A DNA stretch of 64,000 nt from Lachnospiraceae bacterium. GTDB taxonomy: Bacteria > Bacillota > Clostridia > Lachnospirales > Lachnospiraceae. The position numbers and the translations under genes are program-made. The stretch lies in contig JAILQX010000047.1 of the NCBI GenBank assembly GCA_024698705.1, positions 186,001-250,000 of the forward strand, read 5' to 3'. Below, in pieces: positions 1 through 64,000 of the stretch (within the stretch, counting starts at the first letter, position 1; each line of letters begins with the position of its first letter). Below the pieces are notes generated by a model. The model did not search any database and had not been told where the DNA came from. It saw only the letters and a list, made by a program, of their open reading frames with translations.

Positions 1-1178
1 AGACATACGAGGCACCGGTTGATAAAAAGGATACCGCGAAGGTGTCCAAAACCAAGACAAATACCACCGCAAATACTACAAAATCCTCCAATGAGGGATC
101 AGTAACATCCGTTACCGAGGAGCTGGATGAAAAAACAGGCAGTGAACCGGCTTATGAGGACATTCCCGAAGAGGACAGAGGATACGAGTATTATTACGGT
201 CAGCTGAATGATACGGAGAAGGCCATTTACCGTGCGATGTATAAGTCTTTTTCAAATATAGAGAGCGGTAATTCCATTCCTTCGAGCGATGATGAGACTA
301 TGAGCAAGGTCGCTGTCAGTGTCAAAGCCGATCATCCCGAATTCTTCTATGTCGAGGAGATGGGATATGTGCATTATACTCTGGGCGGACAGATAGTCAA
401 GACAACTTTGTCCGTGACTTATGCAGATTCAAGGTCGATGATAGAGACCAAGCGGCGTATGGCGGACGAGGCGGCCGATGCCATCATAGCCACGATCCCT
501 GACGGCGCAGATGAATATACAAAGGTTAAATGCGTATATGAACAGCTCATCGCCACAACGGATTACGAGATAAACTCACCTGACAACCAGAATATCATTT
601 CATCGCTGGTGAATCACAGGTCGGTATGTGCCGGATATGCGAGGGCATTTCAGTATATCCTCAACAGGATCGGCATCCCTACCACATTTGTGGAAGGAAG
701 ATCACTGATAACGGGGGAGGACCATGCATGGAATATGTGTACTCTTTCCGACGGAAATTATTTTGTGGACGTGACCTGGGGAGATGCGTCATACTCCGGG
801 AACGGATTTGAAGGCGAGAAAGTGGCCGGGATCAATTACGACTATATGCTCATCACGACCGATGAGCTTTTGAGGACGCACAGTATCAATTCCATTGTTG
901 AATTCCCTATATGTGACCGGATGGAGAACAATTATTTTGTCAGAGAAGGTCTGTATTTTGAATTCTATGACCATGATACCATAAAAGCGGCATTTGACAG
1001 GGCATATGCGGAAGGAAGGGAAAGCATATCGTTCAAGTGTGCCAACAGAGATGCCTATGAGTCCGTAAAGGATGAGTTGATAAGAAACAGCGGTATATTT
1101 GACATGTTAAATTCCCAGACAACAACGGTGTCTTATGTCGAGGATGAAGAACAAAGAACCCTTTGTTTCTGGTTGTAG
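1..1178 (+). CDS. Transglutaminase-like domain protein, 5' end outside window
   Basis: The reading frame is open from base 3 without a stop, so the gene begins left of the window; a GTG at 42 is not needed as a start. A Thr/Lys-rich linker and an acidic stretch lead into a transglutaminase/cysteine-protease core. The Cys-His-Asp triad is visible at C196 (VCAGYARA), H228 (DHAWN) and D243 (VDVTWGD), counted from the codon at 42. Proteins of this kind in Clostridia are usually secreted or surface-attached, but the N-terminus that would show a signal peptide is missing. The substrate is unknown. The last 15 bases of the gene contain the -35 element of the next operon. Confidence 0.8.
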   Translation, partial: TYEAPVDKKDTAKVSKTKTNTTANTTKSSNEGSVTSVTEELDEKTGSEPAYEDIPEEDRGYEYYYGQLNDTEKAIYRAMYKSFSNIESGNSIPSSDDETMSKVAVSVKADHPEFFYVEEMGYVHYTLGGQIVKTTLSVTYADSRSMIETKRRMADEAADAIIATIPDGADEYTKVKCVYEQLIATTDYEINSPDNQNIISSLVNHRSVCAGYARAFQYILNRIGIPTTFVEGRSLITGEDHAWNMCTLSDGNYFVDVTWGDASYSGNGFEGEKVAGINYDYMLITTDELLRTHSINSIVEFPICDRMENNYFVREGLYFEFYDHDTIKAAFDRAYAEGRESISFKCANRDAYESVKDELIRNSGIFDMLNSQTTTVSYVEDEEQRTLCFWL

Positions 1179-1190
1179 GTATGATATAAT
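1163..1190 (+). promoter_or_regulatory. Promoter of the asp23-recN operon
   Basis: TTGTTT at 1163-1168 and a perfect TATAAT at 1185-1190 are separated by 16 bases. The -35 lies inside the end of the preceding gene. Predicted transcription starts about where the first 75-bp repeat begins, so the repeats make up nearly the entire leader. Promoter identity is inferred from sequence match only. Confidence 0.6.
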
Positions 1191-1195
1191 ATATA

Positions 1196-1402
1196 GCAAG
1201 CTTTTTGAAAAAAAGGTTGCTATCCAGCCGTCGCACAAAGTGCGAACGGTCAGGTGAAGTAAGGCAGAAGGCAAGCTTTTTGAAAAAAAGGTTGCTATCC
1301 AGCCGTCGCACAAAGTGCGAACGGTCAGGTGAAGTAAGGCAGAAGGCAAGCTTTTTGAAAAAAAGGTTGCTATCCAGCCGTCGCACAAAGTGCGAACGGT
1401 CA
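1196..1402 (+). repeat. Three tandem 75-bp direct repeats in the asp23 leader
   Basis: Copies start at 1196, 1271 and 1346. The first two are full 75-bp units and the third stops after 57 bases; no difference between copies was seen in the shared part. Each unit carries two short inverted repeats: CTTTTT/AAAAAG with a 3-base loop, and TCGCAC-AAA-GTGCGA. The array lies between the -10 box and the asp23 ribosome site, so it would be transcribed as 5' leader. There are no unique spacers, so it is not a CRISPR array. Confidence 0.95.
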
Positions 1403-1422
1403 ACCACAGAGAGGTATGTATA

Positions 1423-1797
1423 ATGGACAATAATGAAAAGAAATATAATGTGACCGAAGAAGGCATCGGCAGTGTGCAGATAGCAGATGAAGTGGTGGCT
1501 GTAATAGTTGCCATAGCCGCAACCGAGGTTGAAGGCGTTGCCGCCATGGGTGAGAACATCACCAATGAGATCATGAGCAAGGTAGGTATCAAGAATCTTG
1601 CCAAGGGCGTCAAGCTTTCCATAGACAACATGAAGGTATCGGTGGAAGTCAAGCTCACCGTTGAATACGGCTACAATATTCCGGCAACCTGTGCAAAAGT
1701 TCAGGAGAAGGTCAAGAATACCGTGGAGAATATGACCGGACTTACGGTTACCGATGTTGATGTAAGGATTACCGGAGTTGGTGTAAAGAAAGCATGA
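1423..1797 (+). CDS. Asp23/Gls24 family protein (YqhY-like)
   Basis: A 124-residue Asp23/Gls24-family protein. The family includes Asp23, an abundant membrane-associated envelope-stress protein of staphylococci, and YqhY, which sits beside nusB and accBC in Bacillus. Seen here are the family-typical stretch around VVAVIVAIAATEVEGVAAM and the C-terminal VTDVDVRITGV. The ATG at 1423 is chosen because AGAGAGG lies about 8 bases upstream; an in-frame ATG at 1390 lies inside the repeat array and has no ribosome site. It overlaps nusB by four bases (ATGA), which suggests translational coupling. Confidence 0.88.
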   Translation: MDNNEKKYNVTEEGIGSVQIADEVVAVIVAIAATEVEGVAAMGENITNEIMSKVGIKNLAKGVKLSIDNMKVSVEVKLTVEYGYNIPATCAKVQEKVKNTVENMTGLTVTDVDVRITGVGVKKA

Positions 1798-2207
1798 ACA
1801 GAAGACAACTGAGAGAGCAGATATTCAAACTGTTGTTCAGAGTGGAATTCAATCCCGCGGAGGATATGGATACACAGGTTGAACTGTTCTTCGATAATGA
1901 TGACACACAATTTGATGAAAAGGACATGGAGTATATCCGTGGCAAGTACGACAGGATATACGGGAAGATCGACGAGATAGACAGGCTTATCGACGAGAAG
2001 GCCAAGGGCTGGAAGACAGAGAGGATGAGCAAAGTGGATCTTACGATCATAAGGCTGGGAGTATATGAGATACTGTATGATGATCAGATATCTGCCGGCA
2101 TAGCTATCAACGAAGCGGTAGAATTAGCCAAGAAATTCGGACAGGATAAATCGGGTGGATTTATAAATGCGGTTCTGGCAAAATTTACGACGCAGAAAGA
2201 AGAATAA
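1794..2207 (+). CDS. nusB: Transcription antitermination factor NusB
   Basis: A 137-residue protein that with NusE (S10) binds boxA RNA and supports antitermination on rRNA operons. It begins with the family pattern MNRRQLREQIFKLLF and ends with the conserved ISAGIAINEAVELAKKFG and GFINAVLAK motifs. Its length is normal. The start overlaps the asp23 stop (ATGA) and its stop overlaps the xseA start by one base. Its place between asp23 and xseA is typical of Clostridia. Confidence 0.97.
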   Translation: MNRRQLREQIFKLLFRVEFNPAEDMDTQVELFFDNDDTQFDEKDMEYIRGKYDRIYGKIDEIDRLIDEKAKGWKTERMSKVDLTIIRLGVYEILYDDQISAGIAINEAVELAKKFGQDKSGGFINAVLAKFTTQKEE

Positions 2208-3424
2208 TGCAGAAGGCTTATACAGTTGCACAGATCAACCAATACATCAAGAATATGTTCACCCAGGATTATCTGCTTAATTCGGTATCTGTTAAGGGTG
2301 AAGTGAGCAACTGTAAGTATCATTCATCGGGACATATATATTTTACCTTAAAGGATAAGCAAAGCGTTCTTGCCTGCATTATGTTTGCCGGCAACAGGGC
2401 GAAGGGCTTATCTTTTCCTTTACAGGAAGGCATGCAGGTGTGCGTTACCGGTAAGGTGGATATCTATGAGAGGGACGGCAAATATCAGATGTATGCGTCA
2501 CATATAGAGCAGGATGGTCTCGGTGAACTGTTTGAACGATATGAGAAGCTCAAAAAGGATCTTGAGAGCAAAGGATACTTTGAAAAAGAACATAAAAAAG
2601 CAATCCCACAATATGTTAAGAGACTCGGTGTCGTGACAGCTTCCACGGGAGCCGCTGTCAGGGATATCATAAGCATATCAAAGAGCAGGAATCCCTATAT
2701 AGAGATACTTCTGTATCCGGCCATTGTACAGGGCGCCGATGCGGCACCCAGCATAGTCCGCGGAATACAGATGCTTGAAGCCGTAGGTGTTGATGCTATC
2801 ATCGTAGGCAGGGGCGGAGGTTCGATAGAGGATCTTTGGGCTTTCAATGAGGAAATGGTGGCAATGGCCATATATGAGTGCGAAACACCCGTGATATCGG
2901 CCGTAGGACATGAAACGGATACGACCATAGCTGATTTTGTGGCAGATGTGAGAGCCGAGACGCCATCGGCAGCCGCGCAGATCGCGGTCTGCAATGTGGA
3001 GTTGCTCTCAGGAAATATAGATATGTGTCGCGACAGGCTGTATCGCAGCATATCGGGAAAGATAGAACGTGAAAGAAACCGCGTGGGACTGATCCGAAGC
3101 AATATCGAGAAGAAGAGTCCGTTAAATATCATAAGAGAAAAGCGTTTCTTTATTATGAAAAACGAGGAAATGCTCAAACAACATATGTTATCTATCATTA
3201 AGGACAGAAGATACAGACTTGGTATTGCAGCGGGAAGGCTGGACGGAGCATCCCCCCTGGCTAAATTGAATCAGGGCTATGCTTACGTGGCTGACAAAAA
3301 CGGGGCCAACATAAAAAGTATCGGACAGGTAAAAGAAGGAAGCATGATGGACATATATCTTGCGGACGGAAGAGTCGGAGCGGTCGTATCCGAAACGGAG
3401 GAGCTGAAGGGTTATGGAAAATGA
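2207..3424 (+). CDS. xseA: Exodeoxyribonuclease VII large subunit
   Basis: A 405-residue large subunit of exonuclease VII, which degrades single-stranded DNA in both directions together with XseB. An N-terminal OB fold (about residues 1-100) is followed by the catalytic domain with GRGGGSIEDLWAFNEE, SAVGHETDTTIADFVAD and RAETPSAAA, all hallmark motifs. The C-terminal region is helical, as expected for the XseB-binding part. The start overlaps nusB by one base and the end overlaps xseB by 11 bases. Confidence 0.97.
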   Translation: MQKAYTVAQINQYIKNMFTQDYLLNSVSVKGEVSNCKYHSSGHIYFTLKDKQSVLACIMFAGNRAKGLSFPLQEGMQVCVTGKVDIYERDGKYQMYASHIEQDGLGELFERYEKLKKDLESKGYFEKEHKKAIPQYVKRLGVVTASTGAAVRDIISISKSRNPYIEILLYPAIVQGADAAPSIVRGIQMLEAVGVDAIIVGRGGGSIEDLWAFNEEMVAMAIYECETPVISAVGHETDTTIADFVADVRAETPSAAAQIAVCNVELLSGNIDMCRDRLYRSISGKIERERNRVGLIRSNIEKKSPLNIIREKRFFIMKNEEMLKQHMLSIIKDRRYRLGIAAGRLDGASPLAKLNQGYAYVADKNGANIKSIGQVKEGSMMDIYLADGRVGAVVSETEELKGYGK

Positions 3425-3629
3425 TAAGACATTGGAAGAGATGATGCAGGAGCTTGAAGAGTGCACAGTCAGGATAGAAGCGGGTGAGATGTCTCTGGAG
3501 GAGTCATTTGAGGCCTTTAAATCCGGAATGGAGCTCGTCAAGCAATGCAACGAAAGCATAGATAAGGTGGAAAAACAGGTCATGATGCTGATGGATGACG
3601 GCACTGTGGAGCCGTTGGACAAGGAGTAG
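3414..3629 (+). CDS. xseB: Exodeoxyribonuclease VII small subunit
   Basis: A 71-residue acidic helical protein. The pattern LEEMMQELEECTVRIEAGEMSLEESFEAF is the family signature (split here: LEECTVRIEAGEMSLEES). Several small subunits bind one XseA. It overlaps xseA by 11 bases, and its last codons contain the AAGGAG ribosome site of ispA. Confidence 0.95.
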   Translation: MENDKTLEEMMQELEECTVRIEAGEMSLEESFEAFKSGMELVKQCNESIDKVEKQVMMLMDDGTVEPLDKE

Positions 3630-3633
3630 GACT

Positions 3634-4551
3634 ATGACATTTAACGAAGAATTGAACATAAAGGTGAAATACATAGAGGGTGTTTTGGAGAAGTTTGCGC
3701 CCACACCGGAAAAATATGCAAATACGGTGATCAATGCCATGAATTACAGCCTTATGGGAGGCGGTAAGCGCTTAAGACCGTTGCTCATGTTCGAGGCATA
3801 CAGGCTTTTCGGAGGCGAAGAGGATGTTATTGAGCCTTTCATGGCGGCGATAGAGATGATACATACTTATTCTCTGGTGCACGACGACCTGCCGTGTATG
3901 GACGACGATGAGTTCAGAAGAGGCAGAAAGACCACACATGCGGTATATGGTGAGGGTATGGCTGTGCTTGCGGGCGATGCATTGCTCAATTTTGCGTTTG
4001 AGACCGCGTGCAAGGCGTTCGATAAGCTCAATGTCATCCAGGATGCCACTGTAAGCGCAAAGCGTATCGGAAGCGCACTCGGCATACTTGCGGGCAAGAG
4101 CGGTGTATATGGTATGATAGGCGGACAATGCGCCGATATAGAGGCAGAAAATGCAACACCCGATAAGATCACCGAGGAAAGATTACTGTTCATACATGAA
4201 CATAAGACCGCAGCACTTATCCAGAATGCACTGATGGTCGGTGCGATCCTTGCGGGAGCCAATGAACTTGATATAGCCAAGATAGAGAAGGTGGGTTATA
4301 ACGTTGGTCTGGCTTTCCAGATACAGGATGATGTACTGGATATTACGAGCACATTTGAGGCCATGGGCAAGGCAGTGGGATCTGATGAAAAGAACGGCAA
4401 GATGACGTACGTTACAATGCATGGGCTCAACAAAGCCAAAGCTGACGTGGACGCACTCAGCGAGGAGGCGGTTAATATGCTCAAAGGTCTGGGAGACGGC
4501 AATGAATTCCTCTCAGAGCTTATAATCTACTTAGTGAACAGGACCAAATAG
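3634..4551 (+). CDS. ispA: Polyprenyl (farnesyl/geranyl) diphosphate synthase
   Basis: A 305-residue trans-prenyltransferase that condenses IPP with allylic diphosphates to make GPP/FPP in isoprenoid synthesis. The first aspartate-rich motif DDLPCMDDDE starts at about residue 84 and is followed by RRG. The second motif QIQDDVLDI is at about 230, and GGKRLRPLL binds IPP. The ATG at 3634 is preferred because AAGGAG lies 7-8 bases upstream; an in-frame ATG at 3595 sits inside xseB without a ribosome site. It is next to dxs, as in many bacteria, so substrate supply and chain elongation are co-transcribed. Exact chain length is not readable by eye. Confidence 0.93.
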   Translation: MTFNEELNIKVKYIEGVLEKFAPTPEKYANTVINAMNYSLMGGGKRLRPLLMFEAYRLFGGEEDVIEPFMAAIEMIHTYSLVHDDLPCMDDDEFRRGRKTTHAVYGEGMAVLAGDALLNFAFETACKAFDKLNVIQDATVSAKRIGSALGILAGKSGVYGMIGGQCADIEAENATPDKITEERLLFIHEHKTAALIQNALMVGAILAGANELDIAKIEKVGYNVGLAFQIQDDVLDITSTFEAMGKAVGSDEKNGKMTYVTMHGLNKAKADVDALSEEAVNMLKGLGDGNEFLSELIIYLVNRTK

Positions 4552-4554
4552 CAC

Positions 4555-6411
4555 ATGTTACTTGATTTAATACAGCAACCAAATGATATCAAAAAAATAG
4601 ATCCTAAAGATTATGATGCCCTTGCACAGGAGATAAGGGAATTCCTTATAAACAAGATATCCGTCAACGGCGGTCATCTGGGTTCAAACCTCGGAGCGGT
4701 AGAGCTTACAATGGCGCTGCATCTTTCTCTGGATCTGCCGAAGGATAAGATAATATGGGATGTAGGACACCAGTCATATACACATAAACTGCTCACGGGG
4801 CGCAGGGACGGCTTTGAAAACCTGCGTAAATTCGGTGGAATGAGCGGTTTTCCCAAGAGAAAGGAAAGTGAGTGCGACTGCTTCGATACGGGTCACAGCT
4901 CGACATCGGTATCGGCCGGACTCGGACTTGTCATGGCAAGGGAGATAAAGGGTGAGGACAACACTGTCATCTCTGTTATCGGTGACGGTTCCCTTACAGG
5001 CGGAATGGCTTATGAAGCGCTCAATAATGCATCAAGACTTGATACAAATTTCATAATCATACTCAATGACAACAATATGTCTATTTCTGAAAATGTGGGC
5101 GGTGTGAGCAAATATCTCAACAACATCCGTACGGGAGAGAATTACCAGAATCTGAAGGACAGCATATATTATCCGCTGCTCGGCAAAAAGTACGGTCAGC
5201 CGATCATTGATTTTGTAAGAAAGACAAAGAATTCCATTAAACAGCTCGTGGTTCCGGGCATGTTCTTTGAGGACATGGGTATCAAATATCTCGGTCCGGT
5301 GGATGGACATGACATAAAGGGACTCCTGACAGTCATAAAGGAAGCAAAGAGGTGCGAAACCTCTGTGCTTGTGCATGTCATTACCGAAAAGGGACGCGGT
5401 TATGAGCCTGCGATAAGACATCCGGCACGTTTCCACGGAGCGGAACCTTTCGATATCGAGACCGGACTTCCCGCAAAGAAAAAAGAGAAAGCAAACTACA
5501 CGGATGTTTTTTCTACCGTAATGTTCAAACTTGGTGCGCGAAACGAAAAGGTTGTCGCCATTACGGCCGCCATGCCGGACGGAACAGGTTTAAAACGTTT
5601 CCACAACGTATATCCCGACAGATTTTTTGATGTCGGGATAGCGGAGCAGCATGCGGTCACATTTGCGGCAGGACTCGCCGCAGGAGGCCTTATACCGATC
5701 GTGGCAGTATATTCATCTTTTTTACAGAGAGCGTACGATCAGATACTTCATGACGTATGCATACAGAACCTGCCGGTCGTATTTGCGATAGACAGAGCCG
5801 GGCTTGTGGGAGCCGACGGTGAGACACATCAGGGAATATTTGACCTGTCTTATCTTTCAAGCATACCAAATATGCATGTCATGGCGCCCAAGAACAAATG
5901 GGAACTGTCCGACATGATGAAATATGCGGTAAGCCTCGGAGCGCCCATTGCGATAAGATACCCCAGAGGTGAGGCTTATGACGGACTTAAGGAGAACAGA
6001 GCACCCATAGTCATGGGTAAGAGCGAGATGATCCATAAAGGAAGCCGCGTTGCACTTTTTGCCGTAGGAAGCATGGTAAAGACAGCAGTAGAAGTCAGCG
6101 AACTCCTTGCAAAGCATGATATAGATGCAACTATCGTCAACGCAAGGTTCGTAAAACCTATTGATACCGATATGACGGAGCAGCTTGCAAAAGAGCACGA
6201 ACTCCTCGTAACGATGGAAGAAAATGTGGCAAGCGGAGGCTTCGGAGATAAAGTTATAGATTATCTGTGCTCAAATGAGATAACAGCAGATATTCTACAG
6301 ATAGCGATACCTGATGAATACGTTGAACACGGAAATATCGATATTCTCAGGCATGAGACAGGTATAGATGCCGAGAGCGTGGTTTCAAAGATTTTTGAAA
6401 AATTAAAATAG
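4555..6411 (+). CDS. dxs: 1-deoxy-D-xylulose-5-phosphate synthase
   Basis: A 618-residue thiamine-diphosphate enzyme that joins pyruvate and glyceraldehyde-3-phosphate to make DXP, the first step of the MEP isoprenoid pathway. Motifs seen are HLGSNLG and WDVGHQSYTHK near the N-terminus, the ThDP-binding GDGSLTGGMAYEALNNA, GHDIKGL, and the central DRAGLVGADGETHQG of the pyrimidine-binding domain. Full length for the family. It begins three bases after the ispA stop. The upstream ribosome site is weak, so translation may be coupled. Confidence 0.97.
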   Translation: MLLDLIQQPNDIKKIDPKDYDALAQEIREFLINKISVNGGHLGSNLGAVELTMALHLSLDLPKDKIIWDVGHQSYTHKLLTGRRDGFENLRKFGGMSGFPKRKESECDCFDTGHSSTSVSAGLGLVMAREIKGEDNTVISVIGDGSLTGGMAYEALNNASRLDTNFIIILNDNNMSISENVGGVSKYLNNIRTGENYQNLKDSIYYPLLGKKYGQPIIDFVRKTKNSIKQLVVPGMFFEDMGIKYLGPVDGHDIKGLLTVIKEAKRCETSVLVHVITEKGRGYEPAIRHPARFHGAEPFDIETGLPAKKKEKANYTDVFSTVMFKLGARNEKVVAITAAMPDGTGLKRFHNVYPDRFFDVGIAEQHAVTFAAGLAAGGLIPIVAVYSSFLQRAYDQILHDVCIQNLPVVFAIDRAGLVGADGETHQGIFDLSYLSSIPNMHVMAPKNKWELSDMMKYAVSLGAPIAIRYPRGEAYDGLKENRAPIVMGKSEMIHKGSRVALFAVGSMVKTAVEVSELLAKHDIDATIVNARFVKPIDTDMTEQLAKEHELLVTMEENVASGGFGDKVIDYLCSNEITADILQIAIPDEYVEHGNIDILRHETGIDAESVVSKIFEKLK

Positions 6412-6419
6412 GATTTAAT

Positions 6420-7301
6420 ATGAAAGAGCGTCTTGATGTATTGCTCGTTGAAAGAGGACTGGCACCTTCCAGAGAGCGTGCCAAGGCCGTGATAATGGCC
6501 GGAGACGTATATGTGAACGGTCAGAAGGAAGATAAAGCCGGATCGACATTTGACGCGGAAGAGAGCAATATCGAAGTCAGAGGTAAACAACTAAAATACG
6601 TAAGCAGAGGTGGATTGAAGCTTGAGAAAGCGGTTGAGAGATTTGATCTCGGATTGCCGGACCTCATATGTATGGATATTGGCGCATCTACGGGCGGCTT
6701 CACGGACTGCATGCTGCAGAACGGAGCGGCAAAGGTCTATTCGATCGATGTGGGACACGGTCAGTTGGATTGGAAACTTCGCAATGATGAACGTGTTGTA
6801 TGCATGGAAAAGACAAATTTTCGTCATATGAAAAAAGGAGATATTGCGGACGACATTGATTTTGCTTCCTGTGACGTGAGTTTTATTTCTCTTACAAAGA
6901 TCATACTGCCGGCGAGAGAACTGCTTAAGGATAACGGCCGAATGGTCTGCCTGATAAAGCCGCAGTTTGAGGCAGGAAGGGATAAAGTCGGAAAGAAGGG
7001 CGTTGTAAGAGATAAGGACGTTCATGCGGAAGTTATAGAAAAGATAATAAAATTTGTGGATATATGCGGATTTATTATATTACGATTAGATTTTTCGCCC
7101 ATAAAAGGACCTGAAGGCAATATAGAATACCTTATTTACCTGCAAAAAGATAAAAGAACGATCGATCTTGATGAAAAGAGTGCCGAACAACTTCTGGAAA
7201 GCAGCATAAATAACGGAAGAGACGGCTACTACAACGGAAGTGAGCTGACTTATAACGATATCTGCAACATAGTTGATAAGGCACATGAGGAGATGCAATG
7301 A
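6420..7301 (+). CDS. tlyA: TlyA family rRNA 2'-O-methyltransferase
   Basis: A 293-residue protein with an N-terminal S4 RNA-binding domain (residues about 1-60, RLDVLLVERGLAPSRERAK) and an FtsJ-like SAM methyltransferase domain with DIGASTGGFTDCML. TlyA enzymes methylate cytidine 2'-OH in 16S and 23S rRNA, affecting sensitivity to capreomycin in mycobacteria; the family was once called hemolysin A. The C-terminus carries a roughly 30-residue extension beyond the core. The stop overlaps the nadK start (ATGA). Confidence 0.92.
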   Translation: MKERLDVLLVERGLAPSRERAKAVIMAGDVYVNGQKEDKAGSTFDAEESNIEVRGKQLKYVSRGGLKLEKAVERFDLGLPDLICMDIGASTGGFTDCMLQNGAAKVYSIDVGHGQLDWKLRNDERVVCMEKTNFRHMKKGDIADDIDFASCDVSFISLTKIILPARELLKDNGRMVCLIKPQFEAGRDKVGKKGVVRDKDVHAEVIEKIIKFVDICGFIILRLDFSPIKGPEGNIEYLIYLQKDKRTIDLDEKSAEQLLESSINNGRDGYYNGSELTYNDICNIVDKAHEEMQ

Positions 7302-8155
7302 AAAATTTTCTGATCATCACCAATGACAACAAAGATCCGAATCATGACCTGACGGATAAGATAAAAAAGTATATTGAGCGTAAGAACGGCAAAGCTCATA
7401 TCGCAGCCAAAGCCATGGACGGCAACGGCGGAAGTATAATACCTGAGGATATGGAATTTGACTGCGTTCTTGTACTGGGAGGTGACGGGACCATGCTTCG
7501 TGCCGCACGTGACATCATGAAGCGCGGGATACCGATGCTTGGCATAAACCTTGGGACCAGGGGATTTCTTGCGGATGTTGAGAAGGACTCGTTTGAGCCT
7601 GCAATAGATGCACTCTTCGAAGGCATATATTTTATACAGAAACGCATGACGGTCAAGGGATGCATCGAAACATCGGACGGAAAGAAGATCGAACTTCCGC
7701 CTGCATTAAACGATATAACGGTCACAAGACAGGGCTCATTGCATGTAATGCATGTTGAATTGTACGTAAACGGCCAGTTTTTATGCAATCTCGGAGTTGA
7801 CGGCATATTGGCGGCAACGCCTACAGGATCTACCGGATATAACCTTTCGGCGGGAGGTCCCATCGTACATCCGGGTGCCAATATGATAGTTATCACACCT
7901 ATCTGCGCACATACATTGAATGCAAGATCCATAGTTGTAGGACCGGACGAAACCATAGAATTTGTCATTGCCGCAAACAGGGACGGAGAGCATACAAACG
8001 CCGAAGCAAGCTCGGACGGCAATAAGCCTTGTATCATGAAAACAGGCGATAAGATCAAGATAGTGAGATCCGAAGATACAGTCAGTCTGATCAAGCTTGA
8101 TCAGCGCAGTTTCCTTCAGACACTTAATTACAAGATGGGTAGTTCCATGCTATGA
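7298..8155 (+). CDS. nadK: NAD kinase
   Basis: A 285-residue ATP-NAD kinase making NADP. The nucleotide-binding GGDGTMLRAARD, the LGINLGTRGFLADVE segment, the conserved NDITVTR and the glycine-rich TPTGSTGYNLSAGGPI are all present. The normal length and position between tlyA and argR match the clostridial order. It overlaps both neighbours by four bases (ATGA). Confidence 0.96.
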   Translation: MKNFLIITNDNKDPNHDLTDKIKKYIERKNGKAHIAAKAMDGNGGSIIPEDMEFDCVLVLGGDGTMLRAARDIMKRGIPMLGINLGTRGFLADVEKDSFEPAIDALFEGIYFIQKRMTVKGCIETSDGKKIELPPALNDITVTRQGSLHVMHVELYVNGQFLCNLGVDGILAATPTGSTGYNLSAGGPIVHPGANMIVITPICAHTLNARSIVVGPDETIEFVIAANRDGEHTNAEASSDGNKPCIMKTGDKIKIVRSEDTVSLIKLDQRSFLQTLNYKMGSSML

Positions 8156-8595
8156 AAAGAGAAAGACAAAGCAAGATCCTTGAGATAATCGAAGCACGTG
8201 ATATAGAGACACAGGATGAACTCGTTGATGTGCTCAAAGCAGAGGGGTTCAATGTGACCCAGGCCACGGTATCAAGGGATATCAATGAACTGAGACTTGG
8301 CAAACTCTCGTACGGTAAAGGAAGGAAGCGATTCGCTGCACAGGCGAGTGATGCGCATCTCGCCAGCAAATACCTGCGCGTCTTAAGGGACGGCTTTATT
8401 TCGATGGACATGGCACAGAACATACTTGTGGTCAAGACGGTTTCCGGCATGGCAATGGCGGTCGCCGCAAGCCTTGATTCGCTTCATATGAAGGAGGTTG
8501 TGGGTTCCATCGCGGGTGATGACACGATAATGATGGCGATAAGGACCACAGAAGAGACAAAAAAGGTTATGGACAGGATCAGGGAGTTTCTCTGA
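8152..8595 (+). CDS. argR: Arginine repressor ArgR
   Basis: A 147-residue repressor of arginine biosynthesis and activator of catabolism that responds to L-arginine as a hexamer. The N-terminal winged helix-turn-helix is at residues about 5-55 (VTQATVSRDINELRLGKL). The C-terminal oligomerisation and arginine-binding part has GSIAGDDTIMMAIRT. In Firmicutes the gene is commonly next to recN, as here. Its coupling to nadK by a four-base overlap places it in the same transcript. Confidence 0.95.
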   Translation: MKRERQSKILEIIEARDIETQDELVDVLKAEGFNVTQATVSRDINELRLGKLSYGKGRKRFAAQASDAHLASKYLRVLRDGFISMDMAQNILVVKTVSGMAMAVAASLDSLHMKEVVGSIAGDDTIMMAIRTTEETKKVMDRIREFL

Positions 8596-8644
8596 TCTCT
8601 ATCATATATTTGGGGAATGTGCTTAGGAGAGAAAAGGAGCACAT

Positions 8645-10327
8645 ATGTTAGAAAGCTTACACGTTAAAAATCTTGCACTTATCAAAGAAGATGAGGTCAC
8701 ATTTTATCCGGGACTTAACATCATGTCCGGTGAAACCGGTGCGGGTAAATCCATCATACTCGGTTCCATCAGACTGGCACTCGGGGCCAAGGCGGGGCGC
8801 GAGTATATCAGGAGCGGAGAAGAATATGCACTCATCGAGCTGATCTTTCGAAGTAACAGACAAGAAGTTGTCGATATACTTCACGATCTTGACCTTCCCA
8901 TCGAGAAGGACGGAACCATATTTATAACAAGAAAAATAATGGATGGCAGGAGTACGGCCAAAGTCAACGGAGAGACTGTGACCGGAAAGGGTCTTAAACA
9001 GCTGGCGTCGCTTTTGATAAGCATACACGGGCAAAATGACACTGCCGAACTCCTCGACAGCAGGAATTACCTCGATATACTCGATGATTACGCCGCGGGA
9101 GAGGTATCGGGCTTAAAGGAAAAGGTTGCACAGCTGTACGAAAAGTACGTAAAACTCAAAAAAGATCTCGAATACAACCAGAATTTAGATAAGGACAGGG
9201 ACAGGGAACTTTCGCTGGCACAGTTTGAACTTGCCGAGATAGAGGGCGCAAAGCTTGGGAAAGGCGAGGACGAAGAACTGGAAAACCGTTACAGGGTCAT
9301 GAAGAACGCCAAGAGGATAGTTGAGCATATTTCCAGGGCTTATTCGGCCATGGACGATGATGAAGGCGCCGGTTCCAAGATGGATCTTGCACTAAGGGAG
9401 ATACGGGCTGCACTCACATATGACGACGATCTTTCACAGACCGAGGAAAGTATAGCCACTGCCTGCGATATCATCACGGAATGCAAAAGAAGCCTGAGCG
9501 ATCATATGGCGGAGATGGAATTTTCGGAGGCGGAATTTGCCGAGATCGAAGAGAGACTTGATGTCATAAATCACCTGAAAAACAAATACGGTGACAGTAT
9601 AGAAAAGATACTCGAGTGCGCAGAAACCAGAAGACAGCGTATAGAGATGCTGTCTGATTTCTCGGTCTATCTCATTTCTTTAAAGACAGATCTGGCAAAT
9701 GCAAAGATCAAGCTGACTGAGGCCTGCAATGAGCTTTCGGGAGTGAGAAAGAGAAAGGCCGATATCCTTTCGGATGAGCTTATAAGAAATCTGAAGGAAT
9801 TGAATCTTGAGCATGCGACATGCTCAGTTAATGTGGATTTCGATCCGGACAATATGTCCGAGACCGGTATGGACACCGTTGATTTTTTGGTGTCATTCAA
9901 TGTTGGAGAGCCGAAGAAGTCGCTGAGTCTCGTAGCCAGCGGCGGTGAACTGTCAAGATTCATGCTTGCGTTAAAGGCCATAACGGCGGACAAAGAAAAT
10001 ACGGACACATTGATATTTGATGAGATAGATGCGGGTATCAGCGGCAAGACAGCATGGAATGTAGCGGAAAAGATGAATGTCATAGGCAGGGATCATCAGC
10101 TTATAGCCATCACACATCTGCCGCAGATCGCAGCCATGGCGGATACGCATTATCTGATTGACAAGAAGAGCGATGAAGAGAGAACCGAAACACACATCAG
10201 AAAGCTTGACAGGGACGAGAGCGTATCGGAGATAGCCAGACTTATGTCAACCGACGTGATCACGCCGTCGATCGAAGCCAGTGCGCTGGAACTTAAAAAC
10301 CAGGCATCAAAATATAAGAAATTATAA
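8645..10327 (+). CDS. recN: DNA repair protein RecN
   Basis: A 560-residue SMC-like ATPase that acts early in double-strand break repair. Walker A is GETGAGKSIIL near residue 30. A central coiled-coil region follows, then the signature VASGGELSRFMLALK, Walker B with FDEIDAGISG, and the ITHLPQIAAMAD H-loop. GGAGCACATATG gives a good ribosome site. Length is normal. It is the last gene of the long operon; no clear intrinsic terminator was seen after it. Confidence 0.96.
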   Translation: MLESLHVKNLALIKEDEVTFYPGLNIMSGETGAGKSIILGSIRLALGAKAGREYIRSGEEYALIELIFRSNRQEVVDILHDLDLPIEKDGTIFITRKIMDGRSTAKVNGETVTGKGLKQLASLLISIHGQNDTAELLDSRNYLDILDDYAAGEVSGLKEKVAQLYEKYVKLKKDLEYNQNLDKDRDRELSLAQFELAEIEGAKLGKGEDEELENRYRVMKNAKRIVEHISRAYSAMDDDEGAGSKMDLALREIRAALTYDDDLSQTEESIATACDIITECKRSLSDHMAEMEFSEAEFAEIEERLDVINHLKNKYGDSIEKILECAETRRQRIEMLSDFSVYLISLKTDLANAKIKLTEACNELSGVRKRKADILSDELIRNLKELNLEHATCSVNVDFDPDNMSETGMDTVDFLVSFNVGEPKKSLSLVASGGELSRFMLALKAITADKENTDTLIFDEIDAGISGKTAWNVAEKMNVIGRDHQLIAITHLPQIAAMADTHYLIDKKSDEERTETHIRKLDRDESVSEIARLMSTDVITPSIEASALELKNQASKYKKL

Positions 10328-10355
10328 AGACATGAACCACAATATGTAGTATAAT
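10327..10355 (+). promoter_or_regulatory. Candidate glgA promoter
   Basis: A perfect TATAAT lies at 10350-10355, with a weak AAGACA at 10327-10332, 17 bases upstream. It sits in the only gap between recN and glgA. Moderate support. Confidence 0.45.
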
Positions 10356-10409
10356 GATACGAGGTGGGAACTACAATAAATGAGCAGAAGCTCAGAAATG
10401 GGGACAGAT

Positions 10410-11855
10410 ATGAGAAATATCTTATTTGTGGCATCTGAAGGTGTTCCGTTTATCAAAACGGGCGGTTTGGCAGACGTAGTGGGGTCGTTGCCCAAATGCA
10501 TCGATAAAAAATATTATGATGTCAGAGTCGTTTTACCCAAATATACCTGTATGAAAGCGGAACTGAAGGACATGCTTCGGTACAAGCAGCACTTCTATAT
10601 GGATTTCCATTGGAAAAATGCATATGTGGGCATACTTGAGGCCGAGTATGACGGTATCACGTTTTATTTCATAGACAATGAAGGCTATTTCGGAGGCCTG
10701 AGACCTTACGGTGATGATGCCCTTTGGGAGATAGAGAAGTTTGCATTTTTCTGTAAAGCAACATTGTCGGCATTGCCGGTGATCGGTTTCAAACCCGATC
10801 TGATCCATTGTCATGACTGGCAGACCGGACTTATACCGGTTTATCTTAAGGAACGTTTTGCAGGCAATGATTTCTACAAAGGGGTTAAGTCCGTAATGAC
10901 CATACACAACCTTAAGTTCCAGGGTAAATGGGGCATCAAGGAAGTAAAGGAGATAACGGGACTTTCGGATTATTATTTCACATCGGACAAGCTTGAAGCA
11001 TACAAGGATGCCAACCTGCTCAAGGGCGGTATAGTATTTGCCGATGCGATCACAACCGTGAGTGAGACCTATGCGGAGGAGATCAAGACTAATTTCTACG
11101 GGGAGGGTCTTGACGGATTGCTCAACAGCAGAGCCGGAAGTTTACGCGGCATAGTCAACGGCATCGATTATGAGGACTTCAATCCGGAGACGGATCCCAA
11201 TATCCCCTTCCAATACGGGCCGAGGGATTTCAGAAAAGAAAAAGTTAAGAACAAACTTAAACTACAGGAAGAACTGGGGTTAAAGAAGGATGCGGGTGCC
11301 ATGATGATCGGCATCGTATCCCGTCTGACCGATCAGAAGGGCTTTGACCTGATCGCTTATATAATGGACGAGCTTTGCAGGGACAATGTTCAGATAGTTG
11401 TTCTGGGTACCGGCGAAGAGCGTTACGAGAATATGTTCAGACACTTTGACTGGAAATACGGTGACAAGGTTTCCGGCAACATCTACTATTCGGAATCGCT
11501 TTCACACAAGATATATGCGGCCAGTGATGCCTTCTTAATGCCGTCATTGTTTGAGCCTTGCGGATTGAGCCAGTTGATGGCACTCAGATACGGTACAGTT
11601 CCGATCGTCAGGGAAACAGGTGGTCTCAAGGACACCGTAGAACCCTACAACGAATACGAAAGCACAGGAACAGGTTTCAGCTTTCTCAATTACAATGCTC
11701 ATGAGATGCTCAGGACCATCCGCTATGCGGAGCATATCTACTACGACAAGAAGCGCGAGTGGAACAAGATCATCGACAGGGCGATGGCAGCCGATTTCAG
11801 TTGGTACACCTCTGCAGCCAAGTATCAGGAAATGTATATGTGGCTCGTGCCGTAA
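10410..11855 (+). CDS. glgA: Glycogen (starch) synthase
   Basis: A 481-residue GT5 glucosyltransferase that extends alpha-1,4-glucan from ADP-glucose. It shows the N-terminal KTGGLADVVGSLPK substrate loop, HCHDWQTGL, TIHNLKFQG, and the C-terminal FEPCGLSQLMALRYGT. The ATG at 10410 gives the usual family N-terminus (MRNILFVASEGVPF) and has GGGGAC just upstream. The in-frame ATG at 10380 has GAGGTGGG upstream and would add ten residues, so the start is not settled. No other glg gene is in the window; a terminator follows. Confidence 0.93.
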   Translation: MRNILFVASEGVPFIKTGGLADVVGSLPKCIDKKYYDVRVVLPKYTCMKAELKDMLRYKQHFYMDFHWKNAYVGILEAEYDGITFYFIDNEGYFGGLRPYGDDALWEIEKFAFFCKATLSALPVIGFKPDLIHCHDWQTGLIPVYLKERFAGNDFYKGVKSVMTIHNLKFQGKWGIKEVKEITGLSDYYFTSDKLEAYKDANLLKGGIVFADAITTVSETYAEEIKTNFYGEGLDGLLNSRAGSLRGIVNGIDYEDFNPETDPNIPFQYGPRDFRKEKVKNKLKLQEELGLKKDAGAMMIGIVSRLTDQKGFDLIAYIMDELCRDNVQIVVLGTGEERYENMFRHFDWKYGDKVSGNIYYSESLSHKIYAASDAFLMPSLFEPCGLSQLMALRYGTVPIVRETGGLKDTVEPYNEYESTGTGFSFLNYNAHEMLRTIRYAEHIYYDKKREWNKIIDRAMAADFSWYTSAAKYQEMYMWLVP

Positions 11856-11889
11856 AGCAAATGTTAAATGATCATATTGAACAATTTCG

Positions 11890-11926
11890 ACACTCTCCGG
11901 GAGAAATTCCGGAGGGTGTTTTTTAT
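11890..11926 (+). terminator. Intrinsic terminator after glgA
   Basis: ACACTCTCCGG pairs with CCGGAGGGTGT (one G-U) around an 8-base loop, followed by TTTTTT. Classic Rho-independent terminator. Confidence 0.9.
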
Positions 11927-11938
11927 TACCCGCATCAT

Positions 11939-11985
11939 TTGACAAAGACAAGACGGAAGAGTATGATTAGTTATACAAATCATAC
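11939..11985 (+). promoter_or_regulatory. Promoter with overlapping inverted repeat, ABC/AbrB operon
   Basis: TTGACA at 11939-11944 and TATGAT at 11962-11967 are 17 bases apart. A perfect inverted repeat, GTATGATT-9 bases-AATCATAC (11961-11985), begins in the -10 box, which suits a repressor site. The regulator is unknown; the AbrB-type gene at the end of the same operon is a candidate. Confidence 0.65.
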
Positions 11986-12044
11986 ATATTGCACAAAAAC
12001 CATTGCGGATGAATAATGTGATATAGACAGGCGAGAGGAGAGTA

Positions 12045-12770
12045 ATGAAAATGAGTACGATGCTCGATATCAGAAATTATACCAAGACATACGGAGGTGA
12101 CAGGAAGGCCTGTGACAACGTCAGTCTGAGCGTGGAGAGCGGAGATATCTTCGGTTTTATAGGCCATAACGGAGCGGGTAAATCGACTACGATCAGAGCT
12201 GTAGTTGGTGTGCTTGATTTTTCCGAAGGTGAGATATACATAGACGGACATTCGGTAAAGACCGAGCCTATGGAGTGCAAGAAGATCACGGCTTATATCC
12301 CCGACAATCCGGATCTGTATGAGAACCTTACAGGTATACAGTATCTGAATTTTGTGGCGGATGTATTTGAGATAAGCGCGGCAGACAGAGAAGAAAGGAT
12401 AAAGAAGTATGCAGATCGTTTTGAGATCACTTCATCTCTGGGTGAACTGATCGGAGCCTATTCACACGGCATGAAGCAGAAGATCGCGATAATCTCTGCA
12501 CTCATACATGAACCTAAGCTGCTTGTACTGGATGAGCCCTTTGTAGGCCTTGATCCCAAGGCAACGTTTATCCTGAAGGAAATAATGCACGAGATGTGCG
12601 ATAAGGGGACCGCGATCTTTTTCTCGACCCACGTACTGGATGTGGCAGAGAAACTGTGCAATAAAGTAGCGATCATCAAGCAGGGCAGGATAGTAGCTGC
12701 GGGTTCCATGGAAGAGATAACCGAAGGACATTCACTCGAAGAAACATTCCTGGAGGCGGACAATGAATAA
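12045..12770 (+). CDS. ABC transporter ATP-binding protein
   Basis: A 241-residue ABC ATPase of the ABC-2 exporter type. Walker A is GHNGAGKST, the signature is the atypical YSHGMKQK, Walker B is LLVLDEPFVGLDP, and the H-loop is FFSTHVLD. The start has GAGAGGAG upstream; a second ATG three codons in is possible. It overlaps the next gene, a large membrane protein, by eight bases, so the two form one transporter. The substrate cannot be told from sequence. Confidence 0.9.
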   Translation: MKMSTMLDIRNYTKTYGGDRKACDNVSLSVESGDIFGFIGHNGAGKSTTIRAVVGVLDFSEGEIYIDGHSVKTEPMECKKITAYIPDNPDLYENLTGIQYLNFVADVFEISAADREERIKKYADRFEITSSLGELIGAYSHGMKQKIAIISALIHEPKLLVLDEPFVGLDPKATFILKEIMHEMCDKGTAIFFSTHVLDVAEKLCNKVAIIKQGRIVAAGSMEEITEGHSLEETFLEADNE

Positions 12771-14382
12771 AAATATCATACTTCTTAAAACGCTCATTTC
12801 TTCCACGAGCCGGTTTAATATATACAGATATACAAAGGATAAAAAGAAGAAAAAGAAGGTCGTGGGTGCCGTCATAGGTATGGCATGTATGTATGCCATG
12901 CTCATAGGCTATGGTGCGTCCATAAGCATCGGGTACGGAAAATACGGACTTACCGGTTCGATCCCGCCGATGTGTGCAATGGTCATAAGCATACTTGCAT
13001 TTGTTTTCACATTCTTCAAGACCAACGGGTATCTCTTTAATTTCAGAGAATACGATATGCTGATGTCGCTGCCTTTTGAGGCTCGGACCGTCGCAGGATG
13101 CAAGTTCCTTTATATGTATATTAAGAGCATGCCGTGGTATCTGTGCATATCGGTTGCCATGATGGCGGTATACGGGAAATATGCACATATTCCGGTATAT
13201 ACGTATATCCTGTGGCTGATACTTACATTTATACTGCCCGTCATACCGATGCTGTTCGCTTCGTTCCTTGGATTTATCATAGCCAGGGTAAGCTCCGGTT
13301 TTAAGCATGGCAAGATCGCACAGATGATCCTTACGATGGCGTTCATCATATTTTGTTTCTCGATAAGGTTCATCATAGAGGATATGTTCAGAAATGAAAA
13401 GGTCGAAGCTACGTTAAATTCGATATCCGACAAGACGGACAGTGCTGCGAAGATGTATCTTCCGATCAAATGGTTTACGGATGCGGTGCGTTTGGGCACG
13501 GATATGCCCGGCACCGGGGCTGTGTCGGGAGCTTTGCTGCTCGCAGGTGTCAGCCTCATGCTGTTTTTCGCAGTATTTTTTATCGTCGGAAGGTCGTACA
13601 GAAATATCAACTCTGCAATGGCTTCTCACGCCGTAGGTAAAAAGTACAAAATGTCATCGATGAAAAAACGCAGTATTGTGCAGGCCATCGCCTTCAAAGA
13701 GTTTAAGAGGCTTACAGGCTCGGTGACATATATGACAAATATCGCAGTGGGTGAGATCCTGGCGGTGCTGCTGGGGATCATCATATTGATCTTGGGTTTT
13801 GAAAAGATCGTGGTGACGGTAACGCAGGGAGCACCGATCGATACCGCGATATTGCAGCCTGCGATCCCTTTCATCGGATATTTCTTTATCGGTATGGTTG
13901 CATCAACCGCGTGCTCGCCGTCGCTTGAGGGCAAAAATTACTGGATAGTCGCGAGTCTTCCGATCGAAAAGAAAACTCTGTACAGGGGCAAGATGCTCTT
14001 CAATATGTATCTGACGGCCCCGTTCATGATATTTGTGATCCTGTGCATGTGCATATCTGCGAAAGTGCCTGTGGGAGATGTGATCCTGTATCTGATCCTC
14101 GGTGTGGTGCTGTGCGGTTTCTCGACGGCGTGGGGCTGTGTATGCGGGATAAAGCATATGCGTCTTGACTGGGAAAATGAGATAGAAGTGATCAAGCAGA
14201 GTTCGGCTGTTGCGATATATATGTTCCCGAATATGTTTGTGTGCATGGGTCTTATCGTGCTGTCGGTAGTGCTGGGAATGCATATGAGCAATGTGCTCCT
14301 GACGCTTATATTGATCACGGTCGCGGCAGCGCTCACCTGGTTGAGTTATATTCGGGCAATGTCGCTTGCAGCTAAGCAGTAG
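12763..14382 (+). CDS. ABC transporter permease, large multi-spanning protein
   Basis: A 539-residue membrane protein with about 12 hydrophobic segments, partner of the ATPase just upstream (eight-base overlap). A run of lysines near residues 26-34 precedes the first membrane segment. FEARTVAGCKFLYMY and LPIEKKTLYRGKMLF resemble the cytoplasmic loops of ABC-2-like exporters that act on peptides or drugs. The family is only broadly recognised and no substrate is proposed. Confidence 0.75.
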   Translation: MNKNIILLKTLISSTSRFNIYRYTKDKKKKKKVVGAVIGMACMYAMLIGYGASISIGYGKYGLTGSIPPMCAMVISILAFVFTFFKTNGYLFNFREYDMLMSLPFEARTVAGCKFLYMYIKSMPWYLCISVAMMAVYGKYAHIPVYTYILWLILTFILPVIPMLFASFLGFIIARVSSGFKHGKIAQMILTMAFIIFCFSIRFIIEDMFRNEKVEATLNSISDKTDSAAKMYLPIKWFTDAVRLGTDMPGTGAVSGALLLAGVSLMLFFAVFFIVGRSYRNINSAMASHAVGKKYKMSSMKKRSIVQAIAFKEFKRLTGSVTYMTNIAVGEILAVLLGIIILILGFEKIVVTVTQGAPIDTAILQPAIPFIGYFFIGMVASTACSPSLEGKNYWIVASLPIEKKTLYRGKMLFNMYLTAPFMIFVILCMCISAKVPVGDVILYLILGVVLCGFSTAWGCVCGIKHMRLDWENEIEVIKQSSAVAIYMFPNMFVCMGLIVLSVVLGMHMSNVLLTLILITVAAALTWLSYIRAMSLAAKQ

Positions 14383-14459
14383 ATCATGGAATGATCGGTT
14401 GTATTGAAACAGATATGTAGGATCGCCGGCAAAGACCGGATCGACATTAGGAGGAAATG

Positions 14460-14681
14460 ATGAATAATAAGATCCCAAAGGGAAAATATGTGTGGTCAGC
14501 GACCGTAGGAGAGAAGGGACAGATAGTGATCCCGAAGCAGGCAAGAGAGATATTCGGTATAAATCCGGGTGATACGGTCCTGCTGCTCGGTGATGATAAG
14601 CGCGGTATCGCGATACCGCCCAAGGGTTCATTTTCCGACCTTTTCTCTAAGGCATTTTCCGAGAACAAACCTGAAGATTGA
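14460..14681 (+). CDS. AbrB/SpoVT-type DNA-binding protein
   Basis: A 73-residue protein with the swapped-hairpin AbrB fold pattern WSATVGEKGQIVIPKQAR followed by FGINPGDTVLLLGD. Such small regulators often accompany ABC-2 exporters in Clostridia. The ATG at 14460 is favoured over that at 14457, because AGGAGG at 14449-14454 leaves only two bases to the first one. It may control the inverted repeat at 11961-11985; this is inference from position. Confidence 0.85.
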   Translation: MNNKIPKGKYVWSATVGEKGQIVIPKQAREIFGINPGDTVLLLGDDKRGIAIPPKGSFSDLFSKAFSENKPED

Positions 14682-14712
14682 TATTTGGTTGAAAAAATAT
14701 TCAATAAAAGTA

Positions 14713-14741
14713 TTGACAAACGATCTGCGCCCCATTATACT
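14713..14741 (+). promoter_or_regulatory. Promoter of the flavoenzyme-TetR operon
   Basis: TTGACA at 14713-14718 and TATACT at 14736-14741, 17 bases apart. Just downstream, TGAA-6 bases-TTCA and repeated TGAAC words could form an operator for the TetR protein encoded in the operon. The promoter is strong by match; the operator is tentative. Confidence 0.75.
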
Positions 14742-14790
14742 GAACATAAATTCATTGAACAAATAATCAGCGAACAAAAAGGAGCAGATC

Positions 14791-16278
14791 ATGAAAAGGA
14801 AAGTTATAATAATCGGTGGCGGTATTTCGGGAATGACAGCAGGTATATATCTTCAGAAGGCAGGTTTTGACACAGTGATACTGGAGAAGAATGCTGTTCC
14901 CGGCGGTGAGTGTACGGGATGGAAGCGGGAAGGCTTTGTGATCGACAATTGCTTCCACTGGCTTACGGGTACGAAGGAAGGCAGCGATCTTAATGAACTG
15001 TGGAAAGAGATCGGAATGCTCGGTGGAGATGTGGATATATACCATAAAGACGAATTCTATTCATACACCTCGGACGGAAAGACCGTTACTTTTTGGAGAG
15101 ACTTGGAGCGCACAAAAGCAGAGCTTCTCGAACTTGCTCCGGAGGACAGGGAGAACATAGAAGCATTTATTGAAAATGTAAGAAAAGTCGAATCCATGAC
15201 GGTTCCGGTTGAAAAACCTTTCGATAAGATGGGACTGAAGGATTACGTAAAGATGGGTGCGTCCATGAAGGACATCCCTGCTGTGCAGAAAGCATATAAG
15301 GGAATGAGTATCGATGATCTGGCAAATACTTTCAAAAATCCCGTTATCAGGAGAGCACTTTGCCTGATGATCCCGCCAAAGTCACCTGCATTTTCATTTA
15401 TAGCATCCTATGCGACGATCACGGCAGGCAACGGTGACATTCCTCTCGGAGGCTCACTTGCGGCATCGCTCAGGATCGCATCTAAGTACGAGAGTCTCGG
15501 AGGAAAGCTTGTGAAGAATGCTCCGGTAAAAGAGATACTCATAGAAGGCGATATCGCAAAAGGAGCAGTCCTTGAAAACGGAGAAACGATAGAAGGCGAT
15601 TATGTTATCGCAGCGACAGATGCGGGACATATATTTACAAAACTCCTTCCCGAGTCATACATGCCGAAATCGCTGGGCAGAGAGTTTAAGAGTGGGAATT
15701 ACAGCGTATTTTCGGGATTCCATGCGGCATTTGCCGTTGACGGAGAGCATCGTTTTGGACAGGAATCCGAATTTTTTGATGCCGAAGAGATGATGGTTGC
15801 GGGCACTAAGGTTAATATTTTCGGGATTAAGTGTTATGATTATGACAGATCTTTTGCTCCCGAAGGAAAGTCTGTCATTCAGGTTCAGATAGTCCAGAGT
15901 GAGAATGATTACGAATACTGGAGATCGCTCAGAGACAGCAGTCCGGAGGAGTATAATAAAAAAAAGCATGAGCTTGCCGATGAGATCAGGGAGAGGATAG
16001 AGAAAAGTTTTCCCGAGGTTGCGGGAAAACTTAGACTTCTTGATACATGGACTCCCGCAACATACCAAAGATACTGCAATGCCTACAACGGAGCGTACAT
16101 GGCATTTGTGGCAGACAAGAATGTTAAATCCGTTAGGACCAAGGGAACAGTAAAAAGACTGAAAAACGTATTTCTTGCAGGTCAGTGGCTCATGGGACAG
16201 GGTGGTCTTCCCGTTGCCGCAGCCATGGGACGATTTGCAGCATGGAGAATAGCCGATAAGGAGAAGGTGTCATTATGA
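14791..16278 (+). CDS. Phytoene-desaturase-like FAD/NAD(P)-dependent oxidoreductase
   Basis: A 495-residue flavoprotein. The N-terminal dinucleotide-binding motif GGGISGMTAGIYLQKAG is followed by VILEKNAVPGG, and the C-terminal FAD part has NVFLAGQWLMGQGGLPVAAAMGR, as in CrtI-type desaturases and related amine oxidases. No carotenoid gene lies nearby, so the substrate is unknown; related proteins act on lipids or retinoid-like molecules. It has its own strong promoter and overlaps the TetR gene by four bases (ATGA), which suggests that the regulator senses a compound handled by this enzyme. Confidence 0.85.
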   Translation: MKRKVIIIGGGISGMTAGIYLQKAGFDTVILEKNAVPGGECTGWKREGFVIDNCFHWLTGTKEGSDLNELWKEIGMLGGDVDIYHKDEFYSYTSDGKTVTFWRDLERTKAELLELAPEDRENIEAFIENVRKVESMTVPVEKPFDKMGLKDYVKMGASMKDIPAVQKAYKGMSIDDLANTFKNPVIRRALCLMIPPKSPAFSFIASYATITAGNGDIPLGGSLAASLRIASKYESLGGKLVKNAPVKEILIEGDIAKGAVLENGETIEGDYVIAATDAGHIFTKLLPESYMPKSLGREFKSGNYSVFSGFHAAFAVDGEHRFGQESEFFDAEEMMVAGTKVNIFGIKCYDYDRSFAPEGKSVIQVQIVQSENDYEYWRSLRDSSPEEYNKKKHELADEIRERIEKSFPEVAGKLRLLDTWTPATYQRYCNAYNGAYMAFVADKNVKSVRTKGTVKRLKNVFLAGQWLMGQGGLPVAAAMGRFAAWRIADKEKVSL

Positions 16279-16847
16279 CAAGAGCCGAACAAAAAGAGAA
16301 CCGCAGAAAAGAGATCCTCATGAAGGCGCTCGATCTGTTTGTCACAAGAGGATACCGCGAGACTAAGATAACCGATATCGCGGAGAGCGTGGGGATGAGT
16401 GTTGGCCTGCTTTTTCATTATTTTGAATCCAAGGAGGCACTGTATCTCGAGCTCATAAAGATGGGAAGCGAAGGGACAAGATATCCCGAGAAACTTAAGG
16501 ATCTTCCGCCTGAAATGTTCTTTGACGTATTTCTTAAGGCCCTTTTTGAATATGCAGAGAAAGAACCATGGGTCTTTCAGATGTTTATACTGATGGGGCA
16601 GGCAGTTAAAAGCGGTGCGCCCGAGGAAGCGAAAAAACTCGCTCTTTCCCGCGATGCGATCGATTATTCCGTGAAGATAATCAAGGCAGGTCAGGAAAGC
16701 GGTGTGTTCAGAAAAGGAGATCCTGAAAGACTTGCAGAGTGCTTTTGGGCCTGTGTGCAGGGTGTGATGGAACAGATGGCTTCCTATCCCGGCTTCAAGG
16801 CACCGGATCCCGAATGGATCACAGCCGTGCTGAAAGATCAGGCGTGA
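16275..16847 (+). CDS. TetR/AcrR family transcriptional regulator
   Basis: A 190-residue repressor-type protein. The N-terminal helix-turn-helix covers residues about 10-55 (GYRETKITDIAESVGMSVGLLFHYF), followed by a helical ligand-binding domain. It is coupled to the upstream flavoenzyme by a four-base overlap, so autoregulation of this operon is likely. The ligand is unknown. Confidence 0.92.
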   Translation: MTRAEQKENRRKEILMKALDLFVTRGYRETKITDIAESVGMSVGLLFHYFESKEALYLELIKMGSEGTRYPEKLKDLPPEMFFDVFLKALFEYAEKEPWVFQMFILMGQAVKSGAPEEAKKLALSRDAIDYSVKIIKAGQESGVFRKGDPERLAECFWACVQGVMEQMASYPGFKAPDPEWITAVLKDQA

Positions 16848-16898
16848 TGCCGGAATTAATCGAAGTATCTGTGAAGAACTGTCGGAGGTGTGGAATAC

Positions 16899-17612
16899 AT
16901 GGCTGAAACGATTAAGATAAATGAGAATACATGGCGTTTTGAAGATGACGGCGTAAGGTTTTTCCTGCTTTGCGGCTATAAAAAGGCTGCTTTGATCGAC
17001 AGTGGAATGAATACTCCGAATGCAAAGCAAATGGCCGAAAGTCTGACGGACCTTCCGATCATTCTGATCAATACCCATGGTGATCCGGATCATATATCCG
17101 GCAATCCGGCTTTTGATGAGTTTTATATGAGTCCGGCTGAAGAGGATAATTACAGACACAATGGTGGAAAAGGGACCATCATACCTGTGAAAGAGGGTGA
17201 TGTGATCGAACTTGGAGATCGCCCGCTGAAGATCATAGATAATCCCGGACACACGCCCGGAAGCATAGCTGTTCTGGATGAAAAATACAGGGTTCTGATA
17301 AGCGGTGATTCGGTGCAGGACGGAAACATATTTATGTTTGGCAAATACAGGGATATTGACCGTTACATAGAGAGCCTTAAGCATCTTAAGGAGTATTACG
17401 GAATGTATGACGAAGTATATGCGATGCACGGGTCGATCCCTGTCGCACCCGATCTTACAGGTAAACTGATCGAAGGCGCAGAGCAGATACGCAATAAAAC
17501 TGCGAAGGGACAGATGATAAATATGTTCGGTAATGATGTTGTTCTCTACAGATTTCCTTTTGCAGGTTTTTTGTATGAGGATCGGGAAATTCATAAACAG
17601 GATAATTGGTGA
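16899..17612 (+). CDS. MBL-fold metallo-hydrolase
   Basis: A 237-residue metallo-beta-lactamase-fold protein. The metal motif reads THGDPDH, with Asp at the position of the middle His in the usual HxHxDH. It is followed by DNPGHTPGSIAVLD and LISGDSV, which supply other metal ligands. The ATG at 16899 is chosen because GGAGG lies 10 bases upstream; the GTG at 16890 is one base from that site. It lies about 50 bases after the TetR gene and may be part of that operon. Substrate unknown. Confidence 0.85.
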   Translation: MAETIKINENTWRFEDDGVRFFLLCGYKKAALIDSGMNTPNAKQMAESLTDLPIILINTHGDPDHISGNPAFDEFYMSPAEEDNYRHNGGKGTIIPVKEGDVIELGDRPLKIIDNPGHTPGSIAVLDEKYRVLISGDSVQDGNIFMFGKYRDIDRYIESLKHLKEYYGMYDEVYAMHGSIPVAPDLTGKLIEGAEQIRNKTAKGQMINMFGNDVVLYRFPFAGFLYEDREIHKQDNW

Positions 17613-17647
17613 AAAAATGCTGAGGTCGTGATCATACGCCCCAGCAT
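17612..17647 (-). terminator. Terminator of the tRNA-Ala transcript
   Basis: Read on the minus strand, ATGCTG-GGG pairs with CCTCAGCAT across a longer loop and is followed by six T residues. It starts just after the tRNA. The plus-strand reading has no T-run. Confidence 0.6.
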
Positions 17648-17654
17648 CTTGTAG

Positions 17655-17726
17655 TGGAGCATATGGGATTTGAACCCACGACCTTCTCGTTGCGAACGAG
17701 ACGCGCTCCCACTGCGCCAATGCCCC
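17655..17726 (-). tRNA. tRNA-Ala (anticodon CGC)
   Basis: The minus strand folds as a full cloverleaf of 72 nt. Acceptor arm GGGGCAT/ATGCTCC includes the G3:U70 pair that marks alanine tRNAs. The anticodon arm TCTCG-TTCGCAA-CGAGA gives anticodon CGC (codon GCG). The T arm is GTGGG-TTCAAAT-CCCAT and the discriminator base is A. The CCA end is not encoded, so it must be added enzymatically. Confidence 0.95.
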
Positions 17727-17801
17727 AAAACTTATCTAATAGCAAATATACCACAAATCTATGCATATGTGTAAAAAATCTGTGTTGAAATAGAAAAGAC
17801 T

Positions 17802-18617
17802 TCACAACAGTCTCTTGTAGATATCCAGCATGCTTTCGATGTGATAGCGTAAGAGCCAGGCGGCGTTGTTATATTCCGGGGTGGATTTGAGGGCCTTGAA
17901 AAGGGCAGGATAATACTCCTCGGTTTCTTTTATCATGCGATATATCCTTTCACGGCTCAAGCCCCAGGACATTGTTGTCAGATTGTTGCAACGGTCGATG
18001 CATTTGATGAGGGCGGCCTTGGGATTGGATGTGATACCTGCATAGTAGGCGTCAAGGATATCAGTGCGGTTTTCGGGTGAAGTCTTTTCACAGGTGAGAA
18101 GGCGGACAAGCTCACGCGTTTCATCGCCTACGGGAAGATCTTCAAGTGATCTGTGGCAGTCCTCGATCACATCATGAAGCAGGCATGCGGCAACGATCTC
18201 GTCCTCGATGATGCTCATCGACAGAGCGTGGCAGGCGAGATTGAGAGGGTGATATATGTATGGAGTTATGGAACGTTTCCGGTTCTGTCCATTATGCGCT
18301 TCCACAGCATAATCCAGAGCTTTGAGTGTATCTCGGAGTTTGAAATTGACCGCAGTCGTTTTCACATAGGTTTTCATGTGTTCCCAGTTGTATATTGTCT
18401 CACGGGTCTTAAAGGGCCTGTGCTTTTCTTCAGCGATAGCCGAAACGGAGACTCCAAGCAGTTCGGAAAGTCTTATCAGATTGTCGGTGTCAGGCTTGTA
18501 TTCATCTCTTTCCCAGGAAGAAACGGCCTGAAAACTGATACCGAGAGCTTCGGCAACCTTTTCCTGTGTCAGATTCCTTTCTTCACGCATACTTTTGATA
18601 TTTGTTCCAATGCTCAT
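17802..18617 (-). CDS. XRE helix-turn-helix fused to a RelA/SpoT-type HD hydrolase
   Basis: A 271-residue two-domain protein. Residues 3-60 form an XRE/Cro helix-turn-helix (LTQEKVAEALGISFQAVSSW). Residues about 95-225 carry the motifs of (p)ppGpp hydrolases (MESH1/SpoT type): AHNGQNRKR (H108), PYIYHPL (H123), the HD pair in LLHDVIED (H148, D149) and KCIDRCNNL (D209). No synthetase domain is present. The fusion suggests a regulator tuned by nucleotide binding or turnover, but that is inference. The start has GGAGGTGAAAT upstream. It stands alone on the minus strand. Confidence 0.82.
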   Translation of the reverse strand: MSIGTNIKSMREERNLTQEKVAEALGISFQAVSSWERDEYKPDTDNLIRLSELLGVSVSAIAEEKHRPFKTRETIYNWEHMKTYVKTTAVNFKLRDTLKALDYAVEAHNGQNRKRSITPYIYHPLNLACHALSMSIIEDEIVAACLLHDVIEDCHRSLEDLPVGDETRELVRLLTCEKTSPENRTDILDAYYAGITSNPKAALIKCIDRCNNLTTMSWGLSRERIYRMIKETEEYYPALFKALKSTPEYNNAAWLLRYHIESMLDIYKRLL

Positions 18618-18743
18618 ATTTCACCTCCGATAGGTTGTACGGTTATTATCGCATCATCACGACGGATATTTATCACACTCATATAATACAAAACCCCGCA
18701 CATACATAGTAGCAAGCACAGATTTAAGTTTCAACACAAAACT

Positions 18744-18834
18744 CAAGTTCAACTTGAATAACGTGTATCCGGGAATTCCGGGAGCCGGATACAATTAAGA
18801 AACAGTTAAGAATTGCACAAGAGACAGATTAAGA
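18744..18834 (+). promoter_or_regulatory. Candidate operator cluster upstream of the HlyD/ABC operon
   Basis: The 280-bp gap before the operon holds several symmetric elements: CAAGTT-C-AACTTG at 18744-18756; GTATCCGG-12 bases-CCGGATAC at 18765-18792; and direct repeats TTAAGA at 18795, 18806 and 18829, the first two one helical turn (11 bp) apart. Tandem direct repeats at one-turn spacing are typical of OmpR-family response-regulator sites, and the operon encodes such a regulator at 23556. No convincing -10 box was identified. Confidence 0.5.
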
Positions 18835-18897
18835 CTTCCTTCTGTCTTTGCGGTACAGTGGTATCAGCAACAGACAAACGGAAAGGGGAAAATAAAG

Positions 18898-20271
18898 ATG
18901 GATTTTCTGAAAGACAAGAAGAAAACAGCGATCATCGGGGGGATAACGGGAGTAGCAGTGATACTTGGAAGTATCACGATACACGCCAATGCAGCAATGA
19001 GCGTCAGCGCATATACTGTTGACCGCGGCCCTTTGGACAAAGTGATAGAGGTAAACGGAAATGTTGATGCGGATAGTTCTGCAACATATTATTCACAGAT
19101 AGACTCTAAGATCGGAGAGGTCCTTGTAAAAGAGGGAGATTTTGTTAAGAAAGGAGATCTGCTCGTATCCTATGATACGGCTAAGCTCGACAGGCAGATA
19201 GCACTTGTGGATTACAGGACACAGTCAGAGCAAGGCAGCTATGACAATTCAATGCAGCAGGGATCAAGAGTAGCGGGGCTGTATTCGGAAGCCAAGAGAA
19301 ATCTTTCGGTTCTGGATCAGCAGATCACGGATACCCAGGCAGCGATCACACAGACGCAGAACGATCTCACGGAAAGAAGGGCAGCGCTCGCGGATGAAGG
19401 AGCAAAACTGCAGATATCTCTTATCGACTGGGCGGACAAGCCGGATTCGGATGAATACGAAAACCTTCAGAAACTAGTACAGTCCAATGCATACGAGCAG
19501 CAGTACGGACAGGACATAGTCCGGATGCAGGAGGAGCTTAACAGGCTGAACGTGCAGCTTGAGGCATGCAAGGAATACAAAGCGGAAATGACAAGCCAGA
19601 AGGCATCAACGGTTACAGGCCTGATGACACAGGGAGCTAAGGATCAGCTCGAAGCGGTCAAGGCATCCAATGAGATGATCAATGCAGACGAAAAGAGCAG
19701 ATATGAAGCAGCAAAAGTCGGCATAAAAGCGGATTTTGACGGTGTCATTACAGATATCTACACGATAAACGGAAGCATGGTAAACGAGGGCACACCGCTT
19801 GTAAAAGTTGATTCCACCGAAGATATAGTGCTTAAACTTAATGTCAACAAATATGATATAGTAGACATTGAAGAAGGCCAGCTCGCAACCGTCAACATCA
19901 AAAATAAAGAGTATACGGGCAAAGTAAGCAGGATAGAGAGGATCACCTCCAAAGACGCGATCGGAGTAGGTGTTGAAGTGACACTCGATGAACCCGACAG
20001 CGACATTATCCTCGGACTGGAATGTAAGGTCAAGATCACGGCGGCATCGCTTGACAGCGTGCTCCGCATTCCGATGGATGCATATTGTACGGACGAAAAA
20101 GGTGATTATGTATTTGTTCTCAGAGACAATAAGGCTGTTAAGACCTATGTTGAGACAGGGGTAAAAAATAATACCATGATAGAGATCATCTCAGGCATAG
20201 GCGAAAACGATCGGGTGCTCTGGAACGATGAAGCAGAGCTTACCGACGGTATGGAAGTAAAGGTAAAATAA
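18898..20271 (+). CDS. HlyD/MacA-type membrane fusion protein
   Basis: A 457-residue adaptor of an ABC efflux system. An N-terminal membrane anchor (about residues 9-30, AIIGGITGVAVILGS) precedes a biotinyl-lipoyl-like half (VLVKEGDFVKKGDLLVSYD), a helical hairpin (about 100-250), the second lipoyl half (DGVITDIYTINGSMVNEGTPLVKVD) and a beta-barrel/membrane-proximal end. In a Gram-positive cell it would span the wall side and work with the ATPase and permease that follow. AAAGGGG precedes the ATG. Confidence 0.9.
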   Translation: MDFLKDKKKTAIIGGITGVAVILGSITIHANAAMSVSAYTVDRGPLDKVIEVNGNVDADSSATYYSQIDSKIGEVLVKEGDFVKKGDLLVSYDTAKLDRQIALVDYRTQSEQGSYDNSMQQGSRVAGLYSEAKRNLSVLDQQITDTQAAITQTQNDLTERRAALADEGAKLQISLIDWADKPDSDEYENLQKLVQSNAYEQQYGQDIVRMQEELNRLNVQLEACKEYKAEMTSQKASTVTGLMTQGAKDQLEAVKASNEMINADEKSRYEAAKVGIKADFDGVITDIYTINGSMVNEGTPLVKVDSTEDIVLKLNVNKYDIVDIEEGQLATVNIKNKEYTGKVSRIERITSKDAIGVGVEVTLDEPDSDIILGLECKVKITAASLDSVLRIPMDAYCTDEKGDYVFVLRDNKAVKTYVETGVKNNTMIEIISGIGENDRVLWNDEAELTDGMEVKVK

Positions 20272-20276
20272 AAGAC

Positions 20277-20290
20277 GCGGCAGCAGCCGC
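20277..20290 (+). other. Short intercistronic hairpin
   Basis: GCGGC-AGCA-GCCGC in the 48-base gap between the HlyD gene and the ATPase gene. It has no T-run, so it is not a full terminator; it could protect mRNA or tune relative expression. Confidence 0.4.
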
Positions 20291-20319
20291 AATAAACAAC
20301 AATGTTACAGAGGTAATAT

Positions 20320-21129
20320 ATGGACTCAAAAAGCATGATCCTCACGGCAAAGGATCTATCAAAAACATTTTCAAACGAATCGGTTCAGCAGCATGTATTA
20401 AAGAACCTGAACCTGTCTATATACAAGGGTGATTTCACGGTAATAATGGGTAACTCCGGTTCGGGCAAGAGTACATTGCTTTATGCGCTTTCCGGAATGG
20501 ACAGACCGAGTCTGGGAACCATAACATATTATACGGGTGATGCGGAAACAGAGATATCAACCTACAGCAACGACAATCTGGCTAAGTTCAGAAGAGATCA
20601 TGTGGGTTTTGTATTTCAGCAGAATTACTTAAATGACAGCATGAGTGCCCTTGACAATATCATGGTCTGCGGCCTGTTGAAGCAATCAAACAGAAAAGAA
20701 CTTGCCGACAAGGCAAAAAGGCTTCTTGAAAAGGTTGAGATCACGGGGGGTGACTGGAATAAATTCCCTACACAGATGTCAGGCGGTATGCAGCAGAGAG
20801 TTGCGGTCGTAAGAGGAGTCATCAACAGCCCGGAGGTTTTATTTGCGGATGAGCCGACGGGTGCGCTCAACTCGCAGAACACCGAAAACGTGCTGGATAT
20901 CCTGTCGGATCTCAATAACGAAGGACAGAGCATAGTCATGGTAACACATACAATAAAAGCAGCCGAGAGGGGCAATCGGATCATTTACCTAGCGGACGGT
21001 GTCATTTCCGAAGAGATCGAACTCGGTCCCTACAAAGGCGATTATAAGGATACAGCTAATCCCGATATGGAAGAGGCAGCGCAGAGGCATGCGAAGTTAA
21101 AGGCGTTCCTGCAGAAGATGGGGTGGTAG
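20320..21129 (+). CDS. MacB/LolD-type ABC ATPase
   Basis: A 269-residue ATPase. Walker A is GNSGSGKST, the Q-loop is FVFQQNYL, the signature is MSGGMQQR, and Walker B is EVLFADEPTGALN. This subfamily pairs with FtsX-like permeases such as the next gene, one base away. Members export peptides or lipoproteins or sense cell-wall antibiotics (Bce-like systems). The C-terminal 40 residues extend beyond the core. Confidence 0.93.
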   Translation: MDSKSMILTAKDLSKTFSNESVQQHVLKNLNLSIYKGDFTVIMGNSGSGKSTLLYALSGMDRPSLGTITYYTGDAETEISTYSNDNLAKFRRDHVGFVFQQNYLNDSMSALDNIMVCGLLKQSNRKELADKAKRLLEKVEITGGDWNKFPTQMSGGMQQRVAVVRGVINSPEVLFADEPTGALNSQNTENVLDILSDLNNEGQSIVMVTHTIKAAERGNRIIYLADGVISEEIELGPYKGDYKDTANPDMEEAAQRHAKLKAFLQKMGW

Positions 21130-21130
21130 T

Positions 21131-23521
21131 GTGTACAGATTTTTCTTTATTGCAAAAAACAACATAAAGAAGCAAAAGGGCGATATGATCACCTTTTTTC
21201 TGCTTTCTTTTATATCCGCATTTCTGATATTTGTCAGCGCTTCTTTTCTGGCAGGCGGGCCTAAGGTAGTAGATGATCTGAAGGAAAAAACAAACGGTGC
21301 GGATATCATATTCAATATCGGTAAGGATGATTTTTCCGAAAGTAAGCTTGAGGAGATCATAATAGGAAATGAGAATATCGCTGAATATGAAAAAACGGAA
21401 TTCTTTGGGGCCGGAGCGGCAAGAAACAGAAAAAAGGGAGCCAAAGAGTGGAACGAATACGCGATGCAGTTCATATCCTATGAACAGGAGATAAAAATAC
21501 AGTCATGCAGCGCCGACACAAAAGGACTCAGGGGAAATGAAGCCGTGATCCCCGTCAGACTCAGTACATCTTATGCAAAAGGAGATATCATCCAGATAAA
21601 GATAGATAAGAATGTATATGATCTGAAGGTGGCAGGCTTCTGTGAAGATACATATTATTGTTCACCCATGAATATGGGAACATATCAGGTCTACGTATCC
21701 GATGATATGTACAATAGTATTGTTTTTGATAATGACGGTCGTTCTGGTTCTGTTTCGGATGCTTACAAGGTAACGCTGACAAAAGCAGCACAAAAAAAGA
21801 ATATCGATACAAATCTCCTCGGAGATAAGATATCGGGTGAGCATCATGACTGGGCAACGGATTACGGAATGGCAAACGGTATAAAGGTAACTCAGATCGA
21901 TAATTGTCTGCCATATGGGCTTATGAGAAGTGCCTCGATGATCCTGCCGTATATATTCATAGCAATTGTATTCGCATTTGCGCTGATAATCTTTGTTATA
22001 GCGATAGTTATCATACATTTCAGCATCAGGAACTTCATCATGAACAATATGAAGAATACAGCCATTATGGAAGCTGCGGGATACACCACGGGAGAGCTGG
22101 TTGCCATTCTCATGTGTCAGCTTCTGATAGTATCGATAGCCGGAAGTTTAAGCGGAGTTATACTTGGAATGATCACGATAGGAAAACTCGGGATCATAAT
22201 GTTGGTAACTCTGGGACTTTCATGGAATCAGCCGGCAAATATGACGATTGCATTGTTCGTTACGATCGGGATCCTGGCTGTTATATGCCTGGTAACACAA
22301 TTCCTTGGCAGGGATTATAAGAGGATCAGTGTTCTGGAAGCCTTAAGAGGCGGTATAAATGCACATAATTTCAAAAAGAACTTCTTCCCGTTTGAAATAT
22401 ATCCTTTCCCGGTACCTGTGATCCTGTCGCTTAAGGAAACCTTCGGAAAATTTAGGAGCCAGCTTGGTATCATTTTTATCATAATGGTACTTACGATGTC
22501 TACAGCAGTCGCATTGGGATTCAGTGATACGTTTGTATCAAGTGAGGATGCACTTCTCGATGTAGGCGGTTTTACCAAGTATGACGGATATACGACAGGT
22601 GATGAAGCATTTGAGGCAAGCTTAAAGAACATGAAGACTGTCGAAACCGTATATGGTGAAACCTGGAACGCTTTATCTTACAGTTCGAATAAAGTGAGAG
22701 ACGGACAAATCCTTACAACCGTAGGCATCACGGATACCACGGTCAGAGTGGGCGGAGGACTGGTGGAAGGCAGATGGCCTTTGCATGAAAATGAACTGGC
22801 GCTCGGTACCAATGCGGCACTCAGATTAAAGGTAGGTATCGGAGATGTACTCACAGTAAAAAACGGTGCAATGGAGGAAAACTATATCGTCACCGGTATG
22901 TGCCAGGTCATGAACAATATGGGCATGATGGTATATCTGACTGATGAGGGAATAAAAAAAGTAACGCCTGTGGTAGGCTATAATTACTGTATCACTTTTA
23001 AGGAAGGCGTGGATTTTGATACATTTAACGCTGAATTTGAGGATATGTTCCCCGAAAAGGAAGCTCAGGATTATCATAAAGCGGCAGGGGCGACATTGGA
23101 TCTTATAAAGATCGCAATGAAAGCTACAGCGCTGCTGATCATGGTACTTACGGTATTGATAGCGATGTTCGTGGAATCGCTGGTGATCAGGACTCAGATA
23201 ACAAAGTCGTGGAGAGATCTGGGTGTGAGCAAGGCTCTCGGATATACTTCAACGCAACTGATCGGACAGACCGTTCTTTCCAATATACCCGCAGTACTCA
23301 TCGGTGTCATATTGGGAGTCATATTGGCGAAATTTGCGGGACCCAGGGTCGGAGGAGTGATATTCATGATCTTCGGGTATAAGAAAGTATCTTTTACAAT
23401 ATACCCGATATCCTATATAATTACATTTGTGACGATAATTGCTGTCGCAATGCTTACGGCAGGCTGGATCGGAAGAAGGATCAAAGGTCTGGAGCCTGTT
23501 AAGATGATCACGGAAGAATAA
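21131..23521 (+). CDS. FtsX/MacB-like ABC transporter permease
   Basis: A 796-residue permease with an N-terminal membrane segment, a large extracellular domain (about residues 40-260), three membrane segments around 265-385, another segment near 435, a second extracellular domain, and three final membrane segments near 665-785. This two-FtsX-domain layout is typical. The start is GTG at 21131, right after the ATPase stop. With the HlyD protein and two-component genes it forms a regulated export or antibiotic-response module. Confidence 0.9.
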   Translation: MYRFFFIAKNNIKKQKGDMITFFLLSFISAFLIFVSASFLAGGPKVVDDLKEKTNGADIIFNIGKDDFSESKLEEIIIGNENIAEYEKTEFFGAGAARNRKKGAKEWNEYAMQFISYEQEIKIQSCSADTKGLRGNEAVIPVRLSTSYAKGDIIQIKIDKNVYDLKVAGFCEDTYYCSPMNMGTYQVYVSDDMYNSIVFDNDGRSGSVSDAYKVTLTKAAQKKNIDTNLLGDKISGEHHDWATDYGMANGIKVTQIDNCLPYGLMRSASMILPYIFIAIVFAFALIIFVIAIVIIHFSIRNFIMNNMKNTAIMEAAGYTTGELVAILMCQLLIVSIAGSLSGVILGMITIGKLGIIMLVTLGLSWNQPANMTIALFVTIGILAVICLVTQFLGRDYKRISVLEALRGGINAHNFKKNFFPFEIYPFPVPVILSLKETFGKFRSQLGIIFIIMVLTMSTAVALGFSDTFVSSEDALLDVGGFTKYDGYTTGDEAFEASLKNMKTVETVYGETWNALSYSSNKVRDGQILTTVGITDTTVRVGGGLVEGRWPLHENELALGTNAALRLKVGIGDVLTVKNGAMEENYIVTGMCQVMNNMGMMVYLTDEGIKKVTPVVGYNYCITFKEGVDFDTFNAEFEDMFPEKEAQDYHKAAGATLDLIKIAMKATALLIMVLTVLIAMFVESLVIRTQITKSWRDLGVSKALGYTSTQLIGQTVLSNIPAVLIGVILGVILAKFAGPRVGGVIFMIFGYKKVSFTIYPISYIITFVTIIAVAMLTAGWIGRRIKGLEPVKMITEE

Positions 23522-23555
23522 ACGGATTCCGAGATGAGCGGATAGAGAGGCAGAT

Positions 23556-24302
23556 ATGCACTATAATTGTCTGATAGTAGATGATGAAACAGAACTGTCG
23601 AAGATGACAGCGGAATACTTTGAGATGTTCGACGTATCGACAAAATACGTAAACAGTGATGAGGAATGCTATGCCTTTTTTGATGACGGCAACACGGCGG
23701 ACCTTATCCTGCTGGATATAAATCTGGGAGAAGGCAGCGGCTTTGCAGTATGTAAGAAACTCAGAGAGGAAATGCAACTTCCGATACTTTTCATAAGTGC
23801 AAGACAAAGCGATGACGATGTGCTCATCGCTTTATCCATTGGCGGAGATGATTACGTCAAGAAGCCCTACAGTCTGTCGGTACTGCTGGCAAAGGTCAAA
23901 GTGAACTTAAAGAGGCTTGCAGTGATGAAAGAGGCGCAGACCAAGTCAGAGGTTAACAGAGATGCAAGAGATGCAGCGGATGACGTGAGCGATGCGGAAA
24001 ACAAAGCCGAAAGCAAAGATCAAAAACTAAAGCTTGAGCCCGCTACAATGTCGGCAGTGCTCGACGGAAAGAAAATAACTCTCAAAGCCAAGGAATATAC
24101 ACTTTTAGATTGCCTTTACAGGCATAAGAATACGATCGTAAAAAAGGAAGTACTGTTCGATGAGGTATGGGGAGACACATTTTTCAGCGACAGTACTTTG
24201 AACGTGCATATAAGGAAACTCAGAGAGAAACTGGAAGAGAACCCCAATGAACCCAAACTCATCAAAACCGTCTGGGGAACGGGGTATTATCTTGAATTGT
24301 AA
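23556..24302 (+). CDS. OmpR-family response regulator
   Basis: A 248-residue regulator. The receiver domain has LIVDDE at the start, the phospho-acceptor Asp in ILLDINLGEG (near residue 52), and the conserved Lys in DDYVKKPYS. A charged linker of about 45 residues, longer than usual, leads to a winged-helix DNA-binding domain (LKAKEYTLLDCLYRHKN, NVHIRKLREKLE, IKTVWGTGYYLEL). It likely binds the direct repeats upstream of the HlyD gene. Confidence 0.94.
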   Translation: MHYNCLIVDDETELSKMTAEYFEMFDVSTKYVNSDEECYAFFDDGNTADLILLDINLGEGSGFAVCKKLREEMQLPILFISARQSDDDVLIALSIGGDDYVKKPYSLSVLLAKVKVNLKRLAVMKEAQTKSEVNRDARDAADDVSDAENKAESKDQKLKLEPATMSAVLDGKKITLKAKEYTLLDCLYRHKNTIVKKEVLFDEVWGDTFFSDSTLNVHIRKLREKLEENPNEPKLIKTVWGTGYYLEL

Positions 24303-24314
24303 AGGGAGCATGAA

Positions 24315-25646
24315 GTGAAGTTATTAAGAAGAGTATTTATCATCTTTTCACTGTTCATGCTTGTCATCCTTTATGTATTTCTCAATATCGACAAACGTTA
24401 TGATTACAGTAAAAGAGATATAGTATATTACAACGATCAGCTGCATATGATAGAGGAGTCATATCTGAACGGACTGCCTAAGGAAGAACTTGAAGAACGT
24501 TTCGATTGTTCCATAATCATGTCAAAGGAGATAAATGATCCCGAACTGTCACAGATCTATGCATCCAACGGATTTGTTCTGGATTTTGAGCCGGGCGGGG
24601 AATACATCGGCAAGGTTGCATGGCTGGATAACATGGATCGTTATAATCAGGAAAAAGAAGATTTTGCTCACTCTGCCTTAGTTATGTGGGTGATCGTTTA
24701 TATCGGGTTCATCGTATTCATTATCTACCTGCACAGGTCGCTCGTGAAACCGGTGAACGAACTGGTCGGTTTTTCGGAGGAAATGGCAAAGGGTAATCTT
24801 GACGAAGCATTGCCTATCCACAAAGATAACCTTTTCGGCAGTTTTGTGGAGGCCTTCGATATCATGCGTGAGGAACTGAAGGCAGCCAGGATACGTGAGA
24901 TAGAAGCAGAGAGAGCCAGAAAAGAATTGATAACCCAGCTCAGTCATGACATCAAGACACCGTTGTCGATAATCAAAGCAACGTGTGAGGTCCTGGAGAT
25001 CAAGTTCGGGAGACGGCTGAAGGAAAATGATAAAGCTGCCACAGACAAAAACGATATCTCAAAGGAGCAGGATGAATTAAGAGATGCCATAGATAAGATC
25101 GGTGTCATTTCCAAAAAGACCGACACCGTTTCAGCGCTTATGACAAATGTAATGCATGCCACACTTGATGAACTTGAACATATAGAAGTCAATGTCTGTG
25201 AGGAAAACTCGGCGGTTGTCGAGGAACTCATCACAGGGTTGAAAAACTACGGCAATATCATAATAAAGGGTCACATCCCGCCATGCCTGGTATATATGGA
25301 TAAGCTCAGGATGGAGCAGGTCATCGACAATATAATCGGTAACTCATACAAATATGCGGGAACCGACATCGAGGTCAGCTTCGATAAGAGTGAAGAGATA
25401 CTCATGGACGACGGTAGCAAGGGCGTTTTCATAAAGACTGTCATAAGCGACAATGGCCCCGGTGTTAACGAGGAAGATCTGCCGCTTCTCGCCGAGAAAT
25501 ATTACAGGGGAAGGAATTCTGCCGAGCAAAACGGCTACGGCCTCGGTATGTACCTTGTCAAACTCTACATGGATAAGCAGGGCGGCGGCATGGAATACTA
25601 CAACAACAATGGATTTACCGTGGAACTGCTGCTCAGAAAGGTATAG
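24315..25646 (+). CDS. Sensor histidine kinase
   Basis: A 443-residue membrane kinase with a first membrane segment at residues 7-25, a roughly 100-residue sensor loop, a second segment near 118-140 and a HAMP-like linker. The phospho-acceptor is in QLSHDIKTPLS. The ATPase domain has N box DNIIGNSYKYAG, G1 ISDNGPGV and G2 NGYGLGMYLVK. The start is GTG at 24315. It is partner of the response regulator 12 bases upstream; the signal is unknown. Confidence 0.93.
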   Translation: MKLLRRVFIIFSLFMLVILYVFLNIDKRYDYSKRDIVYYNDQLHMIEESYLNGLPKEELEERFDCSIIMSKEINDPELSQIYASNGFVLDFEPGGEYIGKVAWLDNMDRYNQEKEDFAHSALVMWVIVYIGFIVFIIYLHRSLVKPVNELVGFSEEMAKGNLDEALPIHKDNLFGSFVEAFDIMREELKAARIREIEAERARKELITQLSHDIKTPLSIIKATCEVLEIKFGRRLKENDKAATDKNDISKEQDELRDAIDKIGVISKKTDTVSALMTNVMHATLDELEHIEVNVCEENSAVVEELITGLKNYGNIIIKGHIPPCLVYMDKLRMEQVIDNIIGNSYKYAGTDIEVSFDKSEEILMDDGSKGVFIKTVISDNGPGVNEEDLPLLAEKYYRGRNSAEQNGYGLGMYLVKLYMDKQGGGMEYYNNNGFTVELLLRKV

Positions 25647-25715
25647 CAGGAGAACTGCAGGAAGGTATTTTGCGGCGATGGAGCCGGAGCGGATGTATGA
25701 GGTTTAGATGATAAG

Positions 25716-26939
25716 ATGATAGGACAGGATGAAATAACCGCGCAGATAAGGCTGAAAAAGGGCGAGGGAAGATACCTTAAGTCCGGAGGAGCGTGGATAT
25801 TTGACAATGAAATAGATATCTGCGAAGGCACATATAACAACGGTGACATCGTTAAGGTCGTTGATTTTGACGATTATCCGATGGGGATAGGATATATCAA
25901 CGACAATTCAAAGATCCGGATAAGAATGCTGAGCAGGAAAGCCGATACGGTCGTGGATGAAGCGTTTTTCAGGGACAGGATAAAAAATGCATGGGATTAC
26001 AGAAAGACCGTACTGGCCGGAAATGATAGTTCGTGCAGGGTGATCTTCGGAGAGGCTGATTTCCTGCCGGGTATCACGATAGACAAATATGAGGACGTTC
26101 TTGTGGTCGAGTCGCTGGCACTTGGGATAGACAGGTACAAGGAGCTTATCACGGACACTCTGAAAGAAATTCTCAAAGCGGACGGTATCACGATAAGGGG
26201 CGTCTATGAACGAAGTGATGCCAAAGAGAGAAAAAAAGAAGGCCTGCCGATACATAAAGGCTTTATCGGTGACGAATTTGATACGGATATAAAGATAAAT
26301 GAGAACGGCATATATTATATGGTGGATGTCGTAAACGGTCAGAAGACGGGATTTTTCCTAGACCAGAAATACAACAGGCTTGCCATGCAGCGGATATGCA
26401 GAGGCAAGAAGGTGCTTGACTGTTTCACACATATGGGGACATTTGCATTGAACGCGGGATTCGGAGGAGCAAAGAGCGTTCTCGGATTGGATATTTCGGA
26501 ATATGCCATAAACCAGGCCAATGCCAATGCGAAACTTAACAAGCTCGATGATAGGGTTAAGTTCAAAGTGGCAAATGTTTTGGACGAGCTCCCCAAGATG
26601 GTTTCCGAGGGAGAAAAATTCGATGTGGTGATCCTCGACCCGCCTGCATTTACTAAATCCAGAGAAGCTACGAAACAGGCTGTTAAGGGCTACAGAGAGA
26701 TAAACATGAAGGGCCTGAAGCTGGTCGAAAACGGAGGCTATCTCGCAACTTGTTCATGTTCTCATTTTATGACACAGGAACTGTTCGCAAAAACCATAAA
26801 GGAAGCGGCAAAAGCAGTACACAAGAGACTGAGACAGGTCGAATTCAGGACTCAGGCACCTGATCATCCGATCCTCTGGGCAGCCGATGAGTCATATTAT
26901 CTGAAGTTTTATATTTTCCAGGTTGTGGATGAAATGTGA
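25716..26939 (+). CDS. RlmI/RlmK-like rRNA methyltransferase
   Basis: A 407-residue class I SAM-dependent methyltransferase of the PUA-containing COG1092 group, whose members methylate C5 of cytosine in 23S rRNA. The PUA-like N-terminus (residues about 1-75) has LKKGEGRYLKSGGAWIFDNE. The catalytic part has DCFTHMGTFALNAG, LGLDISEYAINQA, VILDPPAFTKSRE and TCSCSHFM (catalytic Cys). The exact target base is not certain. The stop overlaps the next gene's GTG start. Confidence 0.9.
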   Translation: MIGQDEITAQIRLKKGEGRYLKSGGAWIFDNEIDICEGTYNNGDIVKVVDFDDYPMGIGYINDNSKIRIRMLSRKADTVVDEAFFRDRIKNAWDYRKTVLAGNDSSCRVIFGEADFLPGITIDKYEDVLVVESLALGIDRYKELITDTLKEILKADGITIRGVYERSDAKERKKEGLPIHKGFIGDEFDTDIKINENGIYYMVDVVNGQKTGFFLDQKYNRLAMQRICRGKKVLDCFTHMGTFALNAGFGGAKSVLGLDISEYAINQANANAKLNKLDDRVKFKVANVLDELPKMVSEGEKFDVVILDPPAFTKSREATKQAVKGYREINMKGLKLVENGGYLATCSCSHFMTQELFAKTIKEAAKAVHKRLRQVEFRTQAPDHPILWAADESYYLKFYIFQVVDEM

Positions 26940-27703
26940 GTGTGAATATGATGGAGATTTTTTTGAGGCAGCAGGTCTTTGACTATGTGAAAAAAACGTT
27001 TAAAAGCGAACCGGAATATCTGTGGAAGAGATTTCCGGATTATGCGGTTTTCAGACATAAGGATAACCGCAAATGGTTCGGTATCGTCATGGACATAAGC
27101 AGAGATAAGCTTGGACTTGATGGTTCGGGGCTCGTTGATGTGCTCAATGTGAAGATAGACGATCCGGTCTACCACGATGCGCTTTTGCAGCAGGAAGGAA
27201 TATTGCCGGGATATCACTTAAACCATGGCAATTGGATATCAATCTTGCTTGACGGAACGGTGGGTATCGAGCAGGTCTGCGACCTGATAGATGCCGGCTA
27301 TGAAGCTACGGCTCCGGCAAAGAAAAAACGGAAGATACGTCCGCCGAAAGAATGGATAATACCGGCAAATCCGAAGTTTTACGATGTCGAGCAGGCTTTT
27401 GAGAACTCGGACGAGATCGATTGGAAGCAGGGAAACGGCATTAAAGCCGGAGATACGGTCTATATGTATCTGGCGGCACCCGTATCCACGATCATGTACA
27501 GATGCAAGGTACTTGAAACGGATATTCCATACGCTTATCGGGACGACAACCTGACGATCAAAGCGCTGATGAAGATAAAACTCGAAAAGCGCTATAAACC
27601 TGAAAGATTCACGTTTGAAGTTCTCAAAGAAGAGTATGGCATATATGCGATCAGAGGCCCGAGGGGAATACCCAATTCCTTAAGCGCCGCGTTGAAGAGA
27701 TAA
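26936..27703 (+). CDS. MmcQ/YjbR-like protein with C-terminal EVE-like domain
   Basis: A 255-residue protein. Residues about 5-115 match MmcQ/YjbR (CyaY-like fold; SEPEYLWKRFPDYAVFRH and HLNHGNWISILLDG). A basic linker, AKKKRKIRPPK, leads to a C-terminal part with WIIPANPKFYDVE and AGDTVYMYLAAPVSTIMYRC, which looks like an EVE/PUA-type domain known to bind modified nucleobases. That second assignment is by pattern and less sure. GTG at 26936 overlaps the previous stop; ATGs at 26948 or 26951 are alternatives. Function unknown. Confidence 0.7.
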   Translation: MSVNMMEIFLRQQVFDYVKKTFKSEPEYLWKRFPDYAVFRHKDNRKWFGIVMDISRDKLGLDGSGLVDVLNVKIDDPVYHDALLQQEGILPGYHLNHGNWISILLDGTVGIEQVCDLIDAGYEATAPAKKKRKIRPPKEWIIPANPKFYDVEQAFENSDEIDWKQGNGIKAGDTVYMYLAAPVSTIMYRCKVLETDIPYAYRDDNLTIKALMKIKLEKRYKPERFTFEVLKEEYGIYAIRGPRGIPNSLSAALKR

Positions 27704-27878
27704 TCCTTTGCTCTTATTTGGGGTTAAGGTCGATCAGAGGGTTTCCGTGGTGCGAACAGATAAAACAGCCAATCCGAAGGAATTATCTGTCGTGAGCTAC
27801 GAGGATCAAGCAGTTAGCGTATGGTCAAACAGATAAACCGGTAATCATAATATAACTTTAGAATACGTGAGGTGAAAT
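27704..27878 (+). other. Intergenic stretch with repeated ACAGATAA words
   Basis: ACAGATAA at 27756-27763 pairs with TTATCTGT at 27783-27790 around a 19-base loop, and AACAGATAAA recurs at 27828-27837. No terminator or clear promoter was recognised. It could be a structured leader of the next small gene or a protein-binding cluster. Confidence 0.4.
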
Positions 27879-28130
27879 ATGACAAACATACATCAGATGG
27901 AAGGGACGCCAATATATTTCATAGTTATAGTGGCGGTTGGTTTTCTGGCTATTATCCTATGGGGATATCTGTGGAATTATTATCTTATCAAAGAATTGAA
28001 ACAATTGAACAGCAAGATGCAGTCCATAGAGGATGCGTTGAGAAGGATTGCCAGAAACAATACCGGAACAACACCGACTTCACCGACAACGAAGGCTGCT
28101 AAGGAAGAACAGTCTGATTGGCAGCCATAG
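27879..28130 (+). CDS. Small single-span membrane protein
   Basis: An 83-residue protein with one membrane segment (residues about 11-31, PIYFIVIVAVGFLAIILWGY), a short amphipathic coiled-coil-like stretch (LKQLNSKMQSIEDALRRIA) and a Thr/Pro-rich tail. The GAGGTG upstream of the ATG supports the start. The layout resembles many small hypothetical Lachnospiraceae membrane proteins. No function proposed. Confidence 0.7.
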   Translation: MTNIHQMEGTPIYFIVIVAVGFLAIILWGYLWNYYLIKELKQLNSKMQSIEDALRRIARNNTGTTPTSPTTKAAKEEQSDWQP

Positions 28131-28142
28131 GGTAAGAAGATC

Positions 28143-28709
28143 ATGTGTGGCAGATATCGTTTTGGAGAAGAAACAGCTATATTTATCGATCGAAGCTTCA
28201 AGGCATACAATTCGATCAGTTCAGTGGGTGATATAACACCGGGAATGTCGCCGATCATATTGAGCGGCAGGGAACAGACGGTGAAGGCTGAAAATATGCT
28301 CTGGGGTATGGAAAACAAAGGCAGTATGATCATCAATGCCAGGGCAGAGTCGGTACATGAAAAGCCGATGTTTGCGAGCAGTATAAAGAGCAGGCGTATC
28401 ATTATCCCGGCACAGTATTTTTACGAGTGGGACAGTGAAAAGAATAAAGTTTCATTTGCTCTGCCCGAAAGCAATATCATATATCTGGCGGGCTTTTACA
28501 ACATGGTAAATAACAGAGATGCTTTTGTGATATTGACAACGGCAGCAAATGAGTCTATGGAACGTGTACATGACAGGATGCCGTTGATCATAGGAGAAAA
28601 TGACATAGACGACTGGATATATGAATCAGGCAAAACGGATGAATTCCTGCATGGTACGATGCCTCAGCTCAGGTCATGGCAGGACTATGAGCAGCTAAGT
28701 TTCGCATAA
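28143..28709 (+). CDS. SOS response-associated (SRAP) protein, YedK/HMCES family
   Basis: A 188-residue SRAP protein. The family forms a DNA-protein crosslink with abasic sites in single-stranded DNA through Cys2 and so protects them. Seen are MCGRYRF (Cys2), INARAES, the substrate-pocket PAQYFYEWD, and the C-terminal VHDRMPLII (His). It is slightly shorter than the E. coli protein but all core motifs are present. It begins 12 bases after the small membrane protein gene. Confidence 0.92.
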   Translation: MCGRYRFGEETAIFIDRSFKAYNSISSVGDITPGMSPIILSGREQTVKAENMLWGMENKGSMIINARAESVHEKPMFASSIKSRRIIIPAQYFYEWDSEKNKVSFALPESNIIYLAGFYNMVNNRDAFVILTTAANESMERVHDRMPLIIGENDIDDWIYESGKTDEFLHGTMPQLRSWQDYEQLSFA

Positions 28710-28758
28710 CAATCAGTTGGGTTTTGCCTGAGCTTGCGCCAAATAAGCAAAAATGTGG

Positions 28759-28764
28759 TATAAT
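28759..28764 (+). promoter_or_regulatory. Promoter -10 box framed by GTGG/CCAC
   Basis: TATAAT lies inside GTGG-TATAAT-CCAC (28755-28768), a short symmetric element that could be an operator. A TTGCGC at 28734-28739 is a weak -35, 19 bases away. Confidence 0.45.
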
Positions 28765-28785
28765 CCACCTGAGGAGGAGAAGAAT

Positions 28786-29052
28786 ATGAAAAGAGAAGAC
28801 GCGATACTTTTATCAAAGATTTATAAAGTACAGAAGGAAATAGGAAGAGAAGTCCAGGTTGGAGACATAGTATCAAGAATGATAATACCCAACGGAAGCT
28901 GCAAGCAAAAACTTGAGGAATTCAAGGATCTTGGATTTTTGGAAGAGACCGTGCTTCTGGGTGCAAACCAATACAGAGTTACACTTCCGGCCATCGATCA
29001 GATGTGCGCGTACAGAGACGTGAAAAGAGATATAGACGAGATCAGGGATTAA
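28786..29052 (+). CDS. Small hypothetical protein, possible winged helix
   Basis: An 88-residue protein of charged helices (LLSKIYKVQKEIGREVQVG, CKQKLEEFKDLGFLEE) followed by a beta-like segment, VLLGANQYRVTLP. The pattern suggests a winged-helix fold, but no family is recognised. The ATG at 28786 has GAGGAG about 9 bases upstream. It has its own promoter and terminator, so it is a single-gene transcript. Confidence 0.65.
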   Translation: MKREDAILLSKIYKVQKEIGREVQVGDIVSRMIIPNGSCKQKLEEFKDLGFLEETVLLGANQYRVTLPAIDQMCAYRDVKRDIDEIRD

Positions 29053-29080
29053 ATTGAATAACCAAATATCAGAGAGAACG

Positions 29081-29109
29081 GAGCCTTGTCGGATGACAGG
29101 GCTCTTTTT
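29081..29109 (+). terminator. Intrinsic terminator
   Basis: GAGCCTTGTC-GGAT-GACAGGGCTC followed by TTTTT: a ten-pair stem with one G-U. Confidence 0.9.
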
Positions 29110-29218
29110 ATATTTTATGAGTCATTTTTATGGTACAGCTTTTCGTTTAGTCTATAAGTAGATGACAGGAACAGGCGCCCCAAATGAAAGAACAGGCAAA
29201 AAACACAGGAGACAGAGC

Positions 29219-30112
29219 ATGAAAAATACTGATGCATTGAAGATATTGCAGGATTATTACGATAACGGTAATCCGACGGAGGATGAAGAATTCTTATTTG
29301 TTGAAGCTCTTAATTATCTGATAGACCAGACGAAGGATCCGCGGTATATGACCGAGCTCGGCTGGTATTACTGCTCCCAAAAAAGATTTGATCTGGAGAT
29401 CAGATATCTTGAGATGGCAGCGGAGTACGGTTACCTTCCGGCTATGGAGGAACTGGGATATATGTGGTATTACGGTCAGCACGGCGAACAGGATTACAAG
29501 AAGGCGTTTTATTATTTTTCAAAAGGAGCGGGAGATGACAAAACGCCGGGAAGCCTGTGGTGCAGATATAAACTGGCGGATATGTACCGTTTCGGCTGCG
29601 GGGTGAAGAAAAACGAAAAGAGATACAGGCAGATGATAGAAAAGGCCTACAAGGACGTAAAAGATGCACAGCATCTGAATGACCCGTATCCGGAGATATG
29701 CTACCGCCTTGCGGGGATAAGAGCGGAAGATGGAGCGGATGCTGCTGCGATCGCATTGCTTAAAAACGCAAAGGCATTTATGGCGGAAAGGCTCTCGTGG
29801 GAAGCATTCTGGGGACATATTGAAGTGATGGGAAGGATCGTGCGTATGCTGTACGGGCTCATGCCGGTCGACATGGAAGCGTTCGACTTTTACGACATGT
29901 TTTATCTGGCAGATCATCCCGGGAAGTATACATTTGATATGAACGGAGAGAGGTATGCCATAGATGTGTCTGATGATGAGGAACGTGCCGTGGGATTTGA
30001 CGGCAAATGGTATCGCACATTTGAGGATCTCTGTAATAAGGCAGAGATTGAAGGACGCAGATTTACAACAGTTTATGATGAGTTGCAGGACTGGAGGATT
30101 GAAAATGAATGA
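29219..30112 (+). CDS. Sel1-like repeat protein
   Basis: A 297-residue protein with helical repeats of Sel1/TPR type: LEMAAEYGYLPAMEELGYMW, then YKKAFYYFSKGA and YKLADMYRFGCGV, between residues about 55 and 150. The C-terminal third is different (DVSDDEERAVGFDGKWYRTF). Sel1 repeats mediate protein contacts. An ATG at 29162 in frame has no ribosome site, while AGGAGAC lies ahead of 29219. It overlaps the J-domain gene by eight bases, so they likely act together. Confidence 0.78.
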   Translation: MKNTDALKILQDYYDNGNPTEDEEFLFVEALNYLIDQTKDPRYMTELGWYYCSQKRFDLEIRYLEMAAEYGYLPAMEELGYMWYYGQHGEQDYKKAFYYFSKGAGDDKTPGSLWCRYKLADMYRFGCGVKKNEKRYRQMIEKAYKDVKDAQHLNDPYPEICYRLAGIRAEDGADAAAIALLKNAKAFMAERLSWEAFWGHIEVMGRIVRMLYGLMPVDMEAFDFYDMFYLADHPGKYTFDMNGERYAIDVSDDEERAVGFDGKWYRTFEDLCNKAEIEGRRFTTVYDELQDWRIENE

Positions 30113-30899
30113 GTTGATGAAAGTAACGGACAAAGACGATGAAAAATATGAACAGTACGAGGAACTGCTTGTGAGACGCGATCAGCTTTTCAAAGATGCG
30201 GGGTCATATATGACGGGCTATACACTGGAGTTCGGGGAAATGATCAACGCAAATTTTGAGTTGAAGGTCGAATGCATCAAGAAGAAAAAGACCATCAGCT
30301 ATTGCAGGCGGAGGATAAACCGCGGATTGAAGATAGACACATTGCATATGCAGGAAGAGATAGAAGCCGAGATGAAGCTTTACTATAGTCAGCTCGAGGA
30401 CATGTCGCGCGAACTGACCGATGCAAAGAATGCTGAAACAATCAGTGAATACAGGTTGGTACGTGCCAAGAAGATATACCGCAGACTTGCCAAGAAACTT
30501 CATCCTGACATCAATCCGGGTACAAAAAAAGATGAGAGTTTGAGAGAACTCTGGCAAAGGATCACGGAGGCATACAGGAAGAGTGACATAGATGAACTTG
30601 AGGATCTGGAAGCACTGACTAAGAAGACTATAGAAGATATGGGCAGTGAGAAATTTGAGATAAAGATCAAAGATATCGACAAACGTATCGAAAGGGTCGA
30701 GAGGCAGATCAATGAGATATTGACGACAGAGCCTTATATTTACGGAGAGCTGCTTAGGGATGAAACCAAGGTAAAAAATATGAAGGAAAGTCTTCAATCC
30801 GAGCATGAAAATTATGAGCAGTATCTGGAAATACTGACCAAAGATCTTGAAGAGATCCTGAGAGAAGGAGGCGCAACACTTATATGGACAATGAACTGA
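30105..30899 (+). CDS. J-domain (DnaJ-like) coiled-coil protein
   Basis: A 264-residue protein. A central J-domain-like segment, KIYRRLAKKLHPDINPG, holds the HPD tripeptide at residues 133-135, which in the family stimulates Hsp70 ATPase. It is flanked by long charged helices (residues about 10-110 and 190-260) likely to form coiled coils. The ATG at 30105 has GGAGG seven bases upstream and overlaps the end of the Sel1 gene. The domain is internal, unlike classic DnaJ, where it is N-terminal. Confidence 0.8.
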   Translation: MNELMKVTDKDDEKYEQYEELLVRRDQLFKDAGSYMTGYTLEFGEMINANFELKVECIKKKKTISYCRRRINRGLKIDTLHMQEEIEAEMKLYYSQLEDMSRELTDAKNAETISEYRLVRAKKIYRRLAKKLHPDINPGTKKDESLRELWQRITEAYRKSDIDELEDLEALTKKTIEDMGSEKFEIKIKDIDKRIERVERQINEILTTEPYIYGELLRDETKVKNMKESLQSEHENYEQYLEILTKDLEEILREGGATLIWTMN

Positions 30900-31279
30900 C
30901 GATCGGCAAACAGAATATGGTCTCTCTCATTTCCGGGAAGCCTCTTGAAGAACTGATCAAACCGTTGAAGCGTGAGATATTGCTCTTTGATTCGTATGTA
31001 GCGGGGACGGCGTATGTTGAGGATGAGAAATTCTATACGGACCTGAAGGAGGGCGATAAGCTTACACTTCAAAGAGAGCCTGCAAACCGCTTCGATGAGA
31101 GGGCGATCCTTATATTGGATGATAAAAAGCGCAAGCTCGGATATGTACCGGAAAAGGACAATATTGTTTTTGCACGCCTGATGGATGCGGGCAAATATCT
31201 CATAGCAAGGGTCAACAAAGCAGAAAACAAAGCATCTTTTTGGAAAATATCAATAAGTATTTATCTGGTAGATTTCTGA
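30884..31279 (+). CDS. HIRAN domain protein
   Basis: A 131-residue protein whose residues about 35-130 match the HIRAN pattern (VAGTAYVEDEKFY, LKEGDKLTLQREPANRFDERAILI, KLGYVPEKDN). HIRAN domains bind DNA ends or stalled-fork DNA in eukaryotic HLTF/Rad5 and occur alone in bacteria. It overlaps the J-domain gene by 16 bases, forming a Sel1/J/HIRAN operon. The cellular role in bacteria is not established. Confidence 0.85.
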   Translation: MDNELTIGKQNMVSLISGKPLEELIKPLKREILLFDSYVAGTAYVEDEKFYTDLKEGDKLTLQREPANRFDERAILILDDKKRKLGYVPEKDNIVFARLMDAGKYLIARVNKAENKASFWKISISIYLVDF

Positions 31280-31369
31280 GTAATATACGGAACTTTATGG
31301 TAAAATAACTTGTGTCAGGCCTTATGGGGCCGTATTTCAAAGTTGGGATTTCGATAAGGAGACCATGCC

Positions 31370-32368
31370 ATGCCCAAGGGAAATAATCAGAAACTTAAGT
31401 TATATTACCTGAGTCGTATTATGATCGAGAAGACCGATGATGATCATATGATAACCATGCCGGAGATACAAAAAGCGCTTGAAGCGTATGATGTGACCGC
31501 AGACAGAAAGAGTCTTTATGACGATATGGATGTGCTCAGATTATTTGGTCTGGACATCATAGGTGAGAAGATCGGACGCAATTACTATTATCATGTCGGA
31601 AAGAAGCAATTTGAGATCGCAGAACTCAAGCTTCTTGTTGATGCCATCCAGTCTTCCAAATTCATCACGGCGAAAAAATCCCAGGAGCTTATAAGGAAGC
31701 TCACAACCATGGCAAGCGAGTATGAGGCTTCACAGTTAAAACGTCAGGTCGTGGTACAGGGCAGAGTCAAGACGATGAACGAAAGTATCTACTATTTTGT
31801 GGATGACGTTCACAGGGCCATAACCGAAAACAGGCAGATTCAATTTGAATACATGCGCTGGAACATGGATAAAAAGATGGAGCGTTACCGCGATCAGCCT
31901 TACAGAGTCAGTCCATGGTCACTGACGTGGGATGACGAGAATTATTACCTCATCGCATATGATGAAGAGGCGGACTGCATCAAGCATTTCCGTGTGGATA
32001 AGATGAAGAGTATCAAGGTGCTCGATGAGAAAAGAGTCGGAAAAGATTGTTTTAAGGAATTCAATCTGGCTCAATACGCCAAGATGAGCTTCGGTATGTT
32101 CGGCGGTGAAAAGACCGGCGTCAAGATGGCCTTTAAAAATGAGATGGTCGGTGTTTTCATCGATCGGTTCGGCAGAGAGATCATGATACATCCGTCCAAA
32201 AAGGAAGGCTGGTCCGAAACCAGTGTTCAGGTTTCCGTAAGCGATCAGTTCTTCGGATGGGTATTTGCACTAGGTTCCGCAGTTAAGATAATCAGCCCGC
32301 AGAAGGTTGTAGAACGGTTTAAGACAGTACTTGAAAATACACAGAACTTATACGATACAAAAGGATAG
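31370..32368 (+). CDS. WYL-domain transcriptional regulator
   Basis: A 332-residue regulator with an N-terminal helix-turn-helix (residues about 5-80) and a WYL ligand-sensing domain (VSPWSLTWDDENYYLIAYD, then CIKHFRVDKMKSI). A C-terminal WCX-like part (IDRFGREIMIHP) follows. WYL proteins often control DNA-damage or phage-defence genes, possibly by binding nucleic acid. AAGGAG lies upstream of the ATG. It is separated from the HIRAN gene by 90 bases and probably has its own promoter. Confidence 0.88.
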   Translation: MPKGNNQKLKLYYLSRIMIEKTDDDHMITMPEIQKALEAYDVTADRKSLYDDMDVLRLFGLDIIGEKIGRNYYYHVGKKQFEIAELKLLVDAIQSSKFITAKKSQELIRKLTTMASEYEASQLKRQVVVQGRVKTMNESIYYFVDDVHRAITENRQIQFEYMRWNMDKKMERYRDQPYRVSPWSLTWDDENYYLIAYDEEADCIKHFRVDKMKSIKVLDEKRVGKDCFKEFNLAQYAKMSFGMFGGEKTGVKMAFKNEMVGVFIDRFGREIMIHPSKKEGWSETSVQVSVSDQFFGWVFALGSAVKIISPQKVVERFKTVLENTQNLYDTKG

Positions 32369-32449
32369 CGGCTTTGACGTGGAAGACAGTGGAGCGGCTG
32401 AAAAACTGTCAGTTGAGTTTGTGAAAAGGATGATCATCGGAGTAATATA

Positions 32450-33193
32450 ATGGGACTGTATGCCATAGGCGATCTGCATTTGCATTTTCAATCTGAATTA
32501 AAAGCATATAACCAGCTGCATGACAGAGTGTGGAAGGGACATGAGAAGAAGTTTGTCAAAAACTGTGCAAAGATTATTTCGGATGATGACACTTTGGTGC
32601 TTGTCGGAGATCACAGCTGGGGAAGGAAGCTTAAGGAGAGCGAGAAGGATCTTCAGTATATCATGGATCTTCCGGGGCGTAAGGTGCTTTTGCGAGGAAA
32701 TCATGACATGTTCTGGGATGTGAAGAAGACGGAAAGTCTTAACATGGAGTATAAGGACAGGCTGTTTTTTCTGCAGAATAACTATTATCCGTATGAGGAT
32801 TATGCACTGGTCGGGACCAAGGGATTTACTTTTGAAGGACCGTTTTATATCGATCATTTTGGCAGGATAATCGGCTGGGACGAGACCGCCGAGGAGCAGG
32901 CAAAAAAACTTGTTGCAAGAGAAAGTGAGAGACTCAGACAGTCGTTTGAAAGCGCTGTAAATGATGGTTTTACCAAGTTTATAATGTTTTTGCACTATCC
33001 GCCTACCAATATACTGGAGAAGGAGAGTGTGTTCACGGCCATGGCCGATGAGTACAGGCCTGAGCAGGTGATCTATGCTCACTCACACGGAGAGAGCAGA
33101 TTCTATGACAGCATCATGGGTGAAAAGAACGGGATAAGATATTCTCTTGTTTCCGGAGATTTCTTAAAATGGATGCCGATGAAAGTCATATAG
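32450..33193 (+). CDS. Metallophosphoesterase
   Basis: A 247-residue calcineurin-like phosphoesterase. The metal motifs are GDLHLH near the N-terminus, LVGDHSWG (in place of the usual GDxxD), LLRGNHDMFWD and the late YAHSHGE. All the expected metal-binding blocks are visible. The substrate is unknown. It lies 81 bases after the WYL gene and may share its transcript. Confidence 0.85.
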   Translation: MGLYAIGDLHLHFQSELKAYNQLHDRVWKGHEKKFVKNCAKIISDDDTLVLVGDHSWGRKLKESEKDLQYIMDLPGRKVLLRGNHDMFWDVKKTESLNMEYKDRLFFLQNNYYPYEDYALVGTKGFTFEGPFYIDHFGRIIGWDETAEEQAKKLVARESERLRQSFESAVNDGFTKFIMFLHYPPTNILEKESVFTAMADEYRPEQVIYAHSHGESRFYDSIMGEKNGIRYSLVSGDFLKWMPMKVI

Positions 33194-33249
33194 CACTGTG
33201 AAATACAATGAAGAAATAAAATAGCTGACCGGATATAAAGACGGTGTAT

Positions 33250-33281
33250 AAAAACAGAAAGCAGGGGTATTCCCTGCTTTC
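33250..33281 (-). terminator. Terminator of the PadR-thioesterase operon
   Basis: AAAGCAGGG-5 bases-CCCTGCTTT. On the minus strand the stem is followed by a T-rich tract; on the plus strand it is not, so it serves the minus-strand operon. Confidence 0.8.
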
Positions 33282-33303
33282 CGCATCTGTATCATAAATT
33301 ATA

Positions 33304-33702
33304 TTAAAGTTTAAAGCCCGTTCCGATGAACTGGATTATGTCACGCCCCGTGTCATCCGTTACGTCCACATTGACGACGCAGGAGCTGCGACCGTTTTTC
33401 TTGAATGTTGCCGTGGCGATCAGTTTTGTCCCCTTGGGAGCGTTCAGGTAATTGACGCTGACCTGCTGAGCGACCGTAGGCATATGTGAATTGTTGGAAA
33501 GCGTTGCAAACGCAAAGTCGGCAAGTGTGAACATCACTCCGCCCATGATACCGCCGTTGGCATTGCGATGATCGTCATTTAAGAGCAGACAGCATATCGA
33601 TCTGTCCTCCGTAAGTTCCTCGATATAAGCGCCACTGATGGTAGCATATCTGTCACCCTTAAAATATTCTCTTGCTTCTTCTATGTTTTTGAACGTTGCC
33701 AT
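33304..33702 (-). CDS. PaaI-like hotdog thioesterase
   Basis: A 132-residue single-hotdog protein with HRNANGGIMGGVMFTLADFAFA, shared here as NANGGIMGGVMFTLADFA, and a later SVNYLNAPKGTKLIATATF: the PaaI/YigI acyl-CoA thioesterase pattern. The Asp in the helix (TLADFA) fits the catalytic position. It is the last gene of the PadR operon, 10 bases after the DUF4097 gene. Substrate unknown. Confidence 0.85.
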   Translation of the reverse strand: MATFKNIEEAREYFKGDRYATISGAYIEELTEDRSICCLLLNDDHRNANGGIMGGVMFTLADFAFATLSNNSHMPTVAQQVSVNYLNAPKGTKLIATATFKKNGRSSCVVNVDVTDDTGRDIIQFIGTGFKL

Positions 33703-33712
33703 GTATTACCTC

Positions 33713-34465
33713 TTATTCGTTGAATCTTATTATGATGTCGCCGCTTGATGCGGTTGCTGACAGCTCTTTTTTGCCACCCTGTGAATTCTTCAGATTGGTA
33801 TCACCCGAGCTTACCGAAGTATTAACCGAAAAATCCTTTTCTGAACCGTCGATGTCACCGATTATCTCACCGCTCGATACTTTGAAGTCGATAGAAGAGT
33901 CTGCATTAAGATGGTTGAAGTGGATGGTTCCCGAACTTGCCTCTGCGGTTACGGTGGAAACATTCACTCTGGTAAGTGCTGCATATCCCGAAGAAAGATG
34001 TTCGTCAAGCTTATTGAAGTTTACATCCGATATCATGATCTCACCGCTTGAAACTTTAAGCTTTGCATCGCCCTTGAAATTTTCGGGCAATGTGATCCTG
34101 ATCCCATCATAGTTCTGAGTATCAAAGTTTATGATAAAATATGATTTCTGATTACGTACCTCATTGGGCCTGCGGATCTTAAGTGTTCCGTTATCTTCGG
34201 ATATATCCCAAAGTTCATATTCCTTATCATTATAATATTCTATCACGGGCTTATCAACATTACCTGTTCTGAGAGTTATGCATTGCGAATATGCTTCAGC
34301 ATCTATCGAATCGATATCTTCCTTGCAATTGTATGTTGCCGGTACGTAATCACGTGTACCGGAATTGAATTTTTTAAGGTTGCCGCCTGTCATGAGGAAT
34401 GCGATGACAACAAGTATAAAACCTGTAATGCACATGGCACCTGCAAATAAATAAATTTTTTTCAT
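33713..34465 (-). CDS. DUF4097-type membrane-anchored beta-helix protein
   Basis: A 250-residue protein with an N-terminal membrane segment (residues about 4-25) and an extracellular region of repeated strands, such as LKVSSGEIMISDVNF, VSTVTAEASSGTIHF and DFKVSSGEIIGD. The SSG-containing repeats are typical of DUF4097 (LiaX/putative adhesin). These proteins often follow PadR and DUF1700 genes, as here, and are linked to envelope stress. Only 12 bases separate it from the DUF1700 gene. Confidence 0.85.
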   Translation of the reverse strand: MKKIYLFAGAMCITGFILVVIAFLMTGGNLKKFNSGTRDYVPATYNCKEDIDSIDAEAYSQCITLRTGNVDKPVIEYYNDKEYELWDISEDNGTLKIRRPNEVRNQKSYFIINFDTQNYDGIRITLPENFKGDAKLKVSSGEIMISDVNFNKLDEHLSSGYAALTRVNVSTVTAEASSGTIHFNHLNADSSIDFKVSSGEIIGDIDGSEKDFSVNTSVSSGDTNLKNSQGGKKELSATASSGDIIIRFNE

Positions 34466-34477
34466 AATGTCCCCTTT

Positions 34478-35092
34478 TTATCTTACAAATAATTTTTTGA
34501 TACCGCGGATCGGGATCTTAAACAACTGGATCGCGGCAATACTTAATGCGATTATCGGTTTCCAGAGAAGAATGGTTATACCGCCGAGCAGCAGACCGCA
34601 GCCGATACTGCCTATCACAGTGACAAACGGTATGTGCTGGAAGAAGCCAATGAACGGTAAAAACATACAGCCGAGGGCCGAAACGCCGAGTGACAGTTCA
34701 ACTGCGTATATGCTGAAGATCACAGCCCACAGAGCGATATACATTGACAGTATGATCACAAACAGTGAGGCCAGTAGAGGAAGCCATACAGGAAAACCGA
34801 TGATGGCAAGTATGATCCACAACACTCCGTGCCCTTTTTGGGTAGCCTTCTCGTGACTGTCTTTGATCTTATCGTAAACAAGTGTTGTTACAGGCATGTC
34901 GAGTCTTGCGGCTTCCACGGCTTTTTCAACCGATTCCATGTCTGCTACGGCTTCTTCTTCACTCATGCCGTCTTCGATCCTGTCCTCGAGCATCTCAGCA
35001 TAGTATTCATACAATGAAGGATTATCTATGCCTGCCGAGGCAAGAGCGGATTTCAAATTGTCCAGATATTGTACTTTAGTCATTATCTTCAC
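34478..35092 (-). CDS. DUF1700 family membrane protein
   Basis: A 204-residue protein. The N-terminal cytoplasmic motif YLDNLKSALASAG and YYAEMLEDRIEDGMSEEEAV are the DUF1700 signature, followed by about four membrane segments. In known systems DUF1700 proteins are controlled by and act with the PadR regulator encoded just upstream (17-base overlap). Probably an envelope-stress sensor or effector. Confidence 0.88.
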   Translation of the reverse strand: MKIMTKVQYLDNLKSALASAGIDNPSLYEYYAEMLEDRIEDGMSEEEAVADMESVEKAVEAARLDMPVTTLVYDKIKDSHEKATQKGHGVLWIILAIIGFPVWLPLLASLFVIILSMYIALWAVIFSIYAVELSLGVSALGCMFLPFIGFFQHIPFVTVIGSIGCGLLLGGITILLWKPIIALSIAAIQLFKIPIRGIKKLFVR

Positions 35093-35408
35093 TTCTTTCC
35101 TTTGTTATATACTGATAAACCTTTATGATCTCTTCCCATTCTTTTAAAAGTTCCGTGATCCGTTCACGTCCGGCATCCGTTATCTGATAATACTTTCGGA
35201 GTCGTCCGTTATGCTCCTTCGAATTGACTGTGAGCATATTGGCGGCTTCAAGTCTTTTTAATATGGGATATAATGTAGATTCCGTTATATCGATGAAACT
35301 GTTTACATCCTTTACCAGCTGATAGCCGTAGGATTCGCCCCGCTCAAGTACAGCGAGTATACAGGCATCGAGGATTCCGCGTCTGAATTGAGCATCCATA
35401 TTTAACAC
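35076..35408 (-). CDS. PadR family transcriptional regulator
   Basis: A 110-residue winged-helix repressor: RGILDACILAVLERGESYGYQLV, within which LAVLERGESYGYQL is the PadR hallmark, then ITESTLYPILKRLEAANML and RKYYQITDAGRE. It is the first gene of the operon and probably represses its own promoter through the inverted repeat at 35425-35447. GGAGG precedes the ATG. Confidence 0.94.
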   Translation of the reverse strand: MLNMDAQFRRGILDACILAVLERGESYGYQLVKDVNSFIDITESTLYPILKRLEAANMLTVNSKEHNGRLRKYYQITDAGRERITELLKEWEEIIKVYQYITKERSEDND

Positions 35409-35424
35409 CTCCTATGCTATGTAC

Positions 35425-35456
35425 AATACTATACGATACATAGTATTATGTGTCAA
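35425..35456 (-). promoter_or_regulatory. PadR operon promoter with overlapping inverted repeat
   Basis: On the minus strand TTGACA (35451-35456) and TATAGT (35428-35433) are 17 bases apart. The inverted repeat AATACTAT-7 bases-ATAGTATT covers 35425-35447, overlapping the -10 and most of the spacer. It fits autorepression by PadR; binding is inferred. Confidence 0.75.
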
Positions 35457-35514
35457 GGGGTATTTTGGGGAATTTCAGTATTTTGTGCAAAAAAATATTA
35501 AATACAGATAATTA

Positions 35515-35523
35515 TGATATAAT
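35515..35523 (+). promoter_or_regulatory. Extended -10 promoter of the FecR-like gene
   Basis: TGA-TATAAT forms an extended -10; no good -35 is visible. It lies 47 bases before the start codon. Confidence 0.55.
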
Positions 35524-35570
35524 AGTATGCGTTAATAGCACCAGGGGTATTATAGGAAGGGTATATTTGC

Positions 35571-37259
35571 ATGAATGTTGGAGCTTTGCTTAAAACAACC
35601 AAGGGTAAGATCATGGCCGGCGCCGGAGGTACGGTCGTTGCGGTAGGAATTGGTGTAGCTGTCCTTTTACAGGGTGGCGGCTACAGAAGTATAGCAGTTG
35701 AACAGGTAGACGGTACTGTCAACGTAGTCGGTGAGAGAAATAACGGCCTGGCCTATAAGGGTGAACATCTCTACAGTGGTGATGATGTTACTGTTATGGA
35801 TGCATCTGAGCTTATCATGTGTATAGATAGTGACAAGTATGTTTGTGCTGATGCAAATACACACTTCAAGCTGGAAGCAAGTGACAAATCAGAAGATTCA
35901 CGTATAAAGATATATCTGGATGCCGGTTCCGAACTGAATGAACTTCAGAGTAAGCTGGATGCAGGAGAGACCTATGAGGTTGATACTCCCAACTCAACCA
36001 TGTCAGTAAGAGGAACCAGCTTCAGGGTAACTGTATATAAGGCATCTGATGGTCTTATATATACTCTTACAGAAGTAACATCAGGTGAAGTGCTTGTACG
36101 TCTTAAGACTACCGACGGTTCATACAATGGTACTGAAAAACTGTTTACGCCGGGACAGAGCGCTCTTATCAGAGGTAACAGTGAATTCTCCGAATTTGTA
36201 TCAAGCGGTCTTCTTGATGCAAACGATATAGAAAATTCAGGCGATGATGATGCTCTGGAATTAGCCTACGGAAGCCTTCCCGAGGATGGAATGGAAAGAC
36301 TCATAACTTTGCTTGAGGGCGGAAATCTTATAGAGAGTGATGAAGAGACTGAAATAAAAGAAGAAGTAAAAGATACAAAGAAGGAAGAAGTAAAGAAAGA
36401 AGAACCTGAGAAAAAGGAAGAAATAGAAGAAGATACAACTGAAGAAGAAACAGATGAAGATGATACGGAAGAAGACGAAGATAACAGAACTCTTCTTCAG
36501 AAACTGGCTGATGCAGCAATAGCATCAAGAAATGATGACGGAACGCTCAATCTAAATGACGGAACACTCTTTGATCCCGATTATTATGCAAGAAACAATC
36601 CTGATGTAGTTGAGAAGTTTGGAGGCAGCGATAAAGATCTCCTTGCTCACTATCTGATATTTGGTAAGAATGAGGACAGATCACCATCTGAAAAAGCTGC
36701 GAAAGCAAAAGAAGAAGAGTGGATAAGACTTACAAGAGAGATTGCAAATATGGAAACTAACAACGATGAGAGCGAAGATGGTAACGATGATAATAATACA
36801 GCATCAACAACACCGCCTGCATCTCAAGGACAGTCTTATGCATATACAGTCGCTAAAAATTCAGAACCAGCATTAGACAATTTTGTTGTTAATTTTGGTA
36901 ACGGAATGACAGGTTTGTTGAATACTAGTATAGATACTTCCGCTTCACAGAATCATCATCAAGGTATTACAGGATTGAAAGTTGACCAGTCCAATGCTTT
37001 GATTAATTTACCTATTACATTAAAAGAAGTAGATCCTTCGAGAAGTGATTTTCCCATTTCTAATCCTGCAAGAATTGATTATAGTGGTTCAGCAACACCG
37101 ATGACTATATATGGTGATGATGGTAGCACAACAACAGTAACTGAGACTGGGGGAATGCGTTCTTATTCTTATACGAATCCCGCGGATCCGACAAAGAATT
37201 ATACCAGTAATGATGCTGTTGCTTTTCAGTCATATTTAATCGATTTATACGAACCTTAA
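35571..37259 (+). CDS. Membrane-anchored FecR-domain surface protein
   Basis: A 562-residue protein. A membrane anchor at about residues 14-34 precedes a FecR-like domain (about 40-200: GDDVTVMDASELIMCID, YEVDTPNSTMSVRGTSFRV). A highly acidic Glu/Lys/Thr low-complexity stretch (about 255-310) and a surface-protein motif, FDPDYYARNNPDV with HYLIFGKNEDR (about 334-370), come next. The last 160 residues are Ser/Thr/Asn-rich. The topology is extracellular. Codon use, especially in the 3' third, looks more AT-rich than its neighbours. Role unknown, perhaps a wall-associated structural or adhesive protein. Confidence 0.75.
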   Translation: MNVGALLKTTKGKIMAGAGGTVVAVGIGVAVLLQGGGYRSIAVEQVDGTVNVVGERNNGLAYKGEHLYSGDDVTVMDASELIMCIDSDKYVCADANTHFKLEASDKSEDSRIKIYLDAGSELNELQSKLDAGETYEVDTPNSTMSVRGTSFRVTVYKASDGLIYTLTEVTSGEVLVRLKTTDGSYNGTEKLFTPGQSALIRGNSEFSEFVSSGLLDANDIENSGDDDALELAYGSLPEDGMERLITLLEGGNLIESDEETEIKEEVKDTKKEEVKKEEPEKKEEIEEDTTEEETDEDDTEEDEDNRTLLQKLADAAIASRNDDGTLNLNDGTLFDPDYYARNNPDVVEKFGGSDKDLLAHYLIFGKNEDRSPSEKAAKAKEEEWIRLTREIANMETNNDESEDGNDDNNTASTTPPASQGQSYAYTVAKNSEPALDNFVVNFGNGMTGLLNTSIDTSASQNHHQGITGLKVDQSNALINLPITLKEVDPSRSDFPISNPARIDYSGSATPMTIYGDDGSTTTVTETGGMRSYSYTNPADPTKNYTSNDAVAFQSYLIDLYEP

Positions 37260-37302
37260 AATGTAAAGTAATATATTAAGATATAATGAACCGTGTAGAT
37301 AG

Positions 37303-37308
37303 TATAAT
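37303..37308 (+). promoter_or_regulatory. Candidate -10 box before the metalloprotease-like gene
   Basis: TATAAT at 37303-37308, with a second TATAAT at 37282-37287. No convincing -35 is present, so this gene may also be read from the upstream gene. Confidence 0.35.
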
Positions 37309-37331
37309 TGATTCTTAGGAGAATCTAAAAG

Positions 37332-38327
37332 ATGAAAAAAAGAACAATAACCTTGTTAATTGTTGTAGTGATGATTATTGCATTACTTAGCGGATGTCTT
37401 GATGAGGATTTTGAGTATTCAGATGACTACAGTGAATATGAGGAATATGAATACCCCGAAGAGAGTGATTCATATGATGAGTACGATGACACCGAGTCAT
37501 ACAGTGATGACAGTTTTTCATCAGCGTCGTCCGGGGATTTTACTGTATACAATTATCCTAAGGGAACCGTCAAAGAGGCATCTGGAACTATTGCAGTAGT
37601 TACTATAATTGCAGATGATGGTACTTCATCGTGGGATTTTGAATCAGGAAACGGATCCCAGATACTTTCCATATATCATGAAGAATTGGGCAAAGCCATG
37701 TCATGGCTTGAAGATCATATCAAAGAATACGGAAGAGATGTTAATTATATCTGGGATTGGGAAGAACATGAAGAACTCCTGTATAAAGCTTCATTTAAGA
37801 CTGACCTTGGAAATACCATAAACAGCCAGGGCGACGGTGTGTTTGAAGCAGACGAGATAATCGCTAACACCATTGACAGTGAAGCGATAATGAAGTCATT
37901 AAATGCGGACGGTATTACATATATATTTGCAGTAAAAACAGATCCAAATTCAAAATGCATGTCATGTACATTCTGTGTAGGTACAGGTATTGAGGACTCT
38001 CAGAAAGATTACTACTACTATATGGAAGGTAAGGAAGAACCTCCTTATGAGTTTGTTATTCTTCTAATGAGAGAGGGTGCTTCATGGTATGTAACTATCG
38101 CTCATGAATGGATTCACACGCTCGGTGCTCCGGATCTGTATGCTCCAGGTCAAAGAGGAATTACGCAGGAACTTGTTGATTACCTGGCCCAATCAGGTAC
38201 AAATGACATCATGGCCGATGATGGAAATGAAAATGCTACTATCACGGATATAACTGCTTATTACATGGGCCTGATCGATCAGAGCGAAACCGTTGACCAG
38301 TGGGGACTTGCTGAATCCGGTTATTAG
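37332..38327 (+). CDS. Lipoprotein with zinc-metalloprotease motif
   Basis: A 331-residue lipoprotein. The signal peptide ends in LLSGC (lipobox), followed by an Asp/Glu/Tyr/Ser-rich linker (about residues 22-70). The catalytic-looking motif AHEWIHTLGAPDLY holds HEWIH at residues 258-262 and resembles the HExxH and following PDLY of M6-type proteases such as immune inhibitor A. Related features are a Cys pair (CMSCTFC) and NDIMADDG after the motif. Activity and substrate are inferred only. It follows the FecR-like gene by 72 bases. Confidence 0.72.
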   Translation: MKKRTITLLIVVVMIIALLSGCLDEDFEYSDDYSEYEEYEYPEESDSYDEYDDTESYSDDSFSSASSGDFTVYNYPKGTVKEASGTIAVVTIIADDGTSSWDFESGNGSQILSIYHEELGKAMSWLEDHIKEYGRDVNYIWDWEEHEELLYKASFKTDLGNTINSQGDGVFEADEIIANTIDSEAIMKSLNADGITYIFAVKTDPNSKCMSCTFCVGTGIEDSQKDYYYYMEGKEEPPYEFVILLMREGASWYVTIAHEWIHTLGAPDLYAPGQRGITQELVDYLAQSGTNDIMADDGNENATITDITAYYMGLIDQSETVDQWGLAESGY

Positions 38328-38398
38328 AATAATTGTAGAAAAACAGCGGCTGTCATAACGGTGTGCTATACAAAAACAGAAGCCGAATATGATTTCCT

Positions 38399-38430
38399 AA
38401 CAGGCATCCATTGGATGCCTGTTTTATTTT
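38399..38430 (+). terminator. Intrinsic terminator after the lipoprotein gene
   Basis: AACAGGCATCC-ATT-GGATGCCTGTT, an 11-pair perfect stem, followed by a T-rich tract. Just beyond, GGGATCATGATCCC (38435-38448) is a perfect palindrome of unknown meaning. Confidence 0.88.
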
Positions 38431-38525
38431 ATACGGGATCATGATCCCAAAGCCCTCCAAATCATATGTATCCGTTCTCATCAAAATAGCGTTCGAGTTG
38501 GTTTCAAACGCAGAGGCGGCTGCTG

Positions 38526-38554
38526 TTGACAGAGATTGGAATTACTAGGATAAT
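38526..38554 (+). promoter_or_regulatory. Promoter of the DUF4230 gene
   Basis: TTGACA at 38526-38531 and GATAAT at 38549-38554, 17 bases apart. Good match. Confidence 0.65.
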
Positions 38555-38625
38555 TAAACAGAACATATGGAATGAATTCCGTTGACAGTTATCAAATATT
38601 AAGAGATTTGAGGATTTTGATTCTT

Positions 38626-39303
38626 ATGAAGAAAATGGATAAAGAAAAGATGATCTACCTGAGTATCAGTGTGCTGCTTCTTATTGTCAGCATAATACTT
38701 GTTGTCGGCCATATAAGGGGCAGGGATGATGCTGAAAGCATCAAAAGCACTCAGACCGTGAAGGACACAGGAAAGAAACTGTTCGATGTGGAGACCATTG
38801 CAAAGGAGACCGTGACCGTCAATACCGAGATCATCGAAGACGGACTCCGTGAGATGGGAACACTGCTCACCGAAGAGTATTATTTTACTCAGGTTGAAGA
38901 ATATACGAGCACCAAGAAATGGGCTGTGTTTGAGTCTGAGGCATCATTTACATACAGCTACGACGGAGTCGTATCGGCCGGTATCGACTGCAATAATGTC
39001 ACGGTCGATAAGGATGATGAGGCTAAGAAGATAACCATAATGATACCGAAAGCCGAGATCAAAAATATTGTCATAGATCATGACAGTTTTAAGATATATG
39101 AAGAGAAAAACGGTCTTTGGAATAAGATCGACATGTCCAACTATAATGATTCGGTCATAGAATTTGAGAATTCCGCCAGGGCAAAAGCAATGGAAAAGGG
39201 AATACTTGATAAGGCGGATGAAGGCGCCCAAAAGATGATAGGATCATTTGCGAAATCTCTGGTTGATACCGATGAATACACGATAGAGTGTATCACACGA
39301 TAG
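38626..39303 (+). CDS. DUF4230-like membrane-anchored protein
   Basis: A 225-residue protein with one N-terminal membrane segment (LSISVLLLIVSIILVVGHI) and an extracytoplasmic region including ITIMIPKAEIKNIVIDHDSF, which matches DUF4230. No enzymatic motif is visible. The ATG at 38626 has GAGGA 11 bases upstream; the in-frame ATG at 38572 would add 18 residues ahead and has no site. It precedes a multi-spanning protein by nine bases. Function unknown. Confidence 0.7.
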   Translation: MKKMDKEKMIYLSISVLLLIVSIILVVGHIRGRDDAESIKSTQTVKDTGKKLFDVETIAKETVTVNTEIIEDGLREMGTLLTEEYYFTQVEEYTSTKKWAVFESEASFTYSYDGVVSAGIDCNNVTVDKDDEAKKITIMIPKAEIKNIVIDHDSFKIYEEKNGLWNKIDMSNYNDSVIEFENSARAKAMEKGILDKADEGAQKMIGSFAKSLVDTDEYTIECITR

Positions 39304-39312
39304 GAGGCGGAC

Positions 39313-40086
39313 ATGGCAATATACAAGAAGATAACGATCACACTTTTGATACTGGTCATTGCTCTTATCTCGATCACAAAAGTAGCGCCCTATACCACCA
39401 AAGAGGAGTTGTACGGTCATACGATCGAACAGATAGATACCGAGATAGAAAGCGTTCTTAAGCTGGCTGCGGGCGCGACGGGAGCTTCGGCCGGCATATC
39501 ACTTCTTCCTGACGATCAGTGCACACCGATAGCTCAGGAATTCGCGGAACTTGCCAAATATTTTCTCGTGGTATTAAGTGCCCTGTATCTTGAAAAATAT
39601 CTTGTATCCATGATGGGATTTGCATCATTTGCAGTTATATTTCCTCTTGCCTGCGCATTGCTCTGGGGAGGCATAATGTTCGGAAGGGAGAAGGTCAGAA
39701 GCCTCTCTTACAAGCTGTTCATAACTGCACTTGCGCTCTTTCTTGTAATACCGGTAAGTGTAAGAACATCCGAAACCATCTACAACAAATATGAGAGCAC
39801 GATCGAACAGACCATAGAAGAGGCTGATGAGATCAGCATAGTTAATGAAGATGCCACAGGCGTCGAAAAATTCATCGCATGGGTGGAAAATGCCGCAGGT
39901 ACGATAGTTGATTATGTGACAGGACTGCTCAGCAGATTCATAGAGGCAGTTGCCGTTATGCTTGTGACATCCTGCGTGATTCCCATACTCGTGATCGTCT
40001 TCTTCATGTGGCTGATCAAGGTATTCTTTAAAGTAGATTTCACGATGACGGATGCCGAAAAGCTGCTCAAAAAGGAAAAAACATGA
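39313..40086 (+). CDS. Hypothetical multi-spanning membrane protein
   Basis: A 257-residue protein with about five hydrophobic segments (near residues 5-22, 75-95, 97-118, 130-148 and 215-240) and a helical extracytoplasmic stretch between the fourth and fifth. The C-terminus is Lys-rich. No family is recognised. It lies between the DUF4230 gene and the esterase gene, overlapping the latter by four bases (ATGA). Confidence 0.65.
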   Translation: MAIYKKITITLLILVIALISITKVAPYTTKEELYGHTIEQIDTEIESVLKLAAGATGASAGISLLPDDQCTPIAQEFAELAKYFLVVLSALYLEKYLVSMMGFASFAVIFPLACALLWGGIMFGREKVRSLSYKLFITALALFLVIPVSVRTSETIYNKYESTIEQTIEEADEISIVNEDATGVEKFIAWVENAAGTIVDYVTGLLSRFIEAVAVMLVTSCVIPILVIVFFMWLIKVFFKVDFTMTDAEKLLKKEKT

Positions 40087-41003
40087 AATACGAACTTGAT
40101 GATGATCTGAAGCTGCTGGAACTCAGAAGGCCTTCGGCAAATATATACATATATCCGTTTCTCAACATCGCGCTTAGTATGGCGAAATGCAGATCGGACG
40201 ATAAAGTAAATGTAAAGGAATATGGCATTGCCGGTTACAAGGGCGGCAAAATATCGGTTATGCTGATCGAGCCGGTGAAGAGCGAAGGAAAACTGCCTTG
40301 TATAGTCATGTTTCACGGGGGCGGATTCCTGCTTAAAGCAGCGAGTGCCCATTACAGAGTCGCAAAATGGTACGCTGAAGAGGTTGGCTGTAAGGTATTG
40401 TTTGTTGATTACAGACTGATGCCGATGTACAGATTTCCCTATGCTATAGAGGATTCCTACAATGCGTATGAGTGGGCTTTAAGGAATTCGGACATGATTG
40501 GGATCGACGAGGATAAGATGATGCTTGTGGGTGACAGCGCGGGCGGCAACATAGCGGCTGCACTGAATCTCATGCTTTCGGACAGGGGCGGAAAGAGGCC
40601 TTTGGGAACGATATTGATATATCCTGCGGTGGACAGACGTATGAGAACCGAGTCCATGCGCATATATACGGAAATGCCGGTATGGGATGGCAGATGCAAC
40701 AGGGCATTCTGGAAAGCCTATCTTAAGGGCAAAGATCCGGAACCGATAAGATATGCTTCGATAATGGAGGCGGAGTCACTTAAGGTATTTACACCGACAT
40801 ATATGGAGGTGGCCCAGTTTGACTGCCTGCATGATGAAGGAGTTGAATTTGCCGAAAGGCTCAAAGGGGAAGGCGTACCTGTGGAATTTCATGAGACAAA
40901 AGGTGCCTGTCACGGGTATGAGACGGCACTTGAAAGCCATATCCTCAAAGAAGCAATGGCCGCAAGGATAGCATGGATGAATAAATTGTTAAAGAATGAG
41001 TGA
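40083..41003 (+). CDS. Alpha/beta hydrolase, HSL-type esterase
   Basis: A 306-residue esterase/lipase of the hormone-sensitive-lipase family. The oxyanion motif MFHGGGF, nucleophile elbow GDSAGGN, the acid in FDCLHDEG and the catalytic His in ACHGYE are all present. Substrates of the family are short acyl esters. It converges on the DUF6320 gene with four bases between the stops and no terminator. Confidence 0.9.
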   Translation: MKYELDDDLKLLELRRPSANIYIYPFLNIALSMAKCRSDDKVNVKEYGIAGYKGGKISVMLIEPVKSEGKLPCIVMFHGGGFLLKAASAHYRVAKWYAEEVGCKVLFVDYRLMPMYRFPYAIEDSYNAYEWALRNSDMIGIDEDKMMLVGDSAGGNIAAALNLMLSDRGGKRPLGTILIYPAVDRRMRTESMRIYTEMPVWDGRCNRAFWKAYLKGKDPEPIRYASIMEAESLKVFTPTYMEVAQFDCLHDEGVEFAERLKGEGVPVEFHETKGACHGYETALESHILKEAMAARIAWMNKLLKNE

Positions 41004-41007
41004 CAGT

Positions 41008-41673
41008 TCAGAAATGAAACTTCCTATACAGTTCCTCCTTGGAACGTGAGCCGCCCAGTATGACATAACTGAGGAACAATACTATCGACAATATTACGGC
41101 GATCATTGATACAAGAGGCTGAGTGACCGTATCGGTAAGTATGAGCGGGATAGCAGCAAGACTTACTATAAAGAGTATTAGCTGCGGAGTGAGATAGGTC
41201 TGCCAGCCGCGACGCCTTACAAGCATGTTGATGAGTATGAATATATTGGCGGCAATGAGAAGACCCGGCTGGACATAGTTCCATGCCCATCCGATATGGC
41301 CGAGGAAAGTGTCAAGGATATCCAGAAGAGTGAAGAGAGCTATGATGCCGATGATCAGATCCATGGTGTAACTGAGCCTTGTGCCGTATACAAGATAATA
41401 AAGGGTTATATAGCCTATCGCAAACAGATATCCCGGGATGAAACTCCATTTGAACTCGGGATCATATTGTAGATTTATGTAAACCAAGAGAGCTTCGATA
41501 ACGATGGCAAGAAGGAGATAGATCCTTGATGCGAGCTGAAGCTTTCTTATTTTTTTGACTATATTGGGATATTGCATCTTTGCGACGCCGTCTTTCTCAA
41601 GTACACAGCGGCACAGGGGGCAGACCTCTGTATTGTCGGTAACAGTTATCCTGCAATTTAAACATTTACCCAT
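41008..41673 (-). CDS. DUF6320-type protein: zinc ribbon plus membrane segments
   Basis: A 221-residue protein. The N-terminus has two CxxC pairs (CLNCRITVTDN and CPLCRCVL), a zinc-ribbon pattern, followed by about six membrane segments. This matches DUF6320. The start at 41673 has GGAG six bases upstream; an in-frame ATG at 41694 lies inside the preceding gene without a site. It overlaps the acyltransferase gene by eight bases, and the two families are often adjacent. Function unknown. Confidence 0.75.
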   Translation of the reverse strand: MGKCLNCRITVTDNTEVCPLCRCVLEKDGVAKMQYPNIVKKIRKLQLASRIYLLLAIVIEALLVYINLQYDPEFKWSFIPGYLFAIGYITLYYLVYGTRLSYTMDLIIGIIALFTLLDILDTFLGHIGWAWNYVQPGLLIAANIFILINMLVRRRGWQTYLTPQLILFIVSLAAIPLILTDTVTQPLVSMIAVILSIVLFLSYVILGGSRSKEELYRKFHF

Positions 41674-43027
41674 AGAATACTCCGTTGGTTTCAAGTGTTA
41701 TATTTATACCGTCTTCGACAAGTTGTTTCACAAAACTGTGCTGGATCTTCACATCGCGCAGCTGGGAGCCGAAGGTTACGTTCATGATATTGTCGTAGGA
41801 ACAGATCGTTGCCTTTATCGACTGTCCCACAGAGGTGGAGAGCACCGCGTGGAAATTACTGATGTACGGCTTGTACGGTTCCTCGACCTTTATATTGCCG
41901 ATATTGGTCATCGTGGATGAACTTCCTCCGGCTGAACGCAGGTATACGTATTTTATCGCCATGTTTTTGATGAATAATGGCACAAGCCTTAAAAAGAAAT
42001 TGGCCTGATTGCTCACGTTGTATGAAAATATCTTCTCAAGATGTTCTTTGTCCATCTGCGACTTCAGGCTTTTCTGAACTATGTCGAGCACTTCCTCGTA
42101 GGTATAATTTTCCTTCTCGGTGACAAGCTCCGCAGCTATCATAACAAAGAAATTACGTGAGGTCACCGACTCGAAATATGAGCGCAGATTTACCGGAACG
42201 GAAACCCTCAAAGGTCTCTTGGAGATCATGGATTTGAGGCATGATCTGTAGATCGCATATACATAGGTTCCCACAAGATACTCATTGATACTCATGTTGT
42301 GCTTGCGGGCAGCTGCCTTGAGTTCACCGAGATCCATGCGTACACCCATGACGCCGAGTCGTTTGTCACGGAGCAACTCGCCCTTGATTCGATATGCCTT
42401 CTGCGTAGCGTAGAGCGGTTTGTGAGGCCTTTTGTAATGGCTTAAGAAGCTGTCCTCGATGTTGATACTGGTACCGCTTGTCAGGCCGTCACCCATGACG
42501 GACTGAAGCTCGGGATGTTTGAGCCTCAGATAATGATATACAAGCTCCCTCAGGAAATTGATACCGCCCATACCGTCAGCCAGAGCATGAAACACCTCTA
42601 TATTGATACGGGTCTTATAGTAGGTGACCCTGAAGAGATAATCCCTGTTGAGCTTGGCGTGTATGAATGTGCACGGAAAAGTATTCTCCTCCCTCACGGT
42701 CGGAGCCTTGCGTCCGTTTTCTTCAAAATAATACCAGAAGAAGCCATGTCTCAGTCTTACATTGAAGGGGTCAAACTTGGGCAGCAGATTGTCCAGTGCT
42801 TCCTGTAAGAGTACGTGGTCCACTTCTTCGTTTAAGATTACGCTGATCCTGTAGGTGTTTGTCGTATTCTCGCTCGCGATCACGGGAAACAACTGTGCGG
42901 AATTATCCAGCTTGTACCAGCGCAGATATTTGTATCTGACAGATTCCGTCTGTTCCGATTCAAACGGAACAACGGCATTTTTTTTATTCTTTTTTTCTTT
43001 CGGGGTTTTATCTTTGTTTTTACTCAT
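41666..43027 (-). CDS. Alcohol-acetyltransferase/condensation-fold acyltransferase
   Basis: A 453-residue protein of the chloramphenicol-acetyltransferase/condensation superfamily. The catalytic HxxxDG reads HALADGMGG (near residue 134), and the later SVPVNLRSYF and FHAVLSTSVG fit the fold. It resembles alcohol acetyltransferases and WS/DGAT enzymes. A Lys-rich cytoplasmic N-terminus is present. The ATG at 43027 is preferred to the GTG at 43045; neither has a strong ribosome site. Together with the esterase and DUF6320 protein it may act on acyl groups of lipids or surface polymers. Confidence 0.72.
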   Translation of the reverse strand: MSKNKDKTPKEKKNKKNAVVPFESEQTESVRYKYLRWYKLDNSAQLFPVIASENTTNTYRISVILNEEVDHVLLQEALDNLLPKFDPFNVRLRHGFFWYYFEENGRKAPTVREENTFPCTFIHAKLNRDYLFRVTYYKTRINIEVFHALADGMGGINFLRELVYHYLRLKHPELQSVMGDGLTSGTSINIEDSFLSHYKRPHKPLYATQKAYRIKGELLRDKRLGVMGVRMDLGELKAAARKHNMSINEYLVGTYVYAIYRSCLKSMISKRPLRVSVPVNLRSYFESVTSRNFFVMIAAELVTEKENYTYEEVLDIVQKSLKSQMDKEHLEKIFSYNVSNQANFFLRLVPLFIKNMAIKYVYLRSAGGSSSTMTNIGNIKVEEPYKPYISNFHAVLSTSVGQSIKATICSYDNIMNVTFGSQLRDVKIQHSFVKQLVEDGINITLETNGVFYG

Positions 43028-43077
43028 ACGGATATATTTTACCACTTATGACAATATCGGACAATCGATCGGATGGA

Positions 43078-44295
43078 TCATTTCGTATATCGTTCCGAAT
43101 GATCGTTTCGGGCTGATGAGTAATGTTTTCTGACGATCAGCACGCTGATGACCAGAACGATGGGAAAACCCATTCCGGCGAGCACGCCTGCTTTCAGATT
43201 CTCACCCGCATGCTGTGATACATTTCCGATTATCGTTGGACCGAGTGCCCCTCCCAGATCACCCGCCAGGGCAAGAAGAGCGAACATCGCGGTACCGCCC
43301 TTCGGAAGGACCTTTGAGGAAATACTGATGGAACCTGGCCACATTATACCGACCGAGAAGCCGCAAAGGGCACAGCCGATAAGACCGAGTATGGGGACAT
43401 TAGACAGGCCCGACAGAAGATAACAGCAAAGGCAGAGGATGCCGGATGCGACCATGAACACGGTCAGATCAGCCTTTTCTGCGAATTTGCCGTAGAGAGT
43501 CCTGCTGATGCCCATGAGGACCGCAAAACCGCAGGGACCGGCCAGATCGCCGACAGTCTTGGATACGTGAAGCGCTGACTCTGCAAATGCGCTGGCCCAT
43601 TGGGCCATGGCGAGTTCGGATGAACCTGCACAGACCATGAGTATGATAAATACCCAGAAGATTCTGCTTTTGAACAATTGGAACATGGTCATGCCGTCAC
43701 CGTCTTCAACGAGTTTCTCGATGGGACAGGTTGAAAAATTATATATGTTGTAAAGGGGAACGAGCGCCCAGATGACGGCAAGCATCCGCCAGTGATCTAT
43801 ACCGAATATCATGAAAAATAATGTGGAACCAAGGATAACACCCACAGAGCCCCAGCAATAGAATGAATGGAGCAGACTCATGGATGATTCTTTATTCTCA
43901 AAAGGACATGCTTCGATTATGGGGCTAACAAGAACTTCGGTCAGACCGCTTCCGACCGCGTATATGATTATGCAGATGATCATACCCATAAAAGGAGTAG
44001 GCATGAGATCGGGGACAAACGCCAGACCGAGAAGCCCCAAACCGCTCGTTACTTCAGCGGCCACGACACTCTTTCTGTATCCGATCTTATCCGTAATCCT
44101 TGCGCATACCGAATCCGTTATAAGCTGCGTGAAGAAAAATACGGTAGAGATAAGTGCGAGTCTGGAAAATGATATACCGTAAGTTTTATGAAATGTGATA
44201 AATAACAACGGAACAAAGTTGGCACAAATTGCCTGTGTTATAAATCCGATGTAGCATGCAAGTACTGTTTTCTTATATTTGTTCCGGGCGTTCAT
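43078..44295 (-). CDS. Major facilitator superfamily transporter
   Basis: A 405-residue MFS protein with about twelve membrane segments and the loop-2 motif ARITDKIGYRKS. The second half carries GFSVGIMWPGSISISSK, a pattern of FucP/YfkF-like sugar or drug transporters. The ATG at 44295 has AGAGG five bases upstream; GTG at 44301 is less good. It lies 38 bases after the lipoprotein gene on the same strand. Substrate unknown. Confidence 0.88.
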   Translation of the reverse strand: MNARNKYKKTVLACYIGFITQAICANFVPLLFITFHKTYGISFSRLALISTVFFFTQLITDSVCARITDKIGYRKSVVAAEVTSGLGLLGLAFVPDLMPTPFMGMIICIIIYAVGSGLTEVLVSPIIEACPFENKESSMSLLHSFYCWGSVGVILGSTLFFMIFGIDHWRMLAVIWALVPLYNIYNFSTCPIEKLVEDGDGMTMFQLFKSRIFWVFIILMVCAGSSELAMAQWASAFAESALHVSKTVGDLAGPCGFAVLMGISRTLYGKFAEKADLTVFMVASGILCLCCYLLSGLSNVPILGLIGCALCGFSVGIMWPGSISISSKVLPKGGTAMFALLALAGDLGGALGPTIIGNVSQHAGENLKAGVLAGMGFPIVLVISVLIVRKHYSSARNDHSERYTK

Positions 44296-44332
44296 GTTCA
44301 CCTCTTAAGAGTCATTTGCAAATAAATATAAC

Positions 44333-45163
44333 CTAAGGCATATACTGCTCGGTGATCGTGAGAATTTCACTTTTATCTTCAGACAATGTGTATGTTACAA
44401 ACAGCCTGTTGTCATGCTCAAGGACATAATCAACGAACTCATCACCGGTTATCTGTTTTGCACCTGAGATATTGCCCTCATCATTGTATTCGTATACGGT
44501 GAAGAGCGTGGTAGTCTTATTTGCATAAAGTATGAGACCGTCATCGGGCAGATCGACCATTTCGTAGTCATAACCGTCCAGATCCTCACTCAGCCCGTAT
44601 TGCTTTATGAGATCGGTGTCTTCGGGATGAACGATAACTACTTCCTGCTTGTCCAGCACTATTAAGTTCCAGTTTTCACGGGATTCATTGATGCTTATAT
44701 CGGCGTAATGCAGGACATTTTCATTTGTTTCGGAAGGTTCGTCAACAGGCTTTGTCGGGAGCGCTTCTTCAGGATCATAAGTGAAATACATGGATTCGCG
44801 TGCTTCGCATCTTAAGGATACATCGTGATCCGGCATCGTAAATTCTATGACAAAGCCTTTGGAGTCATTGTATTTGCAACTAAGGAATTCATCGTCGAGG
44901 TAGAAGCTGTAATCGGTATCGGTAGCTATCATGTAATAATAGACTTTTACCTTTTCACCCGCGCGGTACGAATTCCTGGCATGCTTGTAGAAAGACTTCT
45001 GACCGTTGTAATCAACCTTATATGTTTCTTCGTCATCGTCGTCATCATCTTCTTCCGCATCGTAATCGCGGCCTGCCTTATCACAGCCCGCAAGTACCGT
45101 CACTCCGAACAGACATATCAAAGCCAGTATACTCATTAAAACAGCGATATAAGTTCTTTGCAT
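44333..45163 (-). CDS. Hypothetical lipoprotein
   Basis: A 276-residue lipoprotein with signal peptide and lipobox VLAGC, then an acidic run of Asp/Glu. The rest has a mixed beta pattern (SYRAGEKVKVYYYMIATD, MPDHDVSLRC) that may form an Ig-like fold. No known family. It is probably the first gene of the minus-strand group and may be a surface partner of the MFS gene. GGGAAGGA lies upstream of the ATG. Confidence 0.75.
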   Translation of the reverse strand: MQRTYIAVLMSILALICLFGVTVLAGCDKAGRDYDAEEDDDDDDEETYKVDYNGQKSFYKHARNSYRAGEKVKVYYYMIATDTDYSFYLDDEFLSCKYNDSKGFVIEFTMPDHDVSLRCEARESMYFTYDPEEALPTKPVDEPSETNENVLHYADISINESRENWNLIVLDKQEVVIVHPEDTDLIKQYGLSEDLDGYDYEMVDLPDDGLILYANKTTTLFTVYEYNDEGNISGAKQITGDEFVDYVLEHDNRLFVTYTLSEDKSEILTITEQYMP

Positions 45164-45206
45164 ATTTGTTTCCTTCCCTTTTTACTATAGCACAATCGTA
45201 AAAAAT

Positions 45207-45215
45207 TGCTATAAT
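45207..45215 (+). promoter_or_regulatory. Extended -10 promoter of the Dabb gene
   Basis: TGC-TATAAT, an extended -10; the -35 region is not convincing. Confidence 0.55.
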
Positions 45216-45288
45216 ATATATGATCTTTACGGGGGTGTTAAATGTAAATGATACAGATTGGGACAGATGATGAGAGACGAGGTGCACT

Positions 45289-45585
45289 ATGGTAAGACAT
45301 GTTATATTGTGGCAATTGAAGGACGGATATTCACAGGAAGAAGCCGCTAAGATAAAGGCAGACATAAAAGAGGGACTTGAAGGTCTCAAGGGAAAGATCG
45401 ACGGTATCATCGATATAAAGGTTCACACCAAACCGCTTGCAAGTTCCAATGCGGATCTTATGCTGGACTCTTCATTTACCGATGAAACGGCACTTAAAAC
45501 GTATGCGACACACCCTGCACATGTTGCGGTTGCGGATGGAAAGGTGCGTCCTTTTGTCAAAGCAAGAGTATGTATGGATTTTTAA
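45289..45585 (+). CDS. Dabb (stress-responsive A/B barrel) protein
   Basis: A 98-residue protein beginning MVRHVILWQLKDG, with LASSNADLMLDSSFTDETAL and THPAHVAVADGKVRPF, the typical Dabb pattern (dimeric ferredoxin-like barrel). Family members include olivetolic acid cyclase and small stress proteins; the role here is unknown. It precedes the diguanylate cyclase gene by about 40 bases. Confidence 0.9.
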   Translation: MVRHVILWQLKDGYSQEEAAKIKADIKEGLEGLKGKIDGIIDIKVHTKPLASSNADLMLDSSFTDETALKTYATHPAHVAVADGKVRPFVKARVCMDF

Positions 45586-45625
45586 GTATAATATGGATTT
45601 CAGTAGCGTAGGAGGTATTGGTGTT

Positions 45626-47140
45626 ATGAGTGAGATGAGTACAGATTCGATTGTAACGAACGAATATCAGGAATTCATCCGACAGAACCGTACATGGATC
45701 AATAAAAGATTAAATCGTGCACTTTGGTTTGTTATATTTACGGGTCCGGCTATCGCGCTTGGTGTTAAGGGCGGAATGTACAAGGATATTAGTTATTCGA
45801 CCTGCGCTATCATTTCCGGCGTTCTTATTCTGATAGCTCTTATTCATTTCCTGATCCTTAAGTTAAAAAAGGATTCGCTCGTTACAAGCATTCTTGCATT
45901 GACTGCACTGGAAGGCCTGATCGCATTTATGGCATTTTCACATGTAGAGATACACCTTACTTGGTTCTTTGTTCCGATCTTAAGTATTCTTCTGTGCGAA
46001 ACACAGATATTTATCTTTGTCAGCATAGGAAATGCAATAGTGATGACGATCACCACATGGTTTGTTACGGCTTATGAGGTTCAGTTCAGAAATAACTTTG
46101 TCTCTCATGGGGAGTATTTTACCAATGTGATCGGAGGATATTTGATCGAGACCGTGATCATGTTCATAGCGGGACTGCTCATAATCAAAGTGGCAACGGC
46201 ACGTTTCAGACAGCTTATTTCCCAGAATTCCGTTATCAAGCAGAAAGAAAAAGAAACTGAGGAGAAGATGACGCTCTTGAATTCCATGGCGGAGATATAT
46301 GACAATGTTAATCTGATCGACTTCGTTGATAATACGGAAATGTCGATCAGAGATCCCGAGCATGTAAAGCATGGAATCGATATGACACAGCAGACGCATA
46401 CGATCATAAATCAAAAGCTTAAGGAGCGCGTCATGCCGGATCAGCTTGATAGTTTTCTCAATTTTACGAACATCAAAACGGTCAGATCGAGATTATCACA
46501 TAAGAAGATCATCAGTGCCGATTTTATAGATGTGGTTGACGGATGGATCCGAGCCCAGTATATCACGGTGGATGCCACGATAGACGGTATCCCCAATGTT
46601 GTTATCTACACCACGCGAAATGTTGATGAAGAGAAGAAGCGTGAAGAGCGACTGATAAGAGTTGCAATGACGGATGAACTGACCAGACTGTTCAACAGAC
46701 GCTGTTACGAGGAAGATCTTATGCAACACAGGATAAACCCTCTCGACGATGATCTGGTATTCTATTCAATAGACGTGAACGGTCTTAAGAAGGTCAATGA
46801 CAGCAAAGGTCATGCTGCCGGTGATGAACTCATAAAGGGTGCGGCCGACTGTCTGCTTCTGTCCATCGGAAACAGAGGTAAAGTATACAGGACCGGCGGA
46901 GATGAGTTCATAGCCATTGTCCATACGACCGATCCCAAGTCCATAGTGGAAGAGATAGATCGCAAGTCGAGTGAGTGGAGCGGTGTATATACAGAGGAAA
47001 TGTCAATGTCCATAGGATATGCTTCGCATGCCGAAAATGAAAACCTCAACGTTGATGAACTTGAGAGACGTTCCGATGCGGAGATGTATGCGGCAAAAGA
47101 GAGATACTATAAAGAGAAGGGAATAGAACGCAGGAAATAA
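45626..47140 (+). CDS. Membrane diguanylate cyclase (GGDEF domain)
   Basis: A 504-residue protein. Five to six hydrophobic segments at about residues 25-205 form a membrane sensor; a middle PAS-like region has VVDGWIRAQYITVDATIDG, and the C-terminal GGDEF domain has TDELTRLFNRRCYEEDL and an intact GGDEF at residues 424-428. It should make c-di-GMP from GTP. No RxxD I-site precedes the motif at the usual distance. The ATG at 45626 has GGAGG ten bases upstream. Confidence 0.9.
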   Translation: MSEMSTDSIVTNEYQEFIRQNRTWINKRLNRALWFVIFTGPAIALGVKGGMYKDISYSTCAIISGVLILIALIHFLILKLKKDSLVTSILALTALEGLIAFMAFSHVEIHLTWFFVPILSILLCETQIFIFVSIGNAIVMTITTWFVTAYEVQFRNNFVSHGEYFTNVIGGYLIETVIMFIAGLLIIKVATARFRQLISQNSVIKQKEKETEEKMTLLNSMAEIYDNVNLIDFVDNTEMSIRDPEHVKHGIDMTQQTHTIINQKLKERVMPDQLDSFLNFTNIKTVRSRLSHKKIISADFIDVVDGWIRAQYITVDATIDGIPNVVIYTTRNVDEEKKREERLIRVAMTDELTRLFNRRCYEEDLMQHRINPLDDDLVFYSIDVNGLKKVNDSKGHAAGDELIKGAADCLLLSIGNRGKVYRTGGDEFIAIVHTTDPKSIVEEIDRKSSEWSGVYTEEMSMSIGYASHAENENLNVDELERRSDAEMYAAKERYYKEKGIERRK

Positions 47141-47185
47141 AAGGCATATTAAACCCTATGTGCAACCGTTAAGCAAAATGGGGAC

Positions 47186-47214
47186 TTGCAAAGCATGCCC
47201 GGATATGTTATAAA
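47186..47214 (+). promoter_or_regulatory. Promoter of the ABC-F attenuator leader
   Basis: TTGCAA at 47186-47191 and TATAAA at 47209-47214, 17 bases apart, with an upstream TG (extended -10). This places the start near 47220, giving a leader of about 270 nt before the ABC-F gene. Confidence 0.7.
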
Positions 47215-47276
47215 TGACAAAAGCGGGATGACCGCAGATCAAAAAGAAAGAACACGTTTACGTGTAAGGTGAGAGA

Positions 47277-47291
47277 ATGATAATTCGATAA
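47277..47291 (+). CDS. Upstream ORF in the ABC-F leader, four residues (MIIR)
   Basis: ATG-ATA-ATT-CGA-TAA with AAGGTGAG just upstream (47266-47273). Tiny leader ORFs like this precede many antibiotic-resistance ABC-F genes and act as sensors: a drug-stalled ribosome changes leader folding. Its own stop codon lies in the 5' arm of the first leader stem (47286-47292). Assigned from position and ribosome site; translation is not shown. Confidence 0.6.
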   Translation: MIIR

Positions 47292-47363
47292 TTTAGTTTA
47301 AGAAACACATAGTTTTTCAGGGCTTTAAAAGGCCTGTTTGTGTATGCTTAAATTGGATTATCG
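47286..47363 (+). promoter_or_regulatory. Leader stem-loop overlapping the uORF stop
   Basis: CGATAAT (47286-47292) is complementary to ATTATCG (47357-47363). Inside, TTTAAG and ACACA pair with TGTGT and CTTAAA, and CAGG with CCTG. A ribosome paused on the upstream ORF would block the 5' arm. Together with the downstream terminator this makes an attenuator. The alternative pairing that would break the terminator was not resolved by eye. Confidence 0.55.
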
Positions 47364-47403
47364 CGCATCTTTAACCTTGTTATTTTATAAGGATTATTTG
47401 TGT

Positions 47404-47437
47404 GAGTCTGTTTGCGTATGCAAACGGACTCTTTTTT
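47404..47437 (+). terminator. Leader terminator upstream of the ABC-F gene
   Basis: GAGTCTGTTTGC-GTAT-GCAAACGGACTC (12 pairs, one G-U) followed by six T residues, 53 bases before the ABC-F start codon. It would end transcription before the gene unless antitermination occurs. Confidence 0.92.
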
Positions 47438-47490
47438 GGTTTATCAGCCACGGGCGAGCCCTGATATCGACAGAAAGATGAGGACAGAAA

Positions 47491-49023
47491 ATGGCACAGA
47501 TAAACATAAGCGATCTTACGTTTGCCTATGAAGGAAGTTTCGATAACATATTTGAGAATGTTTCATTTTCGATAGACACCGATTGGAAACTCGGATTCAT
47601 AGGCAGAAACGGAAAAGGGAAAACGACATTTTTAAATCTATTGCAGGGCAAATACGATTACGAGGGAAGTATATCGGCCAATACGTATTTTGATTATTTC
47701 CCCTACAGGGTATCTGCAGCGGAAGCGAAAAAAACTGCGGCGGAACTTATGGACGGATGGAAGAACGATGTTGAGGACTGGAGAGTCCTTCGTGAGCTTC
47801 CCGCACTTTCGGTTGAGGCAGAGCTGCTGTACAGACCGTTTGAGACCCTCAGTTTCGGAGAGCGGACGAAGATCATGCTTGCGGTATTATTTTCCGGCGG
47901 GAATGATTTCCTGCTCATAGACGAACCGACAAATCATTTGGATGCGGATTCGCGTGAGCTCATAAAAAAGTACCTTGCTTCGAAGAAGAGCTTTATCCTG
48001 GTGTCTCACGACAGGGATCTTATAGATGCGTGCGTGGACCATGTGCTCGTATTGAACAGGGCAAGCATCGTGGTTCAGGCAGGCAACTTTTCAACATGGT
48101 GGGAGAATAAGGAGAAGGCCGATAATTTTGCCAGGATGGAAAATGAAAAACATGCAAAGGAGATCGGCAAGCTTAAAAGCGCGGCGGACAGAACTGCGAG
48201 GTGGGCCGAAAAGAGCGAAGGCGCCAAGATCGGTTTTGATCCGGTCAAAGAAAATGACAGAAACATAAGCACAAGGTCTTATATCGGAGCAAAGACAAAG
48301 AAGATGCAGTCGAGAGTAAAGAATTACGGCGTAAGGATCGAAAGGGAGATCGCCGAAAAGGAAGGACTGCTAAAGGATATAGAAGAGCCGGACGATCTGA
48401 AACTCATGCCGCTTGAACATTACAAAAAGCAGCTGGTCCATATCGTGGATCTTTCGCTCAGATACAAGGACGGGACAAAAGACGTATTCAAAGATCTCAA
48501 GTTCGACATAGCACAGGGAGAAAGAGTATTCATAAGCGGAGAGAACGGCTGCGGCAAATCAAGCCTGATACATGTACTGTTGGAAAAGACCGGAGCGGAT
48601 AATGAATGCATAAGCGAAAGAGTCGATACAAACGGGATATTTGAGGTGGCTCCGAATATGATCGTTTCATATATAAGCCAGGACACCTCACATCTTAAGG
48701 GAAGTCTGAAGGAGTATGCCGCGACCAACGGGCTTGACTACAGCATATTACTCGCGCTCTTAAGAAAACTGGATTTTGAAAGAGTGCAGTTTGAGAAGAA
48801 CATGGAAGATTATTCGGAGGGACAGAAAAAGAAGGTCCTCATAGCGGGAAGCCTGATAACTCCGGCACATCTGTATGTGTGGGATGAACCTCTCAATTAT
48901 ATCGATGTATTCTCAAGAATGCAGATAGAGAAACTGATACTTCAGTACAGCCCAACTATGCTGATCGTGGAGCATGATGTGAGATTCAGGGAAAAGATAG
49001 CCACAAAAACAATTGAACTGTGA
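47491..49023 (+). CDS. ABC-F ribosomal protection-type protein (Lsa-like)
   Basis: A 510-residue soluble twin-ATPase protein without membrane segments. The first cassette has GRNGKGKTTFLN, LSFGERTK and LIDEPTNHLD; the interdomain linker (about residues 190-290) is basic and helical; the second has GENGCGKSS, YSEGQKKK and VWDEPLNYID. The sequence is close to the Lsa/CplR type, which eject lincosamides, streptogramin A or pleuromutilins from the ribosome. The attenuator leader supports drug-inducible expression. Spectrum cannot be read from sequence. GAGGACAG lies upstream of the ATG. Confidence 0.85.
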   Translation: MAQINISDLTFAYEGSFDNIFENVSFSIDTDWKLGFIGRNGKGKTTFLNLLQGKYDYEGSISANTYFDYFPYRVSAAEAKKTAAELMDGWKNDVEDWRVLRELPALSVEAELLYRPFETLSFGERTKIMLAVLFSGGNDFLLIDEPTNHLDADSRELIKKYLASKKSFILVSHDRDLIDACVDHVLVLNRASIVVQAGNFSTWWENKEKADNFARMENEKHAKEIGKLKSAADRTARWAEKSEGAKIGFDPVKENDRNISTRSYIGAKTKKMQSRVKNYGVRIEREIAEKEGLLKDIEEPDDLKLMPLEHYKKQLVHIVDLSLRYKDGTKDVFKDLKFDIAQGERVFISGENGCGKSSLIHVLLEKTGADNECISERVDTNGIFEVAPNMIVSYISQDTSHLKGSLKEYAATNGLDYSILLALLRKLDFERVQFEKNMEDYSEGQKKKVLIAGSLITPAHLYVWDEPLNYIDVFSRMQIEKLILQYSPTMLIVEHDVRFREKIATKTIEL

Positions 49024-49060
49024 TCGAAAAAAGGAGAGCTTTATCGGCTCTCCTTTATAT
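49024..49060. terminator. Bidirectional terminator
   Basis: AAAGGAGAGC-7 bases-GCTCTCCTTT lies between convergent genes, with A-rich sequence on the left (T-run for the minus strand) and a weaker T-rich tract on the right. It serves the ABC-F and thioesterase genes. Confidence 0.8.
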
Positions 49061-49448
49061 TGTCCGTAAGCATATCGTAAAATTCGGGAAAACTCTTTTT
49101 GAGTCTTATTGGTTTGCCACTCTTATCAAGAAAACAATGCATGGATTCCGACTGACAGACCGGCGTGTCCGCTTTGTACATCCTGTACATCAGAGTAAGC
49201 TTTACACCATTAAAGGCTTTGACCGTGACATCAATGTCAATATCATCGGGAAATGTTGTGGGCCTTATATACTGACAGCTTATATTGATGACAGGGGAAT
49301 AGATCCCCTCATTTTCAAGCCTGGCGTAGTCAAAGCCCTTTTCCTTAAGGAAAGCGATCCTTGCTTCCTCCATCCATCTTATATAATTCGAATGATGAGT
49401 GATACCCATCTTATCCGTTTCGTAATATCTGACCGTATGCCTGTACAT
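49041..49448 (-). CDS. Acyl-CoA thioesterase, 4HBT/YbgC-like
   Basis: A 135-residue hotdog thioesterase. YYETDKMGITHHSNYIRWMEEAR is the 4HBT pattern (seen as ETDKMGITHHSNYIRWMEE), with the catalytic Asp and HHSNY. The start at 49448 has GGAGG about nine bases upstream; a longer in-frame start at 49487 lacks a site. The gene ends inside the shared terminator hairpin. Substrate unknown. Confidence 0.9.
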   Translation of the reverse strand: MYRHTVRYYETDKMGITHHSNYIRWMEEARIAFLKEKGFDYARLENEGIYSPVINISCQYIRPTTFPDDIDIDVTVKAFNGVKLTLMYRMYKADTPVCQSESMHCFLDKSGKPIRLKKSFPEFYDMLTDNIKESR

Positions 49449-49585
49449 TTTGATCCTCCGTATGCCGAGATCTATGTGACCCTTCATATTTTATCAGATA
49501 TAAGATATGTTGTCTTTAGTATGAAGGATATTTTCATAAGCCTGTGAAAAAAATCACAAAGAGCCTGAGAAAACTCAAAATATTG

Positions 49586-49614
49586 TTGACAAGTTAGTAT
49601 TTACTAACTATAAT
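49586..49614 (+). promoter_or_regulatory. feo operon promoter with palindromic operator in the spacer
   Basis: A consensus promoter: TTGACA (49586-49591), 17-base spacer, TATAAT (49609-49614). The spacer is almost entirely the inverted repeat AGTTAGTA-TT-TACTAACT, resembling metal-repressor (DtxR/IdeR/MntR type) boxes. Binding of an iron-loaded repressor here would block RNA polymerase. The repressor gene is not in the window. Confidence 0.85.
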
Positions 49615-49704
49615 TCAATTTGGTATAGGGAGAAAAACAAAATAAAGGTTTGGTTTATGATTATTGGAGTTTTCTGATTATCGGATGAATGTGGAGCTGG
49701 GAAT

Positions 49705-49920
49705 ATGATGGATTTGATCTTTAACAATATCGGTTCTGTTATGGTTTCGGTCGTATTGCTGCTTATTGTTGTACTGATAATAAGAAAACTTTTTAATGAT
49801 AAAAAAAGGGGAATATCATCCTGCGGATGCAATTGTAAGGGCTGCGCTTTAGCCGGCAGCTGTCACGGAAATTGTAAATTGTCGGGTAATGATAAAACGG
49901 ATAACGGAGGAAAAGCATGA
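49705..49920 (+). CDS. FeoB-associated Cys-rich membrane protein
   Basis: A 71-residue protein with one membrane segment (residues about 10-27) and a Cys-rich tail, SSCGCNCKGCALAGSCHGNC, seen in proteins encoded with feoB. It may help deliver or sense ferrous iron. Usually found after feoB; here it comes first in the operon. The stop overlaps the feoA start (ATGA). An ATG one codon later is an alternative start. Confidence 0.85.
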   Translation: MMDLIFNNIGSVMVSVVLLLIVVLIIRKLFNDKKRGISSCGCNCKGCALAGSCHGNCKLSGNDKTDNGGKA

Positions 49921-50129
49921 TGCCTTTAGCACTGGCTGATGTAGGAAAGGTAAATACCGTAAAGAAAGTGGGCGGAAGCCCGGAGATAAAAAAACATCTT
50001 GAGAATCTCGGATTTATTGCGGGAGCGGATGTTACTATCGTGACTTCACTCGGGGGCAATGTTATTGTCAACGTTAAAGAATCAAGAGTGGCCATAAGTG
50101 AAGAAATGGCCAGGAGAATAATGGTTTAG
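49917..50129 (+). CDS. feoA: FeoA family protein (first copy)
   Basis: A 70-residue SH3-like FeoA protein (MPLALADVGKVNTVKKVGG, LENLGFIAGADVTIV, VNVKESRVAISEEMARRIMV). FeoA proteins bind FeoB and support ferrous iron uptake. It overlaps the Cys-rich gene by four bases. A second, different feoA follows. Confidence 0.9.
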   Translation: MMPLALADVGKVNTVKKVGGSPEIKKHLENLGFIAGADVTIVTSLGGNVIVNVKESRVAISEEMARRIMV

Positions 50130-50151
50130 GTAGCGAGAGGAAGGTATTATT

Positions 50152-50376
50152 ATGAAAACTTTGAGAGATGCCGGGATCGGAGATACCGTCAAGGTCGTAA
50201 AGATCAATGGCGCAGGAGCGATCAAAAGAAGGATCATGGATATGGGTATCACAAAGGGTGTGGAGATTAAGATCCGCAAGGTCGCACCGTTAGGTGATCC
50301 GGTTGAGATCACTGTAAGAGGCTATGAGCTTTCACTCAGGAAAGCAGATGCCGAGATCATTGAGATCGAAGAGTAA
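50152..50376 (+). CDS. feoA: FeoA family protein (second copy)
   Basis: A 74-residue FeoA protein (MKTLRDAGIGDTVKVVKI, MDMGITKGVEIKIRKVAPLG, TVRGYELSLRKADAEII), with the classic GDPVEITVRGYELSLRK end. It is diverged from the first copy, so this is a paired-feoA operon, not a recent duplication. GAGAGGAAGG lies ahead of the ATG. Confidence 0.92.
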   Translation: MKTLRDAGIGDTVKVVKINGAGAIKRRIMDMGITKGVEIKIRKVAPLGDPVEITVRGYELSLRKADAEIIEIEE

Positions 50377-50447
50377 AATATAATCTGTGTCACCTGACCC
50401 CATCCTGAAAAGGTATGTGTGTCCGGCACATGAAGAAAGGACATATC

Positions 50448-52820
50448 ATGAGTATTAAAATTGCTTTGGCAGGTAATCCGAACTGTGGTAAGACCACATT
50501 GTTCAACGAACTCACCGGCTCAAACCAGTTTGTGGGAAACTGGCCCGGTGTAACAGTGGAAAAGAAGGAAGGAAAGCTTAAAAAGCACAGTGATGTAACC
50601 ATCATGGACCTTCCGGGTATTTATTCACTTTCACCTTACACACTTGAGGAAGTGATCTCGAGAAATTATCTTATTGAAGAAAGACCCGATGTAATACTTA
50701 ACGTCATCGACGGAACGAACCTTGAAAGAAACCTTTATCTGACGACCCAGCTCACAGAGCTCGGTATCCCGGTGGTCATAGCCGTCAATATGATGGACGT
50801 TGTCCGCAAGAACGGTGACAAGATCAACACCGAAGAGCTTTCAAGACAGTTGGGCTGCAAGGTTGTTGAGATATCGGCACTTAAGGCAACGGGACTTGAA
50901 GAAGCCATGGAGGTTGCCATAAAGGCAGCAGACGGAGAGCCCACGGTTCCCAAGCATACATTCTCGGGTGCGGTTGAACATGCCATCGCTCATATCGAGG
51001 AGGCGGCAGTCCATGACCTTGATGAGAATCAGCAGCGCTGGTACGCAATCAAGATATTCGAAAGAGATGAAAAAGTACTTGAGAAACTTAAGATTCCCGA
51101 AGATAAGCTTGCACACATCGAAGAGGACATAAAGGCAGCAGAGAAGGAACTCGATGATGATGCCGAGTCTATCATAACCAATGAAAGATATATCTATATA
51201 GCGTCTATAATAAAATCATGCTACAAGAAAAAAAATGTCGGAGGACTTACGACTTCCGATAAGATAGATAAGATCGTGACCAACAGATGGCTGGGACTTC
51301 CCATATTTGCAATCATAATGTTCTTCGTATACTGGATCGCAATGGTTGGTGTCGGTGCATCGGCAACCGATTGGGCAAATGATGGTCTGTTCGGAGACGG
51401 ATGGCATCTGTTCGGTATCGGCAGCGGCAAATATGAAGAAGTTGCTGAAGCATACAATGATGCATCACTCATAGTCGATGGATATGATGCCTATGTGGAA
51501 GAAAACGGAAGCGAGCCCACGGGCAGCTTCGAATACGAGATAGAAGATGAGGAAACACTTGCGGTAGAGGTTGCCGAGGCATCGCTTGAAGATTATGATG
51601 CAGCGGTAAAGACACTTGAAGAGATAGGCGACGAACCCGATCCCGCCGATTACGGTGTGTGGGTTCCGGGCGTTCCGACCCTTATCGAATCGGGACTTGA
51701 CGCCATAGGAACAGCAGACTGGTTAAAAGGACTTATACTTGACGGTATCGTAGCCGGTGTCGGCGCGGTACTCGGATTCGTCCCCCAGATGCTGGTACTG
51801 TTCTTTATGCTCGCATTCCTTGAGGCATGCGGTTACATGGCAAGAATAGCATTCGTACTTGACAGGATATTCAGAAAGTTCGGTTTATCAGGCAAGAGTT
51901 TCATACCAATGCTTATCGGTACAGGCTGCGGTATTCCCGGTATCATGGCATCAAGAACGATAGAAAATGAACGTGACCGTCGTATGACAGTCATAACGAC
52001 AACATTTATCCCCTGCGGAGCCAAGGTTCCGTTTATAGCGATGATCGCGGGTGCCATCTTCTCGGGCTCGGCATGGGTTGCAACATCGGCTTATTTCATA
52101 GGTATGGCAGCAATCATAATATCGGGCATCATGCTTAAGAAGACAAAGATGTTCGCAGGAGATCCGGCTCCGTTCGTTATGGAGCTTCCCGCATATCATA
52201 TGCCCACACTTGCAAATGTACTCAGATCAATGTGGGAGCGTGGCTGGTCATTCATCAAGAAGGCGGGAACTATCATCCTTCTTTCAACAATATTTGTATG
52301 GTTTACATCATTTTTCGGATTTACATCGGACGGCTTCAGAATGCTTGCTGAGGACGAACTTGATCTATCCTTGCTCGCAAAACTCGGAAGTGCCATTGCC
52401 TGGATATTCAAGCCGCTCGGCTTCGGAACATGGGAAGCGACCGTTGCTTCCATAACAGGTCTTGTTGCCAAGGAGAACATAGTGGGTACGATGGGTATCC
52501 TTTATGGTGCGGCAGGCAATGCATATGAAACACTTGCTCAGGAATTCACCGGCATAACCGGATATTCATTCCTTGTATTCAACCTTCTGTGCGCACCTTG
52601 TTTTGCAGCCATCGGTGCTATAAAGAGAGAAATGAACAATGCAAAATGGACATGGTTCGCGATCGGTTATCAGTGCGGTTTTGCTTACCTGATCGCACTT
52701 ATGATCAACCAGTTCGGAGGTATGTTCACCGGTAACGGAAATGTGGTGGGATTTATATTTGCCATAGCAGCATTTGTATTCATCATCTATAATCTTTTCA
52801 GAAAAGAAAAGACTGTTTGA
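50448..52820 (+). CDS. feoB: Ferrous iron transporter FeoB
   Basis: A 790-residue ferrous iron permease. The N-terminal G domain has GNPNCGKTT (residues 9-17), VEKKEGKL, DLPGIYSLSPYT and NMMD. A helical spacer follows, then the membrane domain with GTGCGIPGIMASRT and PCGAKVPFIA. An acidic insertion of about 75 residues (roughly 328-405, rich in Glu/Asp) sits after the first membrane segment, in a predicted external loop. The ATG at 50448 has AAAGGA upstream; an in-frame upstream start at 50415 is less likely. Confidence 0.96.
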   Translation: MSIKIALAGNPNCGKTTLFNELTGSNQFVGNWPGVTVEKKEGKLKKHSDVTIMDLPGIYSLSPYTLEEVISRNYLIEERPDVILNVIDGTNLERNLYLTTQLTELGIPVVIAVNMMDVVRKNGDKINTEELSRQLGCKVVEISALKATGLEEAMEVAIKAADGEPTVPKHTFSGAVEHAIAHIEEAAVHDLDENQQRWYAIKIFERDEKVLEKLKIPEDKLAHIEEDIKAAEKELDDDAESIITNERYIYIASIIKSCYKKKNVGGLTTSDKIDKIVTNRWLGLPIFAIIMFFVYWIAMVGVGASATDWANDGLFGDGWHLFGIGSGKYEEVAEAYNDASLIVDGYDAYVEENGSEPTGSFEYEIEDEETLAVEVAEASLEDYDAAVKTLEEIGDEPDPADYGVWVPGVPTLIESGLDAIGTADWLKGLILDGIVAGVGAVLGFVPQMLVLFFMLAFLEACGYMARIAFVLDRIFRKFGLSGKSFIPMLIGTGCGIPGIMASRTIENERDRRMTVITTTFIPCGAKVPFIAMIAGAIFSGSAWVATSAYFIGMAAIIISGIMLKKTKMFAGDPAPFVMELPAYHMPTLANVLRSMWERGWSFIKKAGTIILLSTIFVWFTSFFGFTSDGFRMLAEDELDLSLLAKLGSAIAWIFKPLGFGTWEATVASITGLVAKENIVGTMGILYGAAGNAYETLAQEFTGITGYSFLVFNLLCAPCFAAIGAIKREMNNAKWTWFAIGYQCGFAYLIALMINQFGGMFTGNGNVVGFIFAIAAFVFIIYNLFRKEKTV

Positions 52821-52861
52821 CATTAAGTTTCATACAATATATACTGTTCTACAGATAAAGA

Positions 52862-52907
52862 AAATATGCTCGGTGCGAAACACCGGGCATATTTGCGATT
52901 TTTTTTA
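52862..52907 (+). terminator. Terminator after feoB
   Basis: AAATATGC-T-CGGTG-CGAAA-CACCG-G-GCATATTT stem followed by eight T residues. Confidence 0.9.
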
Positions 52908-52925
52908 TCATTATTTCACGTAAAA

Positions 52926-52965
52926 GTGTTTCATTTCATGGTATCACGGAGCGATTTTGAAACAC
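52926..52965 (+). promoter_or_regulatory. Inverted repeat before the phosphonate cluster
   Basis: GTGTTTCA (52926-52933) and TGAAACAC (52958-52965) are exact inverted copies 24 bases apart, just upstream of the first gene. Possible operator, perhaps for the winged-helix domain encoded by that gene. No clear -35/-10 pair was recognised. Confidence 0.4.
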
Positions 52966-52986
52966 ATTTACACAAACGGAGACGAT

Positions 52987-53886
52987 ATGGAAAAGCTTTC
53001 AAGAAAACAATTTGATGTACTCGAAGCTCTGATTGGAGCGGACGAAACACTGAGTCAGAGAAAACTCGAGGAGAAGACCGGTCATTCGCTTAGTACCATA
53101 AACCGTGTTATCAAGGAACTGAGTGATGCGGGTTATGTGAAAGACGGTGATGTCACAAAGGAAGGAAAAGAGGCCATGGAACCCTACAGGGTTAAAAGGG
53201 CGATATTCATTGCCGCAGGCTTCGGTTCGAGACTCGTTCCGGTCACATTGAACACACCCAAGCCACTTGTGCGTGTCAACGGTCAGAGGATAATAGACGG
53301 GCTTCTGGATGCGTGTCTGGGAGTAGGGATCGATGAGATCTACCTTGTAAGAGGATATCTTGCGGAGCAGTTTGATCTTCTCAAATACAAGTATCCGATG
53401 ATCAAGTTTCTGGAGAATCCCTCATACAATGAGGCAAACAATATCAGCTCGGCCATGTGCGCGAGATTTTTGATGAGCAATTCCTATGTGTTTGAGGCGG
53501 ATCTTCTGATCTCAAATCCGGCTATCATAAAGAAATATCATTATACCTCGGATTTCCTGGGTATCAGGAAAGAATGGTCCGATGACTGGTGTCTTACCGT
53601 CAAGGACAATGTGATCGTCGAGGAAAAGGTTGGCGGTCAGGGTGACAACAATTATCAGATGGTCGGCATTTCATACTGGAATGATGAGGACGGCCATAAA
53701 CTCGCCGAGCATATCGAGAAGGTATTCAACATGCCGGGCGGCAAGGAGAGATACTGGGAACAGGTACCGCTCGTTGAATTCAAAAAAGAGTACAAGGTAG
53801 AGATCATGGAGTGCAAAGAGAGCGACATCATAGAGATCGACACCTACAGGGAACTGAAAGCAATAGATAAGACTTACGATGTATAA
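52987..53886 (+). CDS. Winged-helix domain fused to a LicC-like nucleotidyltransferase
   Basis: A 299-residue fusion. Residues about 1-65 form a MarR-like winged helix (RKQFDVLEALIGADETLSQ, SLSTINRVIKELSDAGYV). Residues 72-299 are a sugar-phosphate-type nucleotidyltransferase with AAGFGSRLVPVTLNTPKPLV, ENPSYNEANNISS and VFEADLLI, close to choline-phosphate cytidylyltransferase LicC and to 2-aminoethylphosphonate cytidylyltransferase PntC. In this context CTP activation of 2-aminoethylphosphonate is the best guess. ATG at 52987 with GGAGA upstream. Confidence 0.82.
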   Translation: MEKLSRKQFDVLEALIGADETLSQRKLEEKTGHSLSTINRVIKELSDAGYVKDGDVTKEGKEAMEPYRVKRAIFIAAGFGSRLVPVTLNTPKPLVRVNGQRIIDGLLDACLGVGIDEIYLVRGYLAEQFDLLKYKYPMIKFLENPSYNEANNISSAMCARFLMSNSYVFEADLLISNPAIIKKYHYTSDFLGIRKEWSDDWCLTVKDNVIVEEKVGGQGDNNYQMVGISYWNDEDGHKLAEHIEKVFNMPGGKERYWEQVPLVEFKKEYKVEIMECKESDIIEIDTYRELKAIDKTYDV

Positions 53887-53890
53887 TGTA

Positions 53891-53980
53891 ACGTTCCGAA
53901 GGAACGTCACAAGGCGCGAGCCCTTCGCCGAAGGCGAATCATACATGGGCGAGCATTTGTAGTGCCCTGCAAGGGCACTA
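53891..53980 (+). repeat. Three-hairpin intergenic element
   Basis: In the 131-bp gap: ACGTTCC-GAA-GGAACGT (53891-53907), TTCGCC-GAA-GGCGAA (53924-53938) and TAGTGCCCT-GCA-AGGGCACTA (53960-53980), all perfect with three-base loops, separated by GCGAGC words (also at 53990). No T-run follows. It looks like a REP-type palindromic element. Confidence 0.7.
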
Positions 53981-54017
53981 TGCAGCGCGAGCGTTCCCCA
54001 ATATAGAAGGAGGATAT

Positions 54018-55139
54018 ATGAATATCAAGAGAAATATACTTCTTAATCCCGGCCCGTCAACCACAACGGATACGGTCAAAATGGCACAGGTAGTACCGGA
54101 TATCTGTCCTAGAGAAAAAGAATTTGCATCAATGATGAAGGACATAAGAAAGGATCTCGTAAAGATCGTTCACGGCGGTGACGATTACACATCCGTTCTG
54201 TTCTGCGGATCGGGAACCATAAATATTGATATCTGCCTGAATTCATTGCTGCCGGAAGGAAAAAAGATACTTGTTGTCAATAACGGAGCCTACAGCACAA
54301 GAGCGGTTGAGATCTGTGAATATTACGGTATGCCCCATATAGATCTGAAGTTTCCTGTTGACGAGCGGCCCAATCTTGTCAAGGTGGAAGAGGTGCTTAA
54401 GGAAAACCCAGACATAGCGCTTGTTCATACGACCCATAACGAGACCGGTACGGGTATACTCAATCCGATAAGAGAAATAGGTGAACTGGCTCACAGGTAC
54501 GGTGCGGTATTTACTGTGGATACGACATCAACCTATGCAATGAGACCGATCGACGTTTATAAGGACAATATCGATTTTTGTATGGCTTCGGCCCAGAAGG
54601 GACTTATGGCGATGACGGGACTTTCATTTGTCATAGGAAAGACGGATATCATAAAGAAGTCGGCGGATTATCCGAAGAGATCTTACTATTGCAATCTTTT
54701 CTTACAATATGATTATTTTGAAAAAACGGGCGAGATGCATTTCACTCCTCCGGTACAGACCATATATGCAACGGTACAGGCGCTGAAAGAGTATTTCGAA
54801 GAAGGCGAGGAGGCCAAATGGGCACGCCACACAAGAGTTTTCGATGCCATTCATGAAGGACTGGATGAGCTTGGATTCAAGGATGTAATAAAGAGAGATG
54901 AACAGGCCGGACTCGTGGTCTCTGCCATTTACCCGAATGATGAGAACTGGGATTTCATGAAGGTCCATGATTATTGCTATGAGAGGGGCTTTACCATTTA
55001 TCCCGGCAAGATATCAACGACCAATACATTCCGGCTTTGTGCTCTGGGTGCGATAGACAGGGAAGATATAGTTGAGTTTTTCAAGGTCTTCAGGGCGGCA
55101 TTGGATGAATATAACATAGCTGTTCCGGTCAGATATTAG
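54018..55139 (+). CDS. phnW: 2-aminoethylphosphonate-pyruvate-type transaminase
   Basis: A 373-residue PLP enzyme of the alanine-glyoxylate/AEP transaminase group (class V). NPGPSTTTDTVKMAQ is the N-terminal signature, GSGTINIDICL binds cofactor, and the PLP lysine is K194 in ASAQKGLM. In the phosphonate pathway it would make 2-aminoethylphosphonate from phosphonoacetaldehyde and alanine. The function is inferred from the neighbouring PEP mutase and decarboxylase genes. AAGGAGG precedes the ATG. Confidence 0.85.
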   Translation: MNIKRNILLNPGPSTTTDTVKMAQVVPDICPREKEFASMMKDIRKDLVKIVHGGDDYTSVLFCGSGTINIDICLNSLLPEGKKILVVNNGAYSTRAVEICEYYGMPHIDLKFPVDERPNLVKVEEVLKENPDIALVHTTHNETGTGILNPIREIGELAHRYGAVFTVDTTSTYAMRPIDVYKDNIDFCMASAQKGLMAMTGLSFVIGKTDIIKKSADYPKRSYYCNLFLQYDYFEKTGEMHFTPPVQTIYATVQALKEYFEEGEEAKWARHTRVFDAIHEGLDELGFKDVIKRDEQAGLVVSAIYPNDENWDFMKVHDYCYERGFTIYPGKISTTNTFRLCALGAIDREDIVEFFKVFRAALDEYNIAVPVRY

Positions 55140-55159
55140 AAGAGGAGGTACAGCGTAGT

Positions 55160-56455
55160 ATGAGTATCGTATATACATGTTTTACAACGGATGTGATACA
55201 TGAAGGTCACATGAATATCATAAAGGAAGCACGCAAATACGGTGATGTTGTCGTTGGTGTCCTCTCAGACGAAGCCATGATACGTTTCAACCGTTTTCCT
55301 ACAGTAAGCTTTGAAGAGCGTAAAAAGATAGTTGAGGAGATCCCGGATGTAAGCCGCGTCATCGTTCAGAAAAACATTCATTACGATGAGATAATAGAGG
55401 AGCTGAAGCCTGACTATGTCATTCATGGAAATAACTGGTCGGAAGGACCGATGAAGGCCATAAGGGACAGGGTCGTAAGCCTTCTTGAAAATTATGGCGG
55501 AAAGGTGATCGATGTGCCTTATACCGTCAATGAAAATGTGAAGCTCGTGGACAGAAAGATCCGCGAGAAGCTTGCTATGCCGGAATACAGACGCCGCAGA
55601 TTAAAGCAGCTGATAGATCTGTGCCCGATCGTTAAGACGCTTGAGGTCCACAGCGGACTGACGGGTCTCATAGCCGAAAAGACGATCGTAGCAAATAACG
55701 GAGAACTGGATCAGTTCGATGCAATGTGGATCAGTTCATTGTGTGATTCGACAGCAAAAGGCAAACCCGATATCGAACTTGTGGATATGACATCACGTTT
55801 CCGTACGATAGATGATGTCATGGAGGTCACCACAAAGCCTATTATATTTGACGGCGATACCGGCGGACTTCCGGAGCATTTTGTATATACTGTCAGATCA
55901 CTTGAAAGAATGGGTGTATCTGCGGTCATCATAGAAGATAAAACGGGCCTGAAGAAGAATTCGCTCTTCGGTACAGAGGTTGCACAGACACAGGATTCGA
56001 TCGAAAACTTCTGTGACAAGATCGCAGCCGGCAAGAAGGTTCAGCTTACGGATGATTTCATGATCATAGCAAGGATAGAAAGCCTGATCCTCGAGCAGGG
56101 AATGGAGGATGCTCTTACAAGAGCAAAGGCCTATGTCGGGGCGGGAGCTGACGGCATCATGATCCACTCAAGGAAAAAGAACCCCGATGAGATACTTGAA
56201 TTCTGCGACAGATTCAGGGAGACGGATAAAACGACACCTATAGTTGTCGTGCCTACGTCATTTAATTCGGTTACGGAGGCGGAACTGGCATCACACGGCG
56301 TAAATATCGTCATTTACGCAAATCAGCTGACAAGAAGCGCATTTCCCGCAATGGAACAGACAGCCAAGGATATACTCAAATATCACCGCGCACTTGAGGT
56401 TGATGACAGACTTATGTCTATAAAGAGTATCATTTCCCTTATAGATGAGTTGTAA
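55160..56455 (+). CDS. Cytidylyltransferase-like domain fused to PEP mutase
   Basis: A 431-residue bifunctional protein. Residues about 1-140 are a cytidylyltransferase fold with HEGH at 14-17 (the family HxGH), but the usual RTxGIST motif was not found. Residues about 150-431 are phosphoenolpyruvate mutase with FDGDTGG and the diagnostic EDKTGLKKNS (259-268). PEP mutase makes phosphonopyruvate and is the gateway to all C-P natural products. The partner decarboxylase follows. GGAGG precedes the ATG; 20 bases separate it from the transaminase gene. Confidence 0.9.
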   Translation: MSIVYTCFTTDVIHEGHMNIIKEARKYGDVVVGVLSDEAMIRFNRFPTVSFEERKKIVEEIPDVSRVIVQKNIHYDEIIEELKPDYVIHGNNWSEGPMKAIRDRVVSLLENYGGKVIDVPYTVNENVKLVDRKIREKLAMPEYRRRRLKQLIDLCPIVKTLEVHSGLTGLIAEKTIVANNGELDQFDAMWISSLCDSTAKGKPDIELVDMTSRFRTIDDVMEVTTKPIIFDGDTGGLPEHFVYTVRSLERMGVSAVIIEDKTGLKKNSLFGTEVAQTQDSIENFCDKIAAGKKVQLTDDFMIIARIESLILEQGMEDALTRAKAYVGAGADGIMIHSRKKNPDEILEFCDRFRETDKTTPIVVVPTSFNSVTEAELASHGVNIVIYANQLTRSAFPAMEQTAKDILKYHRALEVDDRLMSIKSIISLIDEL

Positions 56456-56497
56456 GATGCACAAGTTATGTAAACTAAAATACAGGAGATCAATATA

Positions 56498-57613
56498 TTG
56501 AAAGCAGAAGATTTTACCGCGATCCTGGGGGCGGAGTTTTATACCGGTGTTCCGGATTCCCAGCTTAAAGCACTTTGCAATTATCTGATGGATACATATG
56601 GGACAGATGAGAAGCATCATATCATAGCAGCCAATGAAGGAAACTGTACGGCACTTGCCGCAGGCTATCATCTGGCTACGAGCAAGGTCCCGGTAGTTTA
56701 TATGCAGAACAGCGGAGAGGGCAATATCATCAATCCCGTGGCATCCCTGCTGAATGAGAAGGTATACGGCATACCTGTGATATTTGTTATCGGATGGAGG
56801 GGCGAGCCCGGAGTTCACGACGAACCGCAGCATATATATCAGGGTGAGGTGACGATAAAGCTCCTTGACGATATGAATATCAGATCATTTGTTGTTACAA
56901 AAGAGACAGGGACCGATGAACTTCGAAAGGTCTTTGAGGATTTCAAAAAGGATCTTGCAAAAGGGCTTCAGGTTGCATTTGTGATCAAAAAAGGTGCTCT
57001 TGAATACGGAGGAAAGGTTGATTATTCAAACAGTAATACCATGGTCAGAGAGGATATCATAAAGCATATCCTCAAGTATTCCGGAGAGGATCCGATCGTT
57101 TCCACAACAGGTAAGGCATCAAGGGAACTGTTCGAAGCGAGAGTCGCAAGAAATGAAGAGCATAAGTATGATTTCCTGACAGTAGGGTCAATGGGACACA
57201 GTTCATCGATCGCACTGGGTGTTGCGATCAACAGACCGGAACTTAAGATATGGTGCATAGACGGCGACGGAGCGATGCTCATGCATATGGGAGCATTGGC
57301 TGTCATAGGCTCGTACAAGCCTGCAAACCTCGTGCATATACTGATAAACAACGGTGCACATGAGACCGTAGGGGGAATGCCGACGGTCGCAGGCGGAGTT
57401 GACGCAGTAGGTATCGCAAAAGCTTGCGGATATCCTTATGCTGTGAGTGTAGACAACTTTGAAAAGCTGGACAGCGAGTTGGATAAGGCACGTGAACGTC
57501 ATGAACTGTGTTTCATAGAAGTCAAATGCTCGATAGGCGCGAGGGAGGATCTCGGAAGACCGACCACCACAGCTATGGAGAACAAAGAGAATTTCATGAA
57601 TTATATAAAATGA
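56498..57613 (+). CDS. Phosphonopyruvate decarboxylase
   Basis: A 371-residue ThDP enzyme. It has TGVPDSQLKALCNYL near the N-terminus, the catalytic Glu in NEGNCTALAAGYHL (about residue 47), and the ThDP-binding GDGAMLMHMG (about 256-265) with NNGAHETVGGMPT. It decarboxylates phosphonopyruvate to phosphonoacetaldehyde, pulling the unfavourable PEP mutase reaction forward. The start is TTG with CAGGAGATC upstream, an unusual codon. It ends the cluster, with a terminator after it. Confidence 0.92.
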   Translation: MKAEDFTAILGAEFYTGVPDSQLKALCNYLMDTYGTDEKHHIIAANEGNCTALAAGYHLATSKVPVVYMQNSGEGNIINPVASLLNEKVYGIPVIFVIGWRGEPGVHDEPQHIYQGEVTIKLLDDMNIRSFVVTKETGTDELRKVFEDFKKDLAKGLQVAFVIKKGALEYGGKVDYSNSNTMVREDIIKHILKYSGEDPIVSTTGKASRELFEARVARNEEHKYDFLTVGSMGHSSSIALGVAINRPELKIWCIDGDGAMLMHMGALAVIGSYKPANLVHILINNGAHETVGGMPTVAGGVDAVGIAKACGYPYAVSVDNFEKLDSELDKARERHELCFIEVKCSIGAREDLGRPTTTAMENKENFMNYIK

Positions 57614-57625
57614 TATCGTCAAATG

Positions 57626-57652
57626 AGGCCGCCTTCCGGGCGGCCTTATTTC
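57626..57652 (+). terminator. Terminator after the phosphonate cluster
   Basis: AGGCCGCC-5 bases-GGCGGCCT followed by TATTT. Strong stem, modest T-tract. Confidence 0.8.
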
Positions 57653-57738
57653 ATGCATATACAAGATGATATCCATCAAAACGGGAACGGCGGAAAAAGC
57701 CCGGTGAAAAGGATCATAAAAAAATCATAGAAAAAGTA

Positions 57739-57767
57739 TTGACACGTAACTGATATAGGTGTATATA
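57739..57767 (+). promoter_or_regulatory. Promoter of the GntR-ABC operon
   Basis: TTGACA (57739-57744) and TATATA (57762-57767), 17 bases apart. A near-palindrome, GTGTATATATAACAC, covers the -10 and may be the GntR operator. Confidence 0.7.
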
Positions 57768-57851
57768 TAACACATAAACAGTAGAGGGGCGCAACGAGTA
57801 AAAAGGGAGTGACATTATAAACAGGGGATGCATGAATATAATGAGGTGACT

Positions 57852-58226
57852 ATGAAAATATCACAGACTTCAGGCGTACCGATCTATCAGCAGATAGCCG
57901 AAAGTTTCAAACTTGACATCCTTGAAGGAAGATTGAAGATGGGGGAATATCTTCCTTCGGTCAGGGCACTTGCCAAGGATCTCAAGATCAGTGTCATAAC
58001 TACCTTGAAGGCGTATGAACAGCTTGAGAACGAAGGACTTATAACGGCCATCCAGGGCAAAGGCTACTGTGTCAACGCGCAGGATGCCAACATGCTCATG
58101 GAGCAGCATATGCGGAAGGTTGAAGAAGGTCTCATGCAGGCGATAGCCTCGGCGAGAATAGCGGGCTTAAGCTCGGAAGAGCTGATCGATACGTTAAAAA
58201 CATTACTGACTTTGGAGGAGAATTAA
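57852..58226 (+). CDS. YtrA-type GntR family regulator
   Basis: A 124-residue regulator. The GntR winged helix is seen in GVPIYQQIAESFKLDIL, YLPSVRALAKDLKIS and LENEGLITAIQGKGYCV, followed by the short helical tail of the YtrA subfamily, which usually controls ABC transporter operons. The ATG at 57852 has GAGGTG upstream; an in-frame ATG at 57828 is an alternative. It lies two bases before the ATPase gene. Confidence 0.92.
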   Translation: MKISQTSGVPIYQQIAESFKLDILEGRLKMGEYLPSVRALAKDLKISVITTLKAYEQLENEGLITAIQGKGYCVNAQDANMLMEQHMRKVEEGLMQAIASARIAGLSSEELIDTLKTLLTLEEN

Positions 58227-58228
58227 AA

Positions 58229-59119
58229 ATGGAATTTGTAAGCGCGATTTCCGGGGAAAACATTGTAAAAAAGTATAAGGGGTTTGAACTGAACATACCT
58301 AAGCTGGATATTCCGAAAGGATATTCAACGGCGCTTATCGGAGAAAACGGAGCAGGCAAATCAACATTGCTCGATATCCTTGCCGGTATAAGACTCGACT
58401 ATAAGGGAAGCCTTTTATTCTTCGGTAAATACAATGACAGGGACAGGGAAAACGATCCCGTTGTCAAAACAAAGATAGGCTATGAAGGAACGGGTAATTA
58501 TTATCTGCCGATGTGGACATTGAGGCAGGGCAGGGATCTGCAGAAACTTTTGTTTCCGAATTTCGATGAGAACAAATATGATGAGATCTGCAGACAGCTT
58601 GCGGTTCCGGATGATATGAACAAGAAGATCTCCGAACTTTCGGATGGTAACAATATGAAGATCAAACTGGCCGGTGTTCTTGCAAGAGACACGGATGTGC
58701 TCCTGCTCGATGAGCCCGCTTCACCTCTCGACCCTCTGATGAGAGACAAACTGTGTGAGATGATAAGGGATTATCTCCTTCGTGAGGAAGGAGAAAAGAG
58801 CGTTCTTTTCTCTACGCACAACATAGCCGATATGGAAGCAGTGACCGATTATGCGATCATCGTTGAAAACGGAAGTATAGTCGAACAGGGTTTTGTGGAA
58901 GAACTGAAAGAAAAATACACACTGGTAAAAGGTGAAAAAGAGGATATAGAAGTTGCAAAGAAAAGCCTGTATTCGATAAGTGTTAACAACTACGGATACG
59001 AGGGCATATGCCTTGCGGATAAGCTTGATGAACTTGCCGGGCTTGACGTTGCTTTTGAAACTCCTACATTATCACAGATATGTGTAGCCGTAATGAAGCA
59101 GAATACAAAGCTTTATTAG
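58229..59119 (+). CDS. ABC transporter ATP-binding protein
   Basis: A 296-residue ATPase. Walker A is GENGAGKST, the signature is the degenerate LSDGNNMK, Walker B is VLLLDEPASPLDP, and the H-loop is FSTHN. A C-terminal region of about 75 residues is unassigned. It forms an exporter with the two membrane proteins downstream. Substrate unknown; YtrA-controlled systems often answer to cell-wall antibiotics. Confidence 0.9.
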   Translation: MEFVSAISGENIVKKYKGFELNIPKLDIPKGYSTALIGENGAGKSTLLDILAGIRLDYKGSLLFFGKYNDRDRENDPVVKTKIGYEGTGNYYLPMWTLRQGRDLQKLLFPNFDENKYDEICRQLAVPDDMNKKISELSDGNNMKIKLAGVLARDTDVLLLDEPASPLDPLMRDKLCEMIRDYLLREEGEKSVLFSTHNIADMEAVTDYAIIVENGSIVEQGFVEELKEKYTLVKGEKEDIEVAKKSLYSISVNNYGYEGICLADKLDELAGLDVAFETPTLSQICVAVMKQNTKLY

Positions 59120-59153
59120 TTGCAGTTGAAAGAAATGAGACGGGAGTTTTAAA

Positions 59154-60872
59154 ATGAAGAATTTATTGAAGTCATACAGGATATTTATATCGGATATGTA
59201 CCTGATCCTCGGAGTCTTTGTTGCGACGGCAACCATACTTATATTTTCGGCACTGGGTGGCAGAGCATTTGGCAGTATGGGTATTATCCTGTTTTATGCC
59301 CTTGCGGCAATGGTGGATCTGTACGGCGATTATTTTGTGATGGTGGGATTCACGGATAAGAAGTTCGACTTCGGATTGCTAAAGAACTCACTGGACGGTA
59401 AAAGGGTCCTCAGGGACGGTGTCCTTGCCGATCAGATCAGAAGAGCGCTACAGTTGCTCATAACAATGGAAGGAAGCTCATTTATAATCTATGCAATAAG
59501 TGAAGGTGAAGACAGAATGTCGCTGCCTGTTACGCTGGGACTTGGAGTTTTGGCAGCATTGATCACATTTACGATAAATACGATATGGTTCAATGTTACA
59601 AGAAACCTCGGCAGCTTTATGGAGATCGGACTGGTGGGAGGTATCGGGATCGCTCTTGATATTATACCCACTGCGATCTTTATACTGATCTCTTTTGACA
59701 ACGAAATAAACATGATACCCATGATACTCGTGTGGGCGATCCTTGCTGTGGTTGTCACATATTGCATGGTGGAAAGGATATCCCTCAGGTTTGACCTGAA
59801 TTTCGGTGATAAGGTTAAGGGCAGATTCGGCTCAGACAGCAAGAAAAGAATATGGATATTTTTCCTGGTTGCTTTTCTCATAAATTATCTTATGGTGCCG
59901 CTCATGTTTTACGGCGAGAGCAAGGGAGTTAATACGATCTGCTTCATGTATGCGCTCATGCTTTATCCGGCGAGCGGAGTCATGATCGGAAAAATGTTCT
60001 CATACGACGAGGGTAAACTGCCGGTCACATTTTATGTGATCTGTCTTCTGACAACCATGCTCATGATGGTGATGTCCGCCGCATCGGTCGTTCTTCCTTC
60101 GGAAACCATTGAAATGAACGGATCAAGTATCTCGGTATTCGATATGACATGCCAGGTAATGCTGATGATCGTATCCTTGATACTCTGGATCGTGCTTTTT
60201 GCAAGCGGTAAGGAAAAGAGAAGAAACGCAGGTTTAAACGGCAGGAAATGGGGCATCTCGATACTTATCATAGTACTCTTTACGGTACTCTATGCGGTAC
60301 GTTTCTTTTTGATGATATGTCTGCCGGGGCTTATGGACGGCAGCGTCAATAAAAATATTCATGAGTTTGCAGCTATCTTCACGGATCCTGCAACCTATAG
60401 AGCCATGGTAGTTACTCTGATCAACTTCTTCCTGACATTTGTACTGTTCCTCGGTGAGGAGTACGGGTGGAGATATTATCTTCAGCCGATAATGCAGTCC
60501 GGATTCGGAAAGAGAGCCGGAGTGCTATTGCTCGGAGTCATCTGGGGACTGTGGCATGCGGGAGCCGATTTCACATATTATTCGGAAGGCTGCGGACCGC
60601 AGACACAGGTCAATCAGATCATTGTATGCGTAACGATCGGTATCTTTATGGCATATGCCTATATGAAGACGGAAAACATATGGGTTCCGATAACCATTCA
60701 TTTTATAAACAACAATCTCATACCGGTATTTGCGGGAGATATTTCATCGGATGTTCTGAGCAACAATGTGATAGCATGGTCTGACCTGCCTGTTGCACTG
60801 GCAGCGGGTCTTGTATTTGCGGTATTTATATTTGCACCGGTATTTAACCGGACAAAAGAAGGGAGTAACTAA
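59154..60872 (+). CDS. ABC permease-like domain fused to CPBP protease domain
   Basis: A 572-residue membrane protein. The first half (about 1-230) has six or so membrane segments and resembles ABC-2-like permeases (DKKFDFGLLKNSLDGKRVL). The second half (about 240-572) is a CPBP intramembrane protease with motif 1 EEYGWRYYLQP, motif 2 GVIWGLWHAG and motif 3 ITIHFINN. CPBP proteins process prenylated or other substrates or act as bacteriocin immunity proteins. The fusion with a permease-like domain is unusual. Confidence 0.75.
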   Translation: MKNLLKSYRIFISDMYLILGVFVATATILIFSALGGRAFGSMGIILFYALAAMVDLYGDYFVMVGFTDKKFDFGLLKNSLDGKRVLRDGVLADQIRRALQLLITMEGSSFIIYAISEGEDRMSLPVTLGLGVLAALITFTINTIWFNVTRNLGSFMEIGLVGGIGIALDIIPTAIFILISFDNEINMIPMILVWAILAVVVTYCMVERISLRFDLNFGDKVKGRFGSDSKKRIWIFFLVAFLINYLMVPLMFYGESKGVNTICFMYALMLYPASGVMIGKMFSYDEGKLPVTFYVICLLTTMLMMVMSAASVVLPSETIEMNGSSISVFDMTCQVMLMIVSLILWIVLFASGKEKRRNAGLNGRKWGISILIIVLFTVLYAVRFFLMICLPGLMDGSVNKNIHEFAAIFTDPATYRAMVVTLINFFLTFVLFLGEEYGWRYYLQPIMQSGFGKRAGVLLLGVIWGLWHAGADFTYYSEGCGPQTQVNQIIVCVTIGIFMAYAYMKTENIWVPITIHFINNNLIPVFAGDISSDVLSNNVIAWSDLPVALAAGLVFAVFIFAPVFNRTKEGSN

Positions 60873-61523
60873 ATGATCAAGGAATTGACTACTGCATATA
60901 AACTGGTTCGGTACGGACTGAGGATAAAACAACAGACATTCTTCGCGATACTTTTCGCGGTGTTGGGTATCGTATTTGAGATACTGATAGGAGAGGAGAC
61001 ACCTCTCGGTGCGATATACATCATCCTTTCTGGAATGTTCCTCTACCAGATGATCCTCACGTCGGATCTGTCAACACTGGTACAGTCTTCGCCCTACAAG
61101 AAGAAGATACAATGCCTCTATCCGGTTGTTTCGCTTATACCGTGGCTGAGCGTTTCGATGGTGATCATAACTATCATACATTGGAATTTTGCAAAGAAGA
61201 GTGAGGAAGCATACGCACAGCAGGCAAATCTGATGATAACACTCGGATTAATAATGTTCATCACGCTTGTTTATTTCGGTATCTGCTATAAATTCTTTAT
61301 CATAAGCACACTTGTCATGGCTTTCTCCATTATGCTCCCGATGGGCGCATTTGCAAGAGGAGGAGTATTTGCGGATAACGGATTAAGTTTCTCGCAGGGA
61401 ACGATCATCGCGTGTATAATGGTAGTTATAGGATCTGTATTATGTATAATACTTACGAATGCATTTTACAGAAGGGACATTTCGAAAATGGCACTCAGAA
61501 ATCTTATGAGAAACATGAAATGA
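60873..61523 (+). CDS. ABC transporter permease subunit, small
   Basis: A 216-residue membrane protein with about six membrane segments; the cytoplasmic SSPYKKKIQCLYP resembles loops of ABC-2-like exporters. It starts directly after the stop of the fusion protein, with GGGAG upstream. It is probably the second membrane subunit of the transporter. Confidence 0.7.
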   Translation: MIKELTTAYKLVRYGLRIKQQTFFAILFAVLGIVFEILIGEETPLGAIYIILSGMFLYQMILTSDLSTLVQSSPYKKKIQCLYPVVSLIPWLSVSMVIITIIHWNFAKKSEEAYAQQANLMITLGLIMFITLVYFGICYKFFIISTLVMAFSIMLPMGAFARGGVFADNGLSFSQGTIIACIMVVIGSVLCIILTNAFYRRDISKMALRNLMRNMK

Positions 61524-61524
61524 T

Positions 61525-62280
61525 ATGAAAGAAACGGTTGTGGTATGTGACAACTCGGAATATCTCACACAGGCCGTGGCATGTGCCGAAAAGGCCGGAG
61601 CAAAGCTTATGACTCATATCGATGCAAAATCGGATATGGGTGATAAGCTTATATTGCGTTTCGGGCCTGACGGAGTTACGCTCACGGGAGCGGGAGGTAC
61701 CATGAGAGGGGATTTTGCATCAATGCTTCCGAGGCTTAAGACCGGCAATATGCAGCACGAACTTCTGGTAAAAGCGGTGCGTATAAAAGGCTGTATTCCG
61801 AAGGTGATGGATGCCACAGCCGGCATGGGTGAAGATTCACTTATACTCGCGGCAGCAGGCTTCGATGTGACGATGTATGAATACAATCCGATCATCGCGG
61901 CGCTTTTGGCGGATGCTATGAAAAGAGCGGTGAACGACACGCAGCTTTGTAATATCGTAAGCCGCATGCACCTTAATTGCGCGGACAGTACAGAAGCTAT
62001 GAAGAATTCCGGAGGGGCATATGATGTGATCCTTCTGGATCCCATGTTTCCGGACAGAAAAAAGAGTGCGCTTGTCAAAAAGAAATTCCAGATCCTTCAT
62101 GATGTTGAAAGACCATGCCTGCATGAACGCGAACTTTTAGAGGCTGCACTCATGGCAAAGGCAAAGAAGACGGTCATAAAACGACCTGTCAAGGGAGCGT
62201 ATCTTGCCGGTATTAAGCCGGACTATTCGCTCGCGGGAAAGGTTATAAGATTTGATGTGATATCCCGTAAGGATATCTGA
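61525..62280 (+). CDS. RsmJ-like class I SAM methyltransferase
   Basis: A 251-residue methyltransferase. DATAGMGEDSLILAAAGFDV is the SAM motif of RsmJ (16S rRNA m2G1516), with MYEYNPIIAALL and ILLDPMFPDRKKSA, all typical. The N-terminus, with VACAEKAGAKLM, is also family-like. It follows the ABC permease by one base with no clear ribosome site, and is probably expressed through coupling. Confidence 0.85.
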   Translation: MKETVVVCDNSEYLTQAVACAEKAGAKLMTHIDAKSDMGDKLILRFGPDGVTLTGAGGTMRGDFASMLPRLKTGNMQHELLVKAVRIKGCIPKVMDATAGMGEDSLILAAAGFDVTMYEYNPIIAALLADAMKRAVNDTQLCNIVSRMHLNCADSTEAMKNSGGAYDVILLDPMFPDRKKSALVKKKFQILHDVERPCLHERELLEAALMAKAKKTVIKRPVKGAYLAGIKPDYSLAGKVIRFDVISRKDI

Positions 62281-62288
62281 GGAGACTT

Positions 62289-64000
62289 ATGGAAAACAAT
62301 AAAAAACGATATTTGATACCGTCTGTGATCATTGCATTGCTTCCGGTCATAATATTGCTCATCGCCGGAAAAAACAGCGTGATCGCAATAAGGGATAATC
62401 TGGATCTGTGCACGCCGATGTACATGATGTTAAAGAACAAAGGCAAGTTCTTTCTTCAGGATGTCGGAGCACCTTTCTTAGGCGGTATATACAGGGATAT
62501 CCTTCCTTCGGAAATAAATATCTATTCGGTCCTGTACATGCTCCTGCCGGGCTTTTACGCATATGCTGCAATATATTTGGTAAGGGGGATCGTCGCTCTT
62601 TTCGGAATGTATCTTCTGGGTAAAGAACTCCCGGACGCAGAGGGCGGAAGATATACCATGATCTGCGGTGCAATGCTGGCAGTATTGCCGATCCTTCCTT
62701 ATCTTGGTATATATATCGCGGCTTTGCCGTTTCTTGCGTTTCTTTTGATAAGAGCATATAAAAGGCCGAGAGTTTGGGTTTATATATTGTTACTTTTCTT
62801 TCCTGTCTTCAGCGATCTGCTTTATATCGGGATATCGGTCACATCGTATCTGTTCGTATACTCAGTATACAGAAGCATAAAGGATAAGAGATTCAGGGGC
62901 AGGCTTTTCGGCGCATGGCTCGTATTGCTTGCGGGGTATGCGGGCTGTTCGTACAGACTTATAAGATTCACATATCGGATAATAGACAATAAATACACAC
63001 TTGTCGGGAGGGAAAGTTATGTTAACAATGCAGTTGACATAATATTGAGAATAATTAAAGGGATTACCGGCGGAGATGAGCTGAACGTCAGCATTATCGC
63101 ATGTATTATCCTTCCGTGCATTATTGCAATAATATATTTCATATTGGTTGACATAAAGATTAAGAAAGCGGAGCATGTTCTGTATTTCAAGCTCCTTGCA
63201 CTCATAATAACTAACAGTATCATCGCCGGAGTATGTGCTTATAAACCCATAAATGATGTGATAAGCAGGTATGTACTCAATCCGATGGGACAGGGCTATG
63301 TGAGGACGGATATGATGAATCCGTTCATATGGCTGGTCATATTTGCCTGTGTGTTGACGGAGGCGGGTGAAAAAATAAAACGATGGGTACCCGTTCTGAT
63401 CGGTACGGCCATGGCGGTCGCAATGATACTTATCCCTGCCGGGTACAATGATGCGGGCAACACGCTTTACAGTATGATCGGTGCGGAAAGCGGCAAGCCG
63501 ACATACGAAGAATATTTCGAAGAAGACCTGATGAGTGAAGTGATGGACGATCTGGATTATTCCGGAGAGTGGGTCGTTACCTACGGCATTTCACCGTCTG
63601 TTGCCGAGTACAGCGGTATGAAGACAGTGGACGGAAATATCGGGTCGGATATCATATTTTTTAGCGATGATTTTAAGAAGATAGTGGGACCTGCCATAGA
63701 GGCAAACAAGGAGGCCGAAAAGGATTTTGAGGAATTCAGGGGATACAGGCTCTATTCGGCGGAGTACGGGGTACTTACGGATGAGTATGGCAGATGCGAT
63801 ATAACAAGCGACGATCTTAACGTTGGTCTGGATAATCTCAAGGATTATTGCTGCAGATATATCATTTCGGCGGTGGAGATAGAAAATACAAAAGAGGCGG
63901 GTATAACCGAAGTCGCTTCCTACAAAAGAGGCAGCGGAAAGCTCTATGTATATAAGCCTGTTTCGAGATATATGGAGAAGGAGCATTCCGATATCGCCTA
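62289..64000 (+). CDS. Large membrane protein, DUF6044-like, reaches window edge
   Basis: The frame starting at ATG 62289 (GAGGAG upstream) stays open for 570 codons to the last base; the final two bases are TA, so a stop may fall exactly at the edge. The protein has about ten membrane segments through residue 400, with loops like LDLCTPMYMMLK and LGGIYRDILPSE, then a soluble C-terminal domain. This resembles DUF6044 (YkoS-like) proteins, possibly glycan or glycosyl-transfer related. The family is only a tentative match. Confidence 0.6.
   Translation, partial: MENNKKRYLIPSVIIALLPVIILLIAGKNSVIAIRDNLDLCTPMYMMLKNKGKFFLQDVGAPFLGGIYRDILPSEINIYSVLYMLLPGFYAYAAIYLVRGIVALFGMYLLGKELPDAEGGRYTMICGAMLAVLPILPYLGIYIAALPFLAFLLIRAYKRPRVWVYILLLFFPVFSDLLYIGISVTSYLFVYSVYRSIKDKRFRGRLFGAWLVLLAGYAGCSYRLIRFTYRIIDNKYTLVGRESYVNNAVDIILRIIKGITGGDELNVSIIACIILPCIIAIIYFILVDIKIKKAEHVLYFKLLALIITNSIIAGVCAYKPINDVISRYVLNPMGQGYVRTDMMNPFIWLVIFACVLTEAGEKIKRWVPVLIGTAMAVAMILIPAGYNDAGNTLYSMIGAESGKPTYEEYFEEDLMSEVMDDLDYSGEWVVTYGISPSVAEYSGMKTVDGNIGSDIIFFSDDFKKIVGPAIEANKEAEKDFEEFRGYRLYSAEYGVLTDEYGRCDITSDDLNVGLDNLKDYCCRYIISAVEIENTKEAGITEVASYKRGSGKLYVYKPVSRYMEKEHSDIA

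Follow-up and report, generated by a model that had tools for sequence, protein, structure and literature searches.

The window, the whole 64,000-nucleotide stretch of Lachnospiraceae DNA analysed here, contained a four-gene unit at 52987-57613, in which all the listed frames were open and on the forward strand (Table 1). The original prediction had named these adjacent genes as PEP mutase, phosphonopyruvate decarboxylase, a 2-aminoethylphosphonate (AEP)-type transaminase and a cytidylyltransferase, and all four were present. The scores of three of them exceeded the cut-offs of NCBIfam equivalog families: 413.1 against 319.55 bits for the mutase (TIGR02320), 467.0 against 360.8 bits for the AEP transaminase, AEPT (TIGR03301), and 458.2 against 312.5 bits for the decarboxylase, Ppd (TIGR03297). 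The best PDB match of AEPT was the AEPT domain of 6pd1 (4.6e-75), followed by 1m32 (7.3e-60), and the TTG start of Ppd was preceded by an SD-like AGGAGAT.

The EDKxxxxxNS motif of the mutase occurred in the predicted form, EDKTGLKKNS, and was aligned with the solved PEP mutases 5unc and 1m1b. The mutase assignment was therefore confirmed, but a fused N-terminal Fom1-type cytidylyltransferase (CyTase) had been overlooked. This domain (PF01467) occupies residues 1 to about 138 and carries the HxGH motif, which was found in all CyTase rows tabulated from the alignment. Its best PDB match, 5x3d, is named merely 'Phosphoenolpyruvate phosphomutase' in the PDB and is presumably the CyTase of Fom1. 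Judged from its sequence, the domain is a second, apparently intact cytidylyltransferase. Three-domain mutases (LicC, CyTase and PepM) were also considered as members of AEP clusters and were rejected, since those seen accompany Fe-ADH. One locus, L046, was an exception among them, with Fe-ADH unlabelled.

The predicted cytidylyltransferase, encoded by the first gene, was of the LicC/PntC type, and its fusion to an N-terminal MarR-type winged helix (wHTH; PF12802) had been missed. Its ATG at 52987 was preceded by GGAG. The best PDB matches were LicC (1jyk, 8.6e-28) and PntC (6pd1, 2.5e-11), and the LicC-type features GxGSR (as GFGSRL), PK and the metal Glu were all kept. Glu was found at both sites corresponding to E104 and E196 of Tde-PntC, where LicC has Asp; the roles of these two residues are taken from the part of Rice et al. 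consulted (PMC6697681). The genome held one clear LicC-type gene, that of the window, and the other match covered only 53 residues (E 0.002).

Table 1. Features of the phosphonate locus, in window positions.
Feature	Position	Strand	Remarks
Promoter-like site TTGACA-17-TATACT	52817..52845	+	overlaps feoB end; 11/12 matches
Terminator-like hairpin	52862..52894	+	14-bp stem followed by T-run; lies between feoB and AEP unit
Winged-helix + LicC/PntC-type cytidylyltransferase	52987..53886 (ORF 52957-53886, open from TTG 52957)	+	PF12802, PF00483/PF12804
2-Aminoethylphosphonate transaminase (AEPT), class V	54018..55139	+	TIGR03301; PDB 6pd1, 1m32
CyTase-PEP mutase fusion gene	55160-56455	+	two domains
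Fom1-type cytidylyltransferase domain, fused to mutase	55160..55573	+	PF01467; best PDB 5x3d 3.7e-32
PEP mutase domain with EDKTGLKKNS	55595..56455	+	TIGR02320; PDB 5unc 2.2e-43, 1m1b 2.5e-36
Phosphonopyruvate decarboxylase (Ppd)	56498..57613	+	TTG start; TIGR03297
Hairpin 3' of last gene	57626..57646 (about)	+	read by eye; absent from terminator scan list

The hairpin behind the last gene is probably the end of the transcription unit. Shuffles of the region gave 4.1 ± 2.1 terminator-like hairpins, compared with six observed, and the promoter-like site is weak, as the region held 12 such sites against a shuffle mean of 12.2. The GntR-ABC genes downstream (57828-61523) were rejected as cluster members because the hairpin lies in between and because GntR and CPBP homologues were unlabelled beside PepM in the relatives queried. 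Rfam at the gathering threshold returned only one tRNA from the whole window, with no riboswitch or other RNA. The best explanation as a whole, in which the four genes are a single phosphonyl-tailoring (Pnt) transcription unit and a YidC-TagF fusion elsewhere in the genome is the partner transferase, is somewhat favoured.

Predicted route to CMP-AEP

In the proposed pathway, the mutase domain would convert PEP to phosphonopyruvate, Ppd would convert this to phosphonoacetaldehyde, AEPT would form AEP, and the LicC/PntC-type enzyme would activate AEP to CMP-AEP. The family cut-offs, the mutase motif and the PntC-like Glu residues agree with this route, which had been predicted in the same order. 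Strong family membership makes us highly confident that the cluster directs AEP synthesis, and the formation of CMP-AEP by the LicC/PntC-type enzyme appears very probable. Both phosphonatase matches in the genome were weak and neither was above the cut-off; AEPT is therefore unlikely to serve a PhnX-type breakdown, and degradation of AEP by phosphonatase was rejected. Fe-ADH was unlabelled in the 20-kb stretch surrounding the cluster (locus L033), and together with the presence of AEPT this indicates that the likely phosphonate is AEP. As a C-P head group, AEP probably serves surface decoration.

A different assignment of the two cytidylyltransferases was weighed, in which AEP would be activated by the Fom1-type domain and the wHTH-LicC enzyme would act on a different phosphorylated amine, for instance phosphoethanolamine. 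It would explain why two such enzymes are present, and the CyTase domain, for which 5x3d is the nearest match, retains HxGH. Moreover, close wHTH-LicC genes occurred without PepM in L134, L192 and the congener G150 (L274); the gene of L134 has the Glu and lies with choline genes. Against this, Glu occupied the E104 site in 21 of 23 LicC-type rows from AEP loci, the exceptions being one truncated row and one choline-kinase-fused row with Cys, while His was found in HEP-type rows. The residue thus tends to follow the phosphonate made, and the contact residue largely tracks the donor genes, Glu with AEPT and His with Fe-ADH. In addition, of the 39 AEP loci among the best 80 of at least 523 loci of the YidC-TagF fusion described below, 38 carried a labelled LicC-type gene. 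We consider the alternative assignment quite unlikely.

Candidate transferase in the genome and in relatives

The original prediction had placed the acceptor transferase outside the window. In the part covered by the Pfam-type family scan (ten genes, 52957-63998; genes before 52.9 kb appear only in the gene list), no acceptor transferase was recognised, and neither a LicD-like transferase nor a glycosyltransferase was matched. On another contig of the same genome (G000:C17, about 141.1-143.0 kb), a YidC-TagF fusion and a small 'YIDPSA' membrane protein lie inside a glycan locus. The fusion scored 95.3 bits for PF02096 (YidC/Oxa1; gathering score 35; PDB 3wo7, 6.2e-13) and 38.0 bits for PF04464 (gathering score 22.1). 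The PF04464 scores behind the TagF membership were 38-54 bits, and a profile search of the PDB with YidC-TagF matched YidC/Oxa1 and no TagF. A second copy on C32 has its own AT5 and CTP/GFO genes, like L234 and L246.

In relatives, YidC-TagF often occurred together with the AEP genes. In the genus (20 genomes), PepM was found in 8, all of which had YidC-TagF, as did 11 of 11 genomes with a LicC-type match; the completeness of the eight congeners lacking YidC-TagF was 60-85%, which makes their lack of it weak evidence. YidC-TagF was the first gene of the AEP operon in L065, L066, L067 and L068 and the last in L069. In the family sample (n = 397), PepM occurred in 46 genomes, YidC-TagF in 21 and both in 13 (Fisher p 1.3e-8), and in 9 of these 13 the AEP genes lay within 2.5 kb of YidC-TagF. 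Conversely, 8 of the 21 YidC-TagF genomes were without PepM, and 33 of the 46 PepM genomes were without a YidC-TagF match at the threshold used. Among YidC-TagF loci from named genomes, the nearest 80 (the best 80 of at least 523) included 39 with PepM and AEPT; of the 53 loci exceeding 18 kb, 30 had both. A further 22 of the 80 had some other donor-type gene. One locus, L209 of Lachnospiraceae bacterium A4, holds the full set of YidC-TagF, AEPT, CyTase-PepM, LicC and Ppd. The 80 loci were chosen by similarity to an AEP-linked query and are a biased sample, which overlaps in part with the genus contigs. As expected for a gut or rumen-type clostridium, which the host had been predicted to be, 65 of the 80 records were named as Lachnospiraceae, many of them from rumen or faeces.

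The C17 copy was 68-70% identical to the AEP-operon copies of five congeners and fell in their clade in the tree. Its nearest match in the genus was the copy of G150 (71%), a genome 83% complete and without a PepM match, and this copy was left out of the clade tree. The wHTH-LicC gene of G150 is 73% like that of the window and lies on a contig other than that of its YidC-TagF, with no phosphonate gene labelled in the 18 kb of that contig. G160, also without PepM, has a copy within the AEP-operon clade. The AEP label required 6 changes on the YidC-TagF tree, a number as low in 24 of 500 shuffles. Against the link, YidC-TagF is not joined to the AEP cluster in the window's genome itself. In its favour, no donor genes were labelled over 45 kb around the C17 copy (C17:120000-165000), whereas the C32 copy has its own. 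We infer that donor module and transferase lie apart in this genome and that the C17 fusion is the likely partner. The YidC-like domain would hold the TagF domain at the membrane, and the TagF domain would take the AEP phosphonate from CMP-AEP and attach it to a polymer of the teichoic type or linked to lipid, which would leave AEP on the surface. Whether the C17 fusion is the missing AEP transferase is, on these comparisons, evenly balanced.

By analogy with the phosphocholine pathway, AEP might instead be attached by a LicD-family phosphotransferase. The search of the rest of the genome proposed in the original prediction did return two LicD matches, on C32 and C15. LicD-like genes also lie near PepM in relatives (L035, L043, L045, L047, L149, L150, L153, L154, L159, L164, L166, L168 and L170), and the part of Rice et al. 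consulted mentions them near oral Pnt clusters (PMC6697681). However, the partner inside the operon in the window's genus was YidC-TagF, not LicD, in 5 of 7 AEP-type genomes, and the LicD locus on C32 has its own IspD-like and CTP_transf genes. Attachment by LicD is thus unlikely, and the comparison favours YidC-TagF as the better candidate. It is less likely still that a CDP-alcohol phosphotransferase moves AEP to diacylglycerol to give a phosphonolipid. The genome has two PF01066 matches, but their presence is uninformative because 14 of 14 control genomes have such genes; neither is close to the cluster, and relatives often group AEP genes with TagF-type and sulfatase-type genes.

The fusion could also make the backbone of the polymer, using CDP-glycerol for instance, and be a mere neighbour of the decoration genes. 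PF04464 is the CDP-glycerol glycerophosphotransferase family, and LtaS-like sulfatases are common beside YidC-TagF. Yet its adjacent gene switches with donor type (AEPT, choline kinase, NTP-AT, or AT5 with CTP/GFO in the best 80 loci), as expected if the donor is used. Furthermore, a stand-alone glycerol-3-phosphate cytidylyltransferase feeding TagF was rejected, as none was recognised among the five PF01467 matches of the genome. These are frames of 171, 210 and 312 aa, which may be CoaD, NadD and RibF, and the fusions of the window and of C32. A backbone role is therefore somewhat doubtful. Elsewhere, YidC-TagF adjoins choline or aminotransferase-linked cytidylyltransferases, and this variety suggests one transferase with swappable donor modules. 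A broader reading is more tentative, with slightly less than an even chance for all its parts together: YidC-TagF and the small YIDPSAVTY membrane protein may form a class of their own among the transferases for surface head groups in gut Clostridia, with exchangeable donors (AEP, phosphocholine, aminotransferase-linked, and AT5 with CTP/GFO) and a LicC residue reporting the substrate class. In this code Glu would denote AEP or aminotransferase-linked amines and His hydroxyethylphosphonate, while choline would mostly have neither.

Significance and comparison with known systems

The cluster represents a variation on the established Pnt pathway, to which YidC-TagF is added as a putative transferase. 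In the part of Rice et al. consulted, activation to CMP-AEP is identified and the phosphonyl-tailoring steps are called enigmatic, and no enzyme moving AEP from CMP-AEP to the surface is identified there (PMC6697681). In the literature searched, no title or abstract start linked a YidC-TagF fusion to decoration with phosphonate or choline. If the proposal is true, YidC-TagF would complete the Pnt pathway by providing its last step, which has been missing. The comparisons single out one candidate by name, and two negative predictions follow, that neither LicD nor CDP-glycerol is needed. A single residue would predict the surface head-group class of a gut Lachnospiraceae strain, and where commensals carry phosphonate or choline head groups, both phage binding and recognition by the immune system could be influenced.

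According to the part of PMC6697681 consulted, Pnt clusters have been described in Treponema denticola, Atopobium rimae and Olsenella uli, and the co-occurrence of two unrelated cytidylyltransferases in one cluster, one fused to the mutase and one separate, has already been reported. Like the window, these clusters have PEP mutase, decarboxylase, AEP transaminase and a LicC-type PntC. In contrast, the PntC of the window is a separate gene with an N-terminal winged helix, its ten scanned genes are without a LicD or glycosyltransferase match, and a different contig carries the candidate transferase, a YidC-TagF fusion. The Fom1 protein of fosfomycin biosynthesis has the same N-terminal PF01467 domain fused to PEP mutase, and the HxGH and the 'PYT' end align. 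Fom1 activates 2-hydroxyethylphosphonate (PMC6697681, part consulted), whereas the substrate in the window is likely AEP, given AEPT and the lack of a labelled Fe-ADH.

The Lic phosphocholine pathway (LicA, LicC, LicD) shares the LicC-type cytidylyltransferase, and the YidC-TagF of relatives also lies beside choline kinase, LicC and a BCCT transporter. It differs from the window, which has Glu rather than Asp at the amine-contacting sites and a putative transferase that is TagF-like rather than LicD. As in TagF-type CDP-glycerol glycerophosphotransferases, the C17 and C32 fusions score above the PF04464 gathering threshold in their C-terminal part; unlike them, the fusions carry a YidC/Oxa1 domain (PF02096) and frequently occur with donor genes for AEP or choline.

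The AEP unit and its fused domains

All four genes of the predicted 2-aminoethylphosphonate (AEP) cluster were found on the forward strand, and three of them, encoding AEP transaminase (AEPT), PEP mutase (PepM) and phosphonopyruvate decarboxylase (Ppd), widely passed the curated NCBIfam cut-offs. For the LicC/PntC-type cytidylyltransferase (LicC-type) gene no NCBIfam model scored above cut-off, and in a PDB search its best solved relatives were LicC (1jyk, 8.6e-28) and PntC (6pd1, 2.5e-11). The identities assigned to the PepM and cytidylyltransferase genes in the original prediction stood; two fused domains had been missed: a PF01467 cytidylyltransferase domain (CyTase) N-terminal on PepM, whose closest PDB entry is 5x3d, presumably the CyTase domain of Fom1, and a MarR-type winged helix (wHTH) at the N-terminus of the LicC-type protein, the first of the unit. 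HxGH was present in every CyTase row tabulated, in AEP-type and hydroxyethylphosphonate (HEP)-type loci alike, so judging from sequence the domain is probably active.

The hairpin 5' of the unit could serve plain termination of the upstream gene, which we take to be feoB, or attenuation. Another hairpin, read by eye, lies 3' of the unit, and a separate GntR-ABC set is found downstream.

Features of the window and of related loci (L, fetched loci)
Feature	Position	Strand	Remark
wHTH-LicC/PntC-type cytidylyltransferase, AEPT, CyTase-PepM fusion, Ppd	52987-57613	+	four genes from ORF listing
Promoter-like site, then 14-pair terminator-like hairpin	52817-52986		hairpin ~90 bases before first start codon; motif scan
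1122-aa protein	62289-64000 and beyond (L033:13290-16658)		DUF6044 in first half; downstream of cluster
Cytidylyltransferase-GFO/IDH oxidoreductase fusion and class V aminotransferase	L050:2325-4761	-	donor-type genes beside YidC-TagF of contig C32
Small membrane-type protein, both copies of the genome	L072:10139-10405; L050:4765-5070	-; -	
One LicD of the genome	L002:2-3249		626-aa frame, 3' of another protein gene
YidC domain-sulfatase domain fusion, 906 aa	L044:12828-15548	+	adjoins TagF-type protein, just downstream of HEP-type PepM locus
Radical SAM protein fused to second cytidylyltransferase domain	L138:8910-10661	+	PepM locus

A candidate AEP transferase outside the window

The donor module is present in the window, and a family scan of ten genes (52957-63998) recognised no transferase. 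The candidate is YidC-TagF, a YidC/Oxa1 domain (PF02096) fused to a putative TagF-type domain assigned by its PF04464 scores; this C-terminal part has the conserved motifs APSWQ, RPHPQ and TDWS, which in our view resemble those of TagF. The genome (2.54 Mb, 54 contigs), whose contig C21 contains the window at 186001-250000, encodes two such fusions, on contigs C17 and C32. The C32 copy has donor-type genes of its own, arranged as in L234 and L246, and this locus may make another CDP-linked donor. The C17 copy lies in a glycan locus with an initiating sugar transferase, DegT, FlaA1-like and GT2 genes, and no donor gene was labelled over 45 kb of that contig (C17:120000-165000). It shares 68-70% identity with the AEP-operon copies of five congeners, and its clade in the YidC-TagF tree holds eight AEP-linked rows, itself and the copy of genome G160, which goes with an aminotransferase-linked donor. 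The simplest reading is a putative pairing of the window cluster with the C17 copy. Against it, the closest genus match of the C17 copy is that of G150 (71%), where PepM gave no match; with this genome at 83% completeness, its assembly may simply lack the gene. The wHTH-LicC of G150 is 73% like that of the window and lies on another contig of 18 kb, on which no AEP genes were labelled.

The gene preceding the tabulated LicD presumably encodes a flagellin-glycosylation protein of the Maf type, and LicD-based decoration of flagella is possible.

Among 20 genomes of the genus, YidC-TagF occurred in 12, a LicC-type match in 11 and PepM in 8. YidC-TagF was present in all 11 LicC-type genomes (Fisher 7e-5) and all 8 PepM genomes (Fisher 0.005), p-values that are generous because the eight genomes without it are only 60-85% complete. 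It heads the AEP operon in L065-L068 and closes it in L069. G151 carries it ~8 kb from a truncated AEPT on the same contig, and in G158 (HEP-type) it accompanies an aminotransferase-fused cytidylyltransferase.

Across 397 family genomes, 46 had PepM, 21 had YidC-TagF and 13 had both (p 1.3e-8), the two lying ≤2.5 kb apart in nine of the 13, including G301, whose YidC-TagF was missing from the family listing and was seen in L157. Seven of these linked loci contained AEPT, that of G301 an Fe-ADH gene and that of G332 a radical SAM-CyTase fusion. TagF-type genes without a YidC-TagF label were in or beside three further PepM loci (L038, L044, L154). A pair resembling the YidC-sulfatase and TagF-type pair of L044 stands beside the AEP genes of L154. 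Radical SAM proteins occur in PepM loci L138, L149 and L170; Fom3-like methylation of CMP-phosphonate is possibly their role, as a guess.

A search of genome_contigs with the YidC-TagF alignment gave at least 523 confirmed relatives, of which the best 80 (L172-L251) were kept; 65 of these 80 records had Lachnospiraceae in the title. Within the best 80, PepM and AEPT were neighbours in 39 loci, a share biased upward because these loci are most similar to the AEP-linked query and some are genus contigs again. Aminotransferase-type genes were the neighbours in 12 others (in a few, namely L246, L250 and L251, on the strength of weak or partial labels), choline kinase in 7, LicC alone in 2 and CTP/GFO in 1; 19 loci had none, 11 of them on stretches ≤18 kb, while L173 and L240 show AEPT beside YidC-TagF at the contig end. 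That choline-type and further donors also stand beside YidC-TagF is not accounted for by this sample bias. Genes in relatives were called with a simple ORF caller and received phmmer labels from the proteins of the window and those fetched; further donors may thus be hidden among the genes that stayed unlabelled. The usual order in AEP loci was small protein, YidC-TagF, AEPT, CyTase-PepM, LicC and Ppd, although 4 of these 39 loci had no Ppd label.

The small membrane-type protein (60-124 aa), with the conserved pattern YIDPSAVTYVIQA...FRHKI..FFKK, was represented by 71 ORFs in 71 of the best 80 loci, mostly directly upstream of YidC-TagF; YIDPSA was found in 62 of the 71. Both copies in the studied genome were scanned and had no Pfam match. 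An LtaS-like sulfatase domain is additionally fused to YidC-TagF in L187, L189, L214, L216, L217 and L249 (frames of 1205-1420 aa).

The LicC-type contact residue and known nucleotidyltransferase fusions

In the window LicC-type enzyme, Glu aligned at both Tde-PntC sites, 104 and 196. For the 104-site, LicC rows under 40 bits were dropped from the family set (n = 5) and rows under 60 bits from the 80-locus set (n = 5). The family set had 24 AEP-type loci; no LicC row came from L153 or L158, and L171 carries Fe-ADH as well. Glu was found in 21 of 23 rows, the exceptions being a truncated row and a choline kinase-fused one with Cys. His occupied the site in 18/18 rows from 17 HEP-type loci, a grouping of our own in which 16 show the Fe-ADH gene and L046 does not. 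The LicC-Fe-ADH fusion of L048, which differs in architecture, also has His, as does L049, whose C-terminal part lacks an Fe-ADH match. In the 80-locus set, AEP loci had Glu in 38 of 39 rows, with one gap, and among the 11 rows of choline-kinase loci three had Asp, four Ser, three Pro and one, an aminotransferase fusion, Glu. Against a simple code stand the aminotransferase-fused enzymes of this set, with Glu in 9/9 rows of the class, and the wHTH-LicC of choline locus L134, which has Glu without PepM. Lineage and function are confounded at this site.

According to Rice et al. (PMC6697681), Glu104 and Glu196 of Tde-PntC are positioned for contact with the AEP amine; their counterparts in Spn-LicC are Asp105 and Asp192. 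The same study already describes fused and separate nucleotidyltransferases within one cluster, and counts 42 proteins (2.8%) in which the mutase is fused to both nucleotidyltransferase types.
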